Shown: one piece after another, positions 1 through 64,000 of the stretch | Layout of the letters: each line of letters opens with the position of its first letter | Position numbering within the stretch: the first letter of the stretch is position 1 | Source of the DNA: Zavarzinia marina | GTDB taxonomy: Bacteria > Pseudomonadota > Alphaproteobacteria > Zavarziniales > Zavarziniaceae | Assembly (NCBI RefSeq): GCF_021568905.1 | Contig: NZ_JAKGSB010000004.1 | Coordinates: 124,001 to 188,000, forward strand | DNA: 64,000 nt | Reading direction: 5' to 3' | The notes under the pieces: model-generated | Databases searched by the model: none | What the model saw: the letters and a program-made list of their open reading frames with translations, nothing else | Told to the model about the DNA's origin: nothing | Translations under genes and position numbers: made by a program

Positions 1-326
1 TCGACCATGACGACATAGCCGAGCCCGCCTGCGAGCGAAAACGCTCCATCCGCCGACATCGATCCCAGGTAGAACGACGAGCCCGCCGCCGTCAGCCTGT
101 AGACTTTGACCCCGGAAATGACGATGAGGTCCGCGCCCAGCCAGGCGATGCCGCGAATGGGCCCATCGCCCATCTCGGCGAACTCGACGGTGCCGGGCGC
201 GGAGCGCAGGATGAAGGGCACGCGCGCATCCTCCGGCTGAATCTCGGCGAACAGATTGACGCACCGCTGCGCCGAGGCCGGCAGGCTGTCCAGCGTGTAG
301 GAATGGCGCGCGAAGGGGATCTTCAT
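1..326 (-). CDS. P22 gp10-like packaged-DNA stabilization protein (partial)
   Basis: The 5' part of a leftward gene; the frame stays open to the window edge and the stop lies outside. About 108 N-terminal residues are visible, starting MKIPFARHSYTL. The early pattern (SLPASAQRCVNLF, a proline/acidic stretch, APGTVEF, GPIRGI, VYRL) fits the family of P22 tail accessory factor gp10, which plugs the portal after DNA packaging. Its position directly after a gp4-like gene, as in P22, supports this. The ATG overlaps the end of that gene by 4 bases (ATGA), so translation is probably coupled. The assignment rests on family pattern and gene order. Confidence 0.65.
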   Translation of the reverse strand, partial: MKIPFARHSYTLDSLPASAQRCVNLFAEIQPEDARVPFILRSAPGTVEFAEMGDGPIRGIAWLGADLIVISGVKVYRLTAAGSSFYLGSMSADGAFSLAGGLGYVVMV

Positions 327-1018
327 CGCAGAAACCGCTGATCCGGAACCACCCGAAGCGGGGCGTCTTCCTCGTCCCAGCCACGGGCGCGGCCATAGAA
401 CCCGAGCGCCATCGTCTTGAGATCCGTTGACACGATCTGACCGAATTTCGGCGCGATGCGCACCGCCAGATTGTAGGTCAGCGTTTCCAGCCATTCCTCG
501 GGCACGTCGGCTTCATCCGCCTGCTGGCTGTTGACCTCGAAGCGCCGGGCATAGGTGAACGAGATGGGTCGCGTGTCCGCCGGCGCCGGCCAGACGTACA
601 GCCTCCCGCTGTCGCGCTGCGCGTCGAAATAATATGTGGTTGGAACCCCCATCGTTGCCTTGTTGGGAAGCGCGAAATAGCTCTCGCGCGACAGGCGTTC
701 CATCGGTATCTCGTTGGTCGGCGACAGGGCGTATCGGGCCCCCAGGATTCGCAGGGGCTTGTAGGATTTCGCCCCGCCCGCGCCGAACAGATAGGACGCC
801 TGCCCGGCCACCAAGGCGAGGCTGTCCTCCGTCTTCGTCCAGAGATAGACGCCGTCCCCCTCCCATCCCTTGATCATCAGATTCAGGGAGCGGAGGCAGG
901 TCTGATAGTCGTGAGCCGGCGGATCCTCTCCGGCGGCGATGACGCCGATCAACTCCATCGCCTCCTGGATGATCACCGTGGTGTTGACCTGGTAATCGGT
1001 CGCGCCGGATGTTGCCAT
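323..1018 (-). CDS. P22 gp4-like head-tail connector (tail accessory factor)
   Basis: 231 residues. The N-terminal half is helical (IIQEAMELIGVIAAGE, CLRSLNLMIKGWEGDGVYLWT), followed by a segment with many aromatics (SYFALPNKATMGVPTTYYF, LYVWPAP) and a helical C-terminal part (EEWLETLTYNLAVRIAPKFG). This is the layout of the gp4-type adaptor that binds under the portal ring of P22-like podoviruses and starts tail assembly. It sits between small virion genes and a gp10-like gene, the expected order. It is coupled to the downstream gene by an ATGA overlap. Family assignment is by pattern; the neighbourhood makes a structural role secure. Confidence 0.7.
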   Translation of the reverse strand: MATSGATDYQVNTTVIIQEAMELIGVIAAGEDPPAHDYQTCLRSLNLMIKGWEGDGVYLWTKTEDSLALVAGQASYLFGAGGAKSYKPLRILGARYALSPTNEIPMERLSRESYFALPNKATMGVPTTYYFDAQRDSGRLYVWPAPADTRPISFTYARRFEVNSQQADEADVPEEWLETLTYNLAVRIAPKFGQIVSTDLKTMALGFYGRARGWDEEDAPLRVVPDQRFLR

Positions 1019-1263
1019 TACAGGTTCTCCGGGGTCACATCGCCGGGGGACAGAAAGACGTCCTCCTGTCGCGGCCGGGCGTCTCGGACGGCCTGATCAT
1101 CCGCGCGGCCCCGCACGAAATCCTGCGGATGCCTGGGCTCCCAGACCTTGTTCCAGACGCGGAGACCATTCCATTCCTTCCGGGTCTCCGATGCGCGCAC
1201 CTTGAACCCTGTGCGATCGCAGATGACCCAGTGGTCTCCGGGGATATAGGTCTCGTCAGCCAT
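1018..1263 (-). CDS. Small conserved phage virion protein
   Basis: 81 residues with a motif-rich middle (GDHWVICDRTGFKV, RKEWNGLRV, WEPRHPQDFV). Similar short proteins are widespread in head-tail clusters of proteobacterial phages, where they are annotated only as structural or hypothetical. Two cysteines would be available but no clear zinc ribbon is present. The start overlaps the stop of the upstream 127-aa gene (ATGGCTGA, 8 bases), and its own stop meets the ATG of the gp4-like gene, so it belongs to the continuous late operon. Exact role unknown; a minor virion or head-completion protein is likely. Confidence 0.6.
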   Translation of the reverse strand: MADETYIPGDHWVICDRTGFKVRASETRKEWNGLRVWNKVWEPRHPQDFVRGRADDQAVRDARPRQEDVFLSPGDVTPENL

Positions 1264-1639
1264 AGTGCTTCGTCAGCCACAGGACGATGGTGTAACTGTC
1301 GCCGGCCGATGCGCCGGTGGTGGTCAGCAGAATATCGCCGGTCTTGCCGGCACCGGCATTGTTGGAGATACCGCCGAAGGTCTCGAAGCCGGCCTCACCG
1401 TCGCCGGCGAGATCCATCAGCCGGACGTCGGCCGTGGCATCCCACAGCAGGGTCGCGACCATACCCTGCACGCAGTAGAAGACCCTGGCCAGATGAACCT
1501 CGGAGGGGGCGCCCGAAAGAGCCGAGACATCGACTTTCGTGACCGCCGCCTCGCCGGTGCCGTCCGACAAGTTCGTGAGCTTCACGACGGCGTGCCGGGG
1601 GCCGTCCTGGATGATCTGCGTCGTTACGGCGTCGGCCAT
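1256..1639 (-). CDS. Phage structural protein, conserved small beta-rich type
   Basis: 127 residues, predicted beta-rich from alternating hydrophobic residues (HAVVKLTNLSDGTGE, VTKVDVSAL, TLLWDATADVRLMDL, GDSYTIVLWLTKHYG). This arrangement recurs in phage head gene clusters next to capsid genes. No catalytic motif is visible. It lies in the same leftward operon as the capsid protein and ends inside the start of the next gene. A virion surface or tail-completion role is inferred from position only. Confidence 0.55.
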   Translation of the reverse strand: MADAVTTQIIQDGPRHAVVKLTNLSDGTGEAAVTKVDVSALSGAPSEVHLARVFYCVQGMVATLLWDATADVRLMDLAGDGEAGFETFGGISNNAGAGKTGDILLTTTGASAGDSYTIVLWLTKHYG

Positions 1640-1643
1640 GGCA

Positions 1644-2339
1644 TCACCGCGCCTTCGCCGCGAAGATGTAGTCGACCGTCATCGTCTTCGCCGCCGCCTC
1701 ACCGTTCTGGATGCCGAAGGTGATGGTCACATCCTCGTCGTCCGGCACGTTGTCCGCGACGATCGAGCCGGCCTCGACGTCGTCAACGAAATAGGTAATC
1801 GTCGCCTTTCCGTCGTACCAGAACGCCAGCGTGATGAAGGTGTTGTCCGCCAGCGTCGCGATAGCCGCCGCCGTTGTGGCGGTCGAGTCCTTCACCGCCG
1901 ACAGGCCGATCGTGGCCACCCCGTCCGCCTTGAGAAAGAACACGCCGTCGGATGCGTCCAGGGGCGTGGTATCGGTGATCGCCAGCCCCATGATCACGTC
2001 GGACTGCGTGGCGTCCGACACCTTGAAGCGCGCCCGGAAGATCACGGGTTTCCCGGCGGCGAAGCGGAAGGATTCGCCGACCTTCTGGAAGAAGTCCGCA
2101 TCGTCGTCGGCCGCGTCGTTCGTGATCAGCAGCAGCCCGCCGTCACCGTCGGCGAGGGCTTCGCTGGCGCTGCCGGCGCCGTCTTCGGTCGTGGTGATTG
2201 TCCAGTCGGCGGCCGAGAACGTGTCGAAATCGTTGAAGTAGACATGCCACTTCGCCGGGTCGGGCAGGCCGAAATACGCGAGCGGATGGGACGGCGCGAC
2301 ATTGGTCACACCGCCCGGGAAACGGGTGGGGGCAGCCAT
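1644..2339 (-). CDS. Phage structural protein, jelly-roll/lectin-like
   Basis: 231 residues, rich in beta strands and aspartate, without catalytic motifs. Characteristic segments are FGLPDPAKWHVYFNDFD, IFRARFKVSDATQSDVIMGL, DTTPLDASDGVFFLKADG and FGIQNGEAAAKTMTVDYI. The combination resembles a concanavalin-like virion protein common in podovirus and siphovirus genomes, usually near the major capsid gene. A stretch of about 88 bases without a gene separates it from the capsid gene. The fold is inferred from strand pattern, so the lectin-like label is tentative. Confidence 0.6.
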   Translation of the reverse strand: MAAPTRFPGGVTNVAPSHPLAYFGLPDPAKWHVYFNDFDTFSAADWTITTTEDGAGSASEALADGDGGLLLITNDAADDDADFFQKVGESFRFAAGKPVIFRARFKVSDATQSDVIMGLAITDTTPLDASDGVFFLKADGVATIGLSAVKDSTATTAAAIATLADNTFITLAFWYDGKATITYFVDDVEAGSIVADNVPDDEDVTITFGIQNGEAAAKTMTVDYIFAAKAR

Positions 2340-2427
2340 TGCGAAATCTCCTGATGGCGTTGTCGATCAACGCGCCGGATGGCGCGCCACAGGGGAGCGG
2401 AGGCGGCCGGAACCGCCTCCGTTACGA

Positions 2428-3339
2428 TCAGGCGCCGGCGGAGCCGTAGAGCGCGCGCGGATCGGTCCAGCCGAATGAATACCGCTCGTAGCACATCGCC
2501 TTGGCGTTCTTCGTGTCGAAATCGTTGTCCTGATCGAAGGTGATCGGATCGCGATTGTAGTGGATCATCCCGCGCGGCGCGTTGGTGCGCATGAACCACG
2601 CATCCTGATCGGTGAAGTAGTGGTTCACCTTCACCCCGCCGGGCAGGGCGTTCGTCGCCTTCAGCACGTTCACGGCGTTGTTGGCCGTGTCGTTCTGGAG
2701 GGTCGACTTGAGGATGCGATTGGCGTTGAACCACTCCTGCCGGGACGTGTGCAGCGACTTCGCCATCAGCGAAATCTTGAGCCCCCGATCGTTGGTCGCC
2801 CCCATGATCTGGATGATCATGTCCTCCAGCGCGGTTTCCGAGAGATCCGCCGCGACGGGAAGGATGTTCGACCAGTTGCCCGCCAGGGACGGGTGGGAGG
2901 CGCTCAGCAGCGACACCCCATCGCCGCCAATGTAGGAGCCGCTGAACGCCCGGTTGTAGACGTTCGCCGCGACATTCTCCTTGGTCTGGCGCATGGAGAA
3001 CGCCAGCGCCTGAGAGCGGCGACGGGAAACGACCTCGTAGAGGTTGTCCCGCAGCTCCTCGTAGGCGACAATGTAGCCGAGGGCATAGGCGACATGGGTG
3101 TAACGGGACGTGAAGCCCTGCGTCTCGCTGTCGTACTGAGCCCCCGCGCCCTGGGCCTTGACCGGCGCCAGGCCGAAGCCGGTCACCTGCACATCTTCCT
3201 CGTACGCCTTGTCCGAGGTGTCCGTCTCGAAGAGATCGGAGTATTCCTCCTGATGCTCCTGATACTGACGCCCCCACCAGGCCTTGATGCCGGGCCAGAG
3301 CGCCTTCGGGTGGTTGCCCGTCGTGATGATACCAGTCAT
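2428..3339 (-). CDS. Major capsid protein
   Basis: 303 residues. It lies downstream of a scaffold gene and a decoration-type protein, the standard place for the main head subunit. Recognisable parts are the N-terminal ALWPGIKAWWGRQY, the central AYALGYIVAYEELRDNLYEVV helix region, RSQALAFSMRQTKENVAANV, and the C-terminal HYNRDPITFDQDNDFDTKNA. An HK97-like fold is assumed from family knowledge and cannot be proved here. The ATG at 3339 is the only good start. No N-terminal prohead protease site is evident, which suits a scaffold-dependent P22-like assembly route. Confidence 0.75.
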   Translation of the reverse strand: MTGIITTGNHPKALWPGIKAWWGRQYQEHQEEYSDLFETDTSDKAYEEDVQVTGFGLAPVKAQGAGAQYDSETQGFTSRYTHVAYALGYIVAYEELRDNLYEVVSRRRSQALAFSMRQTKENVAANVYNRAFSGSYIGGDGVSLLSASHPSLAGNWSNILPVAADLSETALEDMIIQIMGATNDRGLKISLMAKSLHTSRQEWFNANRILKSTLQNDTANNAVNVLKATNALPGGVKVNHYFTDQDAWFMRTNAPRGMIHYNRDPITFDQDNDFDTKNAKAMCYERYSFGWTDPRALYGSAGA

Positions 3340-3351
3340 GGCAGGTCTCCC

Positions 3352-3933
3352 TTACGCCCCGGCCGAGCCGTCGACGTAGAAGTGGTTGTTCAGGCGGACC
3401 AGCCATTTGGCATAATCGCCGATGGCGTTGTCGGGCGTGTTCGCCAGACCGAAGACGACGACGTCCTCGGTTCCGTCGCCCGACGCGGTCGCGGTGTTGC
3501 TGTCGATCTGAATCGACGACAGGCCGGTGGTGGCCGACCCGGACGTGAAGCCGGTCAGATCCGCGGAGTTGCCGACCGCCGTCACCGCGAGGGCGCCACC
3601 GACGGAATCCTCCTGGACCTTGAACAGGAGGTTCGGATCGTCCGCGACCCACACATACCGTTCGGTCGACGCCGCGCGATGGATCGTGCTGTCACGGGTG
3701 ACCGGCTCCACGGCGACGACGACGCCGACGACGGGATTGCCGGTCGCCACATTCCCGGTCACGGACATGACGCCATTCGCGTCCGCCGTCCCGCCCGGCT
3801 TGACGAGCCCGCCGACGTAGATGGCGGTGCCATCACCCGACGGGACATAGTAGCGGTTGCACGCCCCATTATAGGGCGCGCCGCTCAGGTACCGCACCGG
3901 CGACAGGCCGGTCGGCGCATTGGCGTTCGCCAT
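3352..3933 (-). CDS. Capsid decoration / head stabilisation protein
   Basis: 193 residues, glycine/threonine/valine rich and beta-dominated. N-terminal NAPTGLSPVRYLSGAPYNGACNRYYVPSGDG and internal YVWVADDPNLLFKVQEDSVGGALA are typical of small phage proteins encoded immediately before the capsid gene. It ends with DNAIGDYAKWLVRLNNHFY. Such proteins are usually thought to coat or stabilise the head. The gene is 12 bases upstream of the capsid gene in the same direction, so both are probably made from one message. Function is inferred from position and composition. Confidence 0.6.
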   Translation of the reverse strand: MANANAPTGLSPVRYLSGAPYNGACNRYYVPSGDGTAIYVGGLVKPGGTADANGVMSVTGNVATGNPVVGVVVAVEPVTRDSTIHRAASTERYVWVADDPNLLFKVQEDSVGGALAVTAVGNSADLTGFTSGSATTGLSSIQIDSNTATASGDGTEDVVVFGLANTPDNAIGDYAKWLVRLNNHFYVDGSAGA

Positions 3934-3957
3934 GGTTCAGTTCTCCGAAATGGGGCG

Positions 3958-4413
3958 TCACCGACCGCCACGGGGGTCGTATCTGATGCCCTGCGAGGGG
4001 ATATAGCGGCCGTCGACACCGGGTGATCCGGCGACGCTGCCGCCCTTGATTGCCTCGTCGACCTTGTCGACTTCGCGCTGTTTCAGCGCCTGGTCTTCCT
4101 CGTAGAACTCGCGCGGCGTCTCCATCAGGTACGCGCGCATGGGCGTCCCGTCCTCTCGTGTTCCGACCACCTGCGACTGCCTGCTGCCGGTGTCGGTCGA
4201 GATCGCGTTCGCTTCGCCCACGAAACTGTATCCGGCGGCCTGTGCCTGTTCCAGGCGGCCGGAGGTATCGTTCACCCAGCGACGGACAAACCCGCCGCGT
4301 TGGTCAGCGCCGAGCTTGGATCGCGGCGCGCCAAGCGGGATCCGCTCCCGGCGCGCGTCCTGATCCTTCCGGGGACGGCCGGGGCCACGGCGGGTTTCCT
4401 CGTTTTCACTCAT
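3958..4413 (-). CDS. Conserved phage virion-associated protein
   Basis: 151 residues, charged, low in hydrophobics. It starts with a basic segment (RRGPGRPRKDQDARRERIP) that looks like an AT-hook or disordered nucleic-acid-contacting tail, followed by GFVRRWVNDTSGRLEQA, VGTREDGTPMRAYLMETPREFYEED and a C-terminal YIPSQGIRY. Related small proteins occur between scaffold and capsid genes in many phages. The ATG overlaps the scaffold stop by 8 bases. Its role is unknown; an internal head or assembly protein is plausible. Confidence 0.55.
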   Translation of the reverse strand: MSENEETRRGPGRPRKDQDARRERIPLGAPRSKLGADQRGGFVRRWVNDTSGRLEQAQAAGYSFVGEANAISTDTGSRQSQVVGTREDGTPMRAYLMETPREFYEEDQALKQREVDKVDEAIKGGSVAGSPGVDGRYIPSQGIRYDPRGGR

Positions 4414-5215
4414 TGGCGAAATACTCCTTGGCGTATTCGTCGGCCGACTTGAACAGCCCTTGTTTCACGAAGCGGTCGGCCGCCGCCTTGGCATCGGCCG
4501 GCAGATCCGCGTAACCCTTGCCGCGCCGCGATCGCCCGGCCGACACGCCCTCCACCGCCGCTGTTCGGCGCGGCGCCGAGGGCTCGTCGCCATCCTCGGG
4601 AGGGCTGTCGAATTTCTCCGGAAATCGCTTCCGAACCTCCTTCGTCACTCGATCCAGACGGGCGCGATCGACCGTATTGGGATCGCGCCCCATCTTGAGT
4701 GAAATCTCGGTGTAGACGCCTGACGCATAGGCGTGCATCGTGCGATCGTCGGTGAACCATTCGTTCTCGCCCATCCAGTCGCTGAGCGCGGGATCGACGT
4801 CCGGCCGCTGTGGGGCCGTCCTCTCCTGCATCGCGCGGCGCAGATCCTCGGCCTCCTTGTCGGCGGCCTTGAATCCGGCGAGATCGCCCTCGGAGACCGC
4901 CTTTTCCTGCCGTGCCTTGATGTCGGCGATCGCGCGCTCGTAACCCCGCCGCTCCTGCTCGCCCATGGTGGCTTCGAGCTTGACGAGATGCTTCTGCAGC
5001 TTCCCGATCTGCTCCTCGTAGCGTCGCATCTGCGCCCTGGCGATCGGCAATTCGTTGTCGGCGCGCTCCACGAATGATCCGGCGTCGATCCATTTTTCGG
5101 GATCCCCGCGAAACTCCTCCTTGGGCGTCCAGCCCATGCGGCGTGCACGCTGCTCGACGTCCGGCTGCTGCTCCCCGGGGATGGGCGTCCCGACGCCCTC
5201 GGTCTGATCGGTCAT
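4406..5215 (-). CDS. Phage scaffolding protein
   Basis: 269 residues from ATG 5215, placed after the portal and before the capsid genes. The protein is highly charged, with a long predicted coiled coil around residues 50-130 (IARAQMRRYEEQIGKLQKHL, GYERAIADIKARQEKA, FKAADKEAEDLRRAM) and a basic/acidic C-terminal tail (RSRRGKGYADL, EYAKEYFANE). These are features of internal scaffolds that direct head assembly and then leave. An upstream in-frame extension to 5311 runs through a terminator-like hairpin, so the internal ATG was chosen. Confidence 0.7.
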   Translation of the reverse strand: MTDQTEGVGTPIPGEQQPDVEQRARRMGWTPKEEFRGDPEKWIDAGSFVERADNELPIARAQMRRYEEQIGKLQKHLVKLEATMGEQERRGYERAIADIKARQEKAVSEGDLAGFKAADKEAEDLRRAMQERTAPQRPDVDPALSDWMGENEWFTDDRTMHAYASGVYTEISLKMGRDPNTVDRARLDRVTKEVRKRFPEKFDSPPEDGDEPSAPRRTAAVEGVSAGRSRRGKGYADLPADAKAAADRFVKQGLFKSADEYAKEYFANE

Positions 5216-5227
5216 GGTTTCCTCATG

Positions 5228-5249
5228 AAAAAAGCCGCCCTGGGGCGGC
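5228..5249 (-). terminator. Intrinsic-type terminator between groES-like and scaffold genes
   Basis: Read leftward, GCCGCCC pairs with GGGCGGC around a 2-base loop (5234-5249) and is followed by six T residues (5228-5233). It lies after the GroES-like gene and immediately before the scaffold ATG, so it interrupts the late operon. Confidence 0.7.
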
Positions 5250-5273
5250 CTGCTGGCTGGTGAAGCGGCTGCG

Positions 5274-5582
5274 TCAGCCGATGATGGCGACGACATCCTT
5301 GTCGTTCGCAATCGCGTAGGTTTCGCGCTGGTCGATCGGCGGCCTGTCGCCGGCGTATTTCGCGATCAGCACGCGGTCTCCAACCGACGGAATGGGTTCG
5401 TTCCAGTCCGCAAATGCATTACCGCCCACGGCGACGAGCGTTCCGGCGATCTGCGCCATCTGCTGCCGTTCTTTGGTGTCATCCGGGACGATGATCCCGC
5501 CGCGCGTCTTCTCCTCGATCGGATCGAGCTTCACGAGCACGCGATACTCGGTTGGAATGATCTTGCTCGGGTCGATTTTCAT
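5274..5582 (-). CDS. Phage-encoded GroES-like co-chaperonin
   Basis: 102 residues covering a full Cpn10 domain. The N-terminal strand PTEYRVLVKLDPIEEKTRGGIIVPD, with a mobile loop at about residues 25-38, is followed by GTLVAVGGNAF, the GDRVLIAKYAG strand and a C-terminal DVVAIIG. Host GroES is about 95 residues, so the length fits. Phage GroES homologues (T4 gp31 type) replace or modify host GroES so that GroEL can fold the capsid protein. The gene lies between portal and scaffold, consistent with a head-assembly chaperone. ATG overlaps the previous stop (ATGA). Confidence 0.8.
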   Translation of the reverse strand: MKIDPSKIIPTEYRVLVKLDPIEEKTRGGIIVPDDTKERQQMAQIAGTLVAVGGNAFADWNEPIPSVGDRVLIAKYAGDRPPIDQRETYAIANDKDVVAIIG

Positions 5583-5812
5583 TCGTTCCTCTCTCGCTCG
5601 TAGAAATCCTCGACGTCCTCGAACGTAATGCCGGCGATCTCGCTATACGCCTGACATCGGCCCTGGCATCGGGCCTGCTGGTCCGAATCCGGCGGGAGAT
5701 GGCCCTGCGCCCATTTCTCCATCAGCCGGCGGCGCCGGTGCCTGAAGAACCGCAGCACCTCCTGCGTCTCTTCCTGCTTCAGCCACAGCGCCATTCGGTC
5801 CCGTTCGATCAT
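5579..5812 (-). CDS. Small charged phage protein overlapping portal 3' end
   Basis: 77 residues, helical and strongly charged (QEETQEVLRFFRHRRRRLMEKWAQGHL, ITFEDVEDFYERERNE). It occupies a different frame from the portal gene, and its first 170 bases overlap the portal coding end. Small proteins with an EETREFL...EEWASG-like pattern often follow portal genes in phages, so I take it as real. A shorter start at Met 5794 or 5722 is possible. Its stop is coupled by ATGA to the GroES-like gene. Function unknown. Confidence 0.55.
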   Translation of the reverse strand: MIERDRMALWLKQEETQEVLRFFRHRRRRLMEKWAQGHLPPDSDQQARCQGRCQAYSEIAGITFEDVEDFYERERNE

Positions 5813-7706
5813 CGCTTGCTCCCTCGGCGGCCCGCGTCAGCGCCTCCAGCTGCGCCATGTACACATCGATCTGTGATCCGACCTCCGTCGCCTCCGCGTC
5901 GGCGAGCGCCTTGACCGCCTGGGCTCGCATGAGCGCGATTTTCGCCATGGCCTCGATGGCCTCGATCTGCACGCGCTTGGCGTCGCTTTCAGCCCTGACG
6001 AGGTCGGGCGGCGGCGGCATCGGGCCCGGTGGCTTGAGCAATTTCTCGGCGTCCTCGATCGAGGCGGCAGCGAGGACACGCTTGCGGATTTCCACCTGAT
6101 CGATCAGCGGATCGCCGGAAAATTGCATCAGGAACTGCGCCCGGCCAAGGCGCTGCATGTCGGTGACGATCGTCGGGTCGCTGACCGGCACCACATCGCA
6201 ATCGCCGCCCCGATAATCGGCCTGCGGGTCGGCCGGCTCGTCCAGAACGTTGGCATATGCCTGTGGCGAGACATACAGGCGATTGATCCGGTACAGCTTC
6301 GCGAATTCTTGCTTCAGCGAGCGGTGGATGCGCTTGTAAATCGCCGTGAAGACCTTCATGCCCTGCTCGATCAGGGCCAGCGTCGTCGTCGCCGGCACAT
6401 TCGACTGCTGCTGCTCGCCCGTCAGCACGTCCTTGACCGACGCGATGTCCTTCCCGGCCTCGATCAGCATCCCCAGGAGTTGAAACAGAACCGGCGACGG
6501 CCCTTTATGCGGCCACGGCACGATATTGTCCTTGAGCGCCGATCCATCGCTCTCGACGGGCAGCCAGACGCCCGGAGCGGTGGACGAGTCGCGTTCCTTG
6601 ATGCGAAGCCCCTTGCCGATCATGCCGCCACCGGCATTGTCCAGTGTGCCCGCATCGAGAAGCATGTTGATGACCGCGTTGGATGTCTCGTTGATCGGAT
6701 CAAGCAGAAGCCCGAGGCCGACGTCGTAGAACCCTCCGTCCGGGGACGGGATGAACCCGTATTTCGTGAAATACTGCACTGGCGCTATGGCGATCACCCG
6801 GCCGTCCCGCCCCATCGTGACGCCCTCGCGATCGAAGCGCGGCGCGATCCGAACGACGGTCGTGGACTCTTCGTGGATCGTGACGATATAGGGCTCGCTG
6901 TAGCCGTCATCGTCCAGGTCGAGACGGCAGTGCTGCTCGATGAAGGTCATCGGCGCGTCGTCGTCGTCGCCGTCCTGCGGCTTGGCAAGGGCCACATCCC
7001 GGTAAATGCCGCGACGCTGCCGCTCGACCACCTCATTGGGATAGAGCCTGATCACCTGCGAGATGCGCGGCACCGAATCCAGGCTCTTCGCCTTGTAGTT
7101 GACCACGAGGTCCTCCGGCGGGACCATCATGGACATCGGCCTCCCCTCCACGGGGTCGAACCAGGTTTTCCGGAACAGGCAACCCACGATGGGCAGCATC
7201 ACCAGGAGCCGGTCCGTGTCCTCCTCCCACTCGACCATTTCAGTCGTGAGCTGGTAGGACATGTGCTCGGCGATCCGCTGCGCACGCTTGATCTTCTGCC
7301 CATCCCGATCGGCGCCCGTCACCTGCGGCTTGACGACGTCCCGCCCCTGCACGATCGCCGGATATGAGCGGGCGTTGAACTGGATCGCCGCCGTTGTGAG
7401 CATAGGGTATTTGACGTTCGCCGCGCCCGGCCAGGGGAATGATTTCTCCTCCGCGATCTGCATGGCGAGCTTCGTCGCCCGCTCGATGCGCAGCTTCCAA
7501 TCAGCGCGGCTCGCCTCGTCGATGTCATAGCCGCGCTTGACCTCCTGGCCGATGCGCCCCAACTCGCCATCGTCGTCGATCACATCGCAGAGGTTGACCT
7601 GCTCCAAAAGATCGCCGACGGCAAGAGGGCGCGGCTGTTCCGGCGCCTGCTCATAGCCGTCTCCCACCAATACGGGGCCGCCCATGTAGTCGGATGCAAA
7701 GGACAT
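5643..7706 (-). CDS. P22-type portal protein
   Basis: 687 residues, close to the size of P22 gp1. It forms the dodecameric ring through which DNA enters the head. Features include an N-terminal helical region (KLRIERATKLAMQIAEEKSFPWPGA), YPMLTTAAIQFNARSYPAI, the wing region with VPPEDLVVNYKAKSLDSVPR, a long stem/clip segment (FGYDVGLGLLLDP-like, DPINETSNAVINMLLDAG) and a helical C-terminal domain. The tail is alanine/proline/glycine rich and probably flexible. The start is one base after the stop of the Ntn-hydrolase gene. Portal identity is supported by size, position after the terminase and the domain pattern. Confidence 0.8.
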   Translation of the reverse strand: MSFASDYMGGPVLVGDGYEQAPEQPRPLAVGDLLEQVNLCDVIDDDGELGRIGQEVKRGYDIDEASRADWKLRIERATKLAMQIAEEKSFPWPGAANVKYPMLTTAAIQFNARSYPAIVQGRDVVKPQVTGADRDGQKIKRAQRIAEHMSYQLTTEMVEWEEDTDRLLVMLPIVGCLFRKTWFDPVEGRPMSMMVPPEDLVVNYKAKSLDSVPRISQVIRLYPNEVVERQRRGIYRDVALAKPQDGDDDDAPMTFIEQHCRLDLDDDGYSEPYIVTIHEESTTVVRIAPRFDREGVTMGRDGRVIAIAPVQYFTKYGFIPSPDGGFYDVGLGLLLDPINETSNAVINMLLDAGTLDNAGGGMIGKGLRIKERDSSTAPGVWLPVESDGSALKDNIVPWPHKGPSPVLFQLLGMLIEAGKDIASVKDVLTGEQQQSNVPATTTLALIEQGMKVFTAIYKRIHRSLKQEFAKLYRINRLYVSPQAYANVLDEPADPQADYRGGDCDVVPVSDPTIVTDMQRLGRAQFLMQFSGDPLIDQVEIRKRVLAAASIEDAEKLLKPPGPMPPPPDLVRAESDAKRVQIEAIEAMAKIALMRAQAVKALADAEATEVGSQIDVYMAQLEALTRAAEGASDDRTGPNGAVAEAGRDAGGAAVLQAPAPPADGEMGAGPSPAGFGPAGPMPGPMSGV

Positions 7707-7707
7707 C

Positions 7708-8145
7708 TTAGCGGATCTCCAGCGTCTCTACTTCGCCGCCCGTGGCGTGGTCCAATTGAATGGCGATCCGCACGGCCTCTTCGGCGCTGGCGCCGGCCAT
7801 CATCGCGGCGAGAGCGGCGATTTCCCCCGAACCGCAGGCGTACACGGCGCCCCGGACTGGATAGCATCCCTGTTCGCCGATGATGGTAATCGCCCCGCCC
7901 CGGCTCACGAAAAATCCGTCGGCGGCCGGCGGAACCTCCGCCAATCCGGCAGCGCCGAACCCCCCTTCCTCGACACGCCGAACAACCGCCGCGACGGAAT
8001 CGGCCTGCCCCGAGCACCCGACAAGGCCGCCGCATGGCGCCCGGCCGATTTTCCGGACATGGACGGTCGCTATGCAGCCGCCCTTGCCGGTGCCGAGCGC
8101 GGTATCGGCGGCGATGATGCCGTCCTTGTATGCGACCGTGGTCAT
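7708..8145 (-). CDS. Ntn-hydrolase (proteasome/HslV-like) phage protein
   Basis: 145 residues from ATG 8145. The start MTTVAYKDGIIAAD places a threonine at position 2 or 3, where HslV and proteasome beta subunits carry their catalytic N-terminal Thr, followed by the DG-I-AAD pattern of that fold. Later come GLVGCSGQAD, GAVYACGSGEIAALAAMMAG and a C-terminal EEAVRIAIQLDHATGGEVE helix, matching Ntn-hydrolase order. It lies between large terminase and portal, where many phages place a head-maturation protease. A protease role is inference. The ATG overlaps the terminase TGA by one base. Confidence 0.65.
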   Translation of the reverse strand: MTTVAYKDGIIAADTALGTGKGGCIATVHVRKIGRAPCGGLVGCSGQADSVAAVVRRVEEGGFGAAGLAEVPPAADGFFVSRGGAITIIGEQGCYPVRGAVYACGSGEIAALAAMMAGASAEEAVRIAIQLDHATGGEVETLEIR

Positions 8146-9548
8146 CAGTAGCCCGTCACCCGGTTCCGGTTGTGCCGCCATTCGCCTGTGTCGTAATCCT
8201 CGCGCGGCGGCGTTGTCGCGAACCGTCTCGCCATGATCGCGTAACGCGTGGCGTCCATCGTGTCATCGTGCTCCTTCACGATCCTACCGTCCTTGCGGTG
8301 ATAAAGCCGGAATTCGTCGAACCAATCCGCAAGGTGAGCGAAAACCCGCAGTCGCCCCGTCTCCATTCGGTCCAGCATCTCCATGAGGCCCGCCTCGACG
8401 CCGTTCGAGCCGTCCTCGAACGCCGCGTGTTGTGCCAGCATCCGCATGCCCTGAGCCGTGTATTGCGACTTGAGGGCCTCACCGGACCCCTTGTCGTGCT
8501 GGTACCCGTCATGAGGCCACGCCCAGGGCAGCCAGTCGCCCCATGGCCGCAGCGCGGCGGCATGGATGACCGGGGTTGCCTCCTTGCGCCGATAGACCCG
8601 CGTGACATAGATCACGTCCGCATCACGATCCCATGCGATCGACACGGCAGCGGTCGGGTGATCCCAGCCGAAATCGAGCCCGCCGAGTTGCGGCCACCAT
8701 TCCGGCACAACGAATGGCTCGACCGTGATCAGTTCTTCGGCCACCGGGAAAATCCGGCCGGACCCTAGGATCGGCACGCCCTTGGTCCGCGCCTCTCGTT
8801 CATGGGCCGGGTAGCTCGCGATGATCCGCGCCCTCTCCTCCGCCGGGATATGCTCCGCGTCCTCGATCGTCATGTTCGTGTCGCTGCGATCGGGGCTCTC
8901 CTCCATCAGGAAACGCCGAACGACCTCCGACATGCCCAGCAGCGGTGTGAATGTCAGCCACGCCATGCCCCCGGTCGCGTTGGTCCGCGTCAGCCCCTCC
9001 GTGTAGATCTCCGGCGGCGGCTCCTCATCGAACCAGACCCAGTCGACCGTATCGCCCTGCCATTTCTCGCGGCCCTGCTCGTAATATTTGAGCCGGATCC
9101 GCGACACCCCGCCGGACTCGTGCTTGACCATGATCGTGTCGGCGAGATCCGCGACACCTCGGCTCGGCAACACGTCGGCTATCTCCGCCCGGGGCACCAT
9201 CCCCGTGCCGCGCTGCCCGACCGCGCCAATCAACAGCCGCTGGATCGTGTCGCGCGTCACCTCGCCCGTGACGCCGCCACACCACCCGGTCGTGGGCGAG
9301 GTCCAACGCCGGCCCTCCCACCAATCGGGATATCGCCCGGTGGCGTGGCATACCGCCTCAAACGCGCCGGCGTAGCTCTTGCCCAGCTGGTTGCCAGCCC
9401 TCAGCAGCCGCTCACGATACGTCGCGCCGGCCGCGTGAAACTCGCGCTGCCTGGCGTAGGGCCGGTACATCTCCCATTTGCGCCGGGTGAGCTCCAGCTC
9501 GACGCGCGCCAGCAGCGCGGCTCGGTCAGCCTCGGAGAGCCCCGGCAA
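8145..9548 (-). CDS. terL: Phage terminase large subunit
   Basis: 467 residues, the DNA-packaging motor. The ATPase domain shows a Walker A-like RAGNQLGKSYAG at about residue 50 and a Walker B VDWVWFDEEPP at about residue 165. The C-terminal RNase H-fold nuclease shows LGGLDFGWDHPTAAVS near residue 285 and acidic residues near HDDTMDATRYA. The start is a TTG at 9548, with GAGGAA about 10 bases upstream, and lies inside the end of the small-subunit gene (23-base overlap). A shorter start would cut into conserved sequence. Confidence 0.85.
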   Translation of the reverse strand: MPGLSEADRAALLARVELELTRRKWEMYRPYARQREFHAAGATYRERLLRAGNQLGKSYAGAFEAVCHATGRYPDWWEGRRWTSPTTGWCGGVTGEVTRDTIQRLLIGAVGQRGTGMVPRAEIADVLPSRGVADLADTIMVKHESGGVSRIRLKYYEQGREKWQGDTVDWVWFDEEPPPEIYTEGLTRTNATGGMAWLTFTPLLGMSEVVRRFLMEESPDRSDTNMTIEDAEHIPAEERARIIASYPAHEREARTKGVPILGSGRIFPVAEELITVEPFVVPEWWPQLGGLDFGWDHPTAAVSIAWDRDADVIYVTRVYRRKEATPVIHAAALRPWGDWLPWAWPHDGYQHDKGSGEALKSQYTAQGMRMLAQHAAFEDGSNGVEAGLMEMLDRMETGRLRVFAHLADWFDEFRLYHRKDGRIVKEHDDTMDATRYAIMARRFATTPPREDYDTGEWRHNRNRVTGY

Positions 9549-9828
9549 GGCGCAAAAGTTCCTCAGCGGTCAGGTCGTCAAACGCAGTCCGGTGCAGGAC
9601 CTCCACGGGCAGGCTCGATTTGCCATGACCGCGATCGAGGAGCTCCTTCGCGGCGGACACGCGGGCGGCCTCTGCCTTCGTCGGATCGTTCATGATCGCG
9701 GCGAGCGTATCGAGGGCCTGCGTCGTGTATTTCTGGGCGGCGGCGCGAACATCGGCCGTCACCTTGTTCGGCGTCCCCTTCTGGCGGCCGCCCGTTCTCG
9801 GGCCGCCTGGCTTTCGACCGGCTGCCAT
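9526..9828 (-). CDS. Terminase small subunit-like DNA-binding protein
   Basis: 100 residues from ATG 9828, chosen because AGGAG sits at a good distance upstream and the longer frame runs through the terminator at 9871-9901. The N-terminus is basic and glycine rich (GRKPGGPRTGGRQKGTPNK), followed by a helical core (VRAAAQKYTTQALDTLAAIM, EAARVSAAKELLDRGHGK). Proteins of this pattern precede large terminase genes in many phages and are regarded as the DNA-recognising small subunit. First gene of the late operon. Confidence 0.6.
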   Translation of the reverse strand: MAAGRKPGGPRTGGRQKGTPNKVTADVRAAAQKYTTQALDTLAAIMNDPTKAEAARVSAAKELLDRGHGKSSLPVEVLHRTAFDDLTAEELLRLAGALRG

Positions 9829-9870
9829 TTCCACTCGCTCCTGTTTTTCAAATCCGCGCCGCGCAAACAA

Positions 9871-9901
9871 AAAGCCCGCTCGGATTTCTCCGGCGGGCTT
9901 T
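9871..9901 (-). terminator. Leftward intrinsic terminator upstream of the late operon
   Basis: AAAGCCCGC (9871-9879) pairs with GCGGGCTTT (9893-9901), with a CGG/CCG inner stem in the loop. Read leftward, the stem is followed by GCTTTTTG. It lies between the presumed late promoter region and the terminase gene, the position of a terminator that a late antiterminator would overcome. Confidence 0.7.
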
Positions 9902-10013
9902 GGACGCAGTAAGTCCGGGACAAGATGCACTGTTTTTCGCGGAGCTGTCAACAATATCTTGGGGCGCGCGGCATTCATTCGCCCGCATCGGCACGATCGC
10001 GATCAATAATTTT

Positions 10014-10027
10014 GTTCAATTTTGAAC
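10014..10027. promoter_or_regulatory. Palindrome GTTCAATTTTGAAC, candidate operator
   Basis: GTTCAA and TTGAAC flank two T residues in an AT-rich patch between the late operon and the rightward helix-turn-helix gene. A related GTTCGA...TCGAAC palindrome follows that gene at 10843-10859. A binding site for the encoded HTH protein is an inference. Confidence 0.5.
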
Positions 10028-10035
10028 GATTATGC

Positions 10036-10050
10036 TGGACACGATGTCCA
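10036..10050. promoter_or_regulatory. Palindrome TGGACACGATGTCCA, candidate operator
   Basis: Perfect 6-base arms TGGACA/TGTCCA around CGA, centred about 22 bases from the neighbouring palindrome (about two helical turns). It lies in the divergent intergenic region 9829-10121, where rightward and leftward promoters must start. Confidence 0.5.
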
Positions 10051-10121
10051 TTTTTGTACATGATGAACGGGCGTTGAAGGGGACGGATGGTCCGCCCCCA
10101 ACGCACCGGAGGAAAAGGCGA

Positions 10122-10208
10122 ATGTCCTACGAGACCATTAGCCTGATCCTGCAAGCCGCTCAGGTGGTGATCGGGTTGGCAGCTTTGGCCACCACACTGA
10201 AACTGTAA
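10122..10208 (+). CDS. 28-residue hydrophobic membrane peptide
   Basis: A micro-gene starting with ATG 10122, with GGAGGAA seven to eight bases upstream. The peptide MSYETISLILQ...ATTLKL has one continuous hydrophobic stretch from about residue 6 to 26, long enough to span a membrane. It precedes the HTH gene in the same direction, with a GC hairpin (10215-10242) between them. The strong ribosome-binding site is the main evidence for expression. Function unknown; small phage membrane peptides often act in exclusion or lysis timing, but nothing here decides that. Confidence 0.5.
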   Translation: MSYETISLILQAAQVVIGLAALATTLKL

Positions 10209-10214
10209 GCAGTC

Positions 10215-10242
10215 GCCCGGCCGGCTGAAAGGTCGGCCGGGC
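10215..10242 (+). other. GC-rich hairpin between micro-gene and HTH gene
   Basis: GCCCGGCCG (10215-10223) and CGGCCGGGC (10234-10242) form a 9-bp stem with a 10-base loop. No T run follows, so it is more likely an mRNA-stability or translation element than an intrinsic terminator. Confidence 0.4.
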
Positions 10243-10269
10243 ACCCGGACCCAATATAGGACGAAGATC

Positions 10270-10743
10270 ATGGAAGCGAAAGATTTCTGCGCCTGGCTGA
10301 ACCATATGAAATTCAACGACTCCGAGGCCGGCCGCCGCCTCGGCATTTCGCGGACGACCATCATCAAGTACAAGTCGTCTGGGGCCCCCGAGCACATCGC
10401 GCTCGCCTGCGCCGCCCTGGCTTTCGGGCTGCCCGCATGGCAACGCCCCGCTCCGACTCCACTCGGCTATTATGAGATTTGGTGGCGCGACAACGACGGC
10501 CGCCTTGTGCGCCCCCATCGCGGTCCGAACGACGGAATCGGCACGACTTATACTTTCGGCGAGGTCGATCATGCCCGCGAGGCGATCAGACACGCCTATG
10601 ATGTCCGCCGGGCCCAAGCCGAAAAGACTGCCTATCCCGCGCGTAAGGACTACGCCACCCCGGCCGGCATTCCGCCGGCGAAACAGGGCCGCCTCGGGAT
10701 CAAGCGCATTGTCGGTGGGTTGCCCGTCGAAGAAATCGAGTGA
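10270..10743 (+). CDS. Helix-turn-helix phage regulator
   Basis: 157 residues. Residues 1-45 form a helix-turn-helix (FCAWLNHMKFNDSEAGRRLGISRTTIIKYKSSGAPEHIALACAAL), of the type seen in small phage regulators. The remainder (GYYEIWWRDNDGRLVRP, FGEVDHAREAIRHAYDVRRAQ) is of unknown fold. It is the only sizeable rightward gene between the two leftward operons and is flanked by palindromes and hairpins, suggesting control of late or replication transcription. A weak AGGACGA precedes the ATG. Confidence 0.6.
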   Translation: MEAKDFCAWLNHMKFNDSEAGRRLGISRTTIIKYKSSGAPEHIALACAALAFGLPAWQRPAPTPLGYYEIWWRDNDGRLVRPHRGPNDGIGTTYTFGEVDHAREAIRHAYDVRRAQAEKTAYPARKDYATPAGIPPAKQGRLGIKRIVGGLPVEEIE

Positions 10744-10765
10744 CGAGCCCACCGCCCAAAGAGAA

Positions 10766-10785
10766 GGGGCGCCCGCAGGCGCCCC
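10766..10785 (+). terminator. Terminator after the HTH gene
   Basis: GGGGCGCC (10766-10773) and GGCGCCCC (10778-10785) form a perfect 8-bp stem with a CGCA loop, followed by ATTTTG. It begins 23 bases after the stop and would end rightward transcription before it meets the leftward replication operon. Confidence 0.65.
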
Positions 10786-10842
10786 ATTTTGCGGGGCTCA
10801 GCCCCTTCCCAACCAAGGCCGCAGCCTTCGCGGGTCAGCGAT

Positions 10843-10859
10843 GTTCGATTTTGTCGAAC
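10843..10859. promoter_or_regulatory. Palindrome GTTCGA-TTTTG-TCGAAC
   Basis: Two 6-base arms around a 5-base AT-rich spacer, similar in sequence to the palindrome at 10014-10027. It lies in the roughly 160-base gap between the terminator at 10785 and the end of the leftward operon at 10948. No gene is supported there. Confidence 0.4.
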
Positions 10860-10947
10860 CCAGACAGCCTCCCGCCGTAGCGGAGCATTGTCAAGCGCCG
10901 CCTGGCCGAGATGGCACCGTCTGACCGGCGACGGACGTGAGCCACGG

Positions 10948-11418
10948 CTACATCCCACGCCACGCGACGAGCCGATCCAACCCGCTCCGCAGATACACCA
11001 TCAATCGGGTCCGGCCATCCCAGACGCAGACCCGCTGCACGGTGGCCGCAAACCCACCCATCGCCCGCATGGCCTCGGAATACAGCCGCCACGCATCCGC
11101 CTGCTGCTCGCTCATTTCGTCGTCCCCACCCAGGGCGCCGTAGCTGCCAATCACCCGTGGCGCCGCTCCCGATCTGTGGTGCACCGCCCGCAGCCAGAGG
11201 GCGGCATCGAGGCGGCGCTTGGCCTCGTCGCTGTCCGGCCTCCCCAAATGTCCATCATTGTACAATCGATCGACCTCGCAGGTGTCGCGGTATACCCGGA
11301 CCATGAGGCCGGCCTTGGCCTCCGGCGCCTGCCGGACCTCGGACGGGCGGAGGTCGGGCGCCGTCACATGGGCCATGGGTTGGGCCGCCATCACAGCCCG
11401 CTTGCGCCGCCGCCTCAT
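10948..11418 (-). CDS. DUF6456-like phage regulatory protein
   Basis: 156 residues from ATG 11418, which overlaps the stop of the upstream gene (ATGA); an in-frame ATG at 11478 is less likely. A basic N-terminus (MRRRRKRAV) is followed by a helical core (DEAKRRLDAALWLRAV, VIGSYGALGG, DAWRLYSEAMRAM) and the end RLMVYLRSGLDRLVAW. This matches the order of DUF6456-type alphaproteobacterial proteins (AAERLRxD, PRVTASY, LRLALDxLARHY). As the last gene of the replication operon just before the late module it occupies a typical antiterminator position. That function is inference. Confidence 0.5.
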   Translation of the reverse strand: MRRRRKRAVMAAQPMAHVTAPDLRPSEVRQAPEAKAGLMVRVYRDTCEVDRLYNDGHLGRPDSDEAKRRLDAALWLRAVHHRSGAAPRVIGSYGALGGDDEMSEQQADAWRLYSEAMRAMGGFAATVQRVCVWDGRTRLMVYLRSGLDRLVAWRGM

Positions 11419-11615
11419 CGCTCTCTCCTTTGCCCGTATCGCTCGTTTGCCCAGGCCGTCATCCCCCGGGAAAGCCACTCGCTGCCGATTTCATCGGGCC
11501 TGGCCACGACGATCCCGTGCCGCTGCCATGCGTCGCGCTTGGCCTGCTCTACTTCCTCGGGATCCATCCGCCTCTCGCCGTGAAACCGAGACAGGCTGCT
11601 CCGAAGGGCCGTCAT
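11415..11615 (-). CDS. Small phage protein, unknown function
   Basis: 66 residues from ATG 11615, preceded by GGGGAGG at a normal distance; a shorter start at 11567 has a weaker site. The sequence is charged and helical (DPEEVEQAKRDAWQRHGIVVARPDEIGSEWL, MTAWANERYGQRRER). Such short proteins commonly follow primase genes in phage replication operons. It ends coupled by ATGA to the DUF6456-like gene. No domain is recognised. Confidence 0.5.
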   Translation of the reverse strand: MTALRSSLSRFHGERRMDPEEVEQAKRDAWQRHGIVVARPDEIGSEWLSRGMTAWANERYGQRRER

Positions 11616-11661
11616 TGGGGTGGCCTCCCCGACCAGAGTTCGGGATTCTCTTCCGCCCAGG

Positions 11662-12588
11662 TCATGCCGCCGCGCTCTCCTCTCGGTGGATGTCGTTCCA
11701 GTCCGCCCCCGCCCGATCAGGGATGAACACCTCGACCGCCAGCCCTCTCCGCCACAGGACCGACGCCAACGCATTGGCTGCGTGCTGGCCGGTGAACGAC
11801 AGGTCGTTGTCCCCGAAGATCAGGATTTTCTTCACGCCGGGCGGCGGCGTGAACTTGACCATGTTTCCCGCGCTCAGCGCCGACCAGACGGGGATATTCC
11901 ACATGGCGGCACACGACAGCGCGGTCTCGATCCCCTCGGCAATGCCCAGCGTCTCGCCCGGGTCGAACAGATGCACACAGGCCCCAGGCTCCAACCCCCC
12001 CGGCATCAGCTGCTTCGGCTTTTCGATCGCGGCCTTCTGGCCATCTCGCGTCAGGTACGTCCGGTGGATCTGGCACGCGCTGCCGCCCGGCGCCCGCACG
12101 ATCGCCAGCATTCCCGGATGTTCGGTCACCGGCGGCCCCTTGTGCCTGAGGCGGTCTATCGACCTCAGGTCGCGGCAGTACGATCCGGCCCCCGTCCTGC
12201 CACGCAGGTATTTCCAGACGTGGTCACCCTCTTCCACCCGCGTGGATGCCAGCCACAGCGATTTCATCGCCTGGTGCATTTCCCGCTCCGATCGCGGCGC
12301 CTTCGGGGGCGTGGGGCGAACGTCACCGGCGATGTCCTCAACCATCTGGGCGGCCGTCTGGAAATCGCAGCCCTTGACCGCCATGATGAGCGATATCCCA
12401 TCCCCGGCGCCGCACTGGTTGCAGATCCAGCCTCCGGCCCCCTGAAAATCCGTGAACCGGAATCGGTCCTTGCCGCCGCAGGCCGGGCATGGGCCATGTT
12501 TGCCCGTCAGGTAGCTTTCGGCCACCCCGAGTTGCGACAGTATCCCGCGCCATTTTCCGCGCGCGACATCCCTCACAGGCTCACGCAT
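11662..12588 (-). CDS. Phage DNA primase (zinc ribbon + Toprim)
   Basis: 308 residues. The N-terminal zinc ribbon shows CPACGGKDRF and CNQCGAGDGI at about residues 34-62, the P4/T7-type primase zinc finger. A Toprim domain follows: LGIAEGIETALS near residue 215 contains the conserved glutamate, and ILIFGDNDLS near 260 contains the D-x-D pair that binds metal. No helicase domain is fused, so priming is separated from the SF2 helicase encoded just upstream. The ATG overlaps the helicase stop by 8 bases. Confidence 0.8.
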   Translation of the reverse strand: MREPVRDVARGKWRGILSQLGVAESYLTGKHGPCPACGGKDRFRFTDFQGAGGWICNQCGAGDGISLIMAVKGCDFQTAAQMVEDIAGDVRPTPPKAPRSEREMHQAMKSLWLASTRVEEGDHVWKYLRGRTGAGSYCRDLRSIDRLRHKGPPVTEHPGMLAIVRAPGGSACQIHRTYLTRDGQKAAIEKPKQLMPGGLEPGACVHLFDPGETLGIAEGIETALSCAAMWNIPVWSALSAGNMVKFTPPPGVKKILIFGDNDLSFTGQHAANALASVLWRRGLAVEVFIPDRAGADWNDIHREESAAA

Positions 12589-14065
12589 GCGCCGCCCTCC
12601 GCTTCTGACTTTTCGCCCATTTGATTTGCAGATACCTGACGTAGGCCCGGACTTCCGGTGTCGGCGCGATCGGCCTTTCGATCAGTCCGCGCGGCCCGCT
12701 GCCGAATTTTTCCCGGTACCTGTTGGCCGCCCAGCCCCGCTGATAGCCGCGCTCGTCGCAGATCCCGAGAAACCCCGAATACCACCTCTGCTTGGTCGCT
12801 TGATCCGCCTCTGCCTTCGCCGCCTTCGCGCGCTTCGCCCCAAGCTCGACGAGCTCGCCGTCGACCGTCTCAACGTCACTGAATCGCTCGGGTTTGTGCC
12901 CGCAGGCAGGGCAGACCGGCGATTTCGCGGGCTTGAGAAAGGCGCAGGCCGGGCATTCCTTCGGCAGCGGCTGCGCCTTGTCAGGCCCCCCGCCCGAGGC
13001 AGCACGCGGCCTCCCATCGTCAAGCGCGTCGTGCTCGATGTCGGTCACGAAACCCAGCCGAAGCGTCGTGTCCGAATGATCGAGGATCAGCGCATGATCC
13101 TTGCCCGGTGCGGGTCGAAGGGCCCGGCCGATAATTTGCGTGTAGAGCATTTCGGATTTCGTCGGGCGCGCGAGAATGAGACACCGAACGTCCCAATCAA
13201 CGCCGGTGGTCAGCACCCCGACGTTGCACACCACCTGGATCGCGCCATCCCTGAACAGTCGCTCGACGCGCGCCCGCTCGTCCAAGGGCGTGTAGGCGTC
13301 GACGTAGCCTGTCGATACCCCTGCTGCCTCGAATTGGGCCTGCAATGCCCGTGCATGCGCCCGATCCACGGCGAAGCACAGCGTCGGCCGGCCCTCGCCC
13401 TTCTCGCACCACGTCGTCACGACGTCGGCGACAAGCTGCGGCGCCGCCATTGCCTCACCAAGCTGATCCTGCTGATAGTCTCCCGCCGTGATCTTGACCC
13501 CGGTCAAGTCCGGGTGCGACGGCGCGAAAACCCTGAACGGCGACAGGTATCCCGCGTCGATCAACTCTCGCGTCGTCGCGCCGATGATCAGGTCGTCGTA
13601 GACTCTCCCAAGCCCCTTGGACCACGGCGTCGCGGAGAGCCCGATCACCGGGATTTTTGCCCACTCCCCGGCCATCCGGCGCCACAGGCTCTCCGACTTG
13701 ACATGCGCCTCGTCCACGATCACCAGGCCGGCCTCGGGAGCATCGCCCCGCCTCGCCAGGGTTTGAACCGACGCCACCTGCACCGGCCGCGACCAGTCCG
13801 TCAGCGGATGGCTGGCCTGGATCACCCCGACATCGGCGATCCCAACGTCCCAGAACGCGTTGACGGTCTGGTCGATCAGCGAGATCGCCGGCACGCAGAA
13901 AATCGCCCGCCGGCCCTTGTTCCGGGCCATCTCGATGATCGCGGCCGCGAGACGCGTCTTCCCCGCCCCTGTCGGGAGCTTGACCATCGGCCGGCGCCGT
14001 CCCCCAGCCAGGGATGAGCGAAGCATCCGGATTGTGCGGGCCTGGTGCGGGCGAAGGTCGATCAT
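12581..14065 (-). CDS. Phage SF2 DEAH-box helicase
   Basis: 494 residues. Motif I is KLPTGAGKTRLAAA (about residue 30), motif II VIVDEAHV, motif III GLSATPWSKG and motif VI QIIGRALRPAPGKDH, giving a complete two-domain superfamily 2 engine. After it lies a four-cysteine zinc knuckle (CPACAFLKPAKSPVCPACG) and a helical C-terminal region. Such helicases act in phage replication or replisome loading. The start overlaps the upstream stop by ATGA, and the stop lies inside the primase start. Confidence 0.85.
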   Translation of the reverse strand: MIDLRPHQARTIRMLRSSLAGGRRRPMVKLPTGAGKTRLAAAIIEMARNKGRRAIFCVPAISLIDQTVNAFWDVGIADVGVIQASHPLTDWSRPVQVASVQTLARRGDAPEAGLVIVDEAHVKSESLWRRMAGEWAKIPVIGLSATPWSKGLGRVYDDLIIGATTRELIDAGYLSPFRVFAPSHPDLTGVKITAGDYQQDQLGEAMAAPQLVADVVTTWCEKGEGRPTLCFAVDRAHARALQAQFEAAGVSTGYVDAYTPLDERARVERLFRDGAIQVVCNVGVLTTGVDWDVRCLILARPTKSEMLYTQIIGRALRPAPGKDHALILDHSDTTLRLGFVTDIEHDALDDGRPRAASGGGPDKAQPLPKECPACAFLKPAKSPVCPACGHKPERFSDVETVDGELVELGAKRAKAAKAEADQATKQRWYSGFLGICDERGYQRGWAANRYREKFGSGPRGLIERPIAPTPEVRAYVRYLQIKWAKSQKRRAAHA

Positions 14066-14670
14066 GAGACCTCACCGGTTTCACGGTCGAACGGGCACGC
14101 GTCGGGGGTAGCCCTATCCTGAGAGGTTTGAGATATATCCCAACCAAGGAAACTCCTTCCCTGGGAGGGTATATCTCTGGCCTCTGGAATATGGGCTTTA
14201 TCCTCTTTATCAACCATTGGGTTTGATGGGGGGTTAACCCCCACCGTTTTCCCGTTGGTTTTGCCTCTGGGTTTACCGGACGCCCTATCCGACGCCTTAC
14301 CCGAATGAGACAGTTTTGGATTGCCACCCCGTTTTCCATTTTCGCGATCGGCATCCGCCTTGGCCTTATCTCGGACCATCCGGCGAGAGTAGATGACACC
14401 TTCGTCGTCCCGGCTGAATACCCCGGCCTCTTCCAGTTCCTGCAGCAACGCCGCAATCTCTCTTTCAGCCCCGCCGAGTAGCCCGGTCAGTTGTCGCGTG
14501 GTCGGCGCCCGACCGTTCACCAACAGGTGGCCATAGGGTTCGGCTTCATGCATCACGCCCAGCACGGCGACCCACAGGCCCTGCGCCGCGAATGAGCACA
14601 TGCGCAGTGCCGGATCGGCCCGCCAGTCGGACGGATACCATTTCAGCCAAGGGGTTCGTTTGCTGCTCAC
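14062..14670 (-). CDS. Winged-helix phage replication protein (DUF1376-like)
   Basis: 202 residues, GTG start overlapping the previous stop (GTGA). N-terminal WLKWYPSDWRADPALRMCS, GLWVAVLGVMHEAEPYGHLL and LTGLLGGAEREIAALLQELEEAGVFSRDDEGVIYSRRM form the winged-helix domain seen in phage replication-initiation proteins. The second half (residues 110-200) is lysine/serine/glycine rich and probably disordered, ending in CPFDRETGEVS. It is immediately upstream of the helicase, fitting a role in origin recognition or helicase loading. Confidence 0.6.
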   Translation of the reverse strand: MSSKRTPWLKWYPSDWRADPALRMCSFAAQGLWVAVLGVMHEAEPYGHLLVNGRAPTTRQLTGLLGGAEREIAALLQELEEAGVFSRDDEGVIYSRRMVRDKAKADADRENGKRGGNPKLSHSGKASDRASGKPRGKTNGKTVGVNPPSNPMVDKEDKAHIPEARDIPSQGRSFLGWDISQTSQDRATPDACPFDRETGEVS

Positions 14671-14831
14671 CGCCCCGCCTCCACTTCACGGCGCAGCTGC
14701 TCGTGCAGGGCCTCTGTGACGAGGCGCCTCCCCCTCTCCGCTCGCCCGGTCACGGACATGATCCGGGCTTGGCGCTTGGCCTCGACCAGCGAGGGGGGCG
14801 GTTTCAGCGGCGCGGTGTCGTGGGTGGCCAT
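14667..14831 (-). CDS. Small basic phage protein
   Basis: 54 residues from ATG 14831 (MATHDTAPLKPP). The C-terminal two thirds form a charged helix (SLVEAKRQARIMSVTGRAERGRRLVTEALHEQLRREVEAG). Its stop is coupled to the following GTG. A longer frame to 14891 would overlap the GapR-like gene and has no better start signal. Function unknown; position suggests a replication accessory protein. Confidence 0.45.
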   Translation of the reverse strand: MATHDTAPLKPPPSLVEAKRQARIMSVTGRAERGRRLVTEALHEQLRREVEAGR

Positions 14832-14838
14832 GGACTTC

Positions 14839-15165
14839 TTATCCTTGGTCGGCCCACCGAAACAGGTCCATGCCTGCGGCCTTCGACACACGTTTGATCG
14901 CCGCCAGCTTTTCTTCCGCTACCCCGGCCTTATCGTCTTTCCGGAGTTTCGCGACTTCCTGCATGGCCTTGATTTCGAAGGGCGTGAACATAGCCTCTTT
15001 GGCCTCCGCCTTGAGTGCGGAGACGTCGTCTTTCACGCGATCCGCCTCCCGGAGGAGATTTTCGAAGCGGTCGACGTAGCCAGCGATTTGGCGCTCGCCT
15101 TTCAGGTCGAAAACCTTGGCTAGGTCTCGTTCCGGCCGCTCACTACGGCCCGGCTCAATGTCCAT
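14839..15165 (-). CDS. GapR/DUF2312-family DNA-binding protein, phage-encoded
   Basis: 108 residues from ATG 15165, with GAGGTG five to six bases upstream (a GTG at 15177 is the alternative). The core QIAGYVDRFENLLREADRVKDDVSALKAEAKEAMFTP followed by EIKAMQEVAKLRKDDK reproduces the GapR signature (IERIERLEEEK..I...I.EVYAEAKG.GFD.KALRKI.RLRK.D). GapR is an alphaproteobacterial nucleoid protein that binds overtwisted DNA ahead of forks and aids topoisomerases. A copy in a phage replication operon suggests a role in phage DNA replication. The final residues (DLFRWADQG) differ from cellular GapR. Confidence 0.7.
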   Translation of the reverse strand: MDIEPGRSERPERDLAKVFDLKGERQIAGYVDRFENLLREADRVKDDVSALKAEAKEAMFTPFEIKAMQEVAKLRKDDKAGVAEEKLAAIKRVSKAAGMDLFRWADQG

Positions 15166-15186
15166 GAGACACCTCACAGAAAATGC

Positions 15187-15215
15187 GCCCCGGCCGGCTC
15201 GTCACCAGCCGGGGC
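15187..15215 (-). terminator. GC hairpin between first two replication genes
   Basis: GCCCCGGC (15187-15194) pairs with GCCGGGGC (15208-15215); read leftward it is followed by GCATTTTCTG. The short interrupted T stretch makes it a weak or attenuating terminator just before the GapR-like gene. The surrounding 15166-15281 holds nothing else. Confidence 0.4.
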
Positions 15216-15281
15216 AGTTGAGGGGAGGGCCGCTTGGTCACCCGGTGCGGCGCCGGGATGGGTTGATCGGGGAACCATCAC

Positions 15282-15677
15282 TCACCCCTCCCGATCATCC
15301 TGTTGCGGAGCCTGTCCAGCCGGCGGAACCTCGCCTGCCAGAGCGCCGACCTCCGCAGTGACAGCGCCATCAGCCTCGTGATGATCCAGAGCCTCATGGC
15401 CCATGACCTCCCTCATGCGGCGCTCGATGGCGCGCTGTTCCTCGATGATCGACGCGAAGCGGGTATGCAGCGCCCTGATGTGGTCCATCTCCGCCGCGCC
15501 GATCTGCCGGGCATTGCCGTAGTAGAGTTGGCGCACCCTGCCCGGCTGCATCCCGCCCAGGCGGCGCCCCACGGCGTCGAACGCCCCCTTGAGGCATTCT
15601 CCCGAGTGACGCACCAGGTCGCGAACGCGGTCCTGGGCCTCAACCCTCACGGCGTCGGCCGAAAAGCTAAGCGACAT
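15282..15677 (-). CDS. Phage protein of unknown function, first gene of replication operon
   Basis: 131 residues from ATG 15677, preceded by GAGGAGG six bases upstream; the upstream in-frame ATG at 15737 lacks such a site. Residues 8-100 are helical and charged (VRVEAQDRVRDLVRHSGECLKGAFDAVGRRLGG, QLYYGNARQIGAAEMDHIRALHTRFASIIEEQRAIERRMREV). Segment MQPGRVRQLYYGNARQI has the look of a DNA-contacting helix pair. The tail is acidic and glutamine rich. It begins the leftward operon and faces a rightward gene across about 105 bases. Confidence 0.55.
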   Translation of the reverse strand: MSLSFSADAVRVEAQDRVRDLVRHSGECLKGAFDAVGRRLGGMQPGRVRQLYYGNARQIGAAEMDHIRALHTRFASIIEEQRAIERRMREVMGHEALDHHEADGAVTAEVGALAGEVPPAGQAPQQDDREG

Positions 15678-15783
15678 ACGGGCCTCCTCGCGCGGAGACG
15701 AAAAATTCTTGCGCGGAAACTGATCGTCTGACTTCACGGCTCACCCCTCTGCGACCTTCCACATCGCAGGAGGTGATGTCCGA

Positions 15784-16029
15784 ATGACTGACGAGACGCA
15801 GAGCAACGTGATCGCATGGCCGGGCCGGGGTGTTGCAGCACCCCGCCGGAACTTGGTCGAGCCTCTCGAAATTCAGGCCGCGCTGATGGCGGCGGCCCAC
15901 CGCAAGGAAGCGGCGTTCGATCGAGCGCGGGCAGACGCCTGCGCCCTCGACTACCCGGATCTCGCGGCGGCCTACGATATTCTCGCGGCGGCGCGCGAGG
16001 GGCTGGCGGCCGTGCTCGACGGGCCGTGA
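15784..16029 (+). CDS. Small acidic/helical phage protein with a perfect Shine-Dalgarno
   Basis: 81 residues. The sequence AGGAGGTGAT at 15768-15777 is fully complementary to the 3' end of alphaproteobacterial 16S rRNA and sits six bases before ATG 15784, so strong translation is expected. The protein is alanine rich and helical (IQAALMAAAHRKEAAFDRARADACALDYPDLAAAYDILAAAREG). It is transcribed away from the replication operon and ends two bases before the tRNA-like element on the other strand. Function unknown. Confidence 0.55.
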   Translation: MTDETQSNVIAWPGRGVAAPRRNLVEPLEIQAALMAAAHRKEAAFDRARADACALDYPDLAAAYDILAAAREGLAAVLDGP

Positions 16030-16031
16030 TA

Positions 16032-16128
16032 TGGCACCCCCGGCAGGACTCGAACCTGCATACGGCCGAGTGGAGTTGAACAACCGAGTCTGGCTTATGA
16101 GACCAGACGGGCCGCCGGGCCTCCCCGC
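16032..16128 (-). tRNA. tRNA-like element with CAT anticodon arm (degenerate?)
   Basis: Read leftward, the 3' half is well formed: T arm GCAGG-TTCGAGT-CCTGC, then CGGGGGT, G, CCA (16032-16034). An anticodon arm CTGGT-CTCATAA-GCCAG gives anticodon CAT (16097-16099), as in Met or Ile2 tRNAs. Between them lies an unusually long variable region of about 28 bases containing GTTG/CAAC. A D-arm-like GGCC-CGGC-GGCC is present, but the 5' acceptor strand expected to pair with CGGGGGT is not found. It is either a decayed tRNA or a non-canonical one. Confidence 0.45.
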
Positions 16129-16329
16129 CGAAAAAGCCTTGCGCGGGCCGGGCTTGATACCGGCTACGGCTTTCCCGCCCTGCGCAGAGCGGGGATGCAG
16201 AGGCGCCGAGTTTACGGCTTGTTGGCCTGTCGTTGACGGCCCCCGATGGAGATTGCCCCTACCGTGCAGGCGCGCGTGTCCATCCACGCCGCCGCGCAAG
16301 TTCGTGCCCGCCGCGAGAGCGAGGGAATA

Positions 16330-16403
16330 TGGCACAGGCGGCAGGAGTCGAACCCGCACCCCCGATTTTGGAGACCGGTGCTCTACCATTGAGCTACGCC
16401 CAT
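16330..16403 (-). tRNA. tRNA-Trp (CCA), prophage-encoded
   Basis: 74 bases with all arms: acceptor ATGGGCG/CGCCTGT with encoded CCA, D arm GCTC-GAGC, anticodon arm CCGGT-CTCCAAA-ATCGG (anticodon CCA) and T arm GCGGG-TTCGACT-CCTGC. It lies inside the prophage, and its 5' end overlaps the last 21 bases of the methyltransferase-like gene. About 200 bases separating it from the tRNA-like element to the left (16129-16329) hold no supported gene. Confidence 0.85.
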
Positions 16404-17024
16404 CGGAACCAGATCCAGTTCGAGCGGCCTGCCCCACTGGTCAGCCATCGCCTCGGCGATGCCTGTGAATGTCCGGCTGCGCTCTTTCCAGCGGTCGGGT
16501 CCGGGAGGCATCCGGAAGACGCGCTGCTCCCGGCCGGCGACGATCTTGGTCGGGACAAGCTTCGGCAGCCCCTTGAGCCAGAGACAGGTCGCCTTCGTTT
16601 CGCCATGACCGAATTGCCATGGCTGAATGGTCTGGGCCGGCGCTCTGTAATTCCGGATCAGGGCCTTGGCATGGCGGTGCATGATCGGGTTTTCGACCGC
16701 GATCCGAGGCACGGGGGCATTCCAGAAGGCGCTGAACAGGTCCGCCGCATCCTGCAATTCCGACTGGATCTGGTGTGCCGACTTTCCGGCCGGTGGCTTC
16801 GACAGCCAGCGGACGCCGGAATTGCACAGCCGGGTGCAAGGTGGATGAAACACGGCCAGCAGATCCCAGCCTTCATTCAGGTAATCGCGGGCGTCGCCCA
16901 CGATGTGCTTGTTGCTGCGGTCTTCCGACGGCAGCAGGTCGCAGGACCAAGCGTCGTGACCGCGCGCGGCGAACGCTCGCCGGACGACGCCGGAGAATTC
17001 GCAGGCGACAAGGACGCGGCCCAT
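16383..17024 (-). CDS. Phage DNA cytosine methyltransferase-like protein
   Basis: 213 residues. N-terminal RVLVACEFSGVVRRAFAARGHDAWSCDLLPSED is the AdoMet-binding motif of a Rossmann methyltransferase, followed by a Pro-Pro-Cys catalytic-type motif (AVFHPPCTRLCNSGVRWL, about residue 62) and an E-N motif (RIAVENPIMH). These mark the compact C5-cytosine methyltransferase family common in phages, used against host restriction. The target-recognition part is short. The coding sequence runs into the tRNA-Trp gene, so the last seven residues and the stop are shared with the tRNA. It starts three bases after the Cro-like gene. Confidence 0.65.
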   Translation of the reverse strand: MGRVLVACEFSGVVRRAFAARGHDAWSCDLLPSEDRSNKHIVGDARDYLNEGWDLLAVFHPPCTRLCNSGVRWLSKPPAGKSAHQIQSELQDAADLFSAFWNAPVPRIAVENPIMHRHAKALIRNYRAPAQTIQPWQFGHGETKATCLWLKGLPKLVPTKIVAGREQRVFRMPPGPDRWKERSRTFTGIAEAMADQWGRPLELDLVPMGVAQW

Positions 17025-17027
17025 CGG

Positions 17028-17225
17028 TCAGCGCCCCGGTGACTGAGTGGCGATGAATTGGCGCACCTTTTCGCGCGTCTGCCGCCGCAACTCCCGGCCG
17101 CCCTCCAGTTGGAAGACAAGCGCGGGGTCTTTCAGCGCAGCCGATCCGAAGGCGGACTTCGTCATGCCTGTCGCGCCAAGGAAGGCGCGGATTTCGGGGA
17201 GGATGGGGTCCAGGTCTTGCGTCAT
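17028..17225 (-). CDS. Cro-like small regulator
   Basis: 65 residues from ATG 17225. A compact helix-turn-helix-like core (LPEIRAFLGATGMTKSAFGSAALKDPALVFQLEGGRELRRQTREKVRQFIA) resembles small alphaproteobacterial phage regulators. It is divergent from the repressor gene across the operator region, the classical place for a Cro-type protein. Its promoter has TTGACA and TAAGTT 17 bases apart, each overlapping a repressor operator. No Shine-Dalgarno is evident. A longer frame to 17264 would cross the promoter and was rejected. Confidence 0.6.
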   Translation of the reverse strand: MTQDLDPILPEIRAFLGATGMTKSAFGSAALKDPALVFQLEGGRELRRQTREKVRQFIATQSPGR

Positions 17226-17228
17226 GGC

Positions 17229-17246
17229 GCTAGGAAACTTACTAGC
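17229..17246. promoter_or_regulatory. Repressor operator, imperfect copy
   Basis: GCTAGGAAACTTACTAGC aligns with the AATAGGAACGTTCCTATT operators found at 18838 and 18869, keeping TAGGAA in the left half. It covers the -10 region (17236-17241) of the leftward Cro-like promoter. Confidence 0.5.
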
Positions 17247-17264
17247 CCGCCGAGGCGGTGTCAA
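17236..17264 (-). promoter_or_regulatory. Leftward early promoter (Cro-like gene)
   Basis: Read leftward: TTGACA (17264-17259), a 17-base spacer, TAAGTT (17241-17236). The consensus -35 and correct spacing indicate a strong sigma-70-type promoter; both boxes are covered by repressor operators. Confidence 0.65.
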
Positions 17265-17280
17265 TAGGATGGTTCCTATT
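17263..17280. promoter_or_regulatory. Repressor operator, near-perfect copy
   Basis: AATAGGATGGTTCCTATT differs from the perfect palindrome AATAGGAACGTTCCTATT at the two central-left bases. It overlaps the -35 box of the leftward promoter and lies 35 bases before the repressor ATG. Confidence 0.65.
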
Positions 17281-17299
17281 GGCCTTTCGCTGACCTAGC

Positions 17300-17315
17300 G
17301 ACGAGATTACTCGTC
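17300..17315 (+). other. Perfect hairpin directly before the repressor start codon
   Basis: GACGAG-ATTA-CTCGTC ends on the base before ATG 17316. No Shine-Dalgarno sequence is present, so the message may be leaderless or the hairpin may control initiation. A DNA palindrome bound by protein is an alternative. Confidence 0.5.
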
Positions 17316-18287
17316 ATGGAAATGGACCCTGCCCGCAATTTGCTGCTCGGCCTCATGGCAAAGGCGGGCGCCACCTATGCTGAGTTGTCCCGCCTCGTCG
17401 GGAAGAACGACACCTACATTCAGCAGTACATCACCAAGGGCTCTCCGGTAGAATTGGGCGAACAGCAGCGAGAGCTATTGGGGGAACATTTCGGCGTTGA
17501 CCCCGATCTGTTCCGACGATCTGACCACCCGAAAAGAATTGCCGCCGCTGCATCATCCGAAGACGAGCCGGCGCCCGCTCCGCACATGAATCGTGTCGCC
17601 ACCGAAATCGAGCGCCGCATGACCCGGCTGGGGTCGAACCCCAAGCGCCTGGCCAAGGAGGCCGGCCTGGGCGAAACCGCCGTCCGGGACATCCTGAAGG
17701 GCATCTCGGATTCACCCCGGGTCAGCACCCTGACGAAACTCGCCAAGGCGCTGGGCTGCACCGTCGCGGACCTGACGGGCGAGAGCGCGATCGAGCCCCG
17801 CCGCCTCTCCGCGTCGCGTGTCGAGGAACGCGAGCGGGATGACTTGGAACCGAATATTTCGATCGACGAGCTGGACGTGGCGGCGGGGAACGCTTCCGGC
17901 GGACAGATCCACGAGCGGAACGACACCGACTATGGCGAGCGCGTGGTGGCGCGCTGGGAGGTGCCGACGAATGTTCTCAGGGCCTACACCAGCGCGCCGG
18001 CGGCCAGCCTGAAGGTCATCACATGCGTCGGAGATTCGAATGAGCCGGCGCTCATGCCCGGCCAACGGGTACTGGTCGATCTCGACCAGAGGCTCCCCTC
18101 GCCCCCCGGCTTTTTCGCGATATGGGATGGCGTGGGGGAGATCATCAAGCGACTTGAGGTCATCCACGGCTCCGATCCGGTCCGCGTCATCGTCCGATCC
18201 GCCAATCCCGCCTATGAGCCTTACGAACGCCTACTCGCGGACCTCGTCATCAATGGCCGCGTCATCGGCAAGTGGCAATGGACGTGA
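17316..18287 (+). CDS. CI/LexA-type prophage repressor with two HTH domains
   Basis: 323 residues. Residues 1-70 form one helix-turn-helix (TYAELSRLVGKNDTYIQQYITKG) and residues 90-155 a second (NPKRLAKEAGLGETAVRDILKG, LTKLAKALGCTVADLTG). The C-terminus from about 215 is an S24/LexA peptidase domain: the serine lies in CVGDSNEPALMPGQRVLVD and the general-base lysine in GEIIKRLEV. Such repressors cleave themselves on SOS induction, releasing the prophage. No clear Ala-Gly cleavage pair is obvious except near AAGNASGG. Operators lie on both sides of the gene. Confidence 0.85.
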   Translation: MEMDPARNLLLGLMAKAGATYAELSRLVGKNDTYIQQYITKGSPVELGEQQRELLGEHFGVDPDLFRRSDHPKRIAAAASSEDEPAPAPHMNRVATEIERRMTRLGSNPKRLAKEAGLGETAVRDILKGISDSPRVSTLTKLAKALGCTVADLTGESAIEPRRLSASRVEERERDDLEPNISIDELDVAAGNASGGQIHERNDTDYGERVVARWEVPTNVLRAYTSAPAASLKVITCVGDSNEPALMPGQRVLVDLDQRLPSPPGFFAIWDGVGEIIKRLEVIHGSDPVRVIVRSANPAYEPYERLLADLVINGRVIGKWQWT

Positions 18288-18300
18288 ACGCCCGGCGCCC

Positions 18301-18546
18301 TCACCCCTCAATCACCCGACCAAGGCTCGTCGCTAGCCCGTAGGCCCGCACCGCACCGGCCGGCGGCTCGACCTCGATCCAGACCAGGCGCGGGTTGTGG
18401 CCGGGCAATGGCGACGCATGGTCCGCCAGCACAGCAACGCGCAGGACGCCGGCGCCATCCACGATCAGGTGGCGCTCGCCGGGTCGGTGCCGACAGAGAG
18501 CGGGATCGGCCCTGACCGGCCCCTCCCCCACATTTGCAGTCAGCAA
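18301..18546 (-). CDS. Small hypothetical protein, coupled to exported protein gene
   Basis: 81 residues from a TTG at 18546 that overlaps the end of the upstream 80-aa gene. The sequence shows GERHLIVDGAGVLRVAVLADHASPL, PRLVWIEVEPPAGAVRAYGLATSLGRVIEG, plausible as a small beta/alpha protein. No ribosome-binding site is visible, so translation would depend on coupling. It converges on the repressor gene and fills the gap between that gene and the exported protein. Moderate support only. Confidence 0.4.
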   Translation of the reverse strand: MLTANVGEGPVRADPALCRHRPGERHLIVDGAGVLRVAVLADHASPLPGHNPRLVWIEVEPPAGAVRAYGLATSLGRVIEG

Positions 18547-18782
18547 AGCCGACCGATACCGCAGTTCGAGCCGCGATAGGGGCTATGGGTGCCGGGCTTT
18601 CCCGTGTAGGGGTTCACGTTCCCCTGGGTCGAATAGTTGTCGTAGGGATTTCCATTCGGGGACGACCGATGGTGCCCCTGCACGTAGGTACCGTCATTGC
18701 GGAAATAGCCGTTAACCCACTGATCGGCCATGGCCGGCGCGGCGGCAAGGCCTAGCGCCACGCCCAGAAAAATCGCTCGCAT
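18540..18782 (-). CDS. Small exported prophage protein
   Basis: 80 residues. MRAIFLGVALGLAAAPAMA is a clear signal peptide with an AMA cleavage site. The mature part (DQWVNGYFRNDGTYVQGHHRSSPNGNPYDNYSTQGNVNPYTGKPG) is aromatic, glycine and asparagine rich, with a conserved GYFRxDGTYV...H.R pattern known from small envelope proteins of proteobacteria. It is transcribed leftward from the region holding the two perfect repressor operators, opposite the early operon. This invites a role in lysogenic conversion or exclusion, which is inference. Confidence 0.6.
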   Translation of the reverse strand: MRAIFLGVALGLAAAPAMADQWVNGYFRNDGTYVQGHHRSSPNGNPYDNYSTQGNVNPYTGKPGTHSPYRGSNCGIGRLC

Positions 18783-18837
18783 CGCAACCTCCCAACCAAT
18801 GCGCGAATGAGGGTACGCACTGGGCGAAATTCCGTCC

Positions 18838-18855
18838 AATAGGAACGTTCCTATT
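18838..18855. promoter_or_regulatory. Repressor operator, perfect palindrome
   Basis: AATAGGAACGTTCCTATT, an exact 18-base palindrome, between the exported-protein gene and the early operon. Confidence 0.75.
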
Positions 18856-18868
18856 TTTCCCATTGCGT

Positions 18869-18886
18869 AATAGGAACGTTCCTATT
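18869..18886. promoter_or_regulatory. Repressor operator, perfect palindrome
   Basis: A second exact copy of AATAGGAACGTTCCTATT. Centres of the two copies are 31 bases apart, close to three helical turns, so dimers would bind on the same face and could cooperate. Control of the rightward early operon starting at 18918 is expected. Confidence 0.75.
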
Positions 18887-18917
18887 AGCATCATCCCCAT
18901 CACCACAGGGGATGACC

Positions 18918-19127
18918 ATGACCAAAGACGCCGCCCGCACCATCCAGACCAGCCGCTCCCATCTGCCGGGCAATCCGGGCGCTTATGCCCGCAGCATGTC
19001 GGCCGGCATCCGCTCCGCGCTGTCGGCCCGCACCGCCAAGGCGATCCGCGCCGCGATCATCGAGGACGGGGCCGAGGTCCATTTCGTCGGGCTCGCCACG
19101 GGCTGCCCCGTTGCGGTGGAGGCCTGA
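18918..19127 (+). CDS. First gene of early operon, unknown function
   Basis: 69 residues from ATG 18918, preceded by AGGGGATG; ATG 18912 has no spacing to a ribosome-binding site. The protein starts MTKDAARTIQTSRSHLPGNPGAYARSM and continues with a basic alanine-rich helix (AGIRSALSARTAKAIRAAII) and a short beta end (EVHFVGLATGCPVAVEA). It directly follows the twin operators, so it is repressed in the lysogen. No family recognised. Confidence 0.5.
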   Translation: MTKDAARTIQTSRSHLPGNPGAYARSMSAGIRSALSARTAKAIRAAIIEDGAEVHFVGLATGCPVAVEA

Positions 19128-19129
19128 CC

Positions 19130-20410
19130 ATGACCGCCGCCGAAACCGCCGCAACCCCTGCGCCGGCCCTGACGATCACCCTCGCCAAGATCCGGTCTTG
19201 GGGCGCCTGCGCTGATGGCCGCGACTGGTTCCGCGCCCGCTTTCCCGAGAAGGAGGGCGCCTCTTACGCCGCAGTCATGGCGGCCCTGACCGAAGATCGG
19301 CGGACCGGGGACGCCCAATGGCTGGCTGACGCGATTTTTGCCGACCTCCTGAAGGAGCCGGGGCAGATCGCAACCCAATTCGTCGCCGGCAGTGACACCG
19401 AAGTGGATGCGGTGATCGAGGCGACCAAGCCTCAACCCGTCGACGCAGCTAAGGTCGAGACTTCGGGGCCGCTCAACGACAATGGCGGCTACGGCGCCCG
19501 GATCGGCAGCAGCGGCAACGACGCCCGGATCGGCAGCAGCGGCAACGACGCCCGGATCGGCAGCAGCGGCAACCACGCCCAGATCGGCAGCAGCGGCAAC
19601 GACGCCCAGATCGGCAGCAGCGGCTACGGCGCCCGGATCGGCAGCAGCGGCTACGGCGCCCGGATCGGCAGCAGCGGCAACGACGCCCAGATCGGCAGCA
19701 GCGGCTACGGCGCCCAGATCGGCAGCAGCGGCTACGGCGCCCGGATCGGCAGCAGCGGCTACGACGCCCGGATCGGCAGCAGCGGCAACGACGCCCAGAT
19801 CGGCAGCAGCGGCTACGGCGCCCGGATCGGCAGCAGCGGCAACGACGCCCGGATCGGCAGCAGCGGCTACGGCGCCCGGATCGGCAGCAGCGGCAACGAC
19901 GCCCAGATCGGCAGCAGCGGCTACGGCGCCTGGATCGGCAGCAGCGGCAACCACGCCCAGATCGGCAGCAGCGGCAACGACGCCCGGATCGGCAGCAGCG
20001 GCTACGGCGCCCGGATCGGCAGCAGCGGCAACCACGCCCAGATCGGCAGCAGCGGCGACGACGCCCAGATCGGCAGCAGCGGCTACGGCGCCCGGATCGG
20101 CAGCAGCGGCGACGACGCCCGGATCGGCAGCAGCGGCGACGACGCCCGGATCGGCAGCAGCGGCGACGACGCCCGGATCGGCAGCAGCGGCGACGACGCC
20201 CGGATCGTGGCGACCGGGCGGAATGCCGCCATCGCGTGCGTCTGCCCCGGCGCTCGCGCCCGGGCGGCGGACGGCGGCTTCATTGCCCTCGCGTGGCACG
20301 ACGGCGAGCGCCCCCGCATCGCTGTCGGATATGTCGGCGAAACCATCAAGGCCGACACTTGGTACGCCGTCGACAGCACCACCGGCGCGCTGATTGAAGT
20401 GGAGGCCTAA
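19130..20410 (+). CDS. Early protein with 26 x 9-residue beta-helix-like repeats
   Basis: 426 residues. An N-terminal domain of about 115 residues (IRSWGACADGRDWFRARFPEKEG, YAAVMAAL, WLADAIFADLL) is followed by 26 consecutive copies of a nine-residue unit I-G-S-S-G-x-x-A-(R/Q/W), then IVATG and a C-terminal cap (FIALAWHDGERPRIAVGYVGE, TWYAVDSTTGALIEVE). Regular short hydrophobic/Gly/Ser repeats of this sort usually form a beta-solenoid. ATG 19130 was preferred over the longer open frame from 18863, which crosses operators and another gene. Function unknown; an adhesive, DNA-mimic or inhibitor role would be guesswork. Confidence 0.6.
   Translation: MTAAETAATPAPALTITLAKIRSWGACADGRDWFRARFPEKEGASYAAVMAALTEDRRTGDAQWLADAIFADLLKEPGQIATQFVAGSDTEVDAVIEATKPQPVDAAKVETSGPLNDNGGYGARIGSSGNDARIGSSGNDARIGSSGNHAQIGSSGNDAQIGSSGYGARIGSSGYGARIGSSGNDAQIGSSGYGAQIGSSGYGARIGSSGYDARIGSSGNDAQIGSSGYGARIGSSGNDARIGSSGYGARIGSSGNDAQIGSSGYGAWIGSSGNHAQIGSSGNDARIGSSGYGARIGSSGNHAQIGSSGDDAQIGSSGYGARIGSSGDDARIGSSGDDARIGSSGDDARIGSSGDDARIVATGRNAAIACVCPGARARAADGGFIALAWHDGERPRIAVGYVGETIKADTWYAVDSTTGALIEVEA
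19502..20203 (+). repeat. Tandem repeat, 27 bp x 26 copies
   Basis: 702 bases made of exactly 26 units of ATCGGCAGCAGCGGC plus three variable codons and GCC. Variation is almost limited to codon 6 (AAC, TAC or GAC), codon 7 (GAC, GGC or CAC) and codon 9 (CGG, CAG, once TGG). The remaining codons are invariant down to the wobble base, a sign of recent expansion or gene conversion. Confidence 0.9.
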
Positions 20411-20412
20411 CC

Positions 20413-20625
20413 ATGTACCTCCACCCGAACCGAGTCATGTCAGCAGCGACCGCCATCAAGGAGGCGATGGAGCGCCTTGAGGAGCACATGGGCGCCGACA
20501 TCGAGATCGCGAGGGCGGTCGGGGCGGTCGATTTCTGGGTGCGCGACCTGATCCAGCAGGCCGAAGCGGCCAAGTCGGAAATCCTGCATCTCGCCCGCCA
20601 GATGGCCGGTGGGAGGGCCTCGTGA
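20413..20625 (+). CDS. Small helical early protein
   Basis: 70 residues, helical with alternating charge (AATAIKEAMERLEEHMGADIEIARAV, VRDLIQQAEAAKSEILHLARQM). It starts two bases after the repeat-protein stop and ends overlapping the next gene (TGATG), so it is translated in series. No domain recognised. Confidence 0.5.
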   Translation: MYLHPNRVMSAATAIKEAMERLEEHMGADIEIARAVGAVDFWVRDLIQQAEAAKSEILHLARQMAGGRAS

Positions 20626-20891
20626 TGGACCGCGCGGAAGTCATCGCCGAGCGCCGCGAGGCCTACAGGAACGCCGCCATCGATGGCCGGCGGGCTCGAT
20701 CCAACGACCTCGAAATCCTCGATGCGATCGACGCGGAGCTCTCCGCCTTCATGGAACGCCTCGCGACCCTCGCGGGGCAGGTGTCCACGGCCGATGTCTA
20801 TGGCGCTTGGGAGGATTTTCGTGACCTGGTCAACGACGGATGGGGTGACACCTTCGGTGCTGCCCGGCTCAAGGTGGAGGCGATGGAATGA
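20625..20891 (+). CDS. Small early protein, unknown
   Basis: 88 residues from ATG 20625, one base overlap with the previous stop. Predicted helical, acidic (RAEVIAERREAYRNAAIDGRR, EILDAIDAELSAFMERLATLAG, VYGAWEDFRDLVNDGWGDTFGAARL). Its tail overlaps the start of a 22-codon frame. No known family; it belongs to the early accessory block. Confidence 0.5.
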   Translation: MDRAEVIAERREAYRNAAIDGRRARSNDLEILDAIDAELSAFMERLATLAGQVSTADVYGAWEDFRDLVNDGWGDTFGAARLKVEAME

Positions 20892-20956
20892 CCGAGATCC
20901 GCGCCCGCTTCTTCGGCTTCGCCTCACGCGATCTTCCCGCCTCTATGACCTTCTGA
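20888..20956 (+). CDS. Possible 22-residue peptide
   Basis: ATG at 20888 overlaps the previous stop (ATGA) and opens a 22-codon frame (MTEIRARFFGFASRDLPASM...). It ends 12 bases before the next ATG, and its 3' end carries the AAAGGAG ribosome-binding site region of that gene. It may be a coupling peptide or without function. Confidence 0.3.
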   Translation: MTEIRARFFGFASRDLPASMTF

Positions 20957-20968
20957 AAGGAGCCCGAC

Positions 20969-21166
20969 ATGCACAGCGTTCTTCGCCCCAATTACCGCCG
21001 CGCTCGCGCCCTCGCGTTGGAGATCGAGGCCGCCAGAGCCCATCTGGACGAGGCGCGCGGTGATCCCTCCTACAGCCTCGACGACATCGAGGATTTGAAG
21101 GCCGAACTACATCACTTGGAGCGCAAGTTCTCGCTAACCGGCGTGACCTCGGAGTATGACTTATGA
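20969..21166 (+). CDS. Small coiled-coil early protein
   Basis: 65 residues with AAAGGAG well placed before ATG 20969. Mostly helix (RARALALEIEAARAHLDEARGD, LDDIEDLKAELHHLERKFSL), suggesting a coiled coil or dimer. It is coupled by ATGA to the next gene. Function unknown. Confidence 0.5.
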   Translation: MHSVLRPNYRRARALALEIEAARAHLDEARGDPSYSLDDIEDLKAELHHLERKFSLTGVTSEYDL

Positions 21167-21393
21167 GCAATCCTCATCCCGATCCGCTGTCAGACATACT
21201 CAGCAAGCCGCACGAATTGGACGGTCGGTTTGAGCGCGAGGCGAAGACTGTCATCACGTGTATCTCGGATGCCGCGCTTACCTCAATCGCCGTCAGCCTA
21301 AAGCGAATTGCAGACGCCCTTGATGGCGGCGATAGCTCTCAAGGCATTCAGAACTCCCTTTTCTTTCTCGAACAGAAGATGCATGGGCAATGA
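21163..21393 (+). CDS. Small early protein, unknown
   Basis: 76 residues starting MSNPHPDPLSDILSKPHELDGRF, with helix DAALTSIAVSLKRIADALDGG and end NSLFFLEQKMHG. Coupled on both sides (ATGA before, ATGA after). Base composition is slightly less GC-rich than neighbours. No family recognised. Confidence 0.5.
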   Translation: MSNPHPDPLSDILSKPHELDGRFEREAKTVITCISDAALTSIAVSLKRIADALDGGDSSQGIQNSLFFLEQKMHGQ

Positions 21394-21470
21394 GCAAGTC
21401 CACGATCTCCACGTTCCAGATTTTCGAGATGTTCCCCGACGCTGAGGCCGCGCGGGAGGATGACGAATGA
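21390..21470 (+). CDS. 26-residue peptide resembling an IS1595-type transposase N-terminus
   Basis: ATG 21390 overlaps the upstream stop, and the stop overlaps the next ATG. The peptide MSKSTISTFQIFEMFPDAEA followed by AREDDE resembles the first residues of IS1595/ISXO2 transposases, which start with a F-x-x-F-PD-x-x-A pattern before a zinc ribbon. No zinc ribbon or catalytic part follows. It could be a remnant kept because it couples translation. The resemblance is from memory and weak at this length. Confidence 0.35.
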   Translation: MSKSTISTFQIFEMFPDAEAAREDDE

Positions 21471-21586
21471 TCGAGACCCGCGCCCGCTGGCGCTACGCCC
21501 TCGCCGGCTTCCTTCTCGGAGGCCCGCTGTTCTACCTGATCGTCTGGGCGGGGCTTGCCGCCGTCAAGATCGCGGAGGGAGTGTGA
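21467..21586 (+). CDS. 39-residue single-pass membrane peptide
   Basis: ATG 21467 overlaps the previous stop (ATGA). A basic start (MIETRARWRYALAG) is followed by a transmembrane segment (FLLGGPLFYLIVWAGLAAV) and a short tail (KIAEGV), giving an N-in orientation by charge. The stop overlaps the next ATG. Function unknown. Confidence 0.45.
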   Translation: MIETRARWRYALAGFLLGGPLFYLIVWAGLAAVKIAEGV

Positions 21587-21780
21587 TGCTGACCGTCTCT
21601 GACCTCGCTTCTGTCTACTGGCGGTCCTGCCAAGACATGCGCCACGGCAACGACGCCAAGCGTCCCCTCGCCGCCGCCAACATCATCGGGCTCGCCCATG
21701 GCAAGGGGCCGGTGGCGGAGCGGGCACGGGCGGCCTCCGGCGAGGCGGCGGGCATTCTCAACAACAGCGACGCGGCGTGA
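21586..21780 (+). CDS. Small early protein, unknown
   Basis: 64 residues from ATG 21586, after GGAGGGAG. Sequence MLTVSDLASVYWRSCQDMRHGNDAKRP, then an alanine-rich helix (AAANIIGLAHG, VAERARAASGEAAGIL). Coupled to the previous gene by TGATG and ending nine bases before the Gp157 start. No domain recognised. Confidence 0.45.
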   Translation: MLTVSDLASVYWRSCQDMRHGNDAKRPLAAANIIGLAHGKGPVAERARAASGEAAGILNNSDAA

Positions 21781-21788
21781 GGTCCGAT

Positions 21789-22310
21789 ATGGGAAAGAAG
21801 CGCACACCCGATGCAGAGCGCGACCTTGTCAAGGAATTGGCGGCGGCTCGAATCCTCCGGGAAAGCCTCAAGGATTTCGGGGACGACGAAGACCTGATCC
21901 GAGACACCGTCGAGGGCGAGACCGACCTTCACGAGGCCATCGCGGCGGTCATCCATTCCATGGACGAAGACCAGATCATCGTTGATGGGATCGCGGTCAG
22001 GATCGACGCCCTCAAGGCTCGCCTGGATGCAGCCAAGGATCGCATCGGCCGCAAGCGGGCGCTGATCGAGCAGGCCATGACAATCGGCGAAATCAAGACG
22101 TTGCGTCTGCCCGAGGTAACACTGACCGTTTCCTCTACCCCGCGCACCGTCGACGTCACCGACGAGACCCTGATCCCGTCGCGGTTCTGGAAGCCTAAAG
22201 ACCCGACTCTCGACCGGGCGGCCCTGACGGAAGCCCTCAAGGGTGGCGAAGAAATCGAAGGTGCGCGGCTCGACAACGGCGGCATCAAGCTTACCATCCG
22301 GAGACAGTGA
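21789..22310 (+). CDS. Siphovirus Gp157-family protein
   Basis: 173 residues from ATG 21789 (GAGG six bases upstream). An N-terminal coiled coil (DGIAVRIDALKARLDAAKDRIGRKRALIEQAM) leads into the family signature: LRLPEVTLTVSSTPRTVDVTDE, IPSRFWKPKDPTLDRAALTEALKGGEEIEGARL, and NGGIKLTI at the end. Gp157 proteins are early phage proteins next to recombinases; one member has been linked to resistance of the host against phage. The gene ends one base before the Bet start, so the pair is likely co-produced. Confidence 0.75.
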   Translation: MGKKRTPDAERDLVKELAAARILRESLKDFGDDEDLIRDTVEGETDLHEAIAAVIHSMDEDQIIVDGIAVRIDALKARLDAAKDRIGRKRALIEQAMTIGEIKTLRLPEVTLTVSSTPRTVDVTDETLIPSRFWKPKDPTLDRAALTEALKGGEEIEGARLDNGGIKLTIRRQ

Positions 22311-22311
22311 A

Positions 22312-23277
22312 ATGAACCAGATCGCGACCATCGGGCGGCCGGGCGGCTTGCCGACGCTTAACGGAAATCAACTCGGCCTGGTGAGGCGAACCGTCGCCGC
22401 AGACCTGACGAACGACGAATTCGACATGTTCATCGTCATCGCCAATCGCGCTGGCCTCGACCCGTTCAAGAAGCAGATCCACGCCGTCGTCTACAACAAG
22501 AAGAACCCGGACAAGCGGAAGGTTTCCTTCATTACCGGCATCGACGGCTACCGCGCCATCGCCGCCCGCTCGGGCACCTATCGGCCGGACGAAGATCCGC
22601 CCCGCGTGGTAATCAGTGACGACCTCAAGAACCCCGATACCAACCCGCTCGGTATCGACTACGCCGATGTGACGGTCTGGCAGTACGGCGCCGACAAGGC
22701 GTGGCACAAGGTCACCGCCCGCGCCTATTGGGAGGAATACGCCCCCCTCAAGGAAGAGTGGCACGAGAACCGGGAAACCGGTCGTCGGGAACCGTCGGGG
22801 ATTTTTCGCCTGGATACGTCAGGAAACTGGGGCCGGATGCCCCGCCTGATGATCGCCAAGGTTGCCGAGGCCAATGCGCTTCGGAAGGGCTGGCCGGAAG
22901 ACCTCGGGGGGCTTTACGTCGACGCCGAAATGGACCGGGCGGGGATGATCGACATCACCCCTTCGGCTGTGGTCGAGAATGACGAGAGGGAGCGTCGGAT
23001 GGCCCTGATCGGCGGCGACGGAATCCTTGTCGCCTTCGATGAAACCGAAGGTCTCAAGTCCGTTCCCATCGGCCAGTTTGCCGACCGTTGCCTCGCATTC
23101 ATTCGCTCGTGCCCGAACAGCGGTACCCTCGCGTGGTGGCAGTCCTTCAATCGCGCCGGGCTCCAACAGTTCTGGGGCAAGAGCAAGGCCGACGCACTCG
23201 AAGTGAAGAAGGCGATCGAGGCGCGGGCCGACGAATTGGCGCAAGCCGAGGCCAACCAGGAAGCGGAGGCGCAGTAA
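22312..23277 (+). CDS. Bet/RecT-family single-strand annealing protein
   Basis: 321 residues from ATG 22312. The Bet signature is clear: NDEFDMFIVIANRAGLDPFKKQIHAVVY, VSFITGIDGYRAIAARSGTY, AWHKVTARAYWEEYAP, and WGRMPRLMIAKVAEANALRKGWPEDLGGLY. The protein anneals complementary single strands during recombination-dependent phage replication. The C-terminal 100 residues (FADRCLAFIRSCPNSGTLAWWQSF...) are less typical, ending in a charged helix. No exonuclease partner is encoded nearby; an SSB gene follows after four bases. Confidence 0.85.
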   Translation: MNQIATIGRPGGLPTLNGNQLGLVRRTVAADLTNDEFDMFIVIANRAGLDPFKKQIHAVVYNKKNPDKRKVSFITGIDGYRAIAARSGTYRPDEDPPRVVISDDLKNPDTNPLGIDYADVTVWQYGADKAWHKVTARAYWEEYAPLKEEWHENRETGRREPSGIFRLDTSGNWGRMPRLMIAKVAEANALRKGWPEDLGGLYVDAEMDRAGMIDITPSAVVENDERERRMALIGGDGILVAFDETEGLKSVPIGQFADRCLAFIRSCPNSGTLAWWQSFNRAGLQQFWGKSKADALEVKKAIEARADELAQAEANQEAEAQ

Positions 23278-23281
23278 CGCC

Positions 23282-23734
23282 ATGTCCAGCGTGAACAAGG
23301 CAACAATCCTGGGCAATCTCGGGCGCGATCCCGAGACCCGGTCCATGCAGGACGGAACGCAGATCGTCTCCCTCTCCGTCGCTACCTCCCAGACATGGAA
23401 GGACAAAAACACGGGTGAACGGCGCGAGGCGACCGAATGGCACCGCGTGGTGATCTTCAACGAGGGCTTGGGGAAGATCGCCGTCCAGTACCTCCGCAAG
23501 GGCAGCAAGGTCTACCTGGAAGGCGAGATCAAAACCCGGAAGTGGCAGGACCAGGGCGGGCAGGACCGCTATTCGACCGAGATCGTGCTGGGCCGGTTCG
23601 GCGGCGCGCTCGTGTTGCTCGACGGCAGGCAGGATGGCGGGGAAGAGCGACAGACGACGGGCGATGGATCGTTGGGAGGGTATCAGCCGGGGAAGGCTGG
23701 TCCACTCGATGACCTCGACAGCATTCCATTTTAG
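23282..23734 (+). CDS. ssb: Single-stranded DNA-binding protein
   Basis: 150 residues. Complete OB-fold: NKATILGNLGRDPETR, IVSLSVATSQTWKDKNTGERREATEWHRVVIF, YLRKGSKVYLEGEIKTRKW, and YSTEIVLG. The C-terminal acidic tip DDLDSIPF, used to recruit partners, is present. Length is slightly below typical host SSB. Placed just after Bet, consistent with annealing-based recombination. Confidence 0.9.
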   Translation: MSSVNKATILGNLGRDPETRSMQDGTQIVSLSVATSQTWKDKNTGERREATEWHRVVIFNEGLGKIAVQYLRKGSKVYLEGEIKTRKWQDQGGQDRYSTEIVLGRFGGALVLLDGRQDGGEERQTTGDGSLGGYQPGKAGPLDDLDSIPF

Positions 23735-23744
23735 GAGTCACGTG

Positions 23745-24098
23745 ATGCTCCCCCGCCGCAAGCCCAACCGGTCAGGAATCCGAGACAACGACGGTCCCAT
23801 TCGATCGCCGGCCCACCTCGCCCATGTCAGGGGCTTCGTCTGTGTCGCCTTCAAGAGCGGCGAGTGTGAAGGCCGTATCGAGGCCGCTCACTATCGGTCG
23901 GCCGCGAACGCGGGGACGGGCGTGAAGCCGGGCGACGAGTGGGTCTTCCCGGCCTGCGCCAAGCATCACCAAGAGCAGCACCGGATCGGCCAGCCCGCAT
24001 TCGAGGCCAAGTACGGCGTCGATCTTGCGAAGGAATGCGAGGCGCTGGCGAGGTCTTCCGCGCACATCCGCCGCGCCAAGCAAGAGCGGGGGCGGTGA
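23745..24098 (+). CDS. HNH-type phage protein (DUF968-like)
   Basis: 117 residues from ATG 23745. HLAHVRGFVCVAF, CEGRIEAAHYRS, KPGDEWVFPACAKHHQEQH and GQPAFEAKYGVDL follow the order of small phage HNH/Rap/DUF968 nucleases. The conserved HH pair and upstream AH give the metal-binding triad. Some members act on recombination intermediates. A four-base GTGATG context links it to the SSB gene. Nuclease activity is inferred from the motif. Confidence 0.6.
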   Translation: MLPRRKPNRSGIRDNDGPIRSPAHLAHVRGFVCVAFKSGECEGRIEAAHYRSAANAGTGVKPGDEWVFPACAKHHQEQHRIGQPAFEAKYGVDLAKECEALARSSAHIRRAKQERGR

Positions 24099-24541
24099 TG
24101 GCCAAGGGGTACTTCGCCAAGCACCTCGGCGCCCTCCGCCCGGCCGACGAGGACGCGGAGGCGATCATGCGGGCCATCGCCATGGGCGAGTGCGTCGAGA
24201 TCACTGTTCAGCGGAAGCGGAACCCGAGGCATCACCGGAAGCTGTTCGCCTTGCTCGGGATCGTGGTCGAGAACACGGATGGACGGTGGCCGAACTCCAC
24301 GGCCCTTCTCGAAGACCTCAAGATGGCCATCGGCCTGTTCGAGAAGCGCGTGTCGATCAAGGGGCCGGTCTACTACGTGCCCAAGTCGATTTCGTTCGCG
24401 TCGATGGATCAGGCGGAGTTTTCGAAGGTCTACAGCCAGATGGTCGACGTCATCGTGGCGCGGATCCTGCCGGGGGTAGACCGCGCGGACTTGGAACGAG
24501 AGGTGATGCAGATGATTGAGCCTGGGAGGATGGTGGGATGA
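24098..24541 (+). CDS. DUF1367-family phage protein
   Basis: 147 residues from ATG 24098, overlapping the upstream stop by one base. Key parts: MAKGYFAKHLGALRPADEDAEAIMRAI, EITVQRKRNPRHHRKLFALLGIVVEN, and YYVPKSISFASMDQAEFSKVYSQMVDVI, as in DUF1367 (HxRHHRKLFA pattern). These proteins lie beside HNH/NinB genes in recombination modules; function unknown. ATGA coupling continues to the next gene. Confidence 0.7.
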   Translation: MAKGYFAKHLGALRPADEDAEAIMRAIAMGECVEITVQRKRNPRHHRKLFALLGIVVENTDGRWPNSTALLEDLKMAIGLFEKRVSIKGPVYYVPKSISFASMDQAEFSKVYSQMVDVIVARILPGVDRADLEREVMQMIEPGRMVG

Positions 24542-24711
24542 CGCAGGATGTCACCTTTATCGTTACCGCCGAGAAAAAAGGCAGGCGTCACATCCACGTC
24601 GGCTATCCGGATGGGACCAAGGAGGTCTTCTCCCTTCCCAGATCCGATGCTGTGAGGCTGGGGCAAGCGCTGATCGACGATAGTACCGAAGCCCGGAGGA
24701 TCAAGGGATGA
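24538..24711 (+). CDS. Small early protein, unknown
   Basis: 57 residues. Beta-like start (DVTFIVTAEKKGRRHIHVGYPDGTKEVFSL) and a short helix (SDAVRLGQALIDDSTEARRIK). It is overlapped at both ends by four bases (ATGA) with its neighbours, which argues for a real gene. No family recognised. Confidence 0.5.
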   Translation: MTQDVTFIVTAEKKGRRHIHVGYPDGTKEVFSLPRSDAVRLGQALIDDSTEARRIKG

Positions 24712-24890
24712 CCCCCGAGGACATCGCCCGCCGCTGGCTGGCCGGGGAGGATGACCTCCCATGGGAGAGGGTGCTCACCGGCCTCTGGTCACTCGGTCGC
24801 AGGGGCTTGGTGAAGCGGATCTATATCCGGGAGCGGGAGCAATTCGCGTGGGTCCCGGCAACGATGGAGGTTCCGTCATGGATGAAGTGA
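24708..24890 (+). CDS. Small early protein, winged-helix-like
   Basis: 60 residues: TPEDIARRWLAGEDDLPWERVLTGLWSLGRRGLVKRIYIREREQFAWV. The helix-turn-helix followed by a beta wing (KRIYIREREQFAWV) could bind DNA. Overlaps the previous gene by ATGA and the next by 13 bases. Function unknown. Confidence 0.45.
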   Translation: MTPEDIARRWLAGEDDLPWERVLTGLWSLGRRGLVKRIYIREREQFAWVPATMEVPSWMK

Positions 24891-25915
24891 AGATCCCCGC
24901 CGCTGCGATCGAGGCCGCAGCCAAAGCAATCTGGGAAAGCGCAGATGATGAAATTGGCTGGGATGCGACATTGCTGCTGCCGGCCATGTCCCAGCAAGTT
25001 GAATTCGTCCGGGAAGAGGCCCACGCGGCTATCAGCGCAGCTCTTCCGCACTTCCCAGGCTATCAAGAGCCCATTCTTTCGGCTGTTGAGCGCATCTTCC
25101 GAGAACATGGATTGGCGGTACCATCGGACGCAACCATGCGCATCGCCCTTGCCGCAGGCGTCGCTGTGATGACGTCACTGTCCGAGCGCCATGATCGGGT
25201 TTATGACGATGGGTACGCCGCCGGGCAGGAGTCGATGCGGACCGACCTGCGCCTTGTCCTGGCCAACCTTCGCTGGCTGGAAGAGTGTACCGGAGAGACG
25301 CTCGAAGGCGAAGACGCGACGGTGGTCAGGCAAATCGAAGCCGATCTTGACGGCGCCAATCTTGACCGTGACCCGGATGATGACGCCCAGCCACTGACTG
25401 AGGCGGAAGCCCTCAAGGTGGCGCGCAACGCGTTAATTCATGCGCGTGACAATCTGACGCCACACCCTGACCAGATGCTAGACGAGGCCCTTGCTAAGAT
25501 CGATGCGGTCGCAGGTCATGTAGGCAGTCCGTGCCCGATCCCAATGATTTTGCATTGCCCGTTCTGCCACCAGCAGCACATAGACGCGCCGAGTCCGGGT
25601 TGGAATAACCCGTCGCATCGCTCTCACCTTTGCTCGTGCTGCGGCACGATTTGGCGGCCCGCCGATGTTCCAACCACCGGTGTCTTCGCCATCAAGACAA
25701 AGGGCACCGCAGATCGGATGATCGACGCTCGCAGACCAATCGCTGAATTAGAGGCTGGCGCCGAGAACGCCAGGTTGATCGACGCGCTTACCAAGATCGA
25801 GCGCGTCTACTGGATTGAGGGCAAAGAAGACGGTTGGCGCGCCACGAAAATGAGGGCGCTCGCCTCAGAAGCTCTCGCCCAGATCAACGCCCTCTTGGGC
25901 GGAGAGGGGGAGTGA
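24878..25915 (+). CDS. Early protein with C-terminal zinc ribbon
   Basis: 345 residues from ATG 24878. The N-terminal 150 residues are helical (IPAAAIEAAAKAIWESADDE, AISAALPHFPGYQEPILSAVERIF). A zinc ribbon at about residues 225-255 has CPFCHQQHID and HLCSCCGTIW, a pattern frequent in phage proteins acting near nucleic acids. The end SEALAQINALLGGEGE closely resembles the end of the next protein. Composition is less GC-rich than the replication genes. No enzymatic motif visible. Confidence 0.5.
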   Translation: MDEVKIPAAAIEAAAKAIWESADDEIGWDATLLLPAMSQQVEFVREEAHAAISAALPHFPGYQEPILSAVERIFREHGLAVPSDATMRIALAAGVAVMTSLSERHDRVYDDGYAAGQESMRTDLRLVLANLRWLEECTGETLEGEDATVVRQIEADLDGANLDRDPDDDAQPLTEAEALKVARNALIHARDNLTPHPDQMLDEALAKIDAVAGHVGSPCPIPMILHCPFCHQQHIDAPSPGWNNPSHRSHLCSCCGTIWRPADVPTTGVFAIKTKGTADRMIDARRPIAELEAGAENARLIDALTKIERVYWIEGKEDGWRATKMRALASEALAQINALLGGEGE

Positions 25916-26538
25916 TGATGACCGAGCGCAACAATTACCTCTTGATGAAGCGCGGCCTCTATTATCGGCCGGCGGCGCAGGGGTATACCAGCATCAAGGA
26001 TGAGGCCGGGCGCTACTCGGCCAGCGCCGCCACTCCCGAAGATGGTGTAACGGCCATCCACGAGGATGCCGCCCTCGAATATTCGCCGGCGGGCAACATC
26101 GAAGTCGCGGCGCCTCATGCAACCGCTAAGGTCGCAGCGATGAAGGCGGAGATTGCGCGCCTCAAGGCGGTCTATTCGAGCCTGAACGACGACGTGATGC
26201 AAATCCTTGGCAAGGCGCTCGGATTTCCCTGGTACGCGGACGATCAGACCACGTTTCCGGGCGCGACCAAAGCCGATGGCATTTGTCCTGGTGAGCAGGT
26301 AGCGGAAAGCATGGCTGAGTTTGCGGCCAAACGGATTGCAAAAAGCGATGACACCATCCGCGCCCTGCGTATGACGATCACGGCGGCGCGGGAGGCACTC
26401 GAAGAATCCAAGGCTCTTGTCGAACATATCCAAGAGTTCGGAGGTGTCATGGATCGAATTTTCGTCGATGCAGCGGACGAGACGGTACGGCGGGCCATGG
26501 CTGAAATCGACACCCTCTTGGGCGGGAAGGAGGGGTGA
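25915..26538 (+). CDS. Early phage protein, unknown
   Basis: 207 residues from ATG 25915 (TGATGATG, overlapping the previous stop). The N-terminal part (NYLLMKRGLYYRPAAQGYTSIKDEAGRYSA) suits a small beta domain often seen in phage early proteins. The C-terminal half is coiled coil (TIRALRMTITAAREALEESKALVEHIQEFG, VRRAMAEIDTLLGG). The last codons share a CCCTCTTGGGCGG stretch with the previous gene. Function unknown. Confidence 0.45.
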   Translation: MMTERNNYLLMKRGLYYRPAAQGYTSIKDEAGRYSASAATPEDGVTAIHEDAALEYSPAGNIEVAAPHATAKVAAMKAEIARLKAVYSSLNDDVMQILGKALGFPWYADDQTTFPGATKADGICPGEQVAESMAEFAAKRIAKSDDTIRALRMTITAAREALEESKALVEHIQEFGGVMDRIFVDAADETVRRAMAEIDTLLGGKEG

Positions 26539-26540
26539 TT

Positions 26541-26750
26541 ATGAAACCGTGGGAAAACTACGATAAAGCTGCGGCAATGGAGCCAAAGCCAGATGCTCTT
26601 CTTAAAGACAATCCCAGCGGAATGTATTGCCGTGCTTGTCGGGCTTGTGGAGTTAGTCATTGTGCGCATGTCGAATACTGCAACGGCATGGAGCGCATGA
26701 AATCAAATCCTGACTATGAAAATACCCTCTTGAATGAAAGGATGAAGTGA
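26541..26750 (+). CDS. Cysteine-rich small protein in a low-GC islet
   Basis: 69 residues from ATG 26541, with AAGGAGG about eight bases upstream. Contains CRACRACG, HCAHVEYC, likely zinc ligands. The coding sequence is clearly less GC-rich than its surroundings, with AAA/AAT/TTT codons, pointing to separate acquisition. The stop overlaps the next ATG. Function unknown. Confidence 0.5.
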   Translation: MKPWENYDKAAAMEPKPDALLKDNPSGMYCRACRACGVSHCAHVEYCNGMERMKSNPDYENTLLNERMK

Positions 26751-26977
26751 TGAAGCGAGTTCTCCTCGGTATAGACGGCAACTGCGGTTTTGCCCTTCTA
26801 GGCGCCAATCTCCAAGAAGGCGAAGTTGAGTTTGTTGAGGTTCCACCTGCTGACGGTTCTCGTTCTCTTGCGGAACGTCAGTCGTGGGCAGCAACCCAAG
26901 CCTACCGCCGCTTACAGAAACGGCTTGATGAACAATTTTTGTATATCCTTGACCAGAGCCATCCGCGTTCCTGCTGA
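26750..26977 (+). CDS. Small early protein in the low-GC islet
   Basis: 75 residues. MKRVLLGIDGNCGFALLGANLQEGEVEFVEV has an alternating beta pattern, followed by a helix (AERQSWAATQAYRRLQKRLDEQF). The low-GC composition continues from the upstream gene. Coupled by TGATG. Small phage proteins with FALxGxNLQEGE occur in other alphaproteobacterial phages; function unknown. Confidence 0.5.
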   Translation: MKRVLLGIDGNCGFALLGANLQEGEVEFVEVPPADGSRSLAERQSWAATQAYRRLQKRLDEQFLYILDQSHPRSC

Positions 26978-26994
26978 TCCGGGGAAACACAACC

Positions 26995-27351
26995 ATGACC
27001 GCTGACCTCCCCACCCTTCGCGCCCTCGTCTCCCGGCTGGAAGCGGGGGAACAAACGGGGGCTCTTGCCGATGGTATCCACGGCGCCCTCTGCCCTGATG
27101 AATACCACCTTCAGCCTGCCGTCTTCGACGCGCTTCTGCGCGCTTCTGTCGACGGGGCCATCGCCTTCACCGAGGCCGTGCTGCCGGGATGGGTTTACGG
27201 CGTCGGGATCAAAGAAGATTTCGGGGCCACCGGGTGGGTGCAGCCCCCGAAAACGGCCCGGGAGTATCCGGCGAGCGTTGCCGATGCCCCTGCCACCGCT
27301 CTGCTCCAGGCTGCGCTCAAGGCCAAGATCGCGGAAATGGAGGCCACATGA
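26995..27351 (+). CDS. Conserved early phage protein
   Basis: 118 residues. LPTLRALVSRLEAGEQTGALADGIHGAL, VDGAIAFTEAVLPGWVYGVGIKEDF and a C-terminal helix TALLQAALKAKIAEME. The central W-x-Y-G-V motif recurs in a family of small phage proteins without known function. Composition returns to high GC. The stop overlaps the next ATG. Confidence 0.5.
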   Translation: MTADLPTLRALVSRLEAGEQTGALADGIHGALCPDEYHLQPAVFDALLRASVDGAIAFTEAVLPGWVYGVGIKEDFGATGWVQPPKTAREYPASVADAPATALLQAALKAKIAEMEAT

Positions 27352-27449
27352 CCCCACCAACCTGCCATAAGTGCCGCGTCGAGATGCACCCGGGGACGGC
27401 GCCCGGTGATTCCGCGACCACCCATGTTCTCATGCCGATGCGGGGGTGA
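27348..27449 (+). CDS. 33-residue CxxC peptide
   Basis: ATG 27348 overlaps the previous stop, and its stop overlaps the next ATG. Sequence MTPPTCHKCRVEMHPGTAPG ends MPMRG. The CHKC pair could bind zinc as half a knuckle in a dimer. Tight coupling is the main evidence that it is translated. Confidence 0.4.
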   Translation: MTPPTCHKCRVEMHPGTAPGDSATTHVLMPMRG

Positions 27450-27862
27450 TGATGCAGGTCAATCGCTACCTCACCGACAAGCATTTCGATCGCATCGATC
27501 ATGCCCTCGGGCGCCCCGTCGATCCGCTTGCCGAAACGTATCGAAACCATTTCGCGGTGGGCGCCGGCAGCGCGGAATGCCTGGTCATGATGGCGTCGGA
27601 TCATTGGCGTGATGATGGGATAGCCGGCGATCTTCGAATGATGTCCGTCACCCCGGCCGGCCGCGCGGCGCTGGCGGAACATCTGCGACAGATCGGCGAT
27701 CGACACCGCCTCTATGTCGTCACTTTCAACGGCATCGAAATGACGGCGGTCGCCACCAGTCACGCCAAGGCCCGCTACGCCAAATGGCTGGATATGTACG
27801 ATCTCGCCCCGGACCTGACCTTCGGCGAATTCGCCCGGCGCAGCCGGGTGCGACTGATGTAG
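27449..27862 (+). CDS. Early phage protein, unknown
   Basis: 137 residues from ATG 27449 (TGATG). Two parts: a helical N-terminus (VNRYLTDKHFDRIDHALGRP, AETYRNHFAVGAGS) with SDHWRDDGIAGDLRMMSVTPAGRAALAEHL, resembling a small DNA-binding or restriction-alleviation fold, and a C-terminal strand/helix unit (HRLYVVTFNGIEMTAVATSHAKARYAKW) of the type that handles membrane or nucleotide binding in other phages. No catalytic residues are obvious. Confidence 0.45.
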   Translation: MMQVNRYLTDKHFDRIDHALGRPVDPLAETYRNHFAVGAGSAECLVMMASDHWRDDGIAGDLRMMSVTPAGRAALAEHLRQIGDRHRLYVVTFNGIEMTAVATSHAKARYAKWLDMYDLAPDLTFGEFARRSRVRLM

Positions 27863-27872
27863 CGGCATTGCC

Positions 27873-28064
27873 ATGAAATCCGCCTCGATCACCGCCGTCA
27901 GCCGCGCCATCGCCGCGATGCGGAAGCACGGCATCCCCATCGGCGGTGTTCGCATCCGGCCCGACGGGTCGGTTGACATCTTGACGGAGGCGCCAACCGA
28001 GGCGCCAGATGATGATCTTGACGCGGAGCTGGAGCAATGGAGACGGAAGGTTGGCAAAGGTTGA
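27873..28064 (+). CDS. Small protein before integrase, excisionase-position
   Basis: 63 residues. KSASITAVSRAIAAMRKHGIPIGGVRIRPDGSVDILTEAP has the pattern of short alphaproteobacterial phage proteins that directly precede integrases. Position suggests a recombination directionality factor, though a winged helix is not certain. Its last 14 bases overlap the chosen integrase start. Confidence 0.5.
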   Translation: MKSASITAVSRAIAAMRKHGIPIGGVRIRPDGSVDILTEAPTEAPDDDLDAELEQWRRKVGKG

Positions 28065-29106
28065 TCTTGAATCCGTCCACCGCGTCACGGCGCGCGGCAA
28101 GGTCTATTACTACGCATGGCGCGGCAAAGGCGCCCCCCGCCTCCACGCGAAGCCGGGTACGAAAGCCTTTGTGGAGGAACTGGCCGAAGCCCTGAGGGGG
28201 CGGCGAGAACCCGACACGAGCCGGCTGACCGGCGTCATCGCTTCCTACAAGGCAAGCCACTATTGGCAGAAGCTGGCGCCGACGACGCGCGCCGCATGGG
28301 GCCTCTGGCTCGACCGGATCGACGAGCATTTCGGCAAGTTGACGATCCGCCAATTCGATCGACCGCAGATCCGACCGGACATCATCGCGTGGCGCGATGG
28401 ATGGGCGCACAAGCCGCGATCGGCCGACATGGCCATCCAGGTGCTGTCGCGCCTTCTGGCGTTCGCCGTGTCGCCCAAGGGCCTCATTCTGACGAACCCC
28501 TGCATCGGTCTGGACCAACTCTATGAGGTCGATCGGTCGTCCATCGTCTGGGCCGCAGCCGACTTCGCGCGCCTGGAGGCCATCGCATCGCCCGAGGTAT
28601 TCGCGGCGGCGCGCCTGGCGGCCCTGACGGGACTTCGGCGGGGCGACGTGCTGCGCCTGTCATGGTCGCACGTCGGGCCGCTGGCGATCGAGATGCGGAC
28701 GGCGAAGAGCGGCGGGCGGCGAACCGCGCTGATCCCGCTCTACGCCGAACTCCGCGACTTCCTCGATCACACGCCCAGGGCAGCGACGACGGTGCTGGTC
28801 AACAGCCACGGCCGCCCATGGGGATCGGGCTTTTCCGCGAGCTGGCAGCGCACGATCAAGCGCGCCGGCCTCGATCTCCATTTCCACGATTTGCGCGGCA
28901 CCGCCGCGACACGCCTCTATGTCGCTGGCTTCAAAAACCGCGAGATCGCGGAGATCCTGGGCTGGGGAGAGGATAGCGTCGAGCGGCTCATTGACCGTTA
29001 CGTCAAGCGGGACGAACTGATTCTGGACCGCATCAGGCGTCTCGATCAGAACACCAGCGGAACGAGCCCTGTAAAACGCCCTGTAAAACGCCCTGTGGAC
29101 AAGTGA
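28051..29106 (+). CDS. int: Tyrosine integrase
   Basis: 351 residues. A TTG at 28051 with GGAAGG upstream gives the typical N-terminus (AKVDLESVHRVTARGKVYYYAWRGKGAP); an ATG frame from 28009 would add unrelated residues. SAM-like core-binding domain at about 55-165. Catalytic residues: Arg in ALTGLRRGDVLRL, Lys in RTAKSGGRR, HxxR in HFHDLRGTAA, the late His/Trp position in LGWGEDSVERL, and Tyr in IDRYVKRD. It ends ten bases before the tRNA-Pro 3' end, the attachment site. Confidence 0.9.
   Translation: MAKVDLESVHRVTARGKVYYYAWRGKGAPRLHAKPGTKAFVEELAEALRGRREPDTSRLTGVIASYKASHYWQKLAPTTRAAWGLWLDRIDEHFGKLTIRQFDRPQIRPDIIAWRDGWAHKPRSADMAIQVLSRLLAFAVSPKGLILTNPCIGLDQLYEVDRSSIVWAAADFARLEAIASPEVFAAARLAALTGLRRGDVLRLSWSHVGPLAIEMRTAKSGGRRTALIPLYAELRDFLDHTPRAATTVLVNSHGRPWGSGFSASWQRTIKRAGLDLHFHDLRGTAATRLYVAGFKNREIAEILGWGEDSVERLIDRYVKRDELILDRIRRLDQNTSGTSPVKRPVKRPVDK
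29067..29100 (+). repeat. 12-bp tandem repeat in integrase 3' end
   Basis: CCCTGTAAAACG occurs at 29067-29078 and 29079-29090, and CCCTGTGGAC follows. It encodes a PVKRPVKRPVDK tail and lies within 50 bases of the attachment site, so it might serve as arm-type binding sites. Confidence 0.45.
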
Positions 29107-29115
29107 GCTAAGTAT

Positions 29116-29192
29116 TGGTCGGGGCGACAGGATTCGAACCTGCGACTTCTTGCTCCCAAAGCAAGCGCTCTACCAGGCTGAGCTACGCCCCG
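29116..29192 (-). tRNA. tRNA-Pro (TGG), prophage attachment site
   Basis: 77 bases with encoded CCA. Acceptor CGGGGCG/CGCCCCG, anticodon arm CTTGC-TTTGGGA-GCAAG (TGG), T arm GCAGG-TTCGAAT-CCTGT. Its 3' end faces the integrase gene, so the phage entered at the 3' end and restored the gene. The matching att repeat should lie beyond the left window edge. Confidence 0.9.
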
Positions 29193-29231
29193 AGGCCACC
29201 CTCCATACACGACGGCCGGGGCAGGTTCAAT

Positions 29232-29257
29232 GGAGGGGATGTGGGGAGGGGATGTGG
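29232..29257 (+). repeat. 13-bp tandem duplication
   Basis: GGAGGGGATGTGG occurs twice in direct succession, followed by further GGATGGGG copies, in the 125-base gap between the tRNA-Pro and the riboswitch. Nothing else is seen there. Confidence 0.5.
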
Positions 29258-29317
29258 GGAGCGGATGGGGATGGGGCTTGCGGTGTCCGGACTTCGCCGT
29301 CATCATGCGCGCTTCTT

Positions 29318-29407
29318 CACCAGGGGGAGCCGGAGCGCCGGCTGAGAGGTTCCACGCGGAACGACCCCTAGAACCTGATCCGGTTCATGCCGGCGTAGGG
29401 ATGGGTG
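29318..29407 (+). promoter_or_regulatory. TPP riboswitch (THI element)
   Basis: The core sequences GGCTGAGA, GACCCCTAGAACCTGATC and CCGGCGTAGGGATG are the invariant parts of thiamine pyrophosphate aptamers. P1 can form from CACC (29318-29321) and GGTG (29404-29407), P2 from GAGCCGG/CCGGCT. P1 contains the only purine-rich ribosome-binding stretch (GGGATGGG) before ATG 29414, which suggests translational repression when TPP is bound. Confidence 0.9.
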
Positions 29408-29413
29408 TTTCCT

Positions 29414-30208
29414 ATGGTCGATTCCGACCGGCCGGCCGATGCCGGCGTCCGCGTCATCATTTCCGCGTCGCGCCCTGCGACCGCCCCCGGCATCGCCGTG
29501 CGCGGGGCGGGCCTGCGCTTCGAGGCCCAGGTCCATTTCGAGGGCCTGGATCTGGACCTGGCGGGCGGCGAGACCACCTGCCTTCTCGGGCCGAGCGGAG
29601 TCGGCAAGTCGAGCCTGCTGCGCCTCCTGGCGGGGCTGCCGACGGCGGGACTGGGCGGCACGGTGAGCGCCGGCGACGGCCGGCCGCTGGCCGGGCGGAC
29701 CGCGCTGATGGCGCAGCACGACAATCTCCTGCCCTGGGCCAGCGTGCTCGACAATGTGATGCTGGGCGACCGCCTGCGCGGCGACGCGCCGGACGCGCCC
29801 CGCGCCCACGCCTTGTTGGCGCAACTGGGGCTTTCGACGGCGGCGGGTCTGCGGCCGACGGCGCTGTCGGGCGGCATGCGCCAGCGCGCCGCGCTCGCGC
29901 GCACGCTCTACGAGGATTGCCCGATCGTCCTGATGGACGAACCCTTCTCCGCCCTCGACGCCGTCACCCGCCACCGCCTGCAGGGCGAGACGGCCGGCGT
30001 GTTGGCGGGGCGCACCGTGCTGCTGGTGACCCATGATCCGCTGGAGGCGCTGCGCCTCGGCCATCATGTGCTGGTGCTGTCGGGCCGGCCCGCGCGCCTG
30101 CGCCAGGTGACGCCGCCGCCGGGCGACGTACCGCGCGCCGCGGGCGATCCCGCCCTGGCGTCGGCGCAGGATGCGCTGTTCGCCGCCCTTTCCAGCGAGG
30201 GGGCGTGA
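29414..30208 (+). CDS. thiZ: Thiamine-precursor ABC transporter, ATP-binding protein
   Basis: 264 residues from ATG 29414. Walker A LLGPSGVGKSSLLRLLAG, Q loop TALMAQHDNLLPW, signature LSGGMRQRAALAR, Walker B IVLMDEPFSALDA and switch His in LLVTHDPLEAL. The LLPWASVLDNV pattern is typical of the nitrate/taurine/pyrimidine transporter group. TPP riboswitch control and the downstream NMT1-type binding protein identify it as ThiZ, energising uptake of a pyrimidine precursor of thiamine. N-terminal 25 residues are an unstructured extension. Confidence 0.85.
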   Translation: MVDSDRPADAGVRVIISASRPATAPGIAVRGAGLRFEAQVHFEGLDLDLAGGETTCLLGPSGVGKSSLLRLLAGLPTAGLGGTVSAGDGRPLAGRTALMAQHDNLLPWASVLDNVMLGDRLRGDAPDAPRAHALLAQLGLSTAAGLRPTALSGGMRQRAALARTLYEDCPIVLMDEPFSALDAVTRHRLQGETAGVLAGRTVLLVTHDPLEALRLGHHVLVLSGRPARLRQVTPPPGDVPRAAGDPALASAQDALFAALSSEGA

Positions 30209-30209
30209 C

Positions 30210-31010
30210 ATGGCCAGCCTGAAACGCATCGCGGCCCCAATCGTCACCCTCGGCGTGATCCTGCTGCTGTGGCAGGGCGCCGTGATGGTGGCGGGACTGC
30301 CGCCGTTCCTCCTGCCCTCGCCCGCGCGCGTGGGTCGGACCCTGGTGGAACAGGCCCGGTTGCTGGCCAGCCACGGCGCGATCACGGGCGTCGAGATCCT
30401 TTTGGGCCTCGTCTTCGGCACGCTGATGGGGATCGGCGCCGCCGTCATGCTGTCGGCATCGCGCGGGATGCGGCGCTTCCTGCTGCCACTGGTGGTGGCC
30501 AGTCAGGCCGTGCCGGTGTTCGCGCTGGCGCCCCTTCTCGTGCTCTGGTTCGGTTACGGCATGGCGTCCAAGGTCGCCATGGCCTGCCTGATCATCTTCT
30601 TTCCCGTGACCGTGGCACTGGCCGACGGCATCGCCCGGCTCGATGCCGGGTTGCTGGACATGGCGCGGGTGATGACCGCCGGCTGCGCGCGGCCGGGACG
30701 GCGGCTGCGCCTGCTGATCCATCTGTTCGGGCCGGCGGCCCTGCCGGCGCTCGGCTCCGGGCTGCGCATCGCCGCCGCCGTCGCCCCGATCGGCGCCGTG
30801 GTCGGCGAATGGGTCGGGGCATCGGGCGGGCTCGGCTGGCTGATGCTCCATGCCAATGCCCGGGCGAAGATCGACCTGATGTTCGCCGCCCTGATCGTCC
30901 TCGCGCTCGTCGCGATCCTGCTCTACCGGCTCGTCGATTTCGCCATGGGCCGGCTCACCCCCTGGGCCGGCGGCGATGCCGCCGGCACCTTCGAGGAAAC
31001 GAAACCATGA
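30210..31010 (+). CDS. thiX: Thiamine-precursor ABC transporter, permease
   Basis: 266 residues, about six transmembrane segments (VTLGVILLLWQGAVMVAGL, GVEILLGLVFGTLMGIGAAVML, FLLPLVVASQAVPVFALAPLLVLWFGYG, ALIVLALVAILLYRLV). The cytoplasmic coupling (EAA) loop is seen as AALPALGSGLRIAAAVAPIGAVVGEW. It starts one base after the thiZ stop and overlaps thiY by ATGA. BPD_transp_1 family. Confidence 0.85.
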   Translation: MASLKRIAAPIVTLGVILLLWQGAVMVAGLPPFLLPSPARVGRTLVEQARLLASHGAITGVEILLGLVFGTLMGIGAAVMLSASRGMRRFLLPLVVASQAVPVFALAPLLVLWFGYGMASKVAMACLIIFFPVTVALADGIARLDAGLLDMARVMTAGCARPGRRLRLLIHLFGPAALPALGSGLRIAAAVAPIGAVVGEWVGASGGLGWLMLHANARAKIDLMFAALIVLALVAILLYRLVDFAMGRLTPWAGGDAAGTFEETKP

Positions 31011-31945
31011 AACGCCTGAATATCGCGACGGCCGCCGCGCTGTCCCTCCTGCTGGCCCTGCCCGCGGCGGCCGCCGACAAGATGACCGTGCTGCTGGACT
31101 GGGCCGTGAACCCGGATCACGCCGCCCTCTTCGCCGCGCAGGCCAACGGCTATTTCGCCGACGAGGGGCTGGAGGTCGAGTTGATCGCACCGTCCGACCC
31201 CAACGATCCGCCGAAGCTGGTCGCCGCCGGCAAGGCCGACCTGGCGGTCACCTATCAGCCGCAACTGGTGCTGCTGGTCGACCAGGGCCTGCCGCTGCGA
31301 CAGATCGGCACCCTGGTGGATACGCCGCTGAACTGCCTGGCCGTGCTGGCGGACGGGCCGGTGAAGTCGATCGCCGACCTGAAGGGCCGGAAGGTCGGCT
31401 ATTCCGTCGCCGGCTTCGAGGATGCCCTTTTGAAGACCATGCTGGCGGACGGCGGCCTGACCCTCGACGACGTCGAATTGATCAATGTGAACTTCGCCCT
31501 GGCGACCGCGCTCGCGGCCGGTCAAGTCGATGCGGTGATCGGCGCCTATCGCAATTTCGAGATCCCGGAGATGCGGCTTCTGGGCAAGCCGGCGCGGATC
31601 TTCGCGGTCGAGGACCATGGCGTGCCGACCTATGACGAACTGATCCTGGCCGCCGCCGCCGACAAGGCCCGCGACCCGCGCGTGCGCCGCTTCATCACGG
31701 CGCTGGAACGGGGCACGACCTATGTCCTCAATCACCCGGACGAAGCCTTCGCCCGCTTCGTCGCCGATCACCCGGAGCTGGACGACGAACTGAACCGCGA
31801 AGCCTGGACCCTGACCCTGCCGCGCCTCGCCGCGAGCCCCGGCGCCTTCGATCCCCTGCGCATGGAACGCGCGGCGGCCTTCCTCTTGAAGGCCGGCCTG
31901 ATTAGCGAGGCGAAGCCCGTGTCCGACTACGCTTCCATGCCCTGA
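31007..31945 (+). CDS. thiY: Thiamine-precursor-binding protein (NMT1/THI5-like)
   Basis: 312 residues. A signal peptide (MKRLNIATAAALSLLLALPAAAA) exports it to the periplasm. Mature start KMTVLLDWAVNPDHAALFAAQANGYFADEGLEVELI, KADLAVTYQPQLVLL and GRKVGYSVAG are the hallmarks of NMT1-type proteins binding formylaminopyrimidine or HMP. A YxxGxxxxDA-like GQVDAVIGAYRNFEIPE is present. Last gene of the riboswitch-controlled operon. Confidence 0.85.
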   Translation: MKRLNIATAAALSLLLALPAAAADKMTVLLDWAVNPDHAALFAAQANGYFADEGLEVELIAPSDPNDPPKLVAAGKADLAVTYQPQLVLLVDQGLPLRQIGTLVDTPLNCLAVLADGPVKSIADLKGRKVGYSVAGFEDALLKTMLADGGLTLDDVELINVNFALATALAAGQVDAVIGAYRNFEIPEMRLLGKPARIFAVEDHGVPTYDELILAAAADKARDPRVRRFITALERGTTYVLNHPDEAFARFVADHPELDDELNREAWTLTLPRLAASPGAFDPLRMERAAAFLLKAGLISEAKPVSDYASMP

Positions 31946-31949
31946 GGGC

Positions 31950-33341
31950 CTATTCCGCCGCCGCCTCGGCCCGCGCCGTGCGGGCCTTGGCCCGCATCAG
32001 CACCAATTCCTCCGCCGTCGTCGGGTGAACCGCCACGGTCCGGTCGAACTGGGCCTTGGTCGCCCCCATCTTCACCGCGATGCCCAGCGCCTGGATGATC
32101 TCGGCGCTGTCGTCGCCGATCAGATGGGCGCCCACCACCCGGTCCGAGCGCGGCTCCACGATCAGTTTCATGTAACTGCGCGTGGCGCGCCCCGTCAGCG
32201 TGTGCTTCATGGGCCGGAAACCGGCCTCGTAGATGTCGACCTCGCCGAAGCGTTCCACCGCCTCGGCTTCCGTCAGGCCGACGGTGCCGATGGGCGGCTG
32301 GCTGAACACCGCCGTCGGCACGTCGTCGTGATCGGCGACCCCCGGCTTGGCCCCGAAGACCGTGTCGGCGAAGGCGTGTCCCTCCTTGATCGCGATCGGC
32401 GTCAGGGCCATGCGATCGGTGACGTCGCCGACGGCATAGATGTTCGGCACATTGGTACGGGAATAGAGATCGACCAGGATCTCCCCCTTCCGGCCGGTCT
32501 CGACCCCCGCCGCCTCGAGCCCGAGGCCCTGGGTATTGGGTGCCCTGCCGGTCGCGAACATCACGGCATCGACATCCAGCGTCGCGCCGTCGGAGAGATG
32601 GAGGCGCAGGCCGTCGTCGGTCTTGTCGATCGCGGTCGGGCTGGCGTCGAAATGAAGGCGGATGCCCTTGGCCGCATATTCCTCGGCAAGGCGCACGGCG
32701 ACATCATCATCGAAACCGCGCAGCAGTCGAGAGCGGCGATGGACGATCGTGGTCTCGGCACCGAGACCGTTGAAGATGCCGGCGAATTCGACCGCGATGT
32801 AACCCGCGCCGATCACGGCGACCCGCTTCGGCAGATCGGCCAGATGAAACGCCTCGTTCGAGGTGATGGCGTGTTCGGCGCCCGGAATGTCCAGCTTGTC
32901 GGGGGTGCCGCCGGTCGCCACCAGGATCGTCTCGGCGGTCACGGTCCGGCCGCCGACGTCGAGCGTATGGGCGTCGACGAAACGCGCGCGGCTTTCCATC
33001 AGTGTGACGCCGGCGCCTTCGAGGCCCTTCAGATAGAGGCCGTTCAGGCGGTCGATCTCGCGGTCCTTGGCGGCGATCAGGGCCTTCCAGTCGAAGCGTG
33101 CCTCCCCCGGCACGGTCCAGCCGAAGGCCACCGCGTCCTCGATCTCCTCGCCGTAGTGGGAGGCATAGACCATCAGTTTCTTCGGCACGCAGCCCCTAAT
33201 GACGCAGGTCCCGCCGACGCGATATTCCTCGGCGATGGCGACCTTGGCGCCGTAACCGGCCGAGATCCGCGCCGCCCGGACACCGCCCGAACCGGCGCCG
33301 ATGACGAAGAGATCGTAGTCGTAGGGATGGGATCCGCTCAT
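31950..33341 (-). CDS. gor: Glutathione-disulfide reductase
   Basis: 463 residues. FAD-binding DLFVIGAGSGGVRAARIS, redox-active disulfide in GGTCVIRGCVPKKLM, NADPH domain AVIGAGYIAVEFAGIFNGLG with downstream arginines (VHRRSRLLRGFD), second FAD motif YAVGDVTDRMALTPIAIKEG and the catalytic His in VAVHPTTAEELV. Reduces GSSG with NADPH in the cytoplasm. Translation overlaps the upstream unknown gene (ATGA). It converges on thiY with four bases between stops. Confidence 0.9.
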   Translation of the reverse strand: MSGSHPYDYDLFVIGAGSGGVRAARISAGYGAKVAIAEEYRVGGTCVIRGCVPKKLMVYASHYGEEIEDAVAFGWTVPGEARFDWKALIAAKDREIDRLNGLYLKGLEGAGVTLMESRARFVDAHTLDVGGRTVTAETILVATGGTPDKLDIPGAEHAITSNEAFHLADLPKRVAVIGAGYIAVEFAGIFNGLGAETTIVHRRSRLLRGFDDDVAVRLAEEYAAKGIRLHFDASPTAIDKTDDGLRLHLSDGATLDVDAVMFATGRAPNTQGLGLEAAGVETGRKGEILVDLYSRTNVPNIYAVGDVTDRMALTPIAIKEGHAFADTVFGAKPGVADHDDVPTAVFSQPPIGTVGLTEAEAVERFGEVDIYEAGFRPMKHTLTGRATRSYMKLIVEPRSDRVVGAHLIGDDSAEIIQALGIAVKMGATKAQFDRTVAVHPTTAEELVLMRAKARTARAEAAAE

Positions 33342-34009
33342 GACAGTACCGCCTGGAGTTCGCGGGCGAGTTCGTCGGCCGGAAAGACCTCGACCCCCTC
33401 GTCCGAATGGGAGAGGCGCAGCACCAGCCGCTCGCCCTTGCGGGCTATGCCCGCCGGCTCGCCGCCGCTGGCCGCGATCAATATGCCCTTGATGTGGACA
33501 CTCAGGCGATCGATGCCAAGGGGGGCGGCGGTCTGGCGGCGCAGCGCCTCGGCCAATGCGCTCAGGTTGGCGTCGATCGCGCGCTCCGTCGCCTCGTCCT
33601 CGGCGAAGCCGTCGAAATCGAGGTCGATCGAGAAGGGCGCCGCCAGTTCCGCCTGCACCGCCGCCGCGATCGCCGCGCCGCGCCGCGCGAGGCCGAGACG
33701 GCCCGGCGCCGAGCCGGCGTCCGCCGCGGCCGACAGGCGGCGCATCGCCTCGAGCGCCACGCTGACGCGACTGATGTCCTGGAGACGGACATGATGGGCT
33801 TCGGCACCGTCGAGCAGCACCAGCCAGTCGGTACCGTTCCGCCCCTCCACCATGCCGATCACCCGGCCCTGGACCTCCGCCGCCTCGGCGAGGCCGAGGG
33901 TGACCACGGGCAGATGGTCGGTCGCGGCTTCCGCCCTTGCCCTGGTCCCGGCGGCGACCAGCCAGTCGATCAGCCTGTCGCCCGCGAGGACCGGGAAATC
34001 CCCCGTCAT
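33338..34009 (-). CDS. Hypothetical protein in gabD-gor operon
   Basis: 223 residues without a recognised domain. Segments: VLAGDRLIDWLVAAGTRARAE, GRVIGMVEGRNGTDWLVLLDGAEAHHVRLQDISRVSV (beta-rich, ligand-binding look), and a long helical region with SIDLDFDGFAEDEATERAIDANLSALAEALR; the end is beta (ERLVLRLSHSDEGVEVF). No signal peptide. ATGA overlaps on both sides tie it to gabD and gor, suggesting a redox or stress link. Confidence 0.55.
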   Translation of the reverse strand: MTGDFPVLAGDRLIDWLVAAGTRARAEAATDHLPVVTLGLAEAAEVQGRVIGMVEGRNGTDWLVLLDGAEAHHVRLQDISRVSVALEAMRRLSAAADAGSAPGRLGLARRGAAIAAAVQAELAAPFSIDLDFDGFAEDEATERAIDANLSALAEALRRQTAAPLGIDRLSVHIKGILIAASGGEPAGIARKGERLVLRLSHSDEGVEVFPADELARELQAVLS

Positions 34010-35466
34010 TTGTCGAGACCGGCGAGGCAGATGTATTTGATCTCGACGAAATCGTCGATGCCGTGGGACGAACCCTCGCGCCCGATACCCGATTCCTTGA
34101 CGCCGCCGAAGGGCGCCACCTCGGTCGAGATCAGGCCGGAATTGATGCCGACGATGCCGTATTCGAGCGCCTCCGCGACGCGGAAGATGCGGCCGACGTC
34201 GCGGGCGTAGAAATAGGAGGCGAGGCCGAATTCGGTATCATTCGCCATCTGGATCGCCTGATCCTCGTGGGCGAAGCGGAACAGGGGCGCCAGCGGGCCG
34301 AAGGTCTCCTCCCGCGCCACCGCCATCTGCGGCGTGACGCCGGTGAGCACCGTCGGCTCGAAGAAGGAACCGCCCAGGGCATGGCGCTTGCCGCCGGTGG
34401 CGATCTTGGCGCCCTTGGCCAGTGCGTCGGCGATATGTTCCTCGACCTTGGCGACCGCCTTCATGTCGATCAGCGGGCCCTGGGTCACGCCGGCGTCGGC
34501 GCCGTTGCCGACCTTGAGGGCATTGACGGCGCGCGCCAGTTTCTCGGCGAAGGCGTCATAGACGCCGTCCTGCACGAGAAGCCGGTTGGCGCAGACGCAG
34601 GTCTGCCCGGTGTTGCGGTATTTGGAGGCGATGGCGCCCTCGACCGCCGCATCGAGATCGGCATCGTCGAAGACGATGAAGGGGGCGTTGCCGCCGAGTT
34701 CCAGGCTGACCTTCTTCACCGTGCCGGCGCATTGTTCCATCAGCACCTTGCCGACCTCGGTCGAGCCGGTGAAGGTCACCTTGCGCACCACCGGGTTCGA
34801 CGTCATCTCCCCGCCGATGGCGGCGGCCGAACCGGTGATCACGTTCAACAGGCCCGCCGGCAGGCCGGCGCGCACCGAAAGCTCGGCCAGCGCCAGGGCC
34901 GAATAGGGTGTCTGGCTGGCGGGCTTCACCACGACGGCGCAGCCGGCGGCCAGCGCCGGGCCAATCTTCCGGGTGATCATGGCCGAGGGGAAGTTCCACG
35001 GCGTGATGGCCGCGACCACGCCCACCGGCTCGCGCGTCACGATGATGCGCTTGTCCGGGGCGTGCGACGGGATCGTCTCGCCGTAGATCCGCTTCGCCTC
35101 TTCCCCGAACCATTCGAGGAAGGAGGCGGCATAGGCGACCTCGCCCTTCGCTTCGGTCAGGGGCTTGCCCTGTTCGGCGGTCATCAGGATGGCGAGATCG
35201 TCCTGATTGGCCATCATCAGGTCGGCGAAGCGGCGCAGCACGAGGGCGCGCTCCTTGGCCGTCTTGCGGCGCCAGGCGGGCATGGCGATTTCGGCGGCGG
35301 CGATGGCGCGAGCCGTCTCTGCCTTGCCGGCCCTGGGCACGGTGCCGAGGACTGCCAGGGTGGCCGGGTTGGTCACCTCGATCGTACCGCCGTCGTCCGC
35401 CGCGACCCATTCCCCGCCGATGAAGTTCCGGTCCCGGAACAGAGTGGCATCCTTCAGCTCGACCAT
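34006..35466 (-). CDS. gabD: NAD(P)-dependent succinate-semialdehyde dehydrogenase
   Basis: 486 residues, full aldehyde dehydrogenase. VAAITPWNFPSAMITRKIGPALAAGC, FTGSTEVGKVLM, catalytic Glu in VSLELGGNAPFIVFDDAD and catalytic Cys in KYRNTGQTCVCANRLLVQ; EETFGPLAPLFRF and FGGVKESGIGREGSSHGIDDF near the end match GabD. Converts succinate semialdehyde to succinate (GABA breakdown). First gene of a three-gene operon. Confidence 0.9.
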   Translation of the reverse strand: MVELKDATLFRDRNFIGGEWVAADDGGTIEVTNPATLAVLGTVPRAGKAETARAIAAAEIAMPAWRRKTAKERALVLRRFADLMMANQDDLAILMTAEQGKPLTEAKGEVAYAASFLEWFGEEAKRIYGETIPSHAPDKRIIVTREPVGVVAAITPWNFPSAMITRKIGPALAAGCAVVVKPASQTPYSALALAELSVRAGLPAGLLNVITGSAAAIGGEMTSNPVVRKVTFTGSTEVGKVLMEQCAGTVKKVSLELGGNAPFIVFDDADLDAAVEGAIASKYRNTGQTCVCANRLLVQDGVYDAFAEKLARAVNALKVGNGADAGVTQGPLIDMKAVAKVEEHIADALAKGAKIATGGKRHALGGSFFEPTVLTGVTPQMAVAREETFGPLAPLFRFAHEDQAIQMANDTEFGLASYFYARDVGRIFRVAEALEYGIVGINSGLISTEVAPFGGVKESGIGREGSSHGIDDFVEIKYICLAGLDK

Positions 35467-35596
35467 GGAATCCTCCGGTTCAGTCCCGGCATCTTAAGGT
35501 GCCGCGCACGGGCGGGAAAAGCCCCGCCCCTTTCAATGTGCCCCCGCAAGGCGCATATCAGACCGGTAACCTTTAGGGAGGTCGGGAGGATCCATC

Positions 35597-36121
35597 ATGG
35601 CGCGCCAACGCACCACGACACGCCGGGCCCGCGCCCTGCGCGCGGCATTCGCCACCCTTGTGCTGGCGGCGGCCTTCCTGCTGGACGCGACGGCGGCGGC
35701 CCGTGCCGACGTGGACGTGATCCGCGATCCGGCGCGCCTGCGCGACATGCTGGCGGGGCGTACACTCTATGGCCGATACCTGAACGGCGACGCCGTCGCC
35801 GAATATTACGCACCCGACGGCAAGGCCGCCTACCGCCAGCGCCAATGTCTCTATGCCGGCCGCTGGTGGATCGAACGGCTGACGGCAGATTTCGGTATCT
35901 TCGAGGCGGGCACGCCGACCGTCTGTTTCCAGTATCGCGCCCTCAACCCCGACGGGCCGCCCTTCTGCTTCGCCGTCAGCGGGACCGCCGGGGCGGAGCG
36001 ATTCTACGGCACGAGCGGTGCCCCCGAATATTCCGGCATCCCGACCCTGCTCACCGACCATTGGGCGGAAGGCAATGCCGAGCCCCTGTCCCTCGAAGGT
36101 GACGGCTGCCCCTCGGTCTGA
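35597..36121 (+). CDS. Secreted hypothetical protein
   Basis: 174 residues. GGGAGG lies eight bases before ATG 35597. A basic start and hydrophobic core (RAAFATLVLAAAFLLDATAAARA) form a signal peptide. The mature protein (LRDMLAGRTLYGRYLNGDAVAEYYAPDGKAAY, RWWIERLTADFGIF, CFQYRAL) has four cysteines, probably disulfide-bonded. The GRTLYGRY..G....EYY pattern is seen in small periplasmic proteins of unknown role. The 130-base gap upstream to gabD must hold its promoter. Confidence 0.6.
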   Translation: MARQRTTTRRARALRAAFATLVLAAAFLLDATAAARADVDVIRDPARLRDMLAGRTLYGRYLNGDAVAEYYAPDGKAAYRQRQCLYAGRWWIERLTADFGIFEAGTPTVCFQYRALNPDGPPFCFAVSGTAGAERFYGTSGAPEYSGIPTLLTDHWAEGNAEPLSLEGDGCPSV

Positions 36122-36634
36122 TCAGAGCCGCTTCGACATCCTGAAATTGGTGAAGCGCCGGCCCCGCAGTTCGACGCTCTGCTCGGCGTCGACGCGGAAA
36201 CCCGCCGCCTCGAACAGCGGCCGCGCGGTCAGGCTGACGTGGCTTTCGAGCCGCCCGTCGCCGGCCAGGCGCGCGGCATCCTCGACCGCCCGGAGAAGGC
36301 GCCGGCCGATACCGAGGCGAAGAAAGTCCGGATCGACGAAGAGCATGTCGACGAGGCCGCCCGGCGCCAGGGTGGCAAAGCCCGCCGGCCGCCCCGCCCG
36401 TTCGGCGACGATGATCCGACAGCGCCCGATGCGCGCCGCGAAGGCCGCCACGTCCAGATCGGCCGGGGCCCAGGCCTCGCGCTGGCCGGCGTCGTAATGG
36501 CCGGCCGCGGCACCATGGACCGAGGCCCGGAACAGCGCGGCCAGGGCCGGCGCATCGCCAGACCCGCCATCGCGCAGGCGAATGGAGTCGTCCAGAACAC
36601 TCACGGGCGGATCGCTCACGGGCGGAACGCTCAC
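36122..36634 (-). CDS. GNAT-family N-acetyltransferase
   Basis: 170 residues from a GTG at 36634 with GAGGG upstream; three in-frame GTGs lie in a short PPVS repeat (36604-36634), so the true start is uncertain. IRLRDGGSGDAPALAALFRASVHG, CRIIVAERAGRPAGFATLAPGGLVDMLFVDPDFLRLGIGRRLL (acetyl-CoA site R/Q-x-x-G-x-A variant) and LESHVSLTARPLFEAAGFRVD give a complete GNAT fold. Substrate unknown. Convergent with the secreted protein gene, without gap. Confidence 0.7.
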   Translation of the reverse strand: MSVPPVSDPPVSVLDDSIRLRDGGSGDAPALAALFRASVHGAAAGHYDAGQREAWAPADLDVAAFAARIGRCRIIVAERAGRPAGFATLAPGGLVDMLFVDPDFLRLGIGRRLLRAVEDAARLAGDGRLESHVSLTARPLFEAAGFRVDAEQSVELRGRRFTNFRMSKRL

Positions 36635-36746
36635 CGGGCCATCCCTCGAAAATTCCGAAATGTGTTTCCGCAAGAGTGCGCTGGGGTTTTGCCGATTCCG
36701 GCATAGTCTTGGGCCATCCGTTCCTTCTTCCTTCCGGAGATCGTCC

Positions 36747-37160
36747 ATGACGAAACTGCGTGTGATCGCGGGCCCCTTCACCTTCGACGCCCGGCTCGAA
36801 GAGGAGCTGGCACCGAAGACCTGCGCCGCCTTTCGCCGCCACATGCCCTTCGTCAGCAAGGCCGTCCACGTGCGCTGGAGCGGCGAAGGCGTCTGGATGC
36901 CGCTGGGCGATCTCGATTTCGGCGTCGGCTACGAGAATCATACGTCCTATCCCGCGCCGGGCCAGATCATCCTCTATCCCGGCGGCATCAGCGAGACCGA
37001 GATCCTGCTCGCCTATGGCGGCGTCCATTTCGCCAGCAAGATGGGCCAATTGGCCGGCAATCACTTCGTCACCCTGACCGGCGGCCTGGAGAATCTGGTC
37101 GCACTCGGCAAGATGACGCTGTGGGAAGGCGCCCAGGACATCCGCTTCGAGCTGGCCTGA
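36747..37160 (+). CDS. DUF3830 cyclophilin-like protein
   Basis: 137 residues. TFDARLEEELAPKTCAAFRRHMPF, HVRWSGEGVWMPLGD, ENHTSYPAPGQIILYPGGISETEILLAYG and FASKMGQLAGNHFVTL correspond to the DUF3830 family, small cyclophilin-like proteins often coded near amidase or hydantoinase genes. No signal peptide. Divergent from the acetyltransferase; stop is six bases from the end of the GGDEF gene on the other strand. Confidence 0.8.
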   Translation: MTKLRVIAGPFTFDARLEEELAPKTCAAFRRHMPFVSKAVHVRWSGEGVWMPLGDLDFGVGYENHTSYPAPGQIILYPGGISETEILLAYGGVHFASKMGQLAGNHFVTLTGGLENLVALGKMTLWEGAQDIRFELA

Positions 37161-37166
37161 CCGGTC

Positions 37167-38954
37167 TCAGCCCGTGGCGGCGGTCCGGTCCCCGCCCCGG
37201 CCGACGCGATTCTTGCCGGCGCGCTTGGCGGCGTACATGGCCCTGTCGGCGTGCCGGGTCAGGGCTTCGACCGTAAGACCGTCCTGGGGCGCCAGGCCAT
37301 AGCCGATGGTCACCCCGAGACCTTCGGGATCGAGTCCCGGGGCAGCCAGGGCATCGATGCAGGCGGCGTGCAGGCGTTCGGCGATCCGGTTCGCCACCTC
37401 CTCGCTCTCGACGCCCTCGACCACCATCACGAATTCGTCGCCGCCCAGACGACAGGCCAGATCCTGCGACCGCGCGATCACGGTGAGGGCTTCGGCGATC
37501 CGTTTCAGCACCATGTCGCCGGTCTCGTGGCCATGGCGGTCGTTGACCGCCTTGAAGCCGTCGAGATCGAGAAGATAGAGCGCGAAGCCGCCGCCGCCGC
37601 GCACCTTCGCTTCCAGCCGGGGGATGCGCGCGCCGAAACCGCGCCGGTTGAGAAGCCCGGTCAGGCCGTCGGTCTCGGCCAGGGCCCGCAGCCTGACGTG
37701 TTCGTCGCGGGCATAGAGTGCTTCGCGCCGCACCGCGGATTCGCGGATCACCATGACCACGATCCAGGTGACGAGATCGAGGAGACCGCCCGCCTGAAGA
37801 GCATGGTCGACGACTTCGGTCCAGGGCAGCCAGCCCCGATGCATGGCGAAGCCGACGGCGAGGGCGGCGGCATGGGGCAGCCAGCCGGCGAACACCCAAT
37901 AGGCGACGGGATCGCCACGCCACGCCCGCCGCAGGGCGACCGGCAGGGCGAGCAGGAAGGGCGACGGCCCGACCACGGCAACCACCATCGCCATGGCGTT
38001 CGGCGATACCACGCCGATGGCGAAGGCCGCGCAGAGCGCCATCAGAAGGACGCCGGCGCCCCGCATGGCCAGCGACATCCGGGGCGAGGCCCGCGCCGCC
38101 TCCAGCGTCCGGTCGACGAAGAACAGTCCGCTCGCCGTCATCAGCACCAGGAAGAAGAGGACGGAATCGCCCCGCGGATTGCTGAGACTCGGCCAAAGGT
38201 GCTGGGCGGCGAAGCCGAAGTAGATGAAGGGGATCATCGCGTTCGACAGGGCGAAGAGCCCGAACCAGCCGTAGAGCGGTTCCCGCGACAGCAGCCCCGC
38301 GCCGAAGCCGTAGAGGGCGAGACAGATGCAGATGGCGAAGAGCGCGCCCTGGACCGCCTGGGTCGACATTTCCTCGGCCACCAGCAGCGGCAGCGGTTCG
38401 AGGGTGAGCGGCGCGAAGAGCGCCAGCGAGAGATATTTGCGCAGGCGGATGTAGATCTCGTACTGGCCGACCGGGCCGATCTCGAGCCCGACCGCCGGAA
38501 AGCGGAAGGGCGTCCGCTGGCTGTGATAGGCGATGCCCTGGCTGCGGAAATCGCGGGATATCAGCCGCCCGTCACGCAGCAGGAAGACATCCACCTCGTC
38601 GATCGGGGTGCTGCGCAGCGCCAGCCACCAATAGGTATCCGTCGGCGTGTTCAGGCGAAGCTCGACGCGCAGCCATACCGCTTCGTCGCGGGGGCCCAGG
38701 TTGCGCGCGGCGGTATCGGGCACGCGGAACTCGTCGCGCCGGGCGGTGACGTCGGCAATGCCGAGGCCGTGGCTCGGATCGGTCAGCATGGTGACCCCAG
38801 GCCAAAGCGGGATGGCGCCGCCCCTGGCGTCGACGACGATCGCTCGGGGTTGCGGAGATGCCGCGCTGCCCTGCGGAACGGAAACGAACAGGGCGCCGGC
38901 GAGGACCATGAGGACGACCGCCCACGGCCGCCACGGATCGCAGATGGCTCTCAC
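37167..38954 (-). CDS. 7TM-DISM diguanylate cyclase
   Basis: 595 residues, GTG start. Signal-like N-terminus, then an extracytoplasmic 7TMR-DISMED2 domain (about 40-190; VWLRVELRLNTPTDTYWWLAL, VDVFLLRDGRLI), seven predicted membrane helices (about 195-395), a linker helix and a GGDEF domain (about 420-585). The active site is intact (RLGGDEFVMV), and an RxxD inhibitory site (RSQD) sits five residues before it, so product feedback is expected. Makes cyclic di-GMP in response to an outside ligand, probably a carbohydrate. Confidence 0.9.
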   Translation of the reverse strand: MRAICDPWRPWAVVLMVLAGALFVSVPQGSAASPQPRAIVVDARGGAIPLWPGVTMLTDPSHGLGIADVTARRDEFRVPDTAARNLGPRDEAVWLRVELRLNTPTDTYWWLALRSTPIDEVDVFLLRDGRLISRDFRSQGIAYHSQRTPFRFPAVGLEIGPVGQYEIYIRLRKYLSLALFAPLTLEPLPLLVAEEMSTQAVQGALFAICICLALYGFGAGLLSREPLYGWFGLFALSNAMIPFIYFGFAAQHLWPSLSNPRGDSVLFFLVLMTASGLFFVDRTLEAARASPRMSLAMRGAGVLLMALCAAFAIGVVSPNAMAMVVAVVGPSPFLLALPVALRRAWRGDPVAYWVFAGWLPHAAALAVGFAMHRGWLPWTEVVDHALQAGGLLDLVTWIVVMVIRESAVRREALYARDEHVRLRALAETDGLTGLLNRRGFGARIPRLEAKVRGGGGFALYLLDLDGFKAVNDRHGHETGDMVLKRIAEALTVIARSQDLACRLGGDEFVMVVEGVESEEVANRIAERLHAACIDALAAPGLDPEGLGVTIGYGLAPQDGLTVEALTRHADRAMYAAKRAGKNRVGRGGDRTAATG

Positions 38955-39068
38955 GCGCCCCCTTTCTTCAGCCCTCGTTCCGGACAGATTGCCCGATGAC
39001 GCGGCCGGTCAGGAAGGAAACTGCCGCCGCAGGTCGGGGCTTCGCCCCCGCTTCGGGAGGAAACCAGC

Positions 39069-40892
39069 CTATTCGACCGTCACGGATTTCGCCAGATTGC
39101 GCGGCTGATCGACGTCCGTGCCCTTGGCGACGGCGGTGTGATAGGCGAGCAATTGCACCGGAATGGCATAGAGCAGCGGCGTGACGAAGGCATGGACCAC
39201 CGGCAGTTCGATGATCTCGGCGGCGTGACGGCCCTCGGTGGCGATGCCCTTGGTGTCGGACAGCAGGACGACGCGCCCGCCCCGCGCCAGCACCTCCTGC
39301 ATGTTCGAGACCGTCTTCTCGAACAGGGGGCCATGGGGCGCCAGCACGATCACCGGCACCTGTTCGTCGATCAGGGCGATGGGGCCATGCTTCAATTCGC
39401 CGGCGGCATAGCCTTCGGCATGGATATAGGAGATTTCCTTCAGCTTCAGGGCGCCTTCCAGCGCCACCGGGAAGGTGACGCCCCGGCCGAGATAGAGGAC
39501 GTCGCGCGCTTCCGACAGCCAGCCCGCGATCTCGCGGATCTTCTCGTCGTGGTTCAGCACTTCGAGGGCGCGCGCCGGCACTTCGGAGAGCGCGGCGCAG
39601 AGGCGCGCCTCCTCCTCCCCGTCCAGGGTGCCGCGCGCCCGAGCGACGGCGAGGACGAGACACATGATCACCGCCAACTGGCAGGTGAAGGCCTTGGTCG
39701 AGGCGACGCCGATCTCGGGCCCGGCCAGGATCGGCAGCACCAGATCCGCCTCCCGCGCCATGGAGCTTTCGGGGACATTGACCAGGGCGACGATGAACTG
39801 ACCCTGCGACCTTGCATAGCGCAGCGCCGCCAGCGTATCCGCCGTCTCCCCCGACTGGGAGACGAAGAGCGCGGCGCCGCCCGTCGGCAGGGGCGCTTCG
39901 CGATAGCGGAATTCGGAGGCGATATCGACCTCCGCCGGCAGGCGCGCCATCTGCTCGAACCAATATTTGGCGACCAGGGCGGCGTAATAGGAGGTGCCGC
40001 AGGCGACGATGGTCAGGCGCGACACCGCCCGCCAGTCGGGTCCGCCCTCGGGCAGGCGCGGCAGGCGCGTGGCGGGATCGAGATAGGTCGCGATGGCGTC
40101 GCCGATCACCTGGGGCTGCTCGAAGATTTCCTTCTGCATGTAGTGTCGGAAATTGCCCTTCTCGATCTGGGAGGGCGACAGCGCCACGGTGCGGATGGAA
40201 CGTTCGGCGGGCCGGTCCTCGTGGTCGAAGACCTGGGCGCCCGCTTTCGAGAGCACGACCCAGTCGCCTTCCTCGAGATAGAGCACGCGGCGCGTCCAGC
40301 TCGACAGCGCCAGGGCGTCGGAGCCGAGGAACATTTCCCCCTCGCCGAAGCCGACCGCGAGCGGGCTGCCCCGCCGCGCCCCGATCAGCAACCCGTCCCT
40401 GCCGGCGAAGAGCATGGCGAGGGCGAAGGCCCCGCGCAGCTTGCGCAGCGCCGCCGCCACGGCGTCCTGGGGCGAGAGACCGTTGTCGATCCCGTCGGAG
40501 ACGAGATGGGCGACCACCTCGCTGTCGGTCTCGCTTTCGAAGACATGGCCGCGCGCGACCAGTTCGTCCTTCAATTCGCGGAAATTCTCGATGATGCCGT
40601 TGTGGACGACGGCGACATGCTCGGTCGCATGGGGGTGGGCATTGACCGTATTGGGCGCGCCATGGGTCGCCCAGCGGGTATGGCCGATCCCGGTGACGCC
40701 GCCCAGCGGCTCGGCCGCGATCAGATCGGCGAGGGCCTGGAGCTTGCCCTCGGCGCGGCGCCGCTCGATCCGGCCGTCCACCAGGCCGGCGAGACCGGCG
40801 CTGTCATAGCCCCGGTATTCGAGCCGGCGCAGGCCGTCCACCAGGCGTTCCGCCACCACTTCCCGACCGACGATACCGACGATGCCGCACAT
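39069..40892 (-). CDS. glmS: Glutamine-fructose-6-phosphate aminotransferase
   Basis: 607 residues. Starts MCGIVGIVGRE with the nucleophilic Cys2 of the class II glutamine amidotransferase; RLEYRGYDSAGLAG and GHTRWATHGAPN follow. Two SIS isomerase domains: VACGTSYYAALVAKYWFE, FVSQSGETADTLAALRYA, GVASTKAFTCQLA; ends with QLLAYHTAVAKGTDVDQPRNLAKSVTVE, the invariant GlmS C-terminus. First step of UDP-GlcNAc synthesis. Seven bases downstream of glmU. The 114-base gap after its stop holds a small GGGGC-TTC-GCCCC hairpin only. Confidence 0.95.
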   Translation of the reverse strand: MCGIVGIVGREVVAERLVDGLRRLEYRGYDSAGLAGLVDGRIERRRAEGKLQALADLIAAEPLGGVTGIGHTRWATHGAPNTVNAHPHATEHVAVVHNGIIENFRELKDELVARGHVFESETDSEVVAHLVSDGIDNGLSPQDAVAAALRKLRGAFALAMLFAGRDGLLIGARRGSPLAVGFGEGEMFLGSDALALSSWTRRVLYLEEGDWVVLSKAGAQVFDHEDRPAERSIRTVALSPSQIEKGNFRHYMQKEIFEQPQVIGDAIATYLDPATRLPRLPEGGPDWRAVSRLTIVACGTSYYAALVAKYWFEQMARLPAEVDIASEFRYREAPLPTGGAALFVSQSGETADTLAALRYARSQGQFIVALVNVPESSMAREADLVLPILAGPEIGVASTKAFTCQLAVIMCLVLAVARARGTLDGEEEARLCAALSEVPARALEVLNHDEKIREIAGWLSEARDVLYLGRGVTFPVALEGALKLKEISYIHAEGYAAGELKHGPIALIDEQVPVIVLAPHGPLFEKTVSNMQEVLARGGRVVLLSDTKGIATEGRHAAEIIELPVVHAFVTPLLYAIPVQLLAYHTAVAKGTDVDQPRNLAKSVTVE

Positions 40893-40899
40893 GGATGGC

Positions 40900-42267
40900 T
40901 CACTCCTTCGTCTTGGACTTCAAGGCGTCGCGCATGGCGGCGCGAAAGCGCGCGGCCCAGCCCGGCTTCTGCACCGGGCGCGCCCGTTCGAGATAGAGCG
41001 CGTCCGCCGCGACCGGCTCCACCACCACGGAACCGGCGCCGACGATCGCGCCGTCACCCACGCTGACCGGCGCCACCAGGGCGGTGTTGGAGCCGATGAA
41101 GGCGCCTTCGCCGATCTCGGTCCGCGCCTTGTTGAAACCGTCGTAATTGCAGGTGATGGTGCCCGCGCCGATATTGGCCCCGGCGCCCACGGTAGCGTCG
41201 CCCAGATAGGTCAGGTGATTAGCCTTGGCGCCTTCGCCCAGCACCGCATTCTTCAATTCGACGAAATTGCCGACATGGGCCCCCTTGCCGACGACGGCGC
41301 CGGGGCGCAGCCGGGCGAAGGGCCCGACGATGGCGCCGGCCTCGACCGTCGCACCCTCGATATGGCTGAAGGCATGGATGCGAACGCCGTCCGCCACCTT
41401 GACTTTCGGCCCGAACACGACATGGGGGGCCACGGTGACGTCGCGCCCCAATTCGGTATCGAGGGCGAGGCGGACCGAGACCGGATCCTCGAAACTGACC
41501 CCCGCCGCCATATGACGGCGGCGCAGGCGATCCTGCATCACGCCCTCCGCCTCGGCCAGCTCGACCCGGCTGTTGACGCCCAGCACCTCGTCGGCCGCGC
41601 CTTCGACCACGGCGACGGCAAGCCCGCGCAGGCGGGCGATGGCCACCACGTCGGTCAGATAGAATTCGCCCTTGGCGTTGGTGTCGTCGATGGCGCCGAC
41701 CAGATCCGCCAGATGTTCGGCCCGGATCGCCATGACACCGGCGTTGCACAGGGGGATCGCCAATTGCTCGGCATTCGCCTCCGCCGCCTCGACGATGGCG
41801 GCGAGACCGCCTTCGCCGTCGGTGACCAGGCGACCATAGGCACCGGGCTGGTCGGGCCGGAAGCCGAGCACGGCGACGGCGACATTCGGCGCATCCAGGG
41901 CGGCACGCAGGCGGCCCAGGGTTTCCGCCTCGATCAGGGGCGTATCGCCGAACAGGATCAGTACACCGCCCTCCTGGCCGCGCAGCAGCGGCAGGGCGGC
42001 GGCGACCGCGTGCCCGGTGCCGCGCGGCGGATCCTGGATCGCGATCTCGATCCCCGGCAGGCTGTCGCCCACGTCGACCAGGGCCGGCGACAATACGGCG
42101 ACCAGGTGATCGGCGCCGGACGCGCGGGCGGCGGCGGCGACGTGATGGATCAAGGGCACGCCCGCCACCGGATGCAGGACCTTCGGCAGGTCGGAGCGCA
42201 TGCGCGTGCCCTTGCCGGCGGCAAGGATCACGGCGGCGGTCTTCGACGAAATGGCAGGGGCGGTCAT
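40900..42267 (-). CDS. glmU: Bifunctional N-acetylglucosamine-1-phosphate uridyltransferase / acetyltransferase
   Basis: 455 residues from ATG 42267, the usual GlmU size; the extra frame to 42336 would add a non-conserved leader. Nucleotidyltransferase site AVILAAGKGTRMRSDLPKVLHPVAG, GTGHAVAAALPLL, LFGDTPL; C-terminal left-handed beta-helix (GAIVGPFARLRPGAVVGKGAHVGNFVELKNA, ITCNYDGFNKARTEIGEGAFIGSNTALVAPV). Makes UDP-GlcNAc for cell wall and LPS. Operon with glmS. Confidence 0.95.
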   Translation of the reverse strand: MTAPAISSKTAAVILAAGKGTRMRSDLPKVLHPVAGVPLIHHVAAAARASGADHLVAVLSPALVDVGDSLPGIEIAIQDPPRGTGHAVAAALPLLRGQEGGVLILFGDTPLIEAETLGRLRAALDAPNVAVAVLGFRPDQPGAYGRLVTDGEGGLAAIVEAAEANAEQLAIPLCNAGVMAIRAEHLADLVGAIDDTNAKGEFYLTDVVAIARLRGLAVAVVEGAADEVLGVNSRVELAEAEGVMQDRLRRRHMAAGVSFEDPVSVRLALDTELGRDVTVAPHVVFGPKVKVADGVRIHAFSHIEGATVEAGAIVGPFARLRPGAVVGKGAHVGNFVELKNAVLGEGAKANHLTYLGDATVGAGANIGAGTITCNYDGFNKARTEIGEGAFIGSNTALVAPVSVGDGAIVGAGSVVVEPVAADALYLERARPVQKPGWAARFRAAMRDALKSKTKE

Positions 42268-42381
42268 GAGATCACTCGACACGGACGGATTCGCGGGCGA
42301 CAAGGTGCCACAGGCCGCCGGCCTTAAGACAGTCACCTTTTATTGCAAAGTCTTGCGCTGCCCGCGCACACTGCCGCCATC

Positions 42382-43107
42382 ATGTCGAGCTGCGAAATCC
42401 TGCCCTTCACCGCCAGTCTGCCCGATACGGTCGTCTTCGACCTGGACGGCACATTGATCGACAGCGCCCCGGACCTGACCGGCGCCCTGAACGCCACCCT
42501 CGCCACCCTCGGCCTCGCCGCGATCCCGGAGGACGAGGTGCGCCACATGGTCGGCCATGGCGCCCGCAAGCTGATCGAGCGCGGGCTCGAAGCCCATGCC
42601 GTGCCGAAATCCGCGACCGAGGTCGATGCCCTGGTCGAATGGTTCATCCGCTATTACGCCGGCCATGTCGCCGACCGTTCGGTCGCCTTTCCGGGCGTCG
42701 CCGCCACCCTGAACTGGCTCAGGGCGCGCGGCGTCCGCCTCGGCGTCTGCACCAACAAGCCCGAAGCCTTGGCGAAGCAGGTGCTGATCGCCCTCGAACT
42801 GGACGGGTTCTTCCCGGCCCGGGCGATCCTCGGCGGCGACAGTCTCCCCGTGAAGAAGCCGGACGGCCGCCACCTGATCGCCACGGTCGAGGCGCTGGAG
42901 GGCGATCTGACCCGCACCCTGATGGTCGGCGACAGCTCGACCGACCTGCGCGCCGCGCGCGATGCCGGCGTTCCGGTGGTGCTGGTCTCCTTCGGCTATA
43001 CCCCGGTGCCGGCCCACGAACTGGACCCGGACGCGGTGATCGACCATTTCGCCGATCTGACCAAGGTCATGCCACAGGTGCTTGACAGGCACCGCGCGCG
43101 CTACTAA
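42382..43107 (+). CDS. gph: Phosphoglycolate phosphatase
   Basis: 241 residues from ATG 42382. HAD motif I VVFDLDGTLIDSAPDL, motif II VCTNKPEALAK, motif III Lys in PVKKPDGRHL and motif IV MVGDSSTDLRAARDAG, in the order of Gph. Removes phosphate from 2-phosphoglycolate formed in DNA repair. Divergent from glmU with 114 bases between starts, which must include both promoters. Confidence 0.85.
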   Translation: MSSCEILPFTASLPDTVVFDLDGTLIDSAPDLTGALNATLATLGLAAIPEDEVRHMVGHGARKLIERGLEAHAVPKSATEVDALVEWFIRYYAGHVADRSVAFPGVAATLNWLRARGVRLGVCTNKPEALAKQVLIALELDGFFPARAILGGDSLPVKKPDGRHLIATVEALEGDLTRTLMVGDSSTDLRAARDAGVPVVLVSFGYTPVPAHELDPDAVIDHFADLTKVMPQVLDRHRARY

Positions 43108-43128
43108 ACATCCGGGCCTCGACGGAAT

Positions 43129-43203
43129 GGGCGCGTAGCTCAGCGGGAGAGCATCGCCTTCACACGGCGGGGGTCACAGGTTCAATCCCTGTCGCGCCCA
43201 CCA
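43129..43203 (+). tRNA. tRNA-Val (CAC)
   Basis: 75 bases with encoded CCA. Acceptor GGGCGCG/CGCGCCC, D arm GCTC-GAGC, anticodon arm CGCCT-TCACACG-GCGGG region giving anticodon CAC, and T arm ACAGG-TTCAATC-CCTGT. Located 21 bases after gph. Confidence 0.9.
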
Positions 43204-43229
43204 TTCCATCCCCACACAGATCATTGCGG

Positions 43230-43547
43230 TCAAAGCCGGCTTTCGAGCCGTGCGATCAAATCCATGCGCTCGTGCAGCACGGCGACGATGATCGTCCGCA
43301 CGCCGTCCCTGACGAAAAAGATGTAGTGGTGCCGGCAGCGGCGATAGCCGGTCAACGCCCGCAGCGCCGGGAACGGCCTGTGGCGGATTTCCCCCGTGGC
43401 AAGCCCAAGGCATTCCGCTTCCAGCGCCTCGATATAGTGCTCGGCCTGCTCTTCACCCCATGTGTTGCTGGTATAGGTCCAGATGGCGGCGAGATCCGCC
43501 AGGGCCGCCTCAGTATATTCGAGGCCTGCATATTCAAGGCCCGCCAT
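43230..43547 (-). CDS. ParE/RelE-family toxin
   Basis: 105 residues. EYTEAALADLAAIWTYTSNTWGEEQAEHYIEALEAECLGLA, RPFPALRALTGYRRCRHHYIFFVRDG and RTIIVAVLHERMDLIARLESRL give the complete ParE fold with the terminal VxHxRMD motif. Toxins of this type poison gyrase. A short duplicated start (MAGLEYAGLEYTE) is unusual. Placed one base after the antitoxin; stop is 27 bases from the tRNA-Val. Confidence 0.85.
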   Translation of the reverse strand: MAGLEYAGLEYTEAALADLAAIWTYTSNTWGEEQAEHYIEALEAECLGLATGEIRHRPFPALRALTGYRRCRHHYIFFVRDGVRTIIVAVLHERMDLIARLESRL

Positions 43548-43548
43548 C

Positions 43549-43815
43549 TCAGCCCTTGGCGCGGGCCTTGACGTGCTTCAGAAGATCGCCCGGCGGAATA
43601 CCGACCGTTTCACCGGCCTTGACCTGTTCGACACGGGATTTCAGGAAATCCGCCAGTGTTTGCATCGCCTCATCCTCGCTCATCGCCGCTACATCGGGCA
43701 CATCCTTCAGCGTCCGGCTCAGGACGAATTCCTTGATGGTCTGTCCGTTCAGTGCCGCAACGGCCTTAAGGCGCTGGTGTTCCTGGGTGGTGAGATCGAT
43801 GGAGAGGCGGGGCAT
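43549..43815 (-). CDS. ParD-like ribbon-helix-helix antitoxin
   Basis: 88 residues from ATG 43815 with AAAGGAA upstream. RLSIDLTTQEHQRLKAVAALNGQTIKEFVLSRTL is a ribbon-helix-helix DNA-binding domain of the RHH/CopG type; the rest (MQTLADFLKSRVEQVKAGE) should wrap the toxin. Precedes the toxin, as usual. A palindrome 39-64 bases upstream is its probable autoregulatory operator. Confidence 0.8.
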   Translation of the reverse strand: MPRLSIDLTTQEHQRLKAVAALNGQTIKEFVLSRTLKDVPDVAAMSEDEAMQTLADFLKSRVEQVKAGETVGIPPGDLLKHVKARAKG

Positions 43816-43853
43816 GGCGGTTCCTTTCGCCCTCATGGGACGGGTCACTTACA

Positions 43854-43879
43854 CACATTACAACATTTGCTGTAATGTG
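43854..43879. promoter_or_regulatory. Operator palindrome of the ParDE-type module
   Basis: CACATTACA (43854-43862) and TGTAATGTG (43871-43879) form perfect 9-base arms with an 8-base spacer. It is AT-rich and lies just upstream of the antitoxin gene, as expected for binding of a ribbon-helix-helix antitoxin. Confidence 0.65.
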
Positions 43880-43908
43880 GGCACTAGCCGGCAAAAGACA
43901 CCGTGGCG

Positions 43909-45717
43909 TCAGAACGGGAAGACCAGCGGCGTCATGGCCACGGTGACGATGCCTATCAGGATGGTCAGGGGCACGCCGATGCGCAGGAAATCGCCGAAAC
44001 TATAGCCGCCGGGGGCCACCACCAGGGTGACCACGGGGGTCGAGACCGGGGTCGAGAAGGCGGCGGAGGCGCCCATCAGCACGGTGATCGCGAAGGGGTA
44101 AGGCGAGACGTCGAGGGCCTGGGCGGCATTGATGGCGATCGGGGTCAGCAGCACGGCGGTCGCGGTATTCGACAGCACCAGGCCGATGACGGCGGTCAGC
44201 AGGAACAGGACCGCCATCATGACCCTGGGCGAATCCGCGCCGACGACGTCGAACAGCATCTCGACGATCGCCTGGGAACCGCCCGTCCCCTCGAGCGCGT
44301 CGGCGAGCGGCAGCATGCCGGCGACGAGGACGATGCTGCTCCAGTTGACCGCGCGATAGGCGGTCTCGGGGGTCAGGGTACCGCACAGGATGGCGGCGAT
44401 CGCGGCCAGCAGCACGGCGACCACCACGGGCACGATGTTCAGCACGCTGAGCGCCACCATGCCGCCGAGAATGGCCAGCGCGACGAGGAATTTCTCGGCC
44501 GCCTGGGGCACGCCGCGCCGGTCGCCCGGCATGGCCAGCAGCACGAAATCGTGGGTCTTCTCGATCAGGGCATCGATCATGGCCCAGGGGCCGGCGACCA
44601 TCAGGCGGTCGTTGGCGCGCAGCTTGAGGCTGCGCGGTGCCGGCTGCGGCGGTTCTGCACCATGCAGCAGGCCCATGGGCTCGAGGCCGAAACCGTCGCG
44701 GAATTCGTCGTTGGTGAGGGACCGGCCGACCAGCGGGGCTTCGGGATGGACCATCACCTCGGCCGCGCCGACGGCGGGCAGCCAGTCACCGCGCACGTCC
44801 TGCAGGGTTTCGGCCAGGGAAAAATCCGGCCGCGCGGTCAGGCTCGCGATTGCCGCCGGATCGGCGAGGACCAGCAGTTGATCGCCCGCGCGGAGTTCCA
44901 TGCCGGGCGCGAAGGCGACGGGAACCAGGCCCTGGCCGGGGCGCGGACGGCGCCGGGCCAGGATGCGGCAGCCCGCCAGATCCTCGATCGCGGGCGACGA
45001 CGCCTCGACCGTGACCACATGCATCCGCCCCGTGATGCCGTAACGCCGGTTCAGACCGGCGATGGAATGGTCCCGCCCCGCGCCCGCCCCTGCCGGATCG
45101 GCGCCGGCGCGGGCCAGCAGCGGCCGCGCGACGAAGACGCAATAGACGATGGCGAGCACCAGGATGACGATGCCGATGGGCAGGAAGGAGAAGAAGCCGA
45201 GCGGTTCGTAGCCGTCGTCGACGAGACCGTCGCTGACCACCAGATTGGGCGGCGTCGCGATCAGGGTCAGCATGCCGCTGATCAGCGCGGCATAGGACAT
45301 GGGCAGCAGCAGCTTGGACCGCGCGATTCCGGTGTCGGCGGCAATCCGCGCGATGATCGGGATGAAGATGGCGACGACGGCGGTCGAGCTCATGGCGCTG
45401 CCGAGCACGGCGGCCGCGACCATCAGGAGAACCAGGAGGCGGATCTCGTTGCCGCCGCCCCGTTCCAGGATGAAACTGCCGACGGCCCGGGCGACGCCGG
45501 TCCGGTCCAGCATTTCGCCCACCACCAGCAGGCAGGCGACCATGACGACGACCGAACTGCCGAAGCCCGACAGCGCCTGGCCGGTCGACAGCACGCCCGA
45601 GACGATGAGGGCGATCACGACCGTCAGGGCGACGAAATCATAGCGGACGCGATTGCTGGCCATCATCGCGGCGGCGACGCCGGTGAGGACCAGGACGAAG
45701 ACGGCTTCATGGGACAT
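43909..45717 (-). CDS. SLC13-family permease with RCK_C domains
   Basis: 602 residues from ATG 45717 (MSHEAVFVLVLTG). About 10-12 transmembrane segments split in two halves around a cytoplasmic region (about 225-400) carrying two TrkA-C/RCK_C-type domains (VPVAFAPGMELRAGDQLLVLADP, LKLRANDRLMVAGPW). Conserved SLC13 parts: SSTAVVAIFIPIIARIA, LISGMLTLIATPPNLVVSDGL and LSNTATAVLLTPIAINAA. Likely a Na+-coupled dicarboxylate or sulfate transporter; substrate undecided. The 173-base gap upstream contains inverted CCGG-rich repeats only. Confidence 0.8.
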   Translation of the reverse strand: MSHEAVFVLVLTGVAAAMMASNRVRYDFVALTVVIALIVSGVLSTGQALSGFGSSVVVMVACLLVVGEMLDRTGVARAVGSFILERGGGNEIRLLVLLMVAAAVLGSAMSSTAVVAIFIPIIARIAADTGIARSKLLLPMSYAALISGMLTLIATPPNLVVSDGLVDDGYEPLGFFSFLPIGIVILVLAIVYCVFVARPLLARAGADPAGAGAGRDHSIAGLNRRYGITGRMHVVTVEASSPAIEDLAGCRILARRRPRPGQGLVPVAFAPGMELRAGDQLLVLADPAAIASLTARPDFSLAETLQDVRGDWLPAVGAAEVMVHPEAPLVGRSLTNDEFRDGFGLEPMGLLHGAEPPQPAPRSLKLRANDRLMVAGPWAMIDALIEKTHDFVLLAMPGDRRGVPQAAEKFLVALAILGGMVALSVLNIVPVVVAVLLAAIAAILCGTLTPETAYRAVNWSSIVLVAGMLPLADALEGTGGSQAIVEMLFDVVGADSPRVMMAVLFLLTAVIGLVLSNTATAVLLTPIAINAAQALDVSPYPFAITVLMGASAAFSTPVSTPVVTLVVAPGGYSFGDFLRIGVPLTILIGIVTVAMTPLVFPF

Positions 45718-45890
45718 GGCAAGCAACCGGATCGAAACCCCGGACGACCGGGCACGGCGGACGGTGTCCGGGATCGCGCCCGCCGGCATTCGGGCGGGGC
45801 TTCCGGGCGGCACCATCCTAGCCGCGAATTGAAGATCAAACGGTTAAACAACCGGCGGCGCTTCGGGTTCCGGCGCGATGAAAAACGGCT

Positions 45891-46874
45891 TCAGACCTTC
45901 GGCTTGACGCCCGGCATGGGCGTGTCGGCGCTGGCTTCGGTGGGTTTCGGCTTGACCGCCGGCTTCACGGCGGGTTTCGCCGCCGACAGGACGGCGTCGG
46001 GCTTCGCCTTGGCGCCCGGCTTGCGCGACGGGCTGGGCCGGGCGGTGGTGGCGACGGTGGCGGTCGGCTTGCGCGGTTTCGACGGCGCCGCGTTCCGCGC
46101 GGGCGCCGCCGCGCCGACGTTGCGTGCCGGCGCCTCGCTGTAGCCCTGCTTGCGATTGTAGACCAGCGCCGTCATGTCGGGCCCGGTCGAGGCGAATTCG
46201 CGCGGATCATAGACCGACAGCGACTTGAAGTCGGCGGCATAGAAGCAGGACAGGCCGGCCTGGCGGCAGACCGCGTCCACGGCCGCCGACCGGGACGTGC
46301 CCGTGGGCTGGACCCGATGCGCGGTCAGGCCCCGGTCGATCGAATTGGTCGAGAAGAACACCCGCATGTCCCCCGCCTCCGCGATCCGTTCCAGGACCGA
46401 CTGGGCGCTGCCGGCGCCGACCATGTCGGCGAGACGGCCGGGCAGGTCGTCGCCCGAAAGGCCGGTGGCACCGGCATGCGGGCCCGGATGGTCGCCGGGA
46501 CCGACGGCCCCGGGGGTGATGGCGGCGAAGGCGCTGGACTCGTCCCCCTCCTCCGCCTCGGCGGCATGGGCGGAGAGATCGTCGGCGGCGGCGGTCCCCG
46601 GCCCCGAAATACCGGCGCCCGAAATACCGGCGCCCGAAATCACCGTGGTTTCCATCAGCGCCGTCGAGGCCATTGAGGTGGCGGGCACCGTAACCGGCGC
46701 GGCCCGGGCCAGCCGACGCTTGGAACAGCCTTCCAGCGCGGGCGCGGCGAGCAGCGCAAGCACGACGGGCACCCAGACGGCGGATATCGGGTTGACGGGC
46801 GTCGAGACGGCGCGTTTGGAGACGGCGAGCTTGCGCGCGCCGCCGGCCTCCGTGCCATTCGCCCATGCCCTCAT
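45891..46874 (-). CDS. Envelope protein with STN-like domain and AKP-rich tail
   Basis: 327 residues from ATG 46874. One membrane segment near the N-terminus (VWVPVVLALLAAPALEGC), perhaps a lipoprotein signal though the lipobox is poor. A repeat of ISGAG units (about 80-95), a central domain (RVFFSTNSIDRGLTAHRV, SRSAAVDAVCRQAGLSCFY, LSVYDPREF) that looks like an STN/secretin N-terminal module, then a basic Ala/Lys/Pro tail (KPRKPTATVATTARPSPSRKPG) to the end, likely disordered and in contact with cell wall or DNA. Function unknown. The longer frame to 46952 has no good start signal. Confidence 0.5.
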   Translation of the reverse strand: MRAWANGTEAGGARKLAVSKRAVSTPVNPISAVWVPVVLALLAAPALEGCSKRRLARAAPVTVPATSMASTALMETTVISGAGISGAGISGPGTAAADDLSAHAAEAEEGDESSAFAAITPGAVGPGDHPGPHAGATGLSGDDLPGRLADMVGAGSAQSVLERIAEAGDMRVFFSTNSIDRGLTAHRVQPTGTSRSAAVDAVCRQAGLSCFYAADFKSLSVYDPREFASTGPDMTALVYNRKQGYSEAPARNVGAAAPARNAAPSKPRKPTATVATTARPSPSRKPGAKAKPDAVLSAAKPAVKPAVKPKPTEASADTPMPGVKPKV

Positions 46875-47027
46875 GCCACGCCCTTCCGTTTTCCGGTTCG
46901 TTCCGTTTTGGCTTCCCGTTTTGGCTTCGGCGCCGCGGACCGCTTCCTCCAAGGGTCCAGCGTGTCACTTCAGAATCGCTCGCATCGCCTTGGAAAGCAA
47001 ATCCCAATGACATCCATTAGCGCCAAA

Positions 47028-48008
47028 TCAGGGCATATTCAGGTCGTCCGACGGCAGGCGTCCATCCGGATCGGTGACGAATGCCGCGATGTCGCGCCAG
47101 ACACGGGTGGCGTGCCGGTCGCGCAGCAGCAGGTGATAACCTTGGCCGTACCAGACCTGGCGGAAACCCGTCGCGTTGCGGGCTTCGGCGACGAAATGGC
47201 GCAGCGTCTCGACCGGCACGATCCGGTCCTTCATGCCATAGAGCAGCAGCACCGGCGGCCCGTCCGGCACGCCCGCCTCGGCCGCCGCCTGCATCAGGGC
47301 GACGAGCCCCTGCAGGGTATCGAAGCGCGAGTCCTTGCCGATCAGCGGGTCGTCGCGCATCGCCTCCGCGGCTTCCCTGTTGTCGGTCGCGCGAATGCCG
47401 AGGCCGGGGGGCGCGGAGAGCGTGTTCCACGGCATGGCGAAGGCGGCGACGTCGAGCAGCAGCGTGCCCGGAAAGGGCACGTCCGAGCGTTTCCAGACGG
47501 CGGGGGCCAGCAGCACCAGACCGTCGACGGCAAGATCCGGACGACGTGCCAGGGTCAGCAGGGCGACCGCGGCGCCCATGCTCTCGCCGATCAGGAACAC
47601 GGGCTTGCCGGGATGCCGCGCCCGGGCGAGGCGGACCATGGCCGCCGCATCGGCCACCAGGGCCTCTTCGCCCGGCCAGAGCGGGCGCGTGGCGCTGTGG
47701 CCGAAACCGCGCTGGTCGTAGGCATAGGTGACGATGCCGCGCGTCGCCCAGAACGGCGCCGCCGGGGCGAAGGCTTCGGCGTAATCGTTGAAACCGTGGA
47801 GCGCGACGGCGACCGCTTCGACCGAAACGCCGTCGGGCGGTGCCCAGGCGCGGAGCGCGAGGCCGGTTCCATCGGCCGCCCGGAATGCGCCATCGGCCAG
47901 GGCCGGCACCGTGACGGGCGCGCCGAGCCCGGTCACGGTCGCGCCGCAACCGGTGACGCCGAGGGCGATGAGCAGAGGAGCCAGAGCCGCGAACGGGAGA
48001 CGGGACAT
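47028..48008 (-). CDS. Lipoprotein alpha/beta hydrolase (monoacylglycerol lipase-like)
   Basis: 326 residues from ATG 48008. Signal with lipobox LGVTGC at about residue 21. VAVALHGFNDYAEAFAPAAPFW, TYAYDQRGFGHS, nucleophile elbow FLIGESMGAAVALL (Ser), acid in LLYGMKDRIVP (Asp) and base in GQGYHLLLRD (His) give an intact Hydrolase_4 catalytic triad. Probably anchored in the envelope. Substrate acylglycerol-like by family. Confidence 0.8.
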   Translation of the reverse strand: MSRLPFAALAPLLIALGVTGCGATVTGLGAPVTVPALADGAFRAADGTGLALRAWAPPDGVSVEAVAVALHGFNDYAEAFAPAAPFWATRGIVTYAYDQRGFGHSATRPLWPGEEALVADAAAMVRLARARHPGKPVFLIGESMGAAVALLTLARRPDLAVDGLVLLAPAVWKRSDVPFPGTLLLDVAAFAMPWNTLSAPPGLGIRATDNREAAEAMRDDPLIGKDSRFDTLQGLVALMQAAAEAGVPDGPPVLLLYGMKDRIVPVETLRHFVAEARNATGFRQVWYGQGYHLLLRDRHATRVWRDIAAFVTDPDGRLPSDDLNMP

Positions 48009-48096
48009 GCCGGGGTCCGGGTGGAGAATGCCCTTCTCCCTAGCATCGGGCGGCGGCGGAGGCAAAGCCCGCCGCCGCCCGTTCGACGCGCCAGCG

Positions 48097-48456
48097 TCAG
48101 TGGCTGATCATCCAGGGGCGTTTCGAGGGGAAACTCTTGGCACCGGACGGCGTCTTCACCGTGGTGCTCTTCTTCTTTCTGGTGGGGACGCAGCAGGAAC
48201 AGCCGGCGCGATGGCTCTTCGCCGCCTGCTTCGCGGCATATTCGCCGACCGACATCGGCGCGTTCCGCGCCTTCTCGTTCGTCTCCATGGCGATCCTGGC
48301 GTCGGTGCCGACGCAGGCCATCATGGGGGCGGTGAAATAGGCGCGCGGCGAAGGATCGCCGCATTCGGGACAGGGGCACGGCAGAGAGGACTCCGCCATC
48401 GGGCGCATCTCTGTGAAGGGGCCACAATCGGTGCAGTCGTATTCGTAGAGCGGCAT
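48097..48456 (-). CDS. fmdB: FmdB-family zinc ribbon regulator
   Basis: 119 residues. N-terminal zinc ribbon YEYDCTDCGPF...PCPCPECG is the FmdB signature, followed by FTAPMMACVGTDARIAMETNEKARNAP. A C-terminal CSCC cluster and lysine-rich tail extend beyond the common 60-110 residue length. FmdB regulates formamidase expression in Methylophilus; here it follows fmdA by about 80 bases in the same direction. Confidence 0.85.
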   Translation of the reverse strand: MPLYEYDCTDCGPFTEMRPMAESSLPCPCPECGDPSPRAYFTAPMMACVGTDARIAMETNEKARNAPMSVGEYAAKQAAKSHRAGCSCCVPTRKKKSTTVKTPSGAKSFPSKRPWMISH

Positions 48457-48536
48457 GGGGTTCTCCGCCTCGTCCCGGCCGGGACATATTCTGTCGGAAC
48501 GGGCCCCGGCCGGCGGACCGGCCGGGGCGTTCGGCG

Positions 48537-49766
48537 TCACTCGTCGTAGGCGATCGGCATGTCGATGTCGCCGGACAGGAATTTGGTCGGTCCGGCGGCG
48601 GTCGGGTTGATGTCGAAATCGAAGATCGCCGTCGGGATCCACAGGGTCGCGCAGGCGTTCGGGATATCGACGACACCCGAGATATGACCCTGCACCGGTG
48701 CCGTGCCGAGGATCGAATAGGCCTGGGCGCCGGAGAAGCCGAATTTCTTCAGATATTCGATGGCGTTCAGGCAGGCCTGGCGATAGGCGACATGGACGTC
48801 GAGATAGTGCTGGGCGCCGGCCTCGTCGACCGAGATGCCTTCGAAGATGACGTAGTCGTCGTATTTCGGCGTCATCGGCGACGGCTTGAAGATCGGGTTC
48901 TTGATGCCGTATTTGGCCATGCCGTCCTTGATCACGTCGACCTTGATGTGCAGCCAGCCGGCCATCTCGATCGCGCCGCAGAAGGTGATCTCGCCGTCGC
49001 CCTGGCTGAAGTGCAGATCGCCCATGGAGAGGCCGCCGCCCGGGACATAGACCGGGAAGAAGCACTTGGAGCCGCGCGACAGGTCCTTGATGTCGCAATT
49101 GCCGCCGTGTTCGCGCGGCGGCACGGTGCGCGCCCCCTCGGCCGCCGCCTTGTCCTTGGCGTCGCCGGTCATGCGGCCCATGTGGGCGGTGCCGGCGAAG
49201 GGCGCATTGGCGAGCGGCGGCACGCGGGTGGGTTCGGTGGCGATGAAATCGACCTCGCGCTTGTTCCAGGTCGCGAGCAGCTTCGGATCGGGCAGGCAGC
49301 CGATCAGCCCCGGGTGGATCAGGCCGGTATATTTCACGCCCGGAACATGGCGCGAGGTGGTGAACATGCCGTGGAAGTCCCAGATCGACTTCTGGGCGCT
49401 CGGGAAATGCTCGGTCAGGAAGCCGCCGCCGTTGTTCTTCGAGAAGAAGCCGTTGAAACCCCAGAGACTGTCCGGCTTGGCGCCGATGTCGAGGAAATCG
49501 ACGACGAGCAGATCGCCCGGCTCCGCGCCTTCGACGCCGATCGGGCCCGACAGGAAGTGCACGGTGGTGAGGTCGACGTCGCGCACGTCCGAGGCATCGT
49601 CGTCGTTCTTGATGAAGCCGCCGGTCCAGTCGTAGGTCTCGATCACGAAATCGTCGCCCGGCTTCACCCAGGCGACGATCGGGATGTCGGGGTGCCAGCG
49701 GTTGTGGACCATGTCGTTTTCATAGGGCGACGAATTCAGATCCACTTCGATCAGGGTCTTGGGCAT
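48537..49766 (-). CDS. fmdA: Formamidase
   Basis: 409 residues from ATG 49766 (AAGGGAGAG upstream). FmdA/AmdA family: HNRWHPDIPIVAWVKPGDDFVIETYDWTGG, GPIGVEGAEPGDLLVVDFLDIG, GLIHPGLIGCLPD, HMGRMTGDA, GGNCDIKDLSRGSKCFFPVYVPGGGLSMGDLHFSQGDGE with metal-ligand residues, and AYSILGTAPVQGHISGVVDIPNAC. Hydrolyses formamide to formate and ammonia. Downstream of the amide/urea transporter operon and evidently part of it. Confidence 0.95.
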   Translation of the reverse strand: MPKTLIEVDLNSSPYENDMVHNRWHPDIPIVAWVKPGDDFVIETYDWTGGFIKNDDDASDVRDVDLTTVHFLSGPIGVEGAEPGDLLVVDFLDIGAKPDSLWGFNGFFSKNNGGGFLTEHFPSAQKSIWDFHGMFTTSRHVPGVKYTGLIHPGLIGCLPDPKLLATWNKREVDFIATEPTRVPPLANAPFAGTAHMGRMTGDAKDKAAAEGARTVPPREHGGNCDIKDLSRGSKCFFPVYVPGGGLSMGDLHFSQGDGEITFCGAIEMAGWLHIKVDVIKDGMAKYGIKNPIFKPSPMTPKYDDYVIFEGISVDEAGAQHYLDVHVAYRQACLNAIEYLKKFGFSGAQAYSILGTAPVQGHISGVVDIPNACATLWIPTAIFDFDINPTAAGPTKFLSGDIDMPIAYDE

Positions 49767-49798
49767 TTGACTCTCCCTTCGGCTTAGAACCAGAGCAA

Positions 49799-50488
49799 TT
49801 ACACGGCGAGGAAGCGGCTGATGGTCGCCTCGTCCACCTCGTCGCGGGTGTTCTCGTGGACGATGCGGCCGTTCTCGATGACCAGGATGCGATCCGCGAC
49901 GTCGAGCACGAAGCTCAGCACCTGCTCGCACACGACGATGCAGAGGTTGGTCATGTCGCGGATCTGGCGCAGCACCTTGGCCATGTCCTTGATGATCGAG
50001 GGCTGGATGCCCTCGGTCGGCTCGTCGAGGAGCAGGATCTTCGGATCGGTCGCGAGCGCCCGCGCGATGGCGAGCTGCTGCTGCTGGCCGCCCGAGAGAT
50101 TGCCGCCCCGGCGCTTGGCGAATTCCTTGAGGATCGGGAATATCTCGTAGAGCTCCGGGGGCACTTCCTTCCGGCCGGAGACGATCAGGCCGGTCTCGAT
50201 ATTCTCCTTCACCGTCATGGTGCCGAAGATCTGGCGGCCCTGCGGGACATAGGCGATGCCCTGCTTCACGCGCTGGTGCGAGGCGAGTTTCTGCACCTCG
50301 AGATCGCCGAGCGAGACCGTGCCCGACGCCGTCGGCAGGATCCCGACCAGCGATTTCATCAGGGTCGACTTGCCCATGCCGTTGCGGCCGACCACGGCGA
50401 CGATCTCGCCGGGGGCAACCTTGAAATCGAGGCCGTGGAGCACTTCGCTCTGGCCATAGCAGACCTTGAGGTCACGAACGTCGAGCAT
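49799..50488 (-). CDS. urtE: Urea/amide ABC transporter ATP-binding protein UrtE
   Basis: 229 residues, branched-chain-type ATPase. Walker A VVGRNGMGKSTLMKSL, YVPQGRQIFGTMTVKENIETGL, signature LSGGQQQQLAIARAL, Walker B ILLLDEPTEGIQPSII. Starts 15 bases after urtD and ends 33 bases before fmdA. The sub-family matches UrtE by size and by EGIQPSII. Confidence 0.9.
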   Translation of the reverse strand: MLDVRDLKVCYGQSEVLHGLDFKVAPGEIVAVVGRNGMGKSTLMKSLVGILPTASGTVSLGDLEVQKLASHQRVKQGIAYVPQGRQIFGTMTVKENIETGLIVSGRKEVPPELYEIFPILKEFAKRRGGNLSGGQQQQLAIARALATDPKILLLDEPTEGIQPSIIKDMAKVLRQIRDMTNLCIVVCEQVLSFVLDVADRILVIENGRIVHENTRDEVDEATISRFLAV

Positions 50489-50503
50489 GCTGCCTCTCCT
50501 GTC

Positions 50504-51265
50504 TCAATGGCCGAGATAGACTTCGCGGACCTTCGGGTCTTCCTGGATCTTGTCCATGCGACCCTCGGCCAGCACCTTGCCCTGGTGGAGCACCGTGACC
50601 CTGTGGGCGATCGATTCGACGAACTTCATGTCGTGCTCGATCACGATCACGGCGCGGCCCTCGATGATCCGGTTCAGGAGCTCGGCGGTCTTCACGCGTT
50701 CCGCGACGCTCATGCCGGCGACCGGCTCGTCGAGCATGAGGAGCTCGGGGTCCTGGATCAGCAGCATGCCGATCTCCAGCCACTGCTTCTGGCCGTGGCT
50801 GAGGATTTCCGCCTTGGTGTTCAGATGCTCCTTCAGGAAGATCATGTCAGCGATCTCGTCGATCCGGTCGGCGACCTCGGCCGTGCGCCGAAAGCCGAGG
50901 GCGCCGAACACCCCCCTTCCCTTCGGATAGGAAATCTCCAGATTCTCGAGCACCGTCAGATCCTCGTAGATCGAGGGATTCTGGAACTTGCGGCCGATGC
51001 CGAGGCGCACGATCTCGTGTTCCTTCAGCTTGGTCACCTCGGTGTCCTTGAAGGCGATGGAACCTTCCGAGACCTTGGTGCGGCCGCAGATCAGATCGAG
51101 CACCGTGGTCTTGCCGGCGCCGTTCGGGCCGATGATCACGCGGAGCTCGCCCTTCTGGATGTAGAGCGACAGGTCGTTGACCGCCTTGAAGCCGTCGAAG
51201 GAGACCGTGACGCCCTCGAGTGCCAGAAGGATGTCGCTTTCGACGACGGGACCGATGTGGGGCAT
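50504..51265 (-). CDS. urtD: Urea/amide ABC transporter ATP-binding protein UrtD
   Basis: 253 residues. Walker A IIGPNGAGKTTVLDLICG, FQNPSIYEDLTVLENLEISYP, LSHGQKQWLEIGMLL signature typical of UrtD, Walker B LLMLDEPVAGMS, and VIVIEHDMKFVESIAHRVTVLHQGKVLAEG. Cytoplasmic partner of UrtE in the urea/short-amide transporter. Confidence 0.9.
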   Translation of the reverse strand: MPHIGPVVESDILLALEGVTVSFDGFKAVNDLSLYIQKGELRVIIGPNGAGKTTVLDLICGRTKVSEGSIAFKDTEVTKLKEHEIVRLGIGRKFQNPSIYEDLTVLENLEISYPKGRGVFGALGFRRTAEVADRIDEIADMIFLKEHLNTKAEILSHGQKQWLEIGMLLIQDPELLMLDEPVAGMSVAERVKTAELLNRIIEGRAVIVIEHDMKFVESIAHRVTVLHQGKVLAEGRMDKIQEDPKVREVYLGH

Positions 51266-51277
51266 GGCGTCCTCCCG

Positions 51278-52411
51278 TTATTCCGCGAGCTTGGTGACCG
51301 CGGGTTCCGGCGGCGGCGTCTTCTTGTCGCCGAGGAACACCTTGGACAGGAAAGGCACCACATAGTCGTCCACCAGGCCGGCGAGGCCGCGGGGGAAGAA
51401 CAGGGTGACACCGATGAAGAGACCGCCCATGGCGAAGAGCCAGAGTTCGGGGAACATCTCGGAGAAGGTGGTTTTCGCCGCATTGACGATGAGGGCGCCG
51501 AGCACGGCACCGATCAGCGACAGGCGGCCGCCCAGCGCGCAGAAGATCACCATCTCGATCGAGGGCACGATGCCGATGATGGTGGGCGACATGAAGCCGA
51601 CCTGCAGGGTGAACATCGCCCCGCCGACACCGGCCAGCGCCGCCGCCACGCAGAAGACGAAGACCTTGAAGTTGGCGACGTCGTAACCCGAGAAGCGCAC
51701 CCGCTCCTCTTTGTCGCGGATCGCGACCAGGATGCGGCCGAGCTTGGACTTCAGGACGAAGCGGCCGAGCAGGATGCAGACGAGAAGCAGGGCGACGCAG
51801 ATGAAGTAGAGGATGTTGTGCGCCTCGTCCGTCCTGATGTCCCAGCCAAGCAGGGTGCGCAGGTCGGTGATGCCGTTGATGCCGCCGGTGTAACCCTGCT
51901 GGCCGATGATCAGGATGGTCAGAACCGCCGTGACCGCCTGGGTGATGATGGCGAAATAGACGCCGCCGACCCGGCGCTTGAACATCGCGTAGGCCAGGAT
52001 GAAGGCGACCGCCGCCGGCACCGCCATGATGGCGATCACGGTGAAGGCGAAGGAATGGAACGGCTCCCAGAAGAAGGGGAGTTCGGTGAGCTGGTTCCAG
52101 TCCATGAAGTCGGGAATGCCCGGGGTGGACTGGATCGCCGTGTTCTCGGGGGTCGAGGCTTCGAGCTTCAGGAACATGGCGATGCAATAGCCGCCCAGGC
52201 CGAAGAAGATGCCCTGCCCCAGGCTGAGGATGCCGGTATAGCCCCAGCACAGCACCAGCCCGAGGACGACGAAGCCGAAGGACAGATATTTGCCGACCAG
52301 ATTCAGGCGGAAATCGTCCAGCACGGCGGGAAAGACCAGGATCAGCAGGGCCGAGAGCAGGACGAAGCCGAGCCAGTTGGAGGCGAGCGATCGGAGCTTT
52401 GCGTTCGTCAT
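51278..52411 (-). CDS. urtC: Urea/amide ABC transporter permease UrtC
   Basis: 377 residues, about ten transmembrane helices. LCWGYTGILSLGQGIFFGLGGYCIAMFLKLE, GGVYFAIITQAVTAVLTILIIGQQGYTGG and FSGYDVANFKVFVFCVAAALAGVGGAMF are LivM/UrtC signatures. Fixed order urtA-B-C-D-E is preserved. Ends 12 bases before urtD. Confidence 0.9.
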   Translation of the reverse strand: MTNAKLRSLASNWLGFVLLSALLILVFPAVLDDFRLNLVGKYLSFGFVVLGLVLCWGYTGILSLGQGIFFGLGGYCIAMFLKLEASTPENTAIQSTPGIPDFMDWNQLTELPFFWEPFHSFAFTVIAIMAVPAAVAFILAYAMFKRRVGGVYFAIITQAVTAVLTILIIGQQGYTGGINGITDLRTLLGWDIRTDEAHNILYFICVALLLVCILLGRFVLKSKLGRILVAIRDKEERVRFSGYDVANFKVFVFCVAAALAGVGGAMFTLQVGFMSPTIIGIVPSIEMVIFCALGGRLSLIGAVLGALIVNAAKTTFSEMFPELWLFAMGGLFIGVTLFFPRGLAGLVDDYVVPFLSKVFLGDKKTPPPEPAVTKLAE

Positions 52412-52416
52412 GGACC

Positions 52417-53340
52417 TTACCTCCGCACCTTGAGGACGAAGAGACCCTGCGGCCGCAGCATGAGGAGGCCGATCACGATGAGGAGCGTGATCACCTTGGC
52501 CATGGAGCCGGACAGGAAGAATTCGAGGGCCGACTGGCTCTGCGAGATGGTGAAGGCCGAGGCGACGGTGCCGAGCAGGCTCTGCGCGCCGCCGAAGACG
52601 ACCACCAGGAAGGTGTCGACGATGTAGAGCTGGCCGGAGGTCGGACCGGTCGAGCCGATCATGGTGAAGGCCGCCCCCGCGACGCCGGCGACCCCGCAGC
52701 CGAGGCCGAAGGTCATGCGGTCGACGCGCCGCGTGTCGATGCCGACGGCGCCGGACATCACGCGGTTGGTGGTCACGGCGCGGACCTGCAGGCCCCAGCG
52801 CGACTTGAACAGGAGGACGAGCACGGCGACGGTGATCGCGGCGGTCAGCGCCATGACGAAGAGACCGTTCACCTGCACCTCGACCGTGTCGGTCACGGCC
52901 AGCGAGCCCATCATCCAGTCGGGCAGTTCGACGCCGACTTCACGGGCACCGAAGGTCGAGCGGTAGATCTGCTGCAGGATGAGGCTGAGGCCCCAGGTGG
53001 CGAGCAGCGTATCGAGCGGGCGGGCATAGAGGTGACGGATCATCACCCATTCCACCAGCAGCCCGAGCGCCCCCGACACGATGAAGGCGAACACCATGGC
53101 GACGAAGAAGTAAGCCGGATAGGCGAAGGGCAGGAAGTCCTGGAACAGATGCGAGGTCAGATAGGTGACATAGGCACCGAGGATCATGAACTCGCCGTGC
53201 GCCATGTTGATGACGCCCATCTGGCCGAAGATGATGGCGAGCCCGAGCGCCATCAGGATGAAGACCGAAAACAGGATCAGCCCGGCGAAGCCTTGCATCA
53301 CCAGGATCGAGCTCAGCTCGGAAAAAGTGTAATCGAACAT
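52417..53340 (-). CDS. urtB: Urea/amide ABC transporter permease UrtB
   Basis: 307 residues, about eight transmembrane helices. GQMGVINMAHGEFMILGAYVTYL, LVEWVMIRHLYARPLDTLLATWGLSLILQQIYRSTFGAREV and RTRRVDRMTFGLGCGVAGVAGAAF-like region are LivH/UrtB markers; no extended periplasmic N-terminus as in some UrtB. Separated from urtA by 144 bases that hold a palindromic repeat. Confidence 0.9.
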   Translation of the reverse strand: MFDYTFSELSSILVMQGFAGLILFSVFILMALGLAIIFGQMGVINMAHGEFMILGAYVTYLTSHLFQDFLPFAYPAYFFVAMVFAFIVSGALGLLVEWVMIRHLYARPLDTLLATWGLSLILQQIYRSTFGAREVGVELPDWMMGSLAVTDTVEVQVNGLFVMALTAAITVAVLVLLFKSRWGLQVRAVTTNRVMSGAVGIDTRRVDRMTFGLGCGVAGVAGAAFTMIGSTGPTSGQLYIVDTFLVVVFGGAQSLLGTVASAFTISQSQSALEFFLSGSMAKVITLLIVIGLLMLRPQGLFVLKVRR

Positions 53341-53390
53341 GGCCGCGCCACCCCGCTTGACGGTTGAACCCGCCTGGTGCCCCTCCCCCC

Positions 53391-53472
53391 GTCACCCCGG
53401 CGAAGGCCGGGGTCTCGTCGAGAAGAGGCACCGAGGCCAATTCCATCGAGATCCCGGCCTGCGCCGGGACCA
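53391..53472. repeat. Interspersed palindromic repeat between urtA and urtB
   Basis: Two hairpins, CCCCGGC-GAAG-GCCGGGG (53395-53412) and TCCCGGC-CTGC-GCCGGGA (53452-53469), flank a 39-base spacer. The GTCACCCCGGCGAAGGCCGGGG form is typical of short dispersed repeats in alphaproteobacterial genomes. Inside the operon it could protect the urtA message or reduce transcription into urtB. Confidence 0.65.
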
Positions 53473-53484
53473 CGAGGCTGATGC

Positions 53485-54756
53485 TTATTGGTAGCCTTCG
53501 GGGAACGGATTGGGTTCCACCAGGTCGGCGGTCTCGTAGACGACGTCGTACTGGCCGTCCGTGCGGGCACGGCCGACGCGGGTCTTGGACCACAGGTGGT
53601 GGTTCTCGTGGATCCGGACGTAACCTTCCGGCGCCCCCGTGAATTCGATCCCCGGCGAGGCGGCGGCCACCTTGTCGATGTCGAAGGAGCCCGCCTTCTC
53701 GACCGTGAGCTTCCACAGCCAGGGGCCGAGATAGGCGGCCTGGGTAACGTCACCGATAACGATGTCCTTGCCCCACATCTCCTTGAAGGCCGAGACGAAC
53801 TTCTTGTTGTTCTCGTTGTCGAGCGACTGGAAGTACTTCATGCAGGCATAGGCGCCGACGATGTTCTCGCCGCCGATGCCGAGGATTTCGTCCTCGGTGA
53901 CCGAGATGGTCAGCAGGGTCTGCTTGTTCTCGAGATCGAAGCCGGCGGCCTTCAGCTGCTTGTAGAAGGCGACGTTGGAGCCGCCGACGATGATCGCGTA
54001 GATCACGTCCGGCTTCTTCAGCTTGATCTTGTTGATGGCGGAGTTGAACTGCGTGTGGCCCAGCGGGAAATATTCCTCGCCCACGACCTTCAGCTTCAGG
54101 AAGTTCTCGATGTGCTTCCTGGCGATCTTGTTCGAGGTGCGCGGCCAGATGTAGTCGGAGCCGAGCAGGTAGAAGCTCTTCGCACCCTTCTCCTTCACCA
54201 CCCAGTCGAGGCCGGCGATGATCTGCTGGGTCGCTTCCTGGCCGGTGTAGATGACGTTCTTCGACTGCTCCAGGCCTTCGTAGAAGGTCGGGTAGTAGAG
54301 CATGCCGTTGTACTGCTCGAACACCGGCAGCACCGCCTTCCGCGAAGCCGAGGTCCAGCAGCCGAAGACCGAGGCGCATTTGTCCTGCACCAGGAGCTTC
54401 TTCGCCTTCTCGGCGAAGGTCGGCCAGTCGGAGGCGCCGTCTTCCTGGATGTATTTGATCTTGCGGCCGAGAACGCCGCCCATGGCGTTGATCTGGTCGA
54501 TCGCCAGCTTCTCGGCCTGGACCGAACCCGTCTCCGAGATCGCCATGGTGCCGGTGACCGAGTGCAGGATGCCGACCGTCACTTCGGTGTCGGTGACCGC
54601 GAGGCCGGTGGTGTTCACGCCGTCGGCCGCGAAGCTCGATCGGGCCATGCCGCCGCCGAAGGCCGCGACGGCCGGAACCGCCGCCATGCCCTTCAGCAGC
54701 TTGCGCCGCATCGGCGAAGTAAGGCCCTTGTTGTTGCTGGTGTCGTCGGTTGCCAT
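53485..54756 (-). CDS. urtA: Urea/amide ABC transporter substrate-binding protein UrtA
   Basis: 423 residues. The N-terminus has a twin-arginine motif (MRRKLLKGMAAVPAVAAFGGG), so export may be through Tat. Mature signatures: VTVGILHSVTGTMAISETGSVQAEKLAIDQINAMGGVLGRKI, YYPTFYEGLEQSKNVIYTGQEATQQI, FYLLGSDYIWPRTSN, LGHTQFNSAINKI. Family members bind urea or short amides; the neighbouring formamidase favours amides. First gene of a seven-gene operon. Confidence 0.9.
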   Translation of the reverse strand: MATDDTSNNKGLTSPMRRKLLKGMAAVPAVAAFGGGMARSSFAADGVNTTGLAVTDTEVTVGILHSVTGTMAISETGSVQAEKLAIDQINAMGGVLGRKIKYIQEDGASDWPTFAEKAKKLLVQDKCASVFGCWTSASRKAVLPVFEQYNGMLYYPTFYEGLEQSKNVIYTGQEATQQIIAGLDWVVKEKGAKSFYLLGSDYIWPRTSNKIARKHIENFLKLKVVGEEYFPLGHTQFNSAINKIKLKKPDVIYAIIVGGSNVAFYKQLKAAGFDLENKQTLLTISVTEDEILGIGGENIVGAYACMKYFQSLDNENNKKFVSAFKEMWGKDIVIGDVTQAAYLGPWLWKLTVEKAGSFDIDKVAAASPGIEFTGAPEGYVRIHENHHLWSKTRVGRARTDGQYDVVYETADLVEPNPFPEGYQ

Positions 54757-54847
54757 GCGCCCCTCCTGTCGGGTGGTCCGTGATCAGATCCGATAGGAAC
54801 GTGTGTCCCTGCGGGGCGATGGTCGGTTGAATTTGTGCACCGCAACC

Positions 54848-54865
54848 ATACGCAGAACTGCGTAT
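54848..54865. promoter_or_regulatory. Palindrome ATACGCAG-AA-CTGCGTAT, candidate response-regulator site
   Basis: Perfect 8-base arms around AA in the 246-base divergent region between urtA and the NCS1-kinase gene. Further copies of its core are CTGCGTAT at 54917-54924, GACGCA/TGCGTC at 54881-54899 and TTGCGT near 54928. A LuxR-type regulator encoded next to the kinase is the obvious candidate to bind. Confidence 0.6.
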
Positions 54866-54880
54866 ATGCAGCGCAGCAAT

Positions 54881-54932
54881 GACGCACCAAGCTTGCGTCA
54901 GGGTACCGTGAGGGGTCTGCGTATACTTGCGT
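54881..54932. promoter_or_regulatory. Cluster of TGCGT/ACGCA half-sites
   Basis: GACGCA (54881), TGCGTC (54894), CTGCGTAT (54917) and TTGCGT (54927) repeat the half-site of the neighbouring palindrome. Together with that palindrome there are six copies in about 90 bases, far more than expected for a promoter spacer. -35/-10 boxes could not be placed with confidence. Confidence 0.5.
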
Positions 54933-55002
54933 CCTCGGGCTTCGGGACGGAACTATGACGCCTACGGTCGGATGGGCCCGATCGGTTCGTTAGGGAAGAG
55001 GG

Positions 55003-58000
55003 ATGTCGGCACGACAGCGCATCGTCCGGGTGCGCCGCCAATATAACCAGTGGGTCGCCAACCAGACGCTGGAAGACTACGCGCTTCGCTTCACCGCCAA
55101 GGGCGCGCGGCGCTGGTCGGCCTTTCGCGTGGCCAACACCTCGCTGGGCGCCATTTCCTTCCTGGCGCTGGAGGCGATCGGCGGCACCATCACGCTGTCC
55201 TACGGCTTCAGCAACGCCACCATGGCGATTCTCGTCGTCGGCGCCCTGATCGCGCTCACCGGCATCCCCATAGCCTATTACGCCGCACGCTATGGTGTCG
55301 ACATCGATCTCCTGACACGCGGTGCTGGCTTCGGTTACATCGGCTCCACCCTGACGTCGCTGATCTACGCCTCCTTCACCTTCATCTTCTTCGCGATCGA
55401 GGCGGCGATCATGGCGCTCGCGCTCGAGATGATGTTCGGCCTGCCCCCTTCGCTGGGTTACATCGTCTGCTCGATCGCGGTGATTCCCGTCGTCACCCAC
55501 GGCATCACATGGATCAGCCGCGTGCAGATGTGGACCCAGCCGTTCTGGATCATCCTGCACCTGATGCCCTTCGTCTTCCTGGCGCTGTCGGGCAGCGACG
55601 TCTTCGATGCCTGGCATGCCCATACCGGGCGCCATGGTCCGCCCGACGGCGGCCTGGACGTGATCGCCTTCGGCCTTGCCGCCTCTGTCGTGTTCTCGCT
55701 CGTCGCGCAGATCGGCGAACAGGTCGACTTCCTGCGTTTCCTGCCCGCCAATCCGACCACCCCGCGCGAGAAGGTGGGCTGGTGGGCTGCCCTTCTGGCG
55801 GCGGGGCCGGGCTGGGCCGTGCTCGGCGTCCTGAAGATGCTGGCGGGCTCCCTCCTCGCGGTCTTCTGCGTCCAGCAGGGGGTCGCGCTGTCCTCGGCGG
55901 CGGAACCGACCCAGATGTATCTGGTCGCCTTCGGGACCATGTTCCAGGACCCGTCCGTGGCGCTGGGGGTCACCGGCATCTTCGTCGTGCTGTCCCAGTT
56001 CAAGATCAACGTCACCAACGCCTATGCCGGCTCCATCGCCTGGTCGAACTTCTTCTCGCGCCTGACCCACAGCCATCCCGGCCGCGTCGTCTGGCTGGTG
56101 TTCAACGTCGCGATCGCCCTGATGCTGATGGAGCTCGGCATCTATCACGCGCTGGAGCGCATCCTCGGGCTCTATTCGGTGATCGCCATCGCCTGGGTCG
56201 GCGCCATCGTCTCCGACCTGATCGTGAACAAGCCCCTGGGCCTCAGCCCCAAGCACATCGAGTTCAAGCGCGCCCATCTCTACGACATCAACCCGGTCGG
56301 CGTCGGCTCCATGCTGATCGCCACCGGTTCCGCCTCGATCGCGCTGTTCGGCTTCTTCGGGGCCGAAATGCAGGCCCTCGCCCCCTTCCTCGCCCTCTTC
56401 GTCGCCTTCACGACGGCGCCCGTGATCGCCTTCGTCACGCGCGGGCGCTACTACATCGCGCGCACGCCCCGGCGCAACTGGCGCTCCCGCAAGTCCATCG
56501 CCTGCTGTATCTGCGAGCATCAGTTCGAGCCCGAGGACATGGCCTATTGCCCTGCCTATGGCGGACCCATCTGTTCGCTGTGCTGTTCGCTGGACGCCCG
56601 CTGCCACGACGGCTGCAAGGACAAGGCGCGCATTCCGGACCAATTGCTCGGCATGCTCGGCACCATCCTGCCGGCGCGGGTGGTCGACCGCCTGAATTCG
56701 CGCCTCGGCCACTACATCGGCATCCACGCGATCGCCGCCAGCGTGATCGGGCTGACCCTGTGGCTGGTCTATTTCCAGAGCACGCTCGACGTCGGCGGCC
56801 ATGATCCGCGCCTCGCCGGGCTGATGTGGTCGATCTTCTTCATCCTCTTCATCATCACCGGCGTCGGCGCCTGGCTCTTCGTCCTGGCGGAGGAGAGCCG
56901 CCATGTCGCGCAGGAGGAATCGGGCCGCCAGACCACGCTTCTGATGCAGGAGATCGAGGCCCACAAGATCACCGACGCCAAGCTGCAGAAGGCGAAGGAA
57001 GCGGCCGAGGGCGCCAATCTGGCCAAGACCCGCTATGTCGTCGGCATCAGCCACGAATTGCGCACGCCCCTGAACGCCATCTTCGGCTATGCCCAGCTTC
57101 TCGACCGCGACCCCGCCATGCCGCCCCACCGCCAGGACGCGGTGAAGGTGATCCAGCGCAGCGCCGAACATCTGACCGGCCTGATCGAGGGGCTCCTCGA
57201 CATCTCGAAGATCGAGGCCGGGCGCCTGCACCTGCACCGCGACGAGGTCCAGCTCGACGATTTCCTGGACCAGATCGTCGGCATGTTCCGCCTGCAGGCC
57301 GAGGGCAAGGGCATCGACTTCGTCTTCGACCGCACCCCGAACCTGCCCCAGGTCGTCTATACCGACGAGAAGCGCCTGCGCCAGATCCTGATCAACCTTC
57401 TGTCCAACGCCCTCAAGTTCACGCGCCAGGGCCATGTCGCGCTTCGGGTGCGCTATCGCAACCCGGTCGCCGAATTCGAGGTCGAGGATACCGGCATCGG
57501 CATCCACGCCGAGGACCTGCACCGGATCTTCGATCCCTTCGAGCGCGGGCGCCAGCCGAACGCCATCGCCGCCCTCGGCACCGGCCTCGGCCTGACGATC
57601 ACGAAATTGCTGACCGAGATCATGGGCGGCGAGATCGCCGTGACTTCCAGTTTCGGCAAGGGCAGCACCTTCAAGGTGCGCCTGCTGCTCTCGGCTTCGG
57701 TCCGGGCCGTGCCGGAACCGCGCGAGCGCGGCCGCGAGCCGGTGATCACGGGCTTCGAGGGACCGCCGCGCACCGTCCTCGTCGCCGACGACGAAGTGAT
57801 GCACCGCGACCTGATCCAGGAGGCGCTGTCGCCCGTCGGCTTCACCGTGTTCAGCGCGCCCGACGGCGCGAGCTGCCTCGAACTCGCGGGCCTGACCCAG
57901 CCCGATCTCGTCCTCCTCGATCTCTCGATGCCGGACATGAGCGGCTGGGAGGTGGCGCGGCAATTGCGCGCCCGGCCCGGCCCGCAGCCCGCCATCGTCA

Positions 58001-58413
58001 TCGTCTCGGCCAATGCCAACGAATATCGCGCCGGCAGCCATCCCGACGATCCCCACGACGATTTCATCGTGAAGCCGGTCCATCTGCGCCGGCTGTTCGA
58101 GACCATCGGCCGGGTGCTGAAGATCACCTGGACCCACGAAGAGGCGGCCGTGTCCGCGCCCCCGGGCGGCGGCGGGATCGCCTTCGACCGGCAGGGCATA
58201 CCGTCCGGCCGGCATCTGGAGGAATTGCTCAAACTGGGCGAAATCGGCTATGTGCGCGGCATTCAGGCCAAGCTCGACGAAATCGACCAGCAGTGTCCCG
58301 AAGCCCAGGCCTTCACGACGACCCTGCGGTCCATGGTGAGAGGATTTGCCCTAGATGAATACATGGACATCCTGCGCCGCCTTGCGTCCGGTGGAACCCA
58401 TGACGGCACGTGA
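55003..58413 (+). CDS. NCS1 permease-histidine kinase-REC fusion (transporter-sensor)
   Basis: 1136 residues. Residues about 20-490 form a complete NCS1 purine/cytosine-permease-like domain with 12 membrane helices (FRVANTSLGAISFLALEAIGG, GFGYIGSTLTSLIYASFTFIFFAIEAAIMALAL, INVTNAYAGSIAWSNFFSRL). A cysteine-rich segment (501-538; CCICEHQF, CSLCCSLDARCHDGC) follows, then two membrane helices, a coiled coil, HisKA with His684 (ISHELRTPLNAIFGYAQ), HATPase (LINLLSNALKF, VEDTGIGIH, GTGLGLTI) and a REC domain with Asp973 (LVLLDLSMPDMSGW). Presumed to sense or import a nucleobase, urea-like or amide ligand and signal nitrogen status. The next gene encodes its response regulator. Confidence 0.85.
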   Translation: MSARQRIVRVRRQYNQWVANQTLEDYALRFTAKGARRWSAFRVANTSLGAISFLALEAIGGTITLSYGFSNATMAILVVGALIALTGIPIAYYAARYGVDIDLLTRGAGFGYIGSTLTSLIYASFTFIFFAIEAAIMALALEMMFGLPPSLGYIVCSIAVIPVVTHGITWISRVQMWTQPFWIILHLMPFVFLALSGSDVFDAWHAHTGRHGPPDGGLDVIAFGLAASVVFSLVAQIGEQVDFLRFLPANPTTPREKVGWWAALLAAGPGWAVLGVLKMLAGSLLAVFCVQQGVALSSAAEPTQMYLVAFGTMFQDPSVALGVTGIFVVLSQFKINVTNAYAGSIAWSNFFSRLTHSHPGRVVWLVFNVAIALMLMELGIYHALERILGLYSVIAIAWVGAIVSDLIVNKPLGLSPKHIEFKRAHLYDINPVGVGSMLIATGSASIALFGFFGAEMQALAPFLALFVAFTTAPVIAFVTRGRYYIARTPRRNWRSRKSIACCICEHQFEPEDMAYCPAYGGPICSLCCSLDARCHDGCKDKARIPDQLLGMLGTILPARVVDRLNSRLGHYIGIHAIAASVIGLTLWLVYFQSTLDVGGHDPRLAGLMWSIFFILFIITGVGAWLFVLAEESRHVAQEESGRQTTLLMQEIEAHKITDAKLQKAKEAAEGANLAKTRYVVGISHELRTPLNAIFGYAQLLDRDPAMPPHRQDAVKVIQRSAEHLTGLIEGLLDISKIEAGRLHLHRDEVQLDDFLDQIVGMFRLQAEGKGIDFVFDRTPNLPQVVYTDEKRLRQILINLLSNALKFTRQGHVALRVRYRNPVAEFEVEDTGIGIHAEDLHRIFDPFERGRQPNAIAALGTGLGLTITKLLTEIMGGEIAVTSSFGKGSTFKVRLLLSASVRAVPEPRERGREPVITGFEGPPRTVLVADDEVMHRDLIQEALSPVGFTVFSAPDGASCLELAGLTQPDLVLLDLSMPDMSGWEVARQLRARPGPQPAIVIVSANANEYRAGSHPDDPHDDFIVKPVHLRRLFETIGRVLKITWTHEEAAVSAPPGGGGIAFDRQGIPSGRHLEELLKLGEIGYVRGIQAKLDEIDQQCPEAQAFTTTLRSMVRGFALDEYMDILRRLASGGTHDGT

Positions 58414-59308
58414 CATCGTTCTCGTCGTCGACGATTCGCCCGGCACCCTCGGCATGCTGACGGACGCGATCGAAGAGGCGGGGCTGACCGTGCTCGTCGC
58501 CGTCGCCGGCAGCGCCGCCCTCGGCCTGGTCGAGAAGATCACGCCCGACGTCATCCTGCTCGACGCCATCATGCCCGGCATGGACGGTTTCGAGACCTGC
58601 CGCCGGCTGAAGCGCATCCCCGCGATCGCCCATGTCCCGGTGATCTTCATGACCGGGCTTTCGGAGACGGAGCACATCGTCGAGGGCTTCGGCGCCGGCG
58701 GCGTCGACTATGTGACGAAACCGATCTCGCCCGACGAGCTGGTGGCGCGCATCCGCGTCCATCTGGCGAACGCCCGCCTGACCCAGAGCGCGCGGGCGGC
58801 GCTGGACGCGACCGGGCGCTACCTCCTCGGCGCCGACCGCGAGGGCCGCATCCTCTGGGCGACGCCCCAGGCGAGCCGGCTGCTGGAAGGCTGGTGCGGC
58901 GGCGAGGTCCTGCCGGCGGAGACGGCGCAGTGGATCGCGGCGCTGGCGACCGCCGAAGGCACGCCCCAGCGCTTCGCCCCGCCGCCGGGCGCGGACGGCC
59001 GCAAGATCCAGTTCGGTTTCGTCGGCCGCACCGGGCCCGACGAATTCCTGCTGCAGATGGCCGAGATGGATCAGCCGGCCCAGGAACTGGTGCTGCGCGA
59101 GAAGCTGGGCCTGACCGCGCGCGAGGGCGAGGTGCTGATGTGGCTGGCGCGCGGCAAGTCGAACCGCGACATCGCCGAGATCCTGGGGCTTTCGCCGCGC
59201 ACGGTGAACAAGCACCTGGAGACGATCTACGACAAGCTGGGCGTCGAGAACCGCACCGCCGCCGCCATGCTGGCGCTGCGCACCCTGGACGGCGATCGCC
59301 AGGCCTGA
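58400..59308 (+). CDS. Response regulator, REC-PAS-like-LuxR HTH
   Basis: 302 residues from ATG 58400, overlapping the kinase gene by 14 bases. REC domain with phospho-acceptor Asp55 (VILLDAIMPGMDGFE), Thr in FMTGLSE and Lys in YVTKPISPDEL. A middle segment (YLLGADREGRILWATPQASRLLE, PDEFLLQMAEMD) looks like a small PAS-type domain. The C-terminal LuxR/FixJ helix-turn-helix is complete (LTAREGEVLMWLARGKSNRDIAEILGLSPRTVNKHLETIYDKLGV). Probable output of the NCS1-kinase, acting on the divergent urt-fmd promoter. Confidence 0.85.
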   Translation: MTARDIVLVVDDSPGTLGMLTDAIEEAGLTVLVAVAGSAALGLVEKITPDVILLDAIMPGMDGFETCRRLKRIPAIAHVPVIFMTGLSETEHIVEGFGAGGVDYVTKPISPDELVARIRVHLANARLTQSARAALDATGRYLLGADREGRILWATPQASRLLEGWCGGEVLPAETAQWIAALATAEGTPQRFAPPPGADGRKIQFGFVGRTGPDEFLLQMAEMDQPAQELVLREKLGLTAREGEVLMWLARGKSNRDIAEILGLSPRTVNKHLETIYDKLGVENRTAAAMLALRTLDGDRQA

Positions 59309-59318
59309 GAGGGCGGAA

Positions 59319-60065
59319 TCAGGCGATCCCGCGTTCCTTGGAAATCTGGTCCCAGGCGGCGTTGATCTTGGCCAGGCGCTGGGTCGCGACCTCGACGAAT
59401 TCCTCGGGCATGCCCTTGGCGATCAGCAGGTCGGGGTGGTGTTCGCGCACCAGCTTCCTGTAGGCGGACTTGAGCGCGGCGTCGTCCGCCTCGCGCGAAA
59501 CGCCGAGGATCGTATAGGGATCGCTGCGGTCGGGGCCCAGATGGCCGGCGCGGATGGCGGCGAATTCGCTGTCGGTGAAACCGAAGATGGCGGCGACCGC
59601 CTCCAGATAGTCGAGTTCCGCCTGATGGATCACCGCATCGGCCTTGGCGATGTGGAACAGCGCATCCAGCAGTTCCTCCAGCACCGGCATGTCGTCGCCC
59701 ATGATCGCCTTGATCTGGGCGGCATAGGGCTCGAAACCGGCGGCATCGGCCTTGGCCCGGTCGAAGATCCGCGCGACATGGCCCATTTCGCTCTCGGGCA
59801 CGTGGAAGACCTGGCGGAAGGCGTCGATCTCGTCCCGCGTCACGCGGCCGTCGGCCTTGGCCATCTTGGCGCCGAGCACGATGAAACCGACGGAAAACGC
59901 CACCCGCCGGGTCTGTTCCCGGCTGGGCCTCGGACCCTGGGTCGAGACGCCGGCCCCCGTCACACTGTCGACGGCATGGCCCGCCAGGGCGCCGAGCAGG
60001 GCCCCGATGGGCCCGCCCAGGGCGAATCCCGCCGCGCTGCCGATGATCTTTCCCCAGATCGCCAT
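59319..60065 (-). CDS. DjlA-like protein (TerB + J domain)
   Basis: 248 residues from ATG 60065. Hydrophobic N-terminal segment (GSAAGFALGGPIGALLGALAGHAVD), a TerB domain (FSVGFIVLGAKMAKADGRVTRDEIDAFRQVF, LLDALFHIAKADAVIHQAELDYLEAVAAIFGF) and a C-terminal J domain with the HPD motif (YTILGVSREADDAALKSAYRKLVREHHPDLL). Co-chaperone for DnaK at the inner membrane. Convergent with the response regulator. Confidence 0.85.
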   Translation of the reverse strand: MAIWGKIIGSAAGFALGGPIGALLGALAGHAVDSVTGAGVSTQGPRPSREQTRRVAFSVGFIVLGAKMAKADGRVTRDEIDAFRQVFHVPESEMGHVARIFDRAKADAAGFEPYAAQIKAIMGDDMPVLEELLDALFHIAKADAVIHQAELDYLEAVAAIFGFTDSEFAAIRAGHLGPDRSDPYTILGVSREADDAALKSAYRKLVREHHPDLLIAKGMPEEFVEVATQRLAKINAAWDQISKERGIA

Positions 60066-60163
60066 ACTCTCCGTCCGTTCCCCGTGGTTGACTCGCATCA
60101 CGCCCGCATGGTGTTGAATCCGGACGCCAGAACACAAGAAGACATTCCGGCGCAAGAGGACAT

Positions 60164-63100
60164 ATGAGCACCTGGGATTTCTGGATCGACCGTGGCGGCA
60201 CCTTCACCGACATCGTGGCCCGCCGGCCCGACGGCAAGGTGGTGACCGCCAAACTCCTGTCGGAAAATCCCGAGCAATACGAGGATGCCGCGGTCGAGGG
60301 CGTGCGCCGCCTGCGCGCCAGCCAGCCGGACGCCCCGATCGGCGCCGTGAAGATGGGCACCACCGTCGCCACCAACGCGCTTCTGGAGCGGAAGGGCGAA
60401 CGCGTCCTCCTCCTCGTCACGCGCGGCTTCGCCGATGCGCTGCGCATCGCCTATCAGAACCGGCCGCGCATCTTCGCCCTCGATATCGAATTGCCCGAAC
60501 TGCTGCACGAGCGCGTGGCGGAAGTGGACGAGCGGGTCAGCGCCACGGGCGAGATCCTGACTCCGCTGGATGAGACGAGCGCCCGCACCGCCCTCGCCGA
60601 AGCCTTCGCCGACGGGATCCGCGCCGTCGCCGTGGTCCTCCTGCACGGCTATCGCTTTCCCGATCACGAGGCCCGCCTCGCCGAGCTGGCGCGCGAGATC
60701 GGCTTCACCCAGATTTCCACCGGCCATGGCACCAGCCCCCTGATGAAGCTGATCGGCCGGGGCGACACCACGGTCGTCGATGCCTATCTCTCGCCCATCC
60801 TGCGGCGCTATGTCGATCTTGTCGCGGCGGCGCTGGGCGACAGTCGGCTGATGTTCATGCAATCGTCCGGTGGCCTGACCGATGCCCGCCTGTTCCAAGG
60901 CAAGGACGCGATCCTGTCCGGCCCCGCCGGCGGCGTCGTCGGCGCCGCGCGGACGGCGGCGCAGGTCGACGAGCACCGCATCATCGGCTTCGACATGGGC
61001 GGCACCTCGACCGACGTCTGCCATTTCGCCGGCGGTTACGAACGCGCCTTCGAGACCCTGGTGGCCGGTGTCCGCATCCGGGCCCCGATGATGGCGATCC
61101 ATACGGTCGCGGCGGGCGGCGGCTCGATCCTCGCCTTCGACGGCTCGAGGCTTCGGGTCGGGCCGGACAGCGCGGGCGCCAATCCCGGCCCCGCCGCCTA
61201 TCGCAGGGGCGGGCCCCTGACCGTGACCGACGCCAACGTCCTTCTGGGCAAGCTGATCCCCGCGCGCTTTCCCGCCGTCTTCGGCGCGCACGCCGATCAG
61301 CCGCTCGACGCCGACGCCGTCCGCGCCGCCTTCGAGACCCTGGCCGCCCAGGTCGCCGAAAGCGGCAGCGCCAAATCGCCCGAGGATCTGGCGGACGGCT
61401 TCGTCGCCATCGCGGTCGAGAACATGGCCAATGCGATCAAGAAGATCTCGGTCCAGCGCGGTCATGACGTCACGGCCTATACGCTGCAATGTTTCGGCGG
61501 CGCCGGCGGCCAGCATGCCTGCCTGGTGGCTGAATCGCTCGGCATGCGCCGGGTCATGCTGCATCCCCTGGCCGGGCTGCTGTCGGCCTATGGCATGGGC
61601 CTGGCGGACATCGCCGCGACGCGCGAGGAAGCGGTCGAACGCCTGCTGGACGATCCCGCCCACGACGCCGTCTACCGCCGCCTGACCGAACTCGGCCGCG
61701 AGGTCCTGGGCGAGGTGCTGCGCCAGGGCGTCCCGCGCGAGGCGATCACCATCAGCCGCCGTGTCCTCCTGCGTTACGAGGGAACGGACACCGCGCTGAT
61801 CGTCGATTTCGGCCAGATCCCGACGCTGCGCGCCGATTTCGAGGCCGCGCACCGTGCCCGCTTCGGCTTCATCGACGAGGGACGGCGCCTGGTGATCGAG
61901 GCGCTGGCGATCGAGGCGTCGGGCGGCGGCGCCACGATCGAGGACGCGGAACGCCCCGCCCGCCCCGAGGGCGAGACGGTTCCCATTGCCGAGACCACGC
62001 GCTTCTTCTCCAAGGGCGAATGGCGCGAGGCTTCGGTGGTCGAGCGGGCCGCGCTGATGACCGGCGACACCGTCCCCGGCCCCGCCATCGTGATCGAGGA
62101 TCATTCCACGATCGTGGTCGAACCGGGCTGGCATGCCCGCATGGGCGCGACCGGCGTCCTCTTCCTCGAAGGCGGGGGAACGGACATGCGCGCCGCCGTC
62201 GGCACCGAGCGCGACCCGGTGATGCTGGAGGTCTTCAACAATCTCTTCATGTCGATCGCCGAACAGATGGGCCTGACGCTGGAGAAGACCGCCCATTCGG
62301 TGAACATCAAGGAACGGCTCGATTTCTCCTGCGCGATCTTCGACGCCAGGGGCGGGCTGGTCGCCAATGCGCCGCACATGCCCGTGCACCTGGGCTCCAT
62401 GTCGGAATCGGTCGAGACCGTGATCCGCGGCCATGGCGATCATATGCGGCCGGGCGACGCCTATATGCTGAACGCGCCCTATAACGGCGGCACCCATCTG
62501 CCGGACGTCACGGTGATCGCGCCGGTGTTCGACCGGGCGGGACGCCATGTGATCTTCTATGTCGCGGCGCGCGGCCATCAGGCCGACATCGGCGGCATCA
62601 CCCCGGGTTCCATGCCGCCCCATTCGACCAGCGTGACCGAGGAAGGCGTGCTGATCGACAATGTCCCCCTGATGGCGGGCGGGCGTTTCCTCGAGGACGA
62701 GGTGACGGCGCTGCTGACCTCGGGCCCCTATCCGTCCCGCAACATCGTCCAGAACCTGGGCGACCTGAAGGCCCAGGTCGCGGCCTGCGAGAAGGGCGCC
62801 CAGGAATTGCTGGCCATGGTCGACCAATACGGCCTGGACACGGTCCACGCCTATATGCGCCACGTCCAGGACAATGCGGCGGAAGCGGTGCGCCGGGTGA
62901 TCGACCGGCTGCACGACGGCGCCTTCGTGGTCGGGATGGACAATGGCGCGCATATCGCCGTCGCCATAAGGGTCGATCGCGCCGCGCGCCGCGCCACGGT
63001 CGATTTCACCGGCACGTCCGACCAGTTGCCCAGCAATTTCAACGCCCCCTTCGCGGTGGTGAAGGCGGCCGTGATCTATGTCTTCCGCACCCTGGTCGAC

Positions 63101-63745
63101 GACGACATTCCCCTGAACCAGGGCTGTCTGGAGCCGATCGACATCGTGGCCGCCGAAGGTTCCATGCTGCGCCCGCATTATCCGGCGGCCGTGGTCGCCG
63201 GCAATGTCGAGACCAGCCAGGCGATCTGCGACGCGCTCTATGGCGCCCTGGGCGCCATGGCGGCGGCCCAGGGCACGATGAATAATTTCACCTTCGGCAA
63301 CGACCGCCACCAATATTACGAGACGATCTGCGGTGGCGCCGGCGCGGGGCCCGATTTCGACGGCTGCGACGCCGTCCACACCCATATGACCAATTCCCGC
63401 CTGACCGACGTCGAGGTGCTGGAATGGCGCTTCCCCGTGCTGGTGGAGCATTTCGGCATCAGGCGCGGCTCCGGCGGGGCCGGGCGCCATCACGGCGGCG
63501 ACGGCGTGGTCCGCGCCGTCCGCTTCCGCGAGGCGATGACTTCGGCCATCCTGTCCGACAGGCGGCGGGTGCCGCCCTTCGGCCTCGACGGTGGCGCACC
63601 CGGCGCCTGCGGCATCAACCGCCTGACGCGGGCCGACGGCACAGAGGAAATATTGCCCGCCTGCGTCGAGGTCGAGGTCGGCCCCGGCGACGTGATCACG
63701 ATCGAGACGCCGGGCGGCGGCGGCTTCGGCCCGCCGGAGGACTGA
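60164..63745 (+). CDS. 5-oxoprolinase (fused HyuA-HyuB type)
   Basis: 1193 residues, the length of ATP-dependent 5-oxoprolinase. The HyuA half (1-680) has [41 protein letters not shown] and [16 protein letters not shown]; the HyuB half (690-1190) has [64 protein letters not shown], and a terminal [13 protein letters not shown]. Opens 5-oxoproline to glutamate, or a related hydantoin/oxoproline. Lies near other nitrogen genes, though after a leftward gene. Confidence 0.9.
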
Positions 63746-63778
63746 TCCCAGCCTCTGGCGCCAGACAGGGAGGAAAGC

Positions 63779-64000
63779 ATGACCGGACATGTGCTGATCA
63801 CCGGCGCCAGCCGGGGCCTCGGGCGCGGCTTCGTCGAGAGCTTCGCCGCCGACGGCTGGCAGGTCCATGCCGTCACCCGCGATCCCGGCGATCTGGAGCG
63901 CATGCCGGGCGTCACCGCCCATGCCGTCGAACTGACCGACCGCAAGGCGATCGCCACACTGCGCACGCGCTTCGCCGAGGAACGCCTGGACGTCGTCATC
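63779..64000 (+). CDS. Short-chain dehydrogenase/reductase (partial)
   Basis: 74 residues visible to the window edge. GAGGAAAGC precedes ATG 63779. VLITGASRGLGRGFVESFAADGWQVHAVTRD is the TGxxxGxG cofactor motif of classical SDR enzymes, followed by HAVELTDRKAIATL with the acidic residue for adenine. Active-site residues lie outside the window. In line with the 5-oxoprolinase gene (33 bases apart), probably one operon. Confidence 0.8.
   Translation, partial: MTGHVLITGASRGLGRGFVESFAADGWQVHAVTRDPGDLERMPGVTAHAVELTDRKAIATLRTRFAEERLDVVI

Follow-up and report, generated by a model that had tools for sequence, protein, structure and literature searches.

A repeat gene in an early prophage operon

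The window, i.e., the whole 64,000-nucleotide stretch of Zavarzinia marina DNA analysed here, carries a repeat gene that is second in a tightly packed run of plus-strand genes leading toward Gp157, RecT, and SSB (Table 1). Terminase and capsid genes lie at the left of the window on the minus strand, and an integrase gene sits beside tRNA-Pro; together they identify a temperate prophage. A TPP riboswitch (window 29313-29419, + strand) follows just past tRNA-Pro and the integrase, so host DNA probably starts there. The CI-like repressor matches HTH_3 at 6.1e-10, and its Peptidase_S24 match (E 0.0044) is below the S24 cut-off. Three operator sites with at most two mismatches occur in the window, against 0.02 expected by chance. 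Scans for promoters and terminators detected none. From this gene layout, the repeat gene is predicted to act early in infection under operator control. The preliminary description had already placed it in a repressor-controlled early operon, and the operators, the HTH/S24 repressor, the Gp157/RecT/SSB genes, and the similar surroundings of its relatives all argue for that placement.

Several minor features accompany the operon. A divergent ORF of 107 aa (window 18540-18863, - strand; no Pfam match) has an inner methionine followed by a signal-peptide-like stretch, and it may share the operator control because its start lies within the operator region. Within the prophage, tRNA-Met(cat) (16060-16132) and tRNA-Trp(cca) (16330-16403) are predicted on the minus strand, of which only tRNA-Trp(cca) reached the Rfam threshold.

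Table 1. Features of the early region and of the repeat gene (window positions)
Feature	Position	Strand	Basis
Diverged operator copy, 2 mismatches, between repressor gene and divergent ORF	17265..17278	.	Palindrome scan
CI-like repressor; HTH_3 in the middle, weak Peptidase_S24 at the C-terminus	17316..18287	+	Pfam
Operator palindrome TAGGAACGTTCCTA, exact, 14-bp	18840..18853	.	Palindrome scan
Second operator palindrome TAGGAACGTTCCTA, exact, 14-bp	18871..18884	.	Palindrome scan
Early operon gene 1, 71 aa, no Pfam match	18912..19127	+	ORF list, Pfam
Repeat gene, protein P0001, 426 aa	19130..20410	+	Uninterrupted ORF
N-terminal helical domain, YdhT type, W-x-A-C-x-D-G-x-x-W-F...FP..G..Y	19172..19423	+	Alignments, AlphaFold helices
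Array, 26 x 27 bp units IGSSGxxA[RQW], variable codons 6, 7, 9	19502..20203	+	Unit count
Cap unit and C-terminal domain (FIALAWHDGERPRIAVGYVGETIKADTWY...)	20204..20407	+	Alignment; pLDDT
Siphovirus Gp157 family protein	21777..22310	+	Pfam 1.5e-19
RecT recombinase	22315..23277	+	Pfam 5.6e-26
Single-strand binding protein (SSB)	23282..23734	+	Pfam 1.1e-33
Phage integrase adjoining tRNA-Pro (29116-29192)	28009..29106	+	Likely prophage end

The 26-unit array

In P0001, the array is preceded by a helical N-terminal domain and followed by a C-terminal one. Tandem Repeats Finder reported 26.8 copies of period 27 with 0% indels at 19485-20207, and the register that begins with ATC gives exactly 26 consecutive units, which encode residues 125-358. 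All 26 units read ATC GGC AGC AGC GGC.. GCC., with codons 1-5 and 8 invariant at every base. The variation lies in codon 6 (AAC 11, TAC 10, GAC 5), codon 7 (GAC 14, GGC 9, CAC 3), and codon 9 (CGG 16, CAG 9, TGG 1), which combine into nine unit types. This regularity cannot be explained by chance. The preliminary description was correct in giving 26 units of 27 bp that vary in three codons only. Its alphabets for codons 7 (GAC/GGC/CAC) and 9 (CGG/CAG/TGG) also hold, but the NAC that it gave for codon 6 is too wide, as CAC never occurs there. Diverged units flank the array, NDNGGYGAR before and IVATGRNAA after. An antisense frame (window 18983-20299, - strand) stays open for 438 aa over the array and is probably a by-product of the repeated 27-bp unit.

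Relatives and their genomic surroundings

Phage records include homologues that cover most of the protein. In Edwardsiella phage GF-2, the gene (52% identity) lies directly 3' of a putative N antiterminator, and in Komagataeibacter phage phiKX1 it lies directly 3' of an antirepressor gene. The GF-2 homologue is annotated as "collagen-like protein", and names of this kind, together with PHROG repeat matches to tail fibres, would suggest a surface adhesin or a tail fibre. We consider this very improbable and set the tail-fibre reading aside, as the gene is located in an early operon and not in the structural region. The Pfam collagen score of 21 bits also remains below the cut-off of 27.2, and the unit IGSSGxxAx lacks a glycine at each third residue.

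Many relatives carry DUF7666 (PF24703) in place of the YdhT-type N-terminal domain and keep the array and the C-terminal domain. In a scan of 10 relatives, DUF7666 was above the cut-off in six (loci L013, L014, L022, L023, L024, and L026) and absent from the four of YdhT type; a further locus, L093, has a weak match (29.6 bits vs 27). In P0001 itself, Pfam searches up to E 10 gave no PF24703 match and listed only Collagen. Searches with the YdhT-type N-terminal domain retrieved 19 viral loci and 11 genome-contig loci, the latter mainly from acetic acid bacteria, plus Achromobacter and Rhodovarius. The domain is rare near the host, occurring in one of seven family genomes and one of 385 genomes drawn from the class. 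Both hits are the window's own, so that none of the six other family genomes and none of the 384 other class genomes has it. Pfam matches in 105 neighbouring ORFs of 13 loci included HTH_3 (9), RecT (4), S24 (3), CII (2), N peptide (2), and YqaJ (2). Judged by these matches, the neighbours of the relatives are early control and recombination genes.

Three further observations concern the surroundings and records of relatives. Pentapeptide-repeat genes lie 5' of the array gene in L093 (one, L093:1182-1760) and L099 (two, L099:613-1521 and 1660-2541); they differ in repeat number, so that this early region holds another variable solenoid besides the array. The records of L010 and of many viral contigs (e.g., L075/L100 and L085/L101) start or stop within the array, and the BF1-TP2 record begins inside the gene, with a shortened annotated ORF; array genes in contigs broken in this way are probably under-annotated. 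A relative in Paracoccus phage Shpa (L009:4917-5972) consists almost entirely of nine-residue units of the ITSTGDRA type, in which synonymous variation and core variation are both greater than in the homogenised arrays.

Homogenised units with three diversified codons

Nine-residue arrays were sought in 147 sequences (146 loci and the window). An array was present in 108 of them. The analysis retained 86 distinct arrays, each with five or more core-intact units; many arrays come from metagenomic or short-read contigs, in which repeats can be misassembled. The six constant positions show 64 private combinations of synonymous codons among the 86 arrays; this diversity of skeletons indicates that the arrays were homogenised separately. 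No synonymous variant was found among the core-intact units of 62 arrays, whereas codons 6, 7, and 9 show two or more amino-acid changes in each of the 86.

These three codons were defined on the window, and the test then covered 63 other arrays, each representing a different skeleton other than the window's. Minimum changes were counted in units with an intact amino-acid core only; the test describes recently homogenised arrays and omits degenerate ones (such as E. coli YdhT, Proteus, and Paenibacillus pSC2). Codons 6, 7, and 9 held 2 synonymous and 257 amino-acid changes (0.020 vs 0.550 per site), and the constant codons had 0.085 synonymous changes per site. The corresponding binomial value, 3.4e-19, assumes independent changes and gives an order of magnitude only. 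The amino-acid excess was absent from both sets of control arrays, which have the same period. RTX-like arrays of the same genome had synonymous change at least equal to amino-acid change (1.65 and 1.02 vs 1.42 and 0.99 per site, in the two of four loci with enough units), and three degenerate YdhT/DUF7666 relatives had 3.7-4.5 synonymous vs 2.3-2.6 amino-acid changes per site. When the diverged end units and all nine codons were counted, synonymous change exceeded amino-acid change per site in three of nine phage arrays (L047, L068, and L082), which limits the excess to the core units and the three codons. At the level of sequence, it is evident that the 27-bp units are homogenised within each phage and that codons 6, 7, and 9 hold nearly all variation of the core units.

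The array could instead be a low-constraint spacer, i.e., a repeat that expanded recently and simply tolerates change at three codons. Recent expansion is real, as most arrays lack synonymous variation, but tolerance alone predicts similar synonymous and amino-acid rates per site, which differ here by the margin given above. The alphabets are also narrow and recur across arrays. Among the 86 arrays, codon 6 encodes mainly D, Y, N, and H (in 77, 73, 42, and 16 arrays), codon 7 mainly Y, S, D, and G (in 70, 55, 23, and 21), and codon 9 mainly Q, K, and R (in 77, 44, and 37). We therefore regard the spacer as unlikely. Residues such as Y, S, D, G, N, and H are common in binding surfaces such as antibody loops. 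The preliminary description had proposed a tunable surface whose residues are free to change. The codon statistics strongly support the tunable surface, with the exposure of these residues predicted from the structural models, but freedom to change does not fit the restricted alphabets, which look selected.

Confinement of the variation to fixed codons, with codon 6 of most arrays being NAC or NAT and thus encoding D, Y, N, or H, might also be expected if a diversity-generating retroelement or another targeted mutator wrote the variable codons. However, third bases hardly vary (at codon 6, they are mixed within 3 of 85 arrays), and no second copy of the repeat gene was found in the genome. The host genome also has 0 reverse transcriptase matches (PF00078), which speaks against a retroelement. 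Targeted writing of the codons thus has very little probability.

Array turnover in close pairs

Comparison of closely related loci demonstrates that the number and order of units in an array turn over more rapidly than the flanking sequence. The arrays of L034 and L035 differ by two units, with 0 mismatches in 6231 and 5604 bp of flanking sequence. In L130 and L131, 3000 bp downstream are without mismatch and the end-anchored array has 5 mismatches in 405 bp; four of the five changed codons are at positions 6, 7, or 9, and the remaining change is synonymous, at codon 3. The constant codons themselves differ between L010 and L023, which are 94% identical over 400 bp downstream and show 32 synonymous codon differences over nine end-anchored units, a pattern that would arise if the two arrays had expanded anew from different units. 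A comparable event appears in a published laboratory evolution study of Serratia symbiotica, which lists a 54-bp deletion in ydhT_1 at 782,372, within a 48-kb, mitomycin C-responsive prophage that starts at 771,733 (PMC12505973). Judged by its length, the deletion would correspond to two units. That copy number changes by recombination, as first proposed, is supported by L034/L035 and by a further pair, L093 and L099. Prophages that are otherwise nearly identical can thus have reshuffled or rewritten arrays, in which the same three codons vary.

In the flanks of L093 and L099, the 696 bp compared upstream contain 1 mismatch and the 2757 bp compared downstream contain 37. Their arrays, of 22 and 18 units, share a longest common run of 2 units (shuffle mean 2.44) and show 28 codon differences when anchored at the start or 24 when anchored at the end, all at codons 6, 7, and 9 and none synonymous. 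The two loci share a genome id, and this coexistence of near-identical flanks with different arrays is consistent with the main rival explanation, a self-sorting scaffold. In such a scaffold, the solenoid would assemble with itself, and the variable positions, as each phage's own register or partner code, would keep the proteins of co-resident prophages apart. Like residues at codons 6 and 7 also show a weak excess at lag 3 (z 2.4) and a deficit at lag 4 (z -2.9) in 66 arrays, which would fit the stacking of like residues. However, this signal is one of many tests and possibly stems from block duplication. Self-sorting is accordingly an improbable explanation, if the strongest of the competing ones.

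Predicted structure of the array

AlphaFold2 models were obtained for P0001 (21-row alignment; mean pLDDT 69.7, pTM 0.43) and the homologue L030 (mean pLDDT 73.0, pTM 0.50). In both, the N-terminal domain is helical, and most pLDDT values of this domain and of the C-terminal domain exceed 80. In P0001, the N-terminal helices fall within residues 18-98, with pLDDT block means of 83-95 over residues 11-70, and block means from residue 371 on are 80-93. The pLDDT of the array is lower, about 46-75, and both models place one short strand in every nine residues, with codons 9, 1, 2, and 3 in the strand and codons 4-8 in the turn. The array is predicted with moderate confidence to be a beta-solenoid, in which codons 6, 7, and 9 are expected to face outward because they alternate with the conserved isoleucine and alanine. 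The solenoid suggested in the preliminary description is thus recovered in two models, at moderate confidence only, and the array was not predicted to be disordered.

A right-handed parallel beta-helix is among the structural matches of the P0001 model (Z 18.6, rmsd 2.9, 269 residues), but other folds lead for L030. In the VIA structural lists, pectate-lyase-type helices rank at the top for one model, and SufB and CAP, with pentapeptide proteins lower down, lead for the other. In Foldseek, neither model matched a PDB structure at E below 0.001, and PDB sequence searches with whole-protein, N-terminal, and C-terminal profiles gave nothing convincing. As the two models resemble different solenoids, no coil geometry is claimed. 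The first model and the lag-3 signal give only a hint of a 27-residue coil; the two countable indels (L034/L035 and, judged by length, the Serratia 54-bp deletion) comprise two units, not three.

A solenoid in an early operon would also fit a nucleic-acid mimic or binder, by analogy with the pentapeptide-repeat gyrase inhibitors Qnr and MfpA. The L030 model aligns with QnrB1, EfsQnr, and MfpA at Z 6.7-7.5, and pentapeptide-repeat genes precede the array gene in L093 and L099. However, Z values in this range are common for repeats, and a DNA mimic should be consistently acidic, whereas the net charge per unit has a median of 0.00 in 66 arrays (26 negative, 30 positive). The charge does not fit a DNA mimic, and we consider a role of this kind decidedly unlikely.

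A putative intracellular recognition array

The reading that we favour, at a probability of roughly 0.5 with a host or competitor target included, is a hypervariable intracellular binding array that is homogenised by recombination and diversified by selection in the manner of the fungal HNWD proteins. P0001 would be a rod-like, early cytoplasmic phage protein built from an N-terminal partner module, a beta-solenoid of nine-residue units, and a capping C-terminal domain, and codons 6, 7, and 9, on the modelled exposed turn and strand, would form a repeated binding surface. Unequal recombination between units would supply copy-number changes and new combinations, and selection would keep the composition of the binding surface diverse. 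By analogy with HNWD, the order of the units and the three residues in each may set the specificity, and what happens to a bound partner may depend on the exchangeable N-terminal module. After derepression, the protein would bind and neutralise or titrate a variable factor of the host cell or of a competitor, which is the least certain step. Candidate targets are a defence, exclusion, or regulatory component, and the diversity of the array would track that of its target. The preliminary description is thus borne out in part, and its view of diversification is strengthened.

Known hypervariable phage proteins are mostly receptor-binding parts of the virion, such as retroelement targets and invertible tail fibres. 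Here the diversity sits in an early intracellular protein, which would suggest that the partner, too, is intracellular and evolves fast. For an early gene this diverse, a target in the host or in a competitor is, we infer, the simplest explanation. Members of the family are readily recognised by the three-codon signature, and the array is a natural repeat scaffold with defined variable positions.

Comparison with known systems

By an alignment that spans YdhT and takes in the N-terminal domain, the nine-residue repeats, and the C-terminal domain, P0001 is a relative of E. coli YdhT (NF007410; E 4.9e-62, 209.9 bits, below the 300-bit cut-off). The two differ in setting, since YdhT is a chromosomal gene adjoining ydhYVWX (ydhYVWXUT oxidoreductase operon, L020) and P0001 belongs to an early phage operon, and in their arrays, which are degenerate in YdhT and homogenised in the phages. 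E. coli ydhT is near-universal, as 5362 of 5426 genomes have a match that covers 80% or more of it, and its array is degenerate; one member of the family, at least, thus has a role that does not involve turnover of the array. The DUF7666 phage proteins (e.g., L013, L022, L023, and L024) have a nine-residue array and a C-terminal domain like those of P0001. The family is already known by name (YdhT, DUF7666) without a function. In the open-access literature searched, we found no account of its function, YdhT included, of the evolution of its arrays, or of its placement in phage early operons.

Other repeat families share single features with P0001, but the RTX and pentapeptide readings were set aside. 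RTX repeats, with the consensus GGxGxDxUx, have the same nine-residue period, but the unit GSSGxxA[RQ]I lacks that consensus. No RTX Pfam match was found up to E 10, and the NCBIfam RTX model scored 29.9 bits, far below its cut-off of 1000. Pentapeptide-repeat proteins are likewise phage-borne solenoids, with a period of five residues instead of nine, and P0001 has no PF00805 match up to E 10. PADLOC models returned 0 families for all four proteins searched, up to E 1.

The closest parallel in mode of evolution comes from the WD-repeats of Podospora anserina HNWD proteins, which act in fungal non-self recognition. Their near-identical repeats undergo concerted evolution and vary in copy number, and in each repeat four fixed codons on the surface are under diversifying selection (PMC2873952). 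The phage arrays likewise show diversifying change at fixed codons of homogenised repeats, at positions whose exposure is predicted from the models. The fold and the organism are unrelated, and HNWD has a known recognition role, whereas recognition by the phage array is suggested by analogy. More tentatively, and with less than even confidence, temperate phages of several phyla may share a modular class of early intracellular hypervariable recognition solenoids, with swappable N-terminal modules and with units that recombination continually homogenises while three exposed residues diversify, which would give each prophage a binding specificity of its own without a dedicated mutator. Such a class, if true, would be the phage counterpart of repeat-based recognition in fungi and vertebrates.

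Follow-up and report, generated by a model that had tools for sequence, protein, structure and literature searches.

Few transporter-kinase fusions are known, and the open-access literature covers studies of the SLC5 and Amt types alone. In the SLC5-STAC kinases CbrA, CrbS and RpuS, a LeuT-fold transporter domain is fused to a kinase or hybrid kinase with a nutrient-linked regulon. A lysine of CbrA, K196, fills the Na2 site and its transport is sodium-independent (PMC13022988). In the ammonium sensor kinase Ks-Amt5, a transporter has turned into a kinase-coupled sensor and lost the transport (PMC5764959). Transporter-kinase 'transceptors' are already known, and what is new here is a variant with an NCS1-type fold. 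A search of open-access papers found none on this kinase.

The variant is encoded in the window, by which we mean the whole analysed stretch of 64,000 nucleotides from Zavarzinia marina (NZ_JAKGSB010000004.1, 124001-188000). Its domain order, fold, conservation and gene linkage, as well as an inverted repeat and its placement, were computed directly. The kinase and its partner are laid out as follows.

55003..58413, + strand: NCS1-like permease, eight-cysteine module and hybrid histidine kinase in one protein of 1136 aa (ORF, Pfam, two AlphaFold2 models, fold searches)
55066..56445, + strand: permease fold, residues 22-481, 12 TM helices, nearest to CodB and Mhp1 (model, fold comparison, positive-inside loops)
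56497..56622, + strand: cytosolic module with eight invariant cysteines, residues about 499-540 (conservation in 61/61, model)
56701..56898, + strand: TM helices 13 and 14, spanning residues about 567-632 and continuing into the kinase (model helices 567-597 and 602-661)
57028..57222, + strand: HisKA with phospho-accepting His684 (Pfam, conservation)
57361..57690, + strand: HATPase_c with N, G1 and G2 boxes (Pfam, conservation)
57775..58107, + strand: REC domain with Asp973 (Pfam, conservation)
58400..59308, + strand, alternative start 58355: REC-LuxR response regulator overlapping the end of the kinase gene (ORF, Pfam)

A preliminary description of this DNA had proposed HisKA, HATPase and REC domains behind two extra membrane helices and an adjoining REC-LuxR regulator, and all of these were borne out. 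Pfam matches HisKA at residues 676-740, HATPase_c at 787-896 and REC at 925-1035. His684, in the motif HELRTP, is kept in all 61 dereplicated relatives and Asp973 in 59 of the 61, so the protein has the phospho-accepting histidine, the HATPase boxes and the receiver aspartate of a hybrid histidine kinase. Both extra helices are seen in the model. The regulator has a REC domain and a C-terminal GerE helix-turn-helix by Pfam, as in the NarL/LuxR type. Shorter kinase relatives of 883-885 aa are without the receiver (L147:7999-10656 and L148:7663-10314), and fmdA-like genes adjoin them.

The architecture resembles that of CbrA, CrbS and RpuS in the LeuT-fold domain, the fused kinase and the nutrient link. 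However, they have an SLC5 domain, a STAC or PAS linker and carbon or amino-acid regulons, whereas here an NCS1-like domain is followed by the eight-cysteine module and two helices. These occupy the position of the STAC linker, for which the Pfam and NCBIfam scans gave no match. Ks-Amt5 is alike in that a nitrogen-compound transporter serves as the kinase-coupled sensor, but it is a trimer of the Amt fold with a kinase lacking REC.

The N-terminal part had been described as a full NCS1 permease-like domain. The fold and a sequence link to NCS1 uphold this, but the Pfam signature does not: neither PF02133, the profile of the NCS1 family TC 2.A.39, nor any other relevant Pfam model matched residues 1-637 in any of 17 family members at E up to 1. 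The SSF Pfam model matched neither the kinase nor the 17 members, and a PDB sequence search with residues 1-637 found no transporter. Weak PDB profile matches, with RING and BCL11A zinc-finger chains at E 5.5-6.9, were discounted as random.

Structure prediction, suggested earlier as a check, together with fold searching supported the NCS1-type fold with CodB and Mhp1 closest. Two AlphaFold2 models, the first built from 17 relatives (pLDDT 76, pTM 0.76) and the second from 58 (pLDDT 84, pTM 0.85), both adopt a 12-helix LeuT-type fold. NCS1 structures topped both Foldseek searches, with CodB at E 1e-9 for the first model and Mhp1 at E 6e-10 for the second. In structural alignment, CodB and Mhp1 scored Z 33.3 and 29.2 with the first model, and 30.6 and 27.3 with the second. 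The best non-NCS1 LeuT-fold family reached only Z 24.4, and the SSS structures ranked below NCS1 with Z up to about 23.5 versus 30-33.

A sequence bridge to NCS1 is provided by a stand-alone permease of 497 aa (L144:7949-9442), found with the domain profile at E 5.9e-43 and itself matching PF02133 at 3.6e-9. Profile-profile alignment gave E 2e-23 against an NCS1 protein set that includes this bridge and E 8e-8 against CodB-like sequences alone. By these tests, the permease domain is NCS1-derived, yet it is no canonical NCS1 transporter. The stand-alone permease belongs to an amide cluster (L144:7949-12984), with a carbon-nitrogen hydrolase, an AmiC-like binding protein and an AmiR with ANTAR domain encoded next to it. 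It is a candidate amide permease, with an arginine at the Na2 position.

CodB sandwiches its substrate between Trp108 and Phe204, two residues kept across NCS1 proteins, and Thr278 and Thr279 of TM8 supply part of its sodium site (PMC9379551). Mapped by profile alignment at 17-20% identity (under 20%), well anchored by the TM8 motif, Trp108 becomes Phe129 here (Leu in some urea-linked relatives) and Phe204 becomes an invariant Leu233, leaving the kinase domain without the NCS1 aromatic sandwich. Thr278 and Thr279 are replaced by Lys334 (61/61) and Ile335 (60/61), so the Na2 hydroxyls are gone as well. The Lys334 position holds Arg in the L144 permease and Lys in another permease relative, L146. 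K196 of CbrA likewise sits in the Na2 site, its equivalent here being on TM8 by alignment.

Fold and TM8 motif are otherwise shared with CodB and Mhp1, including the conserved asparagine (CodB Asn280, here Asn336). The differences, at 14-20% identity, are the missing clamp, the missing Na2 hydroxyls and the fused kinase. The TM8 stretch KINVTNAYAGS-AWSN is nearly invariant in the family, and it is the inner residues of TM3, TM6 and TM8 that are invariant. The lack of the clamp and the invariant lysine at Na2 together suggest that the domain works without sodium and that its pocket is not shaped for aromatic rings. Judged from its residues, the domain is probably a sodium-independent receptor, and perhaps still a carrier, for small amides.

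No ligand-specificity residue is claimed, because the pocket positions compared between five urea-linked lineages revealed no common switch. G61A occurs in three of them, F129L in two and in one member of a third, and T338A/M in two.

Nucleobases, allantoin and hydantoins had earlier been offered as ligand leads, and an alternative is that the domain is a receptor for one of them, with the amide genes induced within a purine or hydantoin nitrogen response. The closest solved structures indeed carry cytosine and hydantoin, and a fused hydantoinase/oxoprolinase A+B protein of 1193 aa is encoded near the regulator (window 60164-63745). But both aromatics conserved in NCS1 are replaced, the neighbours in Pseudomonadota are urea and amide genes rather than purine genes, and the hydantoinase is present in only one of 168 loci, for which it was rejected as a ligand clue. 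The leads are weakened by the lost sandwich and the unconserved neighbour, and we regard this alternative as highly improbable.

Between the permease and the kinase, cysteines 501, 504, 516, 524, 527, 528, 534 and 538 are invariant in 61/61 dereplicated relatives, in the pattern CX2C-X11-C-X7-C-X2-CC-X5-C-X3-C. The nine-cysteine segment of the preliminary description is thus nine in count but eight in conservation, Cys502 being variable among the 61. In the model, the module consists of short strands and then a helix, an arrangement like that of small zinc folds. By the positive-inside pattern of the loops, the N-terminus, the module and the kinase are all cytosolic, and TM13-TM14 lie between the last two.

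The invariance of the eight cysteines, with the clamp and the Na2 site both lost, would also suit a main sensor of metal or redox state in the module beside a degenerate permease domain. However, the permease is very well conserved and its TM8 nearly invariant, which is unlike a degenerate domain, and gene linkage follows the substrate rather than any pathway for metals or redox state. The module as the main sensor is accordingly hard to credit.

Divergent from the kinase lies an operon for uptake and hydrolysis, predicted earlier as urtABCDE-fmdA-fmdB and now found in that order.

53485..54756, - strand: UrtA-type binding protein, amide subtype, with F and V at the urea-binding Gln144 and Asn246 (NCBIfam, residue comparison)
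52417..53340, - strand: urtB-type permease (NCBIfam)
51278..52411, - strand: urtC-type permease (NCBIfam)
50504..51265, - strand: urtD-type ATPase (NCBIfam)
49799..50488, - strand: urtE-type ATPase (NCBIfam)
48537..49766, - strand: fmdA formamidase (NF045496, 764.8 bits)
48097..48456, - strand: fmdB, FmdB-type small protein of 119 aa (named by similarity and position)

All of urtA-E and fmdA score above the NCBIfam cut-offs, UrtA with 545.4 bits against TIGR03407 (cut-off 492.75). In Prochlorococcus UrtA, urea is hydrogen-bonded by Ser122, Gln144, Tyr190 and Asn246 (PMC10392092). The window UrtA has two of these four replaced. Together with its relatives in the kinase loci, it has Phe at 144 in 125/126 and Val at 246 in 126/126, while both Gln144 and Asn246 are kept in 12/12 urea-type UrtA. 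Val at 246 is shared by the amide receptor AmiC. With two urea-binding residues lost, the ligand of the window UrtA is probably a short-chain amide. For this clade, made up of the window protein and 126 relatives, the database name 'urea ABC transporter' is probably wrong, and the family studied here flags it as a set of 'urea' binding proteins likely to bind amides.

Elsewhere in the genome, on a different contig, lies a urease operon accompanied by a complete urt set of the urea type (37-53% identical). For the Bradyrhizobium cluster blr0968-0973, the available part of an earlier study suggested from gene context that such a transporter carries formamide or acetamide (PMC3098086). Taken with the residue losses, the separate urea system and this suggestion, the window cluster is best read as one for short-chain amide uptake and hydrolysis. 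As far as the window transporter is concerned, the preliminary 'amides or urea' therefore probably holds for amides rather than for urea. A third UrtA-like protein of the same genome (L103:7858-9084, contig C2) has Glu at the Gln144 position and keeps Asn246. The gene adjoins that of an 870-aa protein joining GntR, aminotransferase, MOSC and rubredoxin domains (L103:4862-7474), which is followed downstream by a 2Fe-2S gene.

In the available parts of PMC3098086 and PMC13209695, the AmiC-AmiR system and the fmd/urt amide clusters are alike in substrate class and enzymes, and the kinase is not mentioned. AmiR acts by antitermination, as opposed to the two-component signalling proposed here.

The kinase-regulator pair divergent to urtABCDE-fmdA-fmdB is the order common to nearly all of 80 loci taken from genome_contigs, an unevenly sampled set with many Bradyrhizobium. 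Among 398 sampled Pseudomonadota genomes, 54 had a match and 51 the kinase proper. It was present in all 37 genomes with amide-type urtA (E under 1e-130; 15 families) versus 14 of the 361 others, in raw counts that ignore phylogeny. A search for homologous fusions without a link to nitrogen genes, which might have undone the proposed link, left it standing with this co-occurrence and synteny. The wiring to amide and urea genes is far better supported than the preliminary description could know. One genome, G051, has the kinase pair without the repeat or nearby nitrogen genes.

Elsewhere, the pair adjoins urease genes, urea-type urt or both, and at locus L111 it lies beside urea carboxylase, allophanate hydrolase, a porin and urea-type urt. 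Neighbours were classed by BLAST over a distance of about 9 kb, and a quick maximum-likelihood tree requires no fewer than five changes of the urea label on branches with good support. Amide genes beside the kinase have given way to urea genes five times or more. An amide-linked and a urease-linked paralogue coexist in each of four genomes (G419, G545, G398 and G334), so that specificity is testable by swaps.

The urtA gene is divergently adjacent in most loci and the amide subtype always co-occurs with the kinase, which would fit also if ligand-loaded UrtA or the working ABC transporter signalled to the kinase, with the permease domain as a docking or transmembrane module. Kinase and regulator would control the cluster all the same. 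Signalling from a binding protein to a kinase is a known theme, as in ChvE-VirA and TorT-TorS. But the short extracellular loops of the permease leave little docking surface, and the invariant inner residues of TM3, TM6 and TM8 are those expected of a binding pocket. Moreover, the urease-linked loci L150, L151, L155 and L161 have no urtA within the fetched stretch. We consider this route unlikely, if less so than the other alternatives.

The gap between urtA and the kinase holds a candidate operator.

54848..54865, no strand: inverted repeat ATACGCAGAACTGCGTAT with half-sites laid out 7-2-7, a proposed operator for the regulator (conservation across loci)

Position 54848, where the preliminary description had its feature begin, is the first base of this perfect 18-bp inverted repeat. 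The perfect form occurs once in the 3.95-Mb genome, in this gap. Of 44 representative gaps that separate the kinase from urtA or ureA, 27 contain TACG-8-CGTA against a shuffled expectation of 0, and none of the other half-site spacings from 2 to 13 was found more than once. Across 53 dereplicated loci, exact copies of the 16-bp core TACGYN6RCGTA number 36 upstream of target genes and three elsewhere. With one mismatch allowed, 42 of the 53 have a site upstream of a target, compared with 0 to 8 for eight control palindromes. We take the 7-2-7 layout to resemble that of NarL-type regulators. The earlier proposal that kinase and regulator control urt and fmd gains support from this conserved, putatively operator-like repeat.

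The targets behind the repeats are urt, fmdA, porin, urease or allophanate-hydrolase genes. The repeat precedes fmdA in four loci and urea-type urtA in L153, L159, L178, L180 and L196. At L111, it stands both before the allophanate hydrolase-urea carboxylase genes and in the gap between the kinase and the porin-urt genes. The repeat stands before the kinase where the pair is solitary, in G033, G162 and Tistrella (L257) alike, and G033 and G162 have one-mismatch repeats before a distant amide urtA. Scans of the urtA-kinase gap for sigma-70 promoters and terminators found nothing. A sigma-54-like -24/-12 element (TGGCA-N-TGC) points to the kinase in the gaps of L150, L151, L153, L155 and L161, and the window has none.

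The repeat is absent in 11 of the 53 loci, five of them urea-linked. This leaves room for the repeat to belong to a different regulator, the kinase pair being a linked passenger with another role, since its binding by the adjoining regulator is our inference and adjacency need not mean control. However, the repeat also precedes the kinase where the urt genes sit elsewhere (L105, L106 and L257), and it recurs with the kinase in independently assembled urea clusters (L111, L153, L159, L178, L180 and L196). Ownership by another regulator is the least credible of the alternatives.

Our main reading, with a probability of roughly two in three, is a transporter-derived amide sensor whose REC-LuxR partner activates urtABCDE-fmdA-fmdB and its own operon via the repeat. 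The NCS1-like domain would bind a small amide of the formamide or acetamide type (urea in the urease-linked relatives), either from the periplasm or during uptake should it still transport. The conformational change would reach the cytosolic cysteine module and, through TM13-TM14 and the long-helix connector, the hybrid kinase. The phosphate would then pass to the REC-LuxR partner, which would bind the ATACG-N8-CGTAT repeat between the divergent operons and activate both.

More broadly, the family may represent an uncharacterised and widespread transceptor class, NCS1-derived without sodium coupling or clamp, that itself senses urea or short-chain amides and passes the signal via an eight-cysteine metal module to a hybrid kinase. 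It would have been rewired between amide and urea at least five times with the operator largely kept. We advance this wider proposal tentatively, as slightly more doubtful than not. The family adds a third transporter fold to the known fusions, along with ligands predicted to be very small molecules and a predicted operator. It would explain how the use of formamide, acetamide and urea is controlled in many Pseudomonadota, including Bradyrhizobium, Sinorhizobium and Azospirillum.

The system is found on plasmids as well. A relative of the N-terminal part of the kinase is present in 524 plasmid records, 342 of them from Klebsiella and 306 predicted to be conjugative. The conjugative IncF plasmid NZ_CP022923.1 of Klebsiella pneumoniae (L255) carries urtABCDE, formamidase, the kinase, an uninterrupted regulator match and the repeat, and transposase genes flank the set of kinase, regulator, urt and formamidase. 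Annotations of the plasmid kinase in Klebsiella go no further than 'ATP-binding protein' or 'ArcB'.

At the other end of the window, about 300-29100, many short genes in a phage-like order, with a GroES-like ORF at 5274-5582, look by eye like a prophage or similar element.
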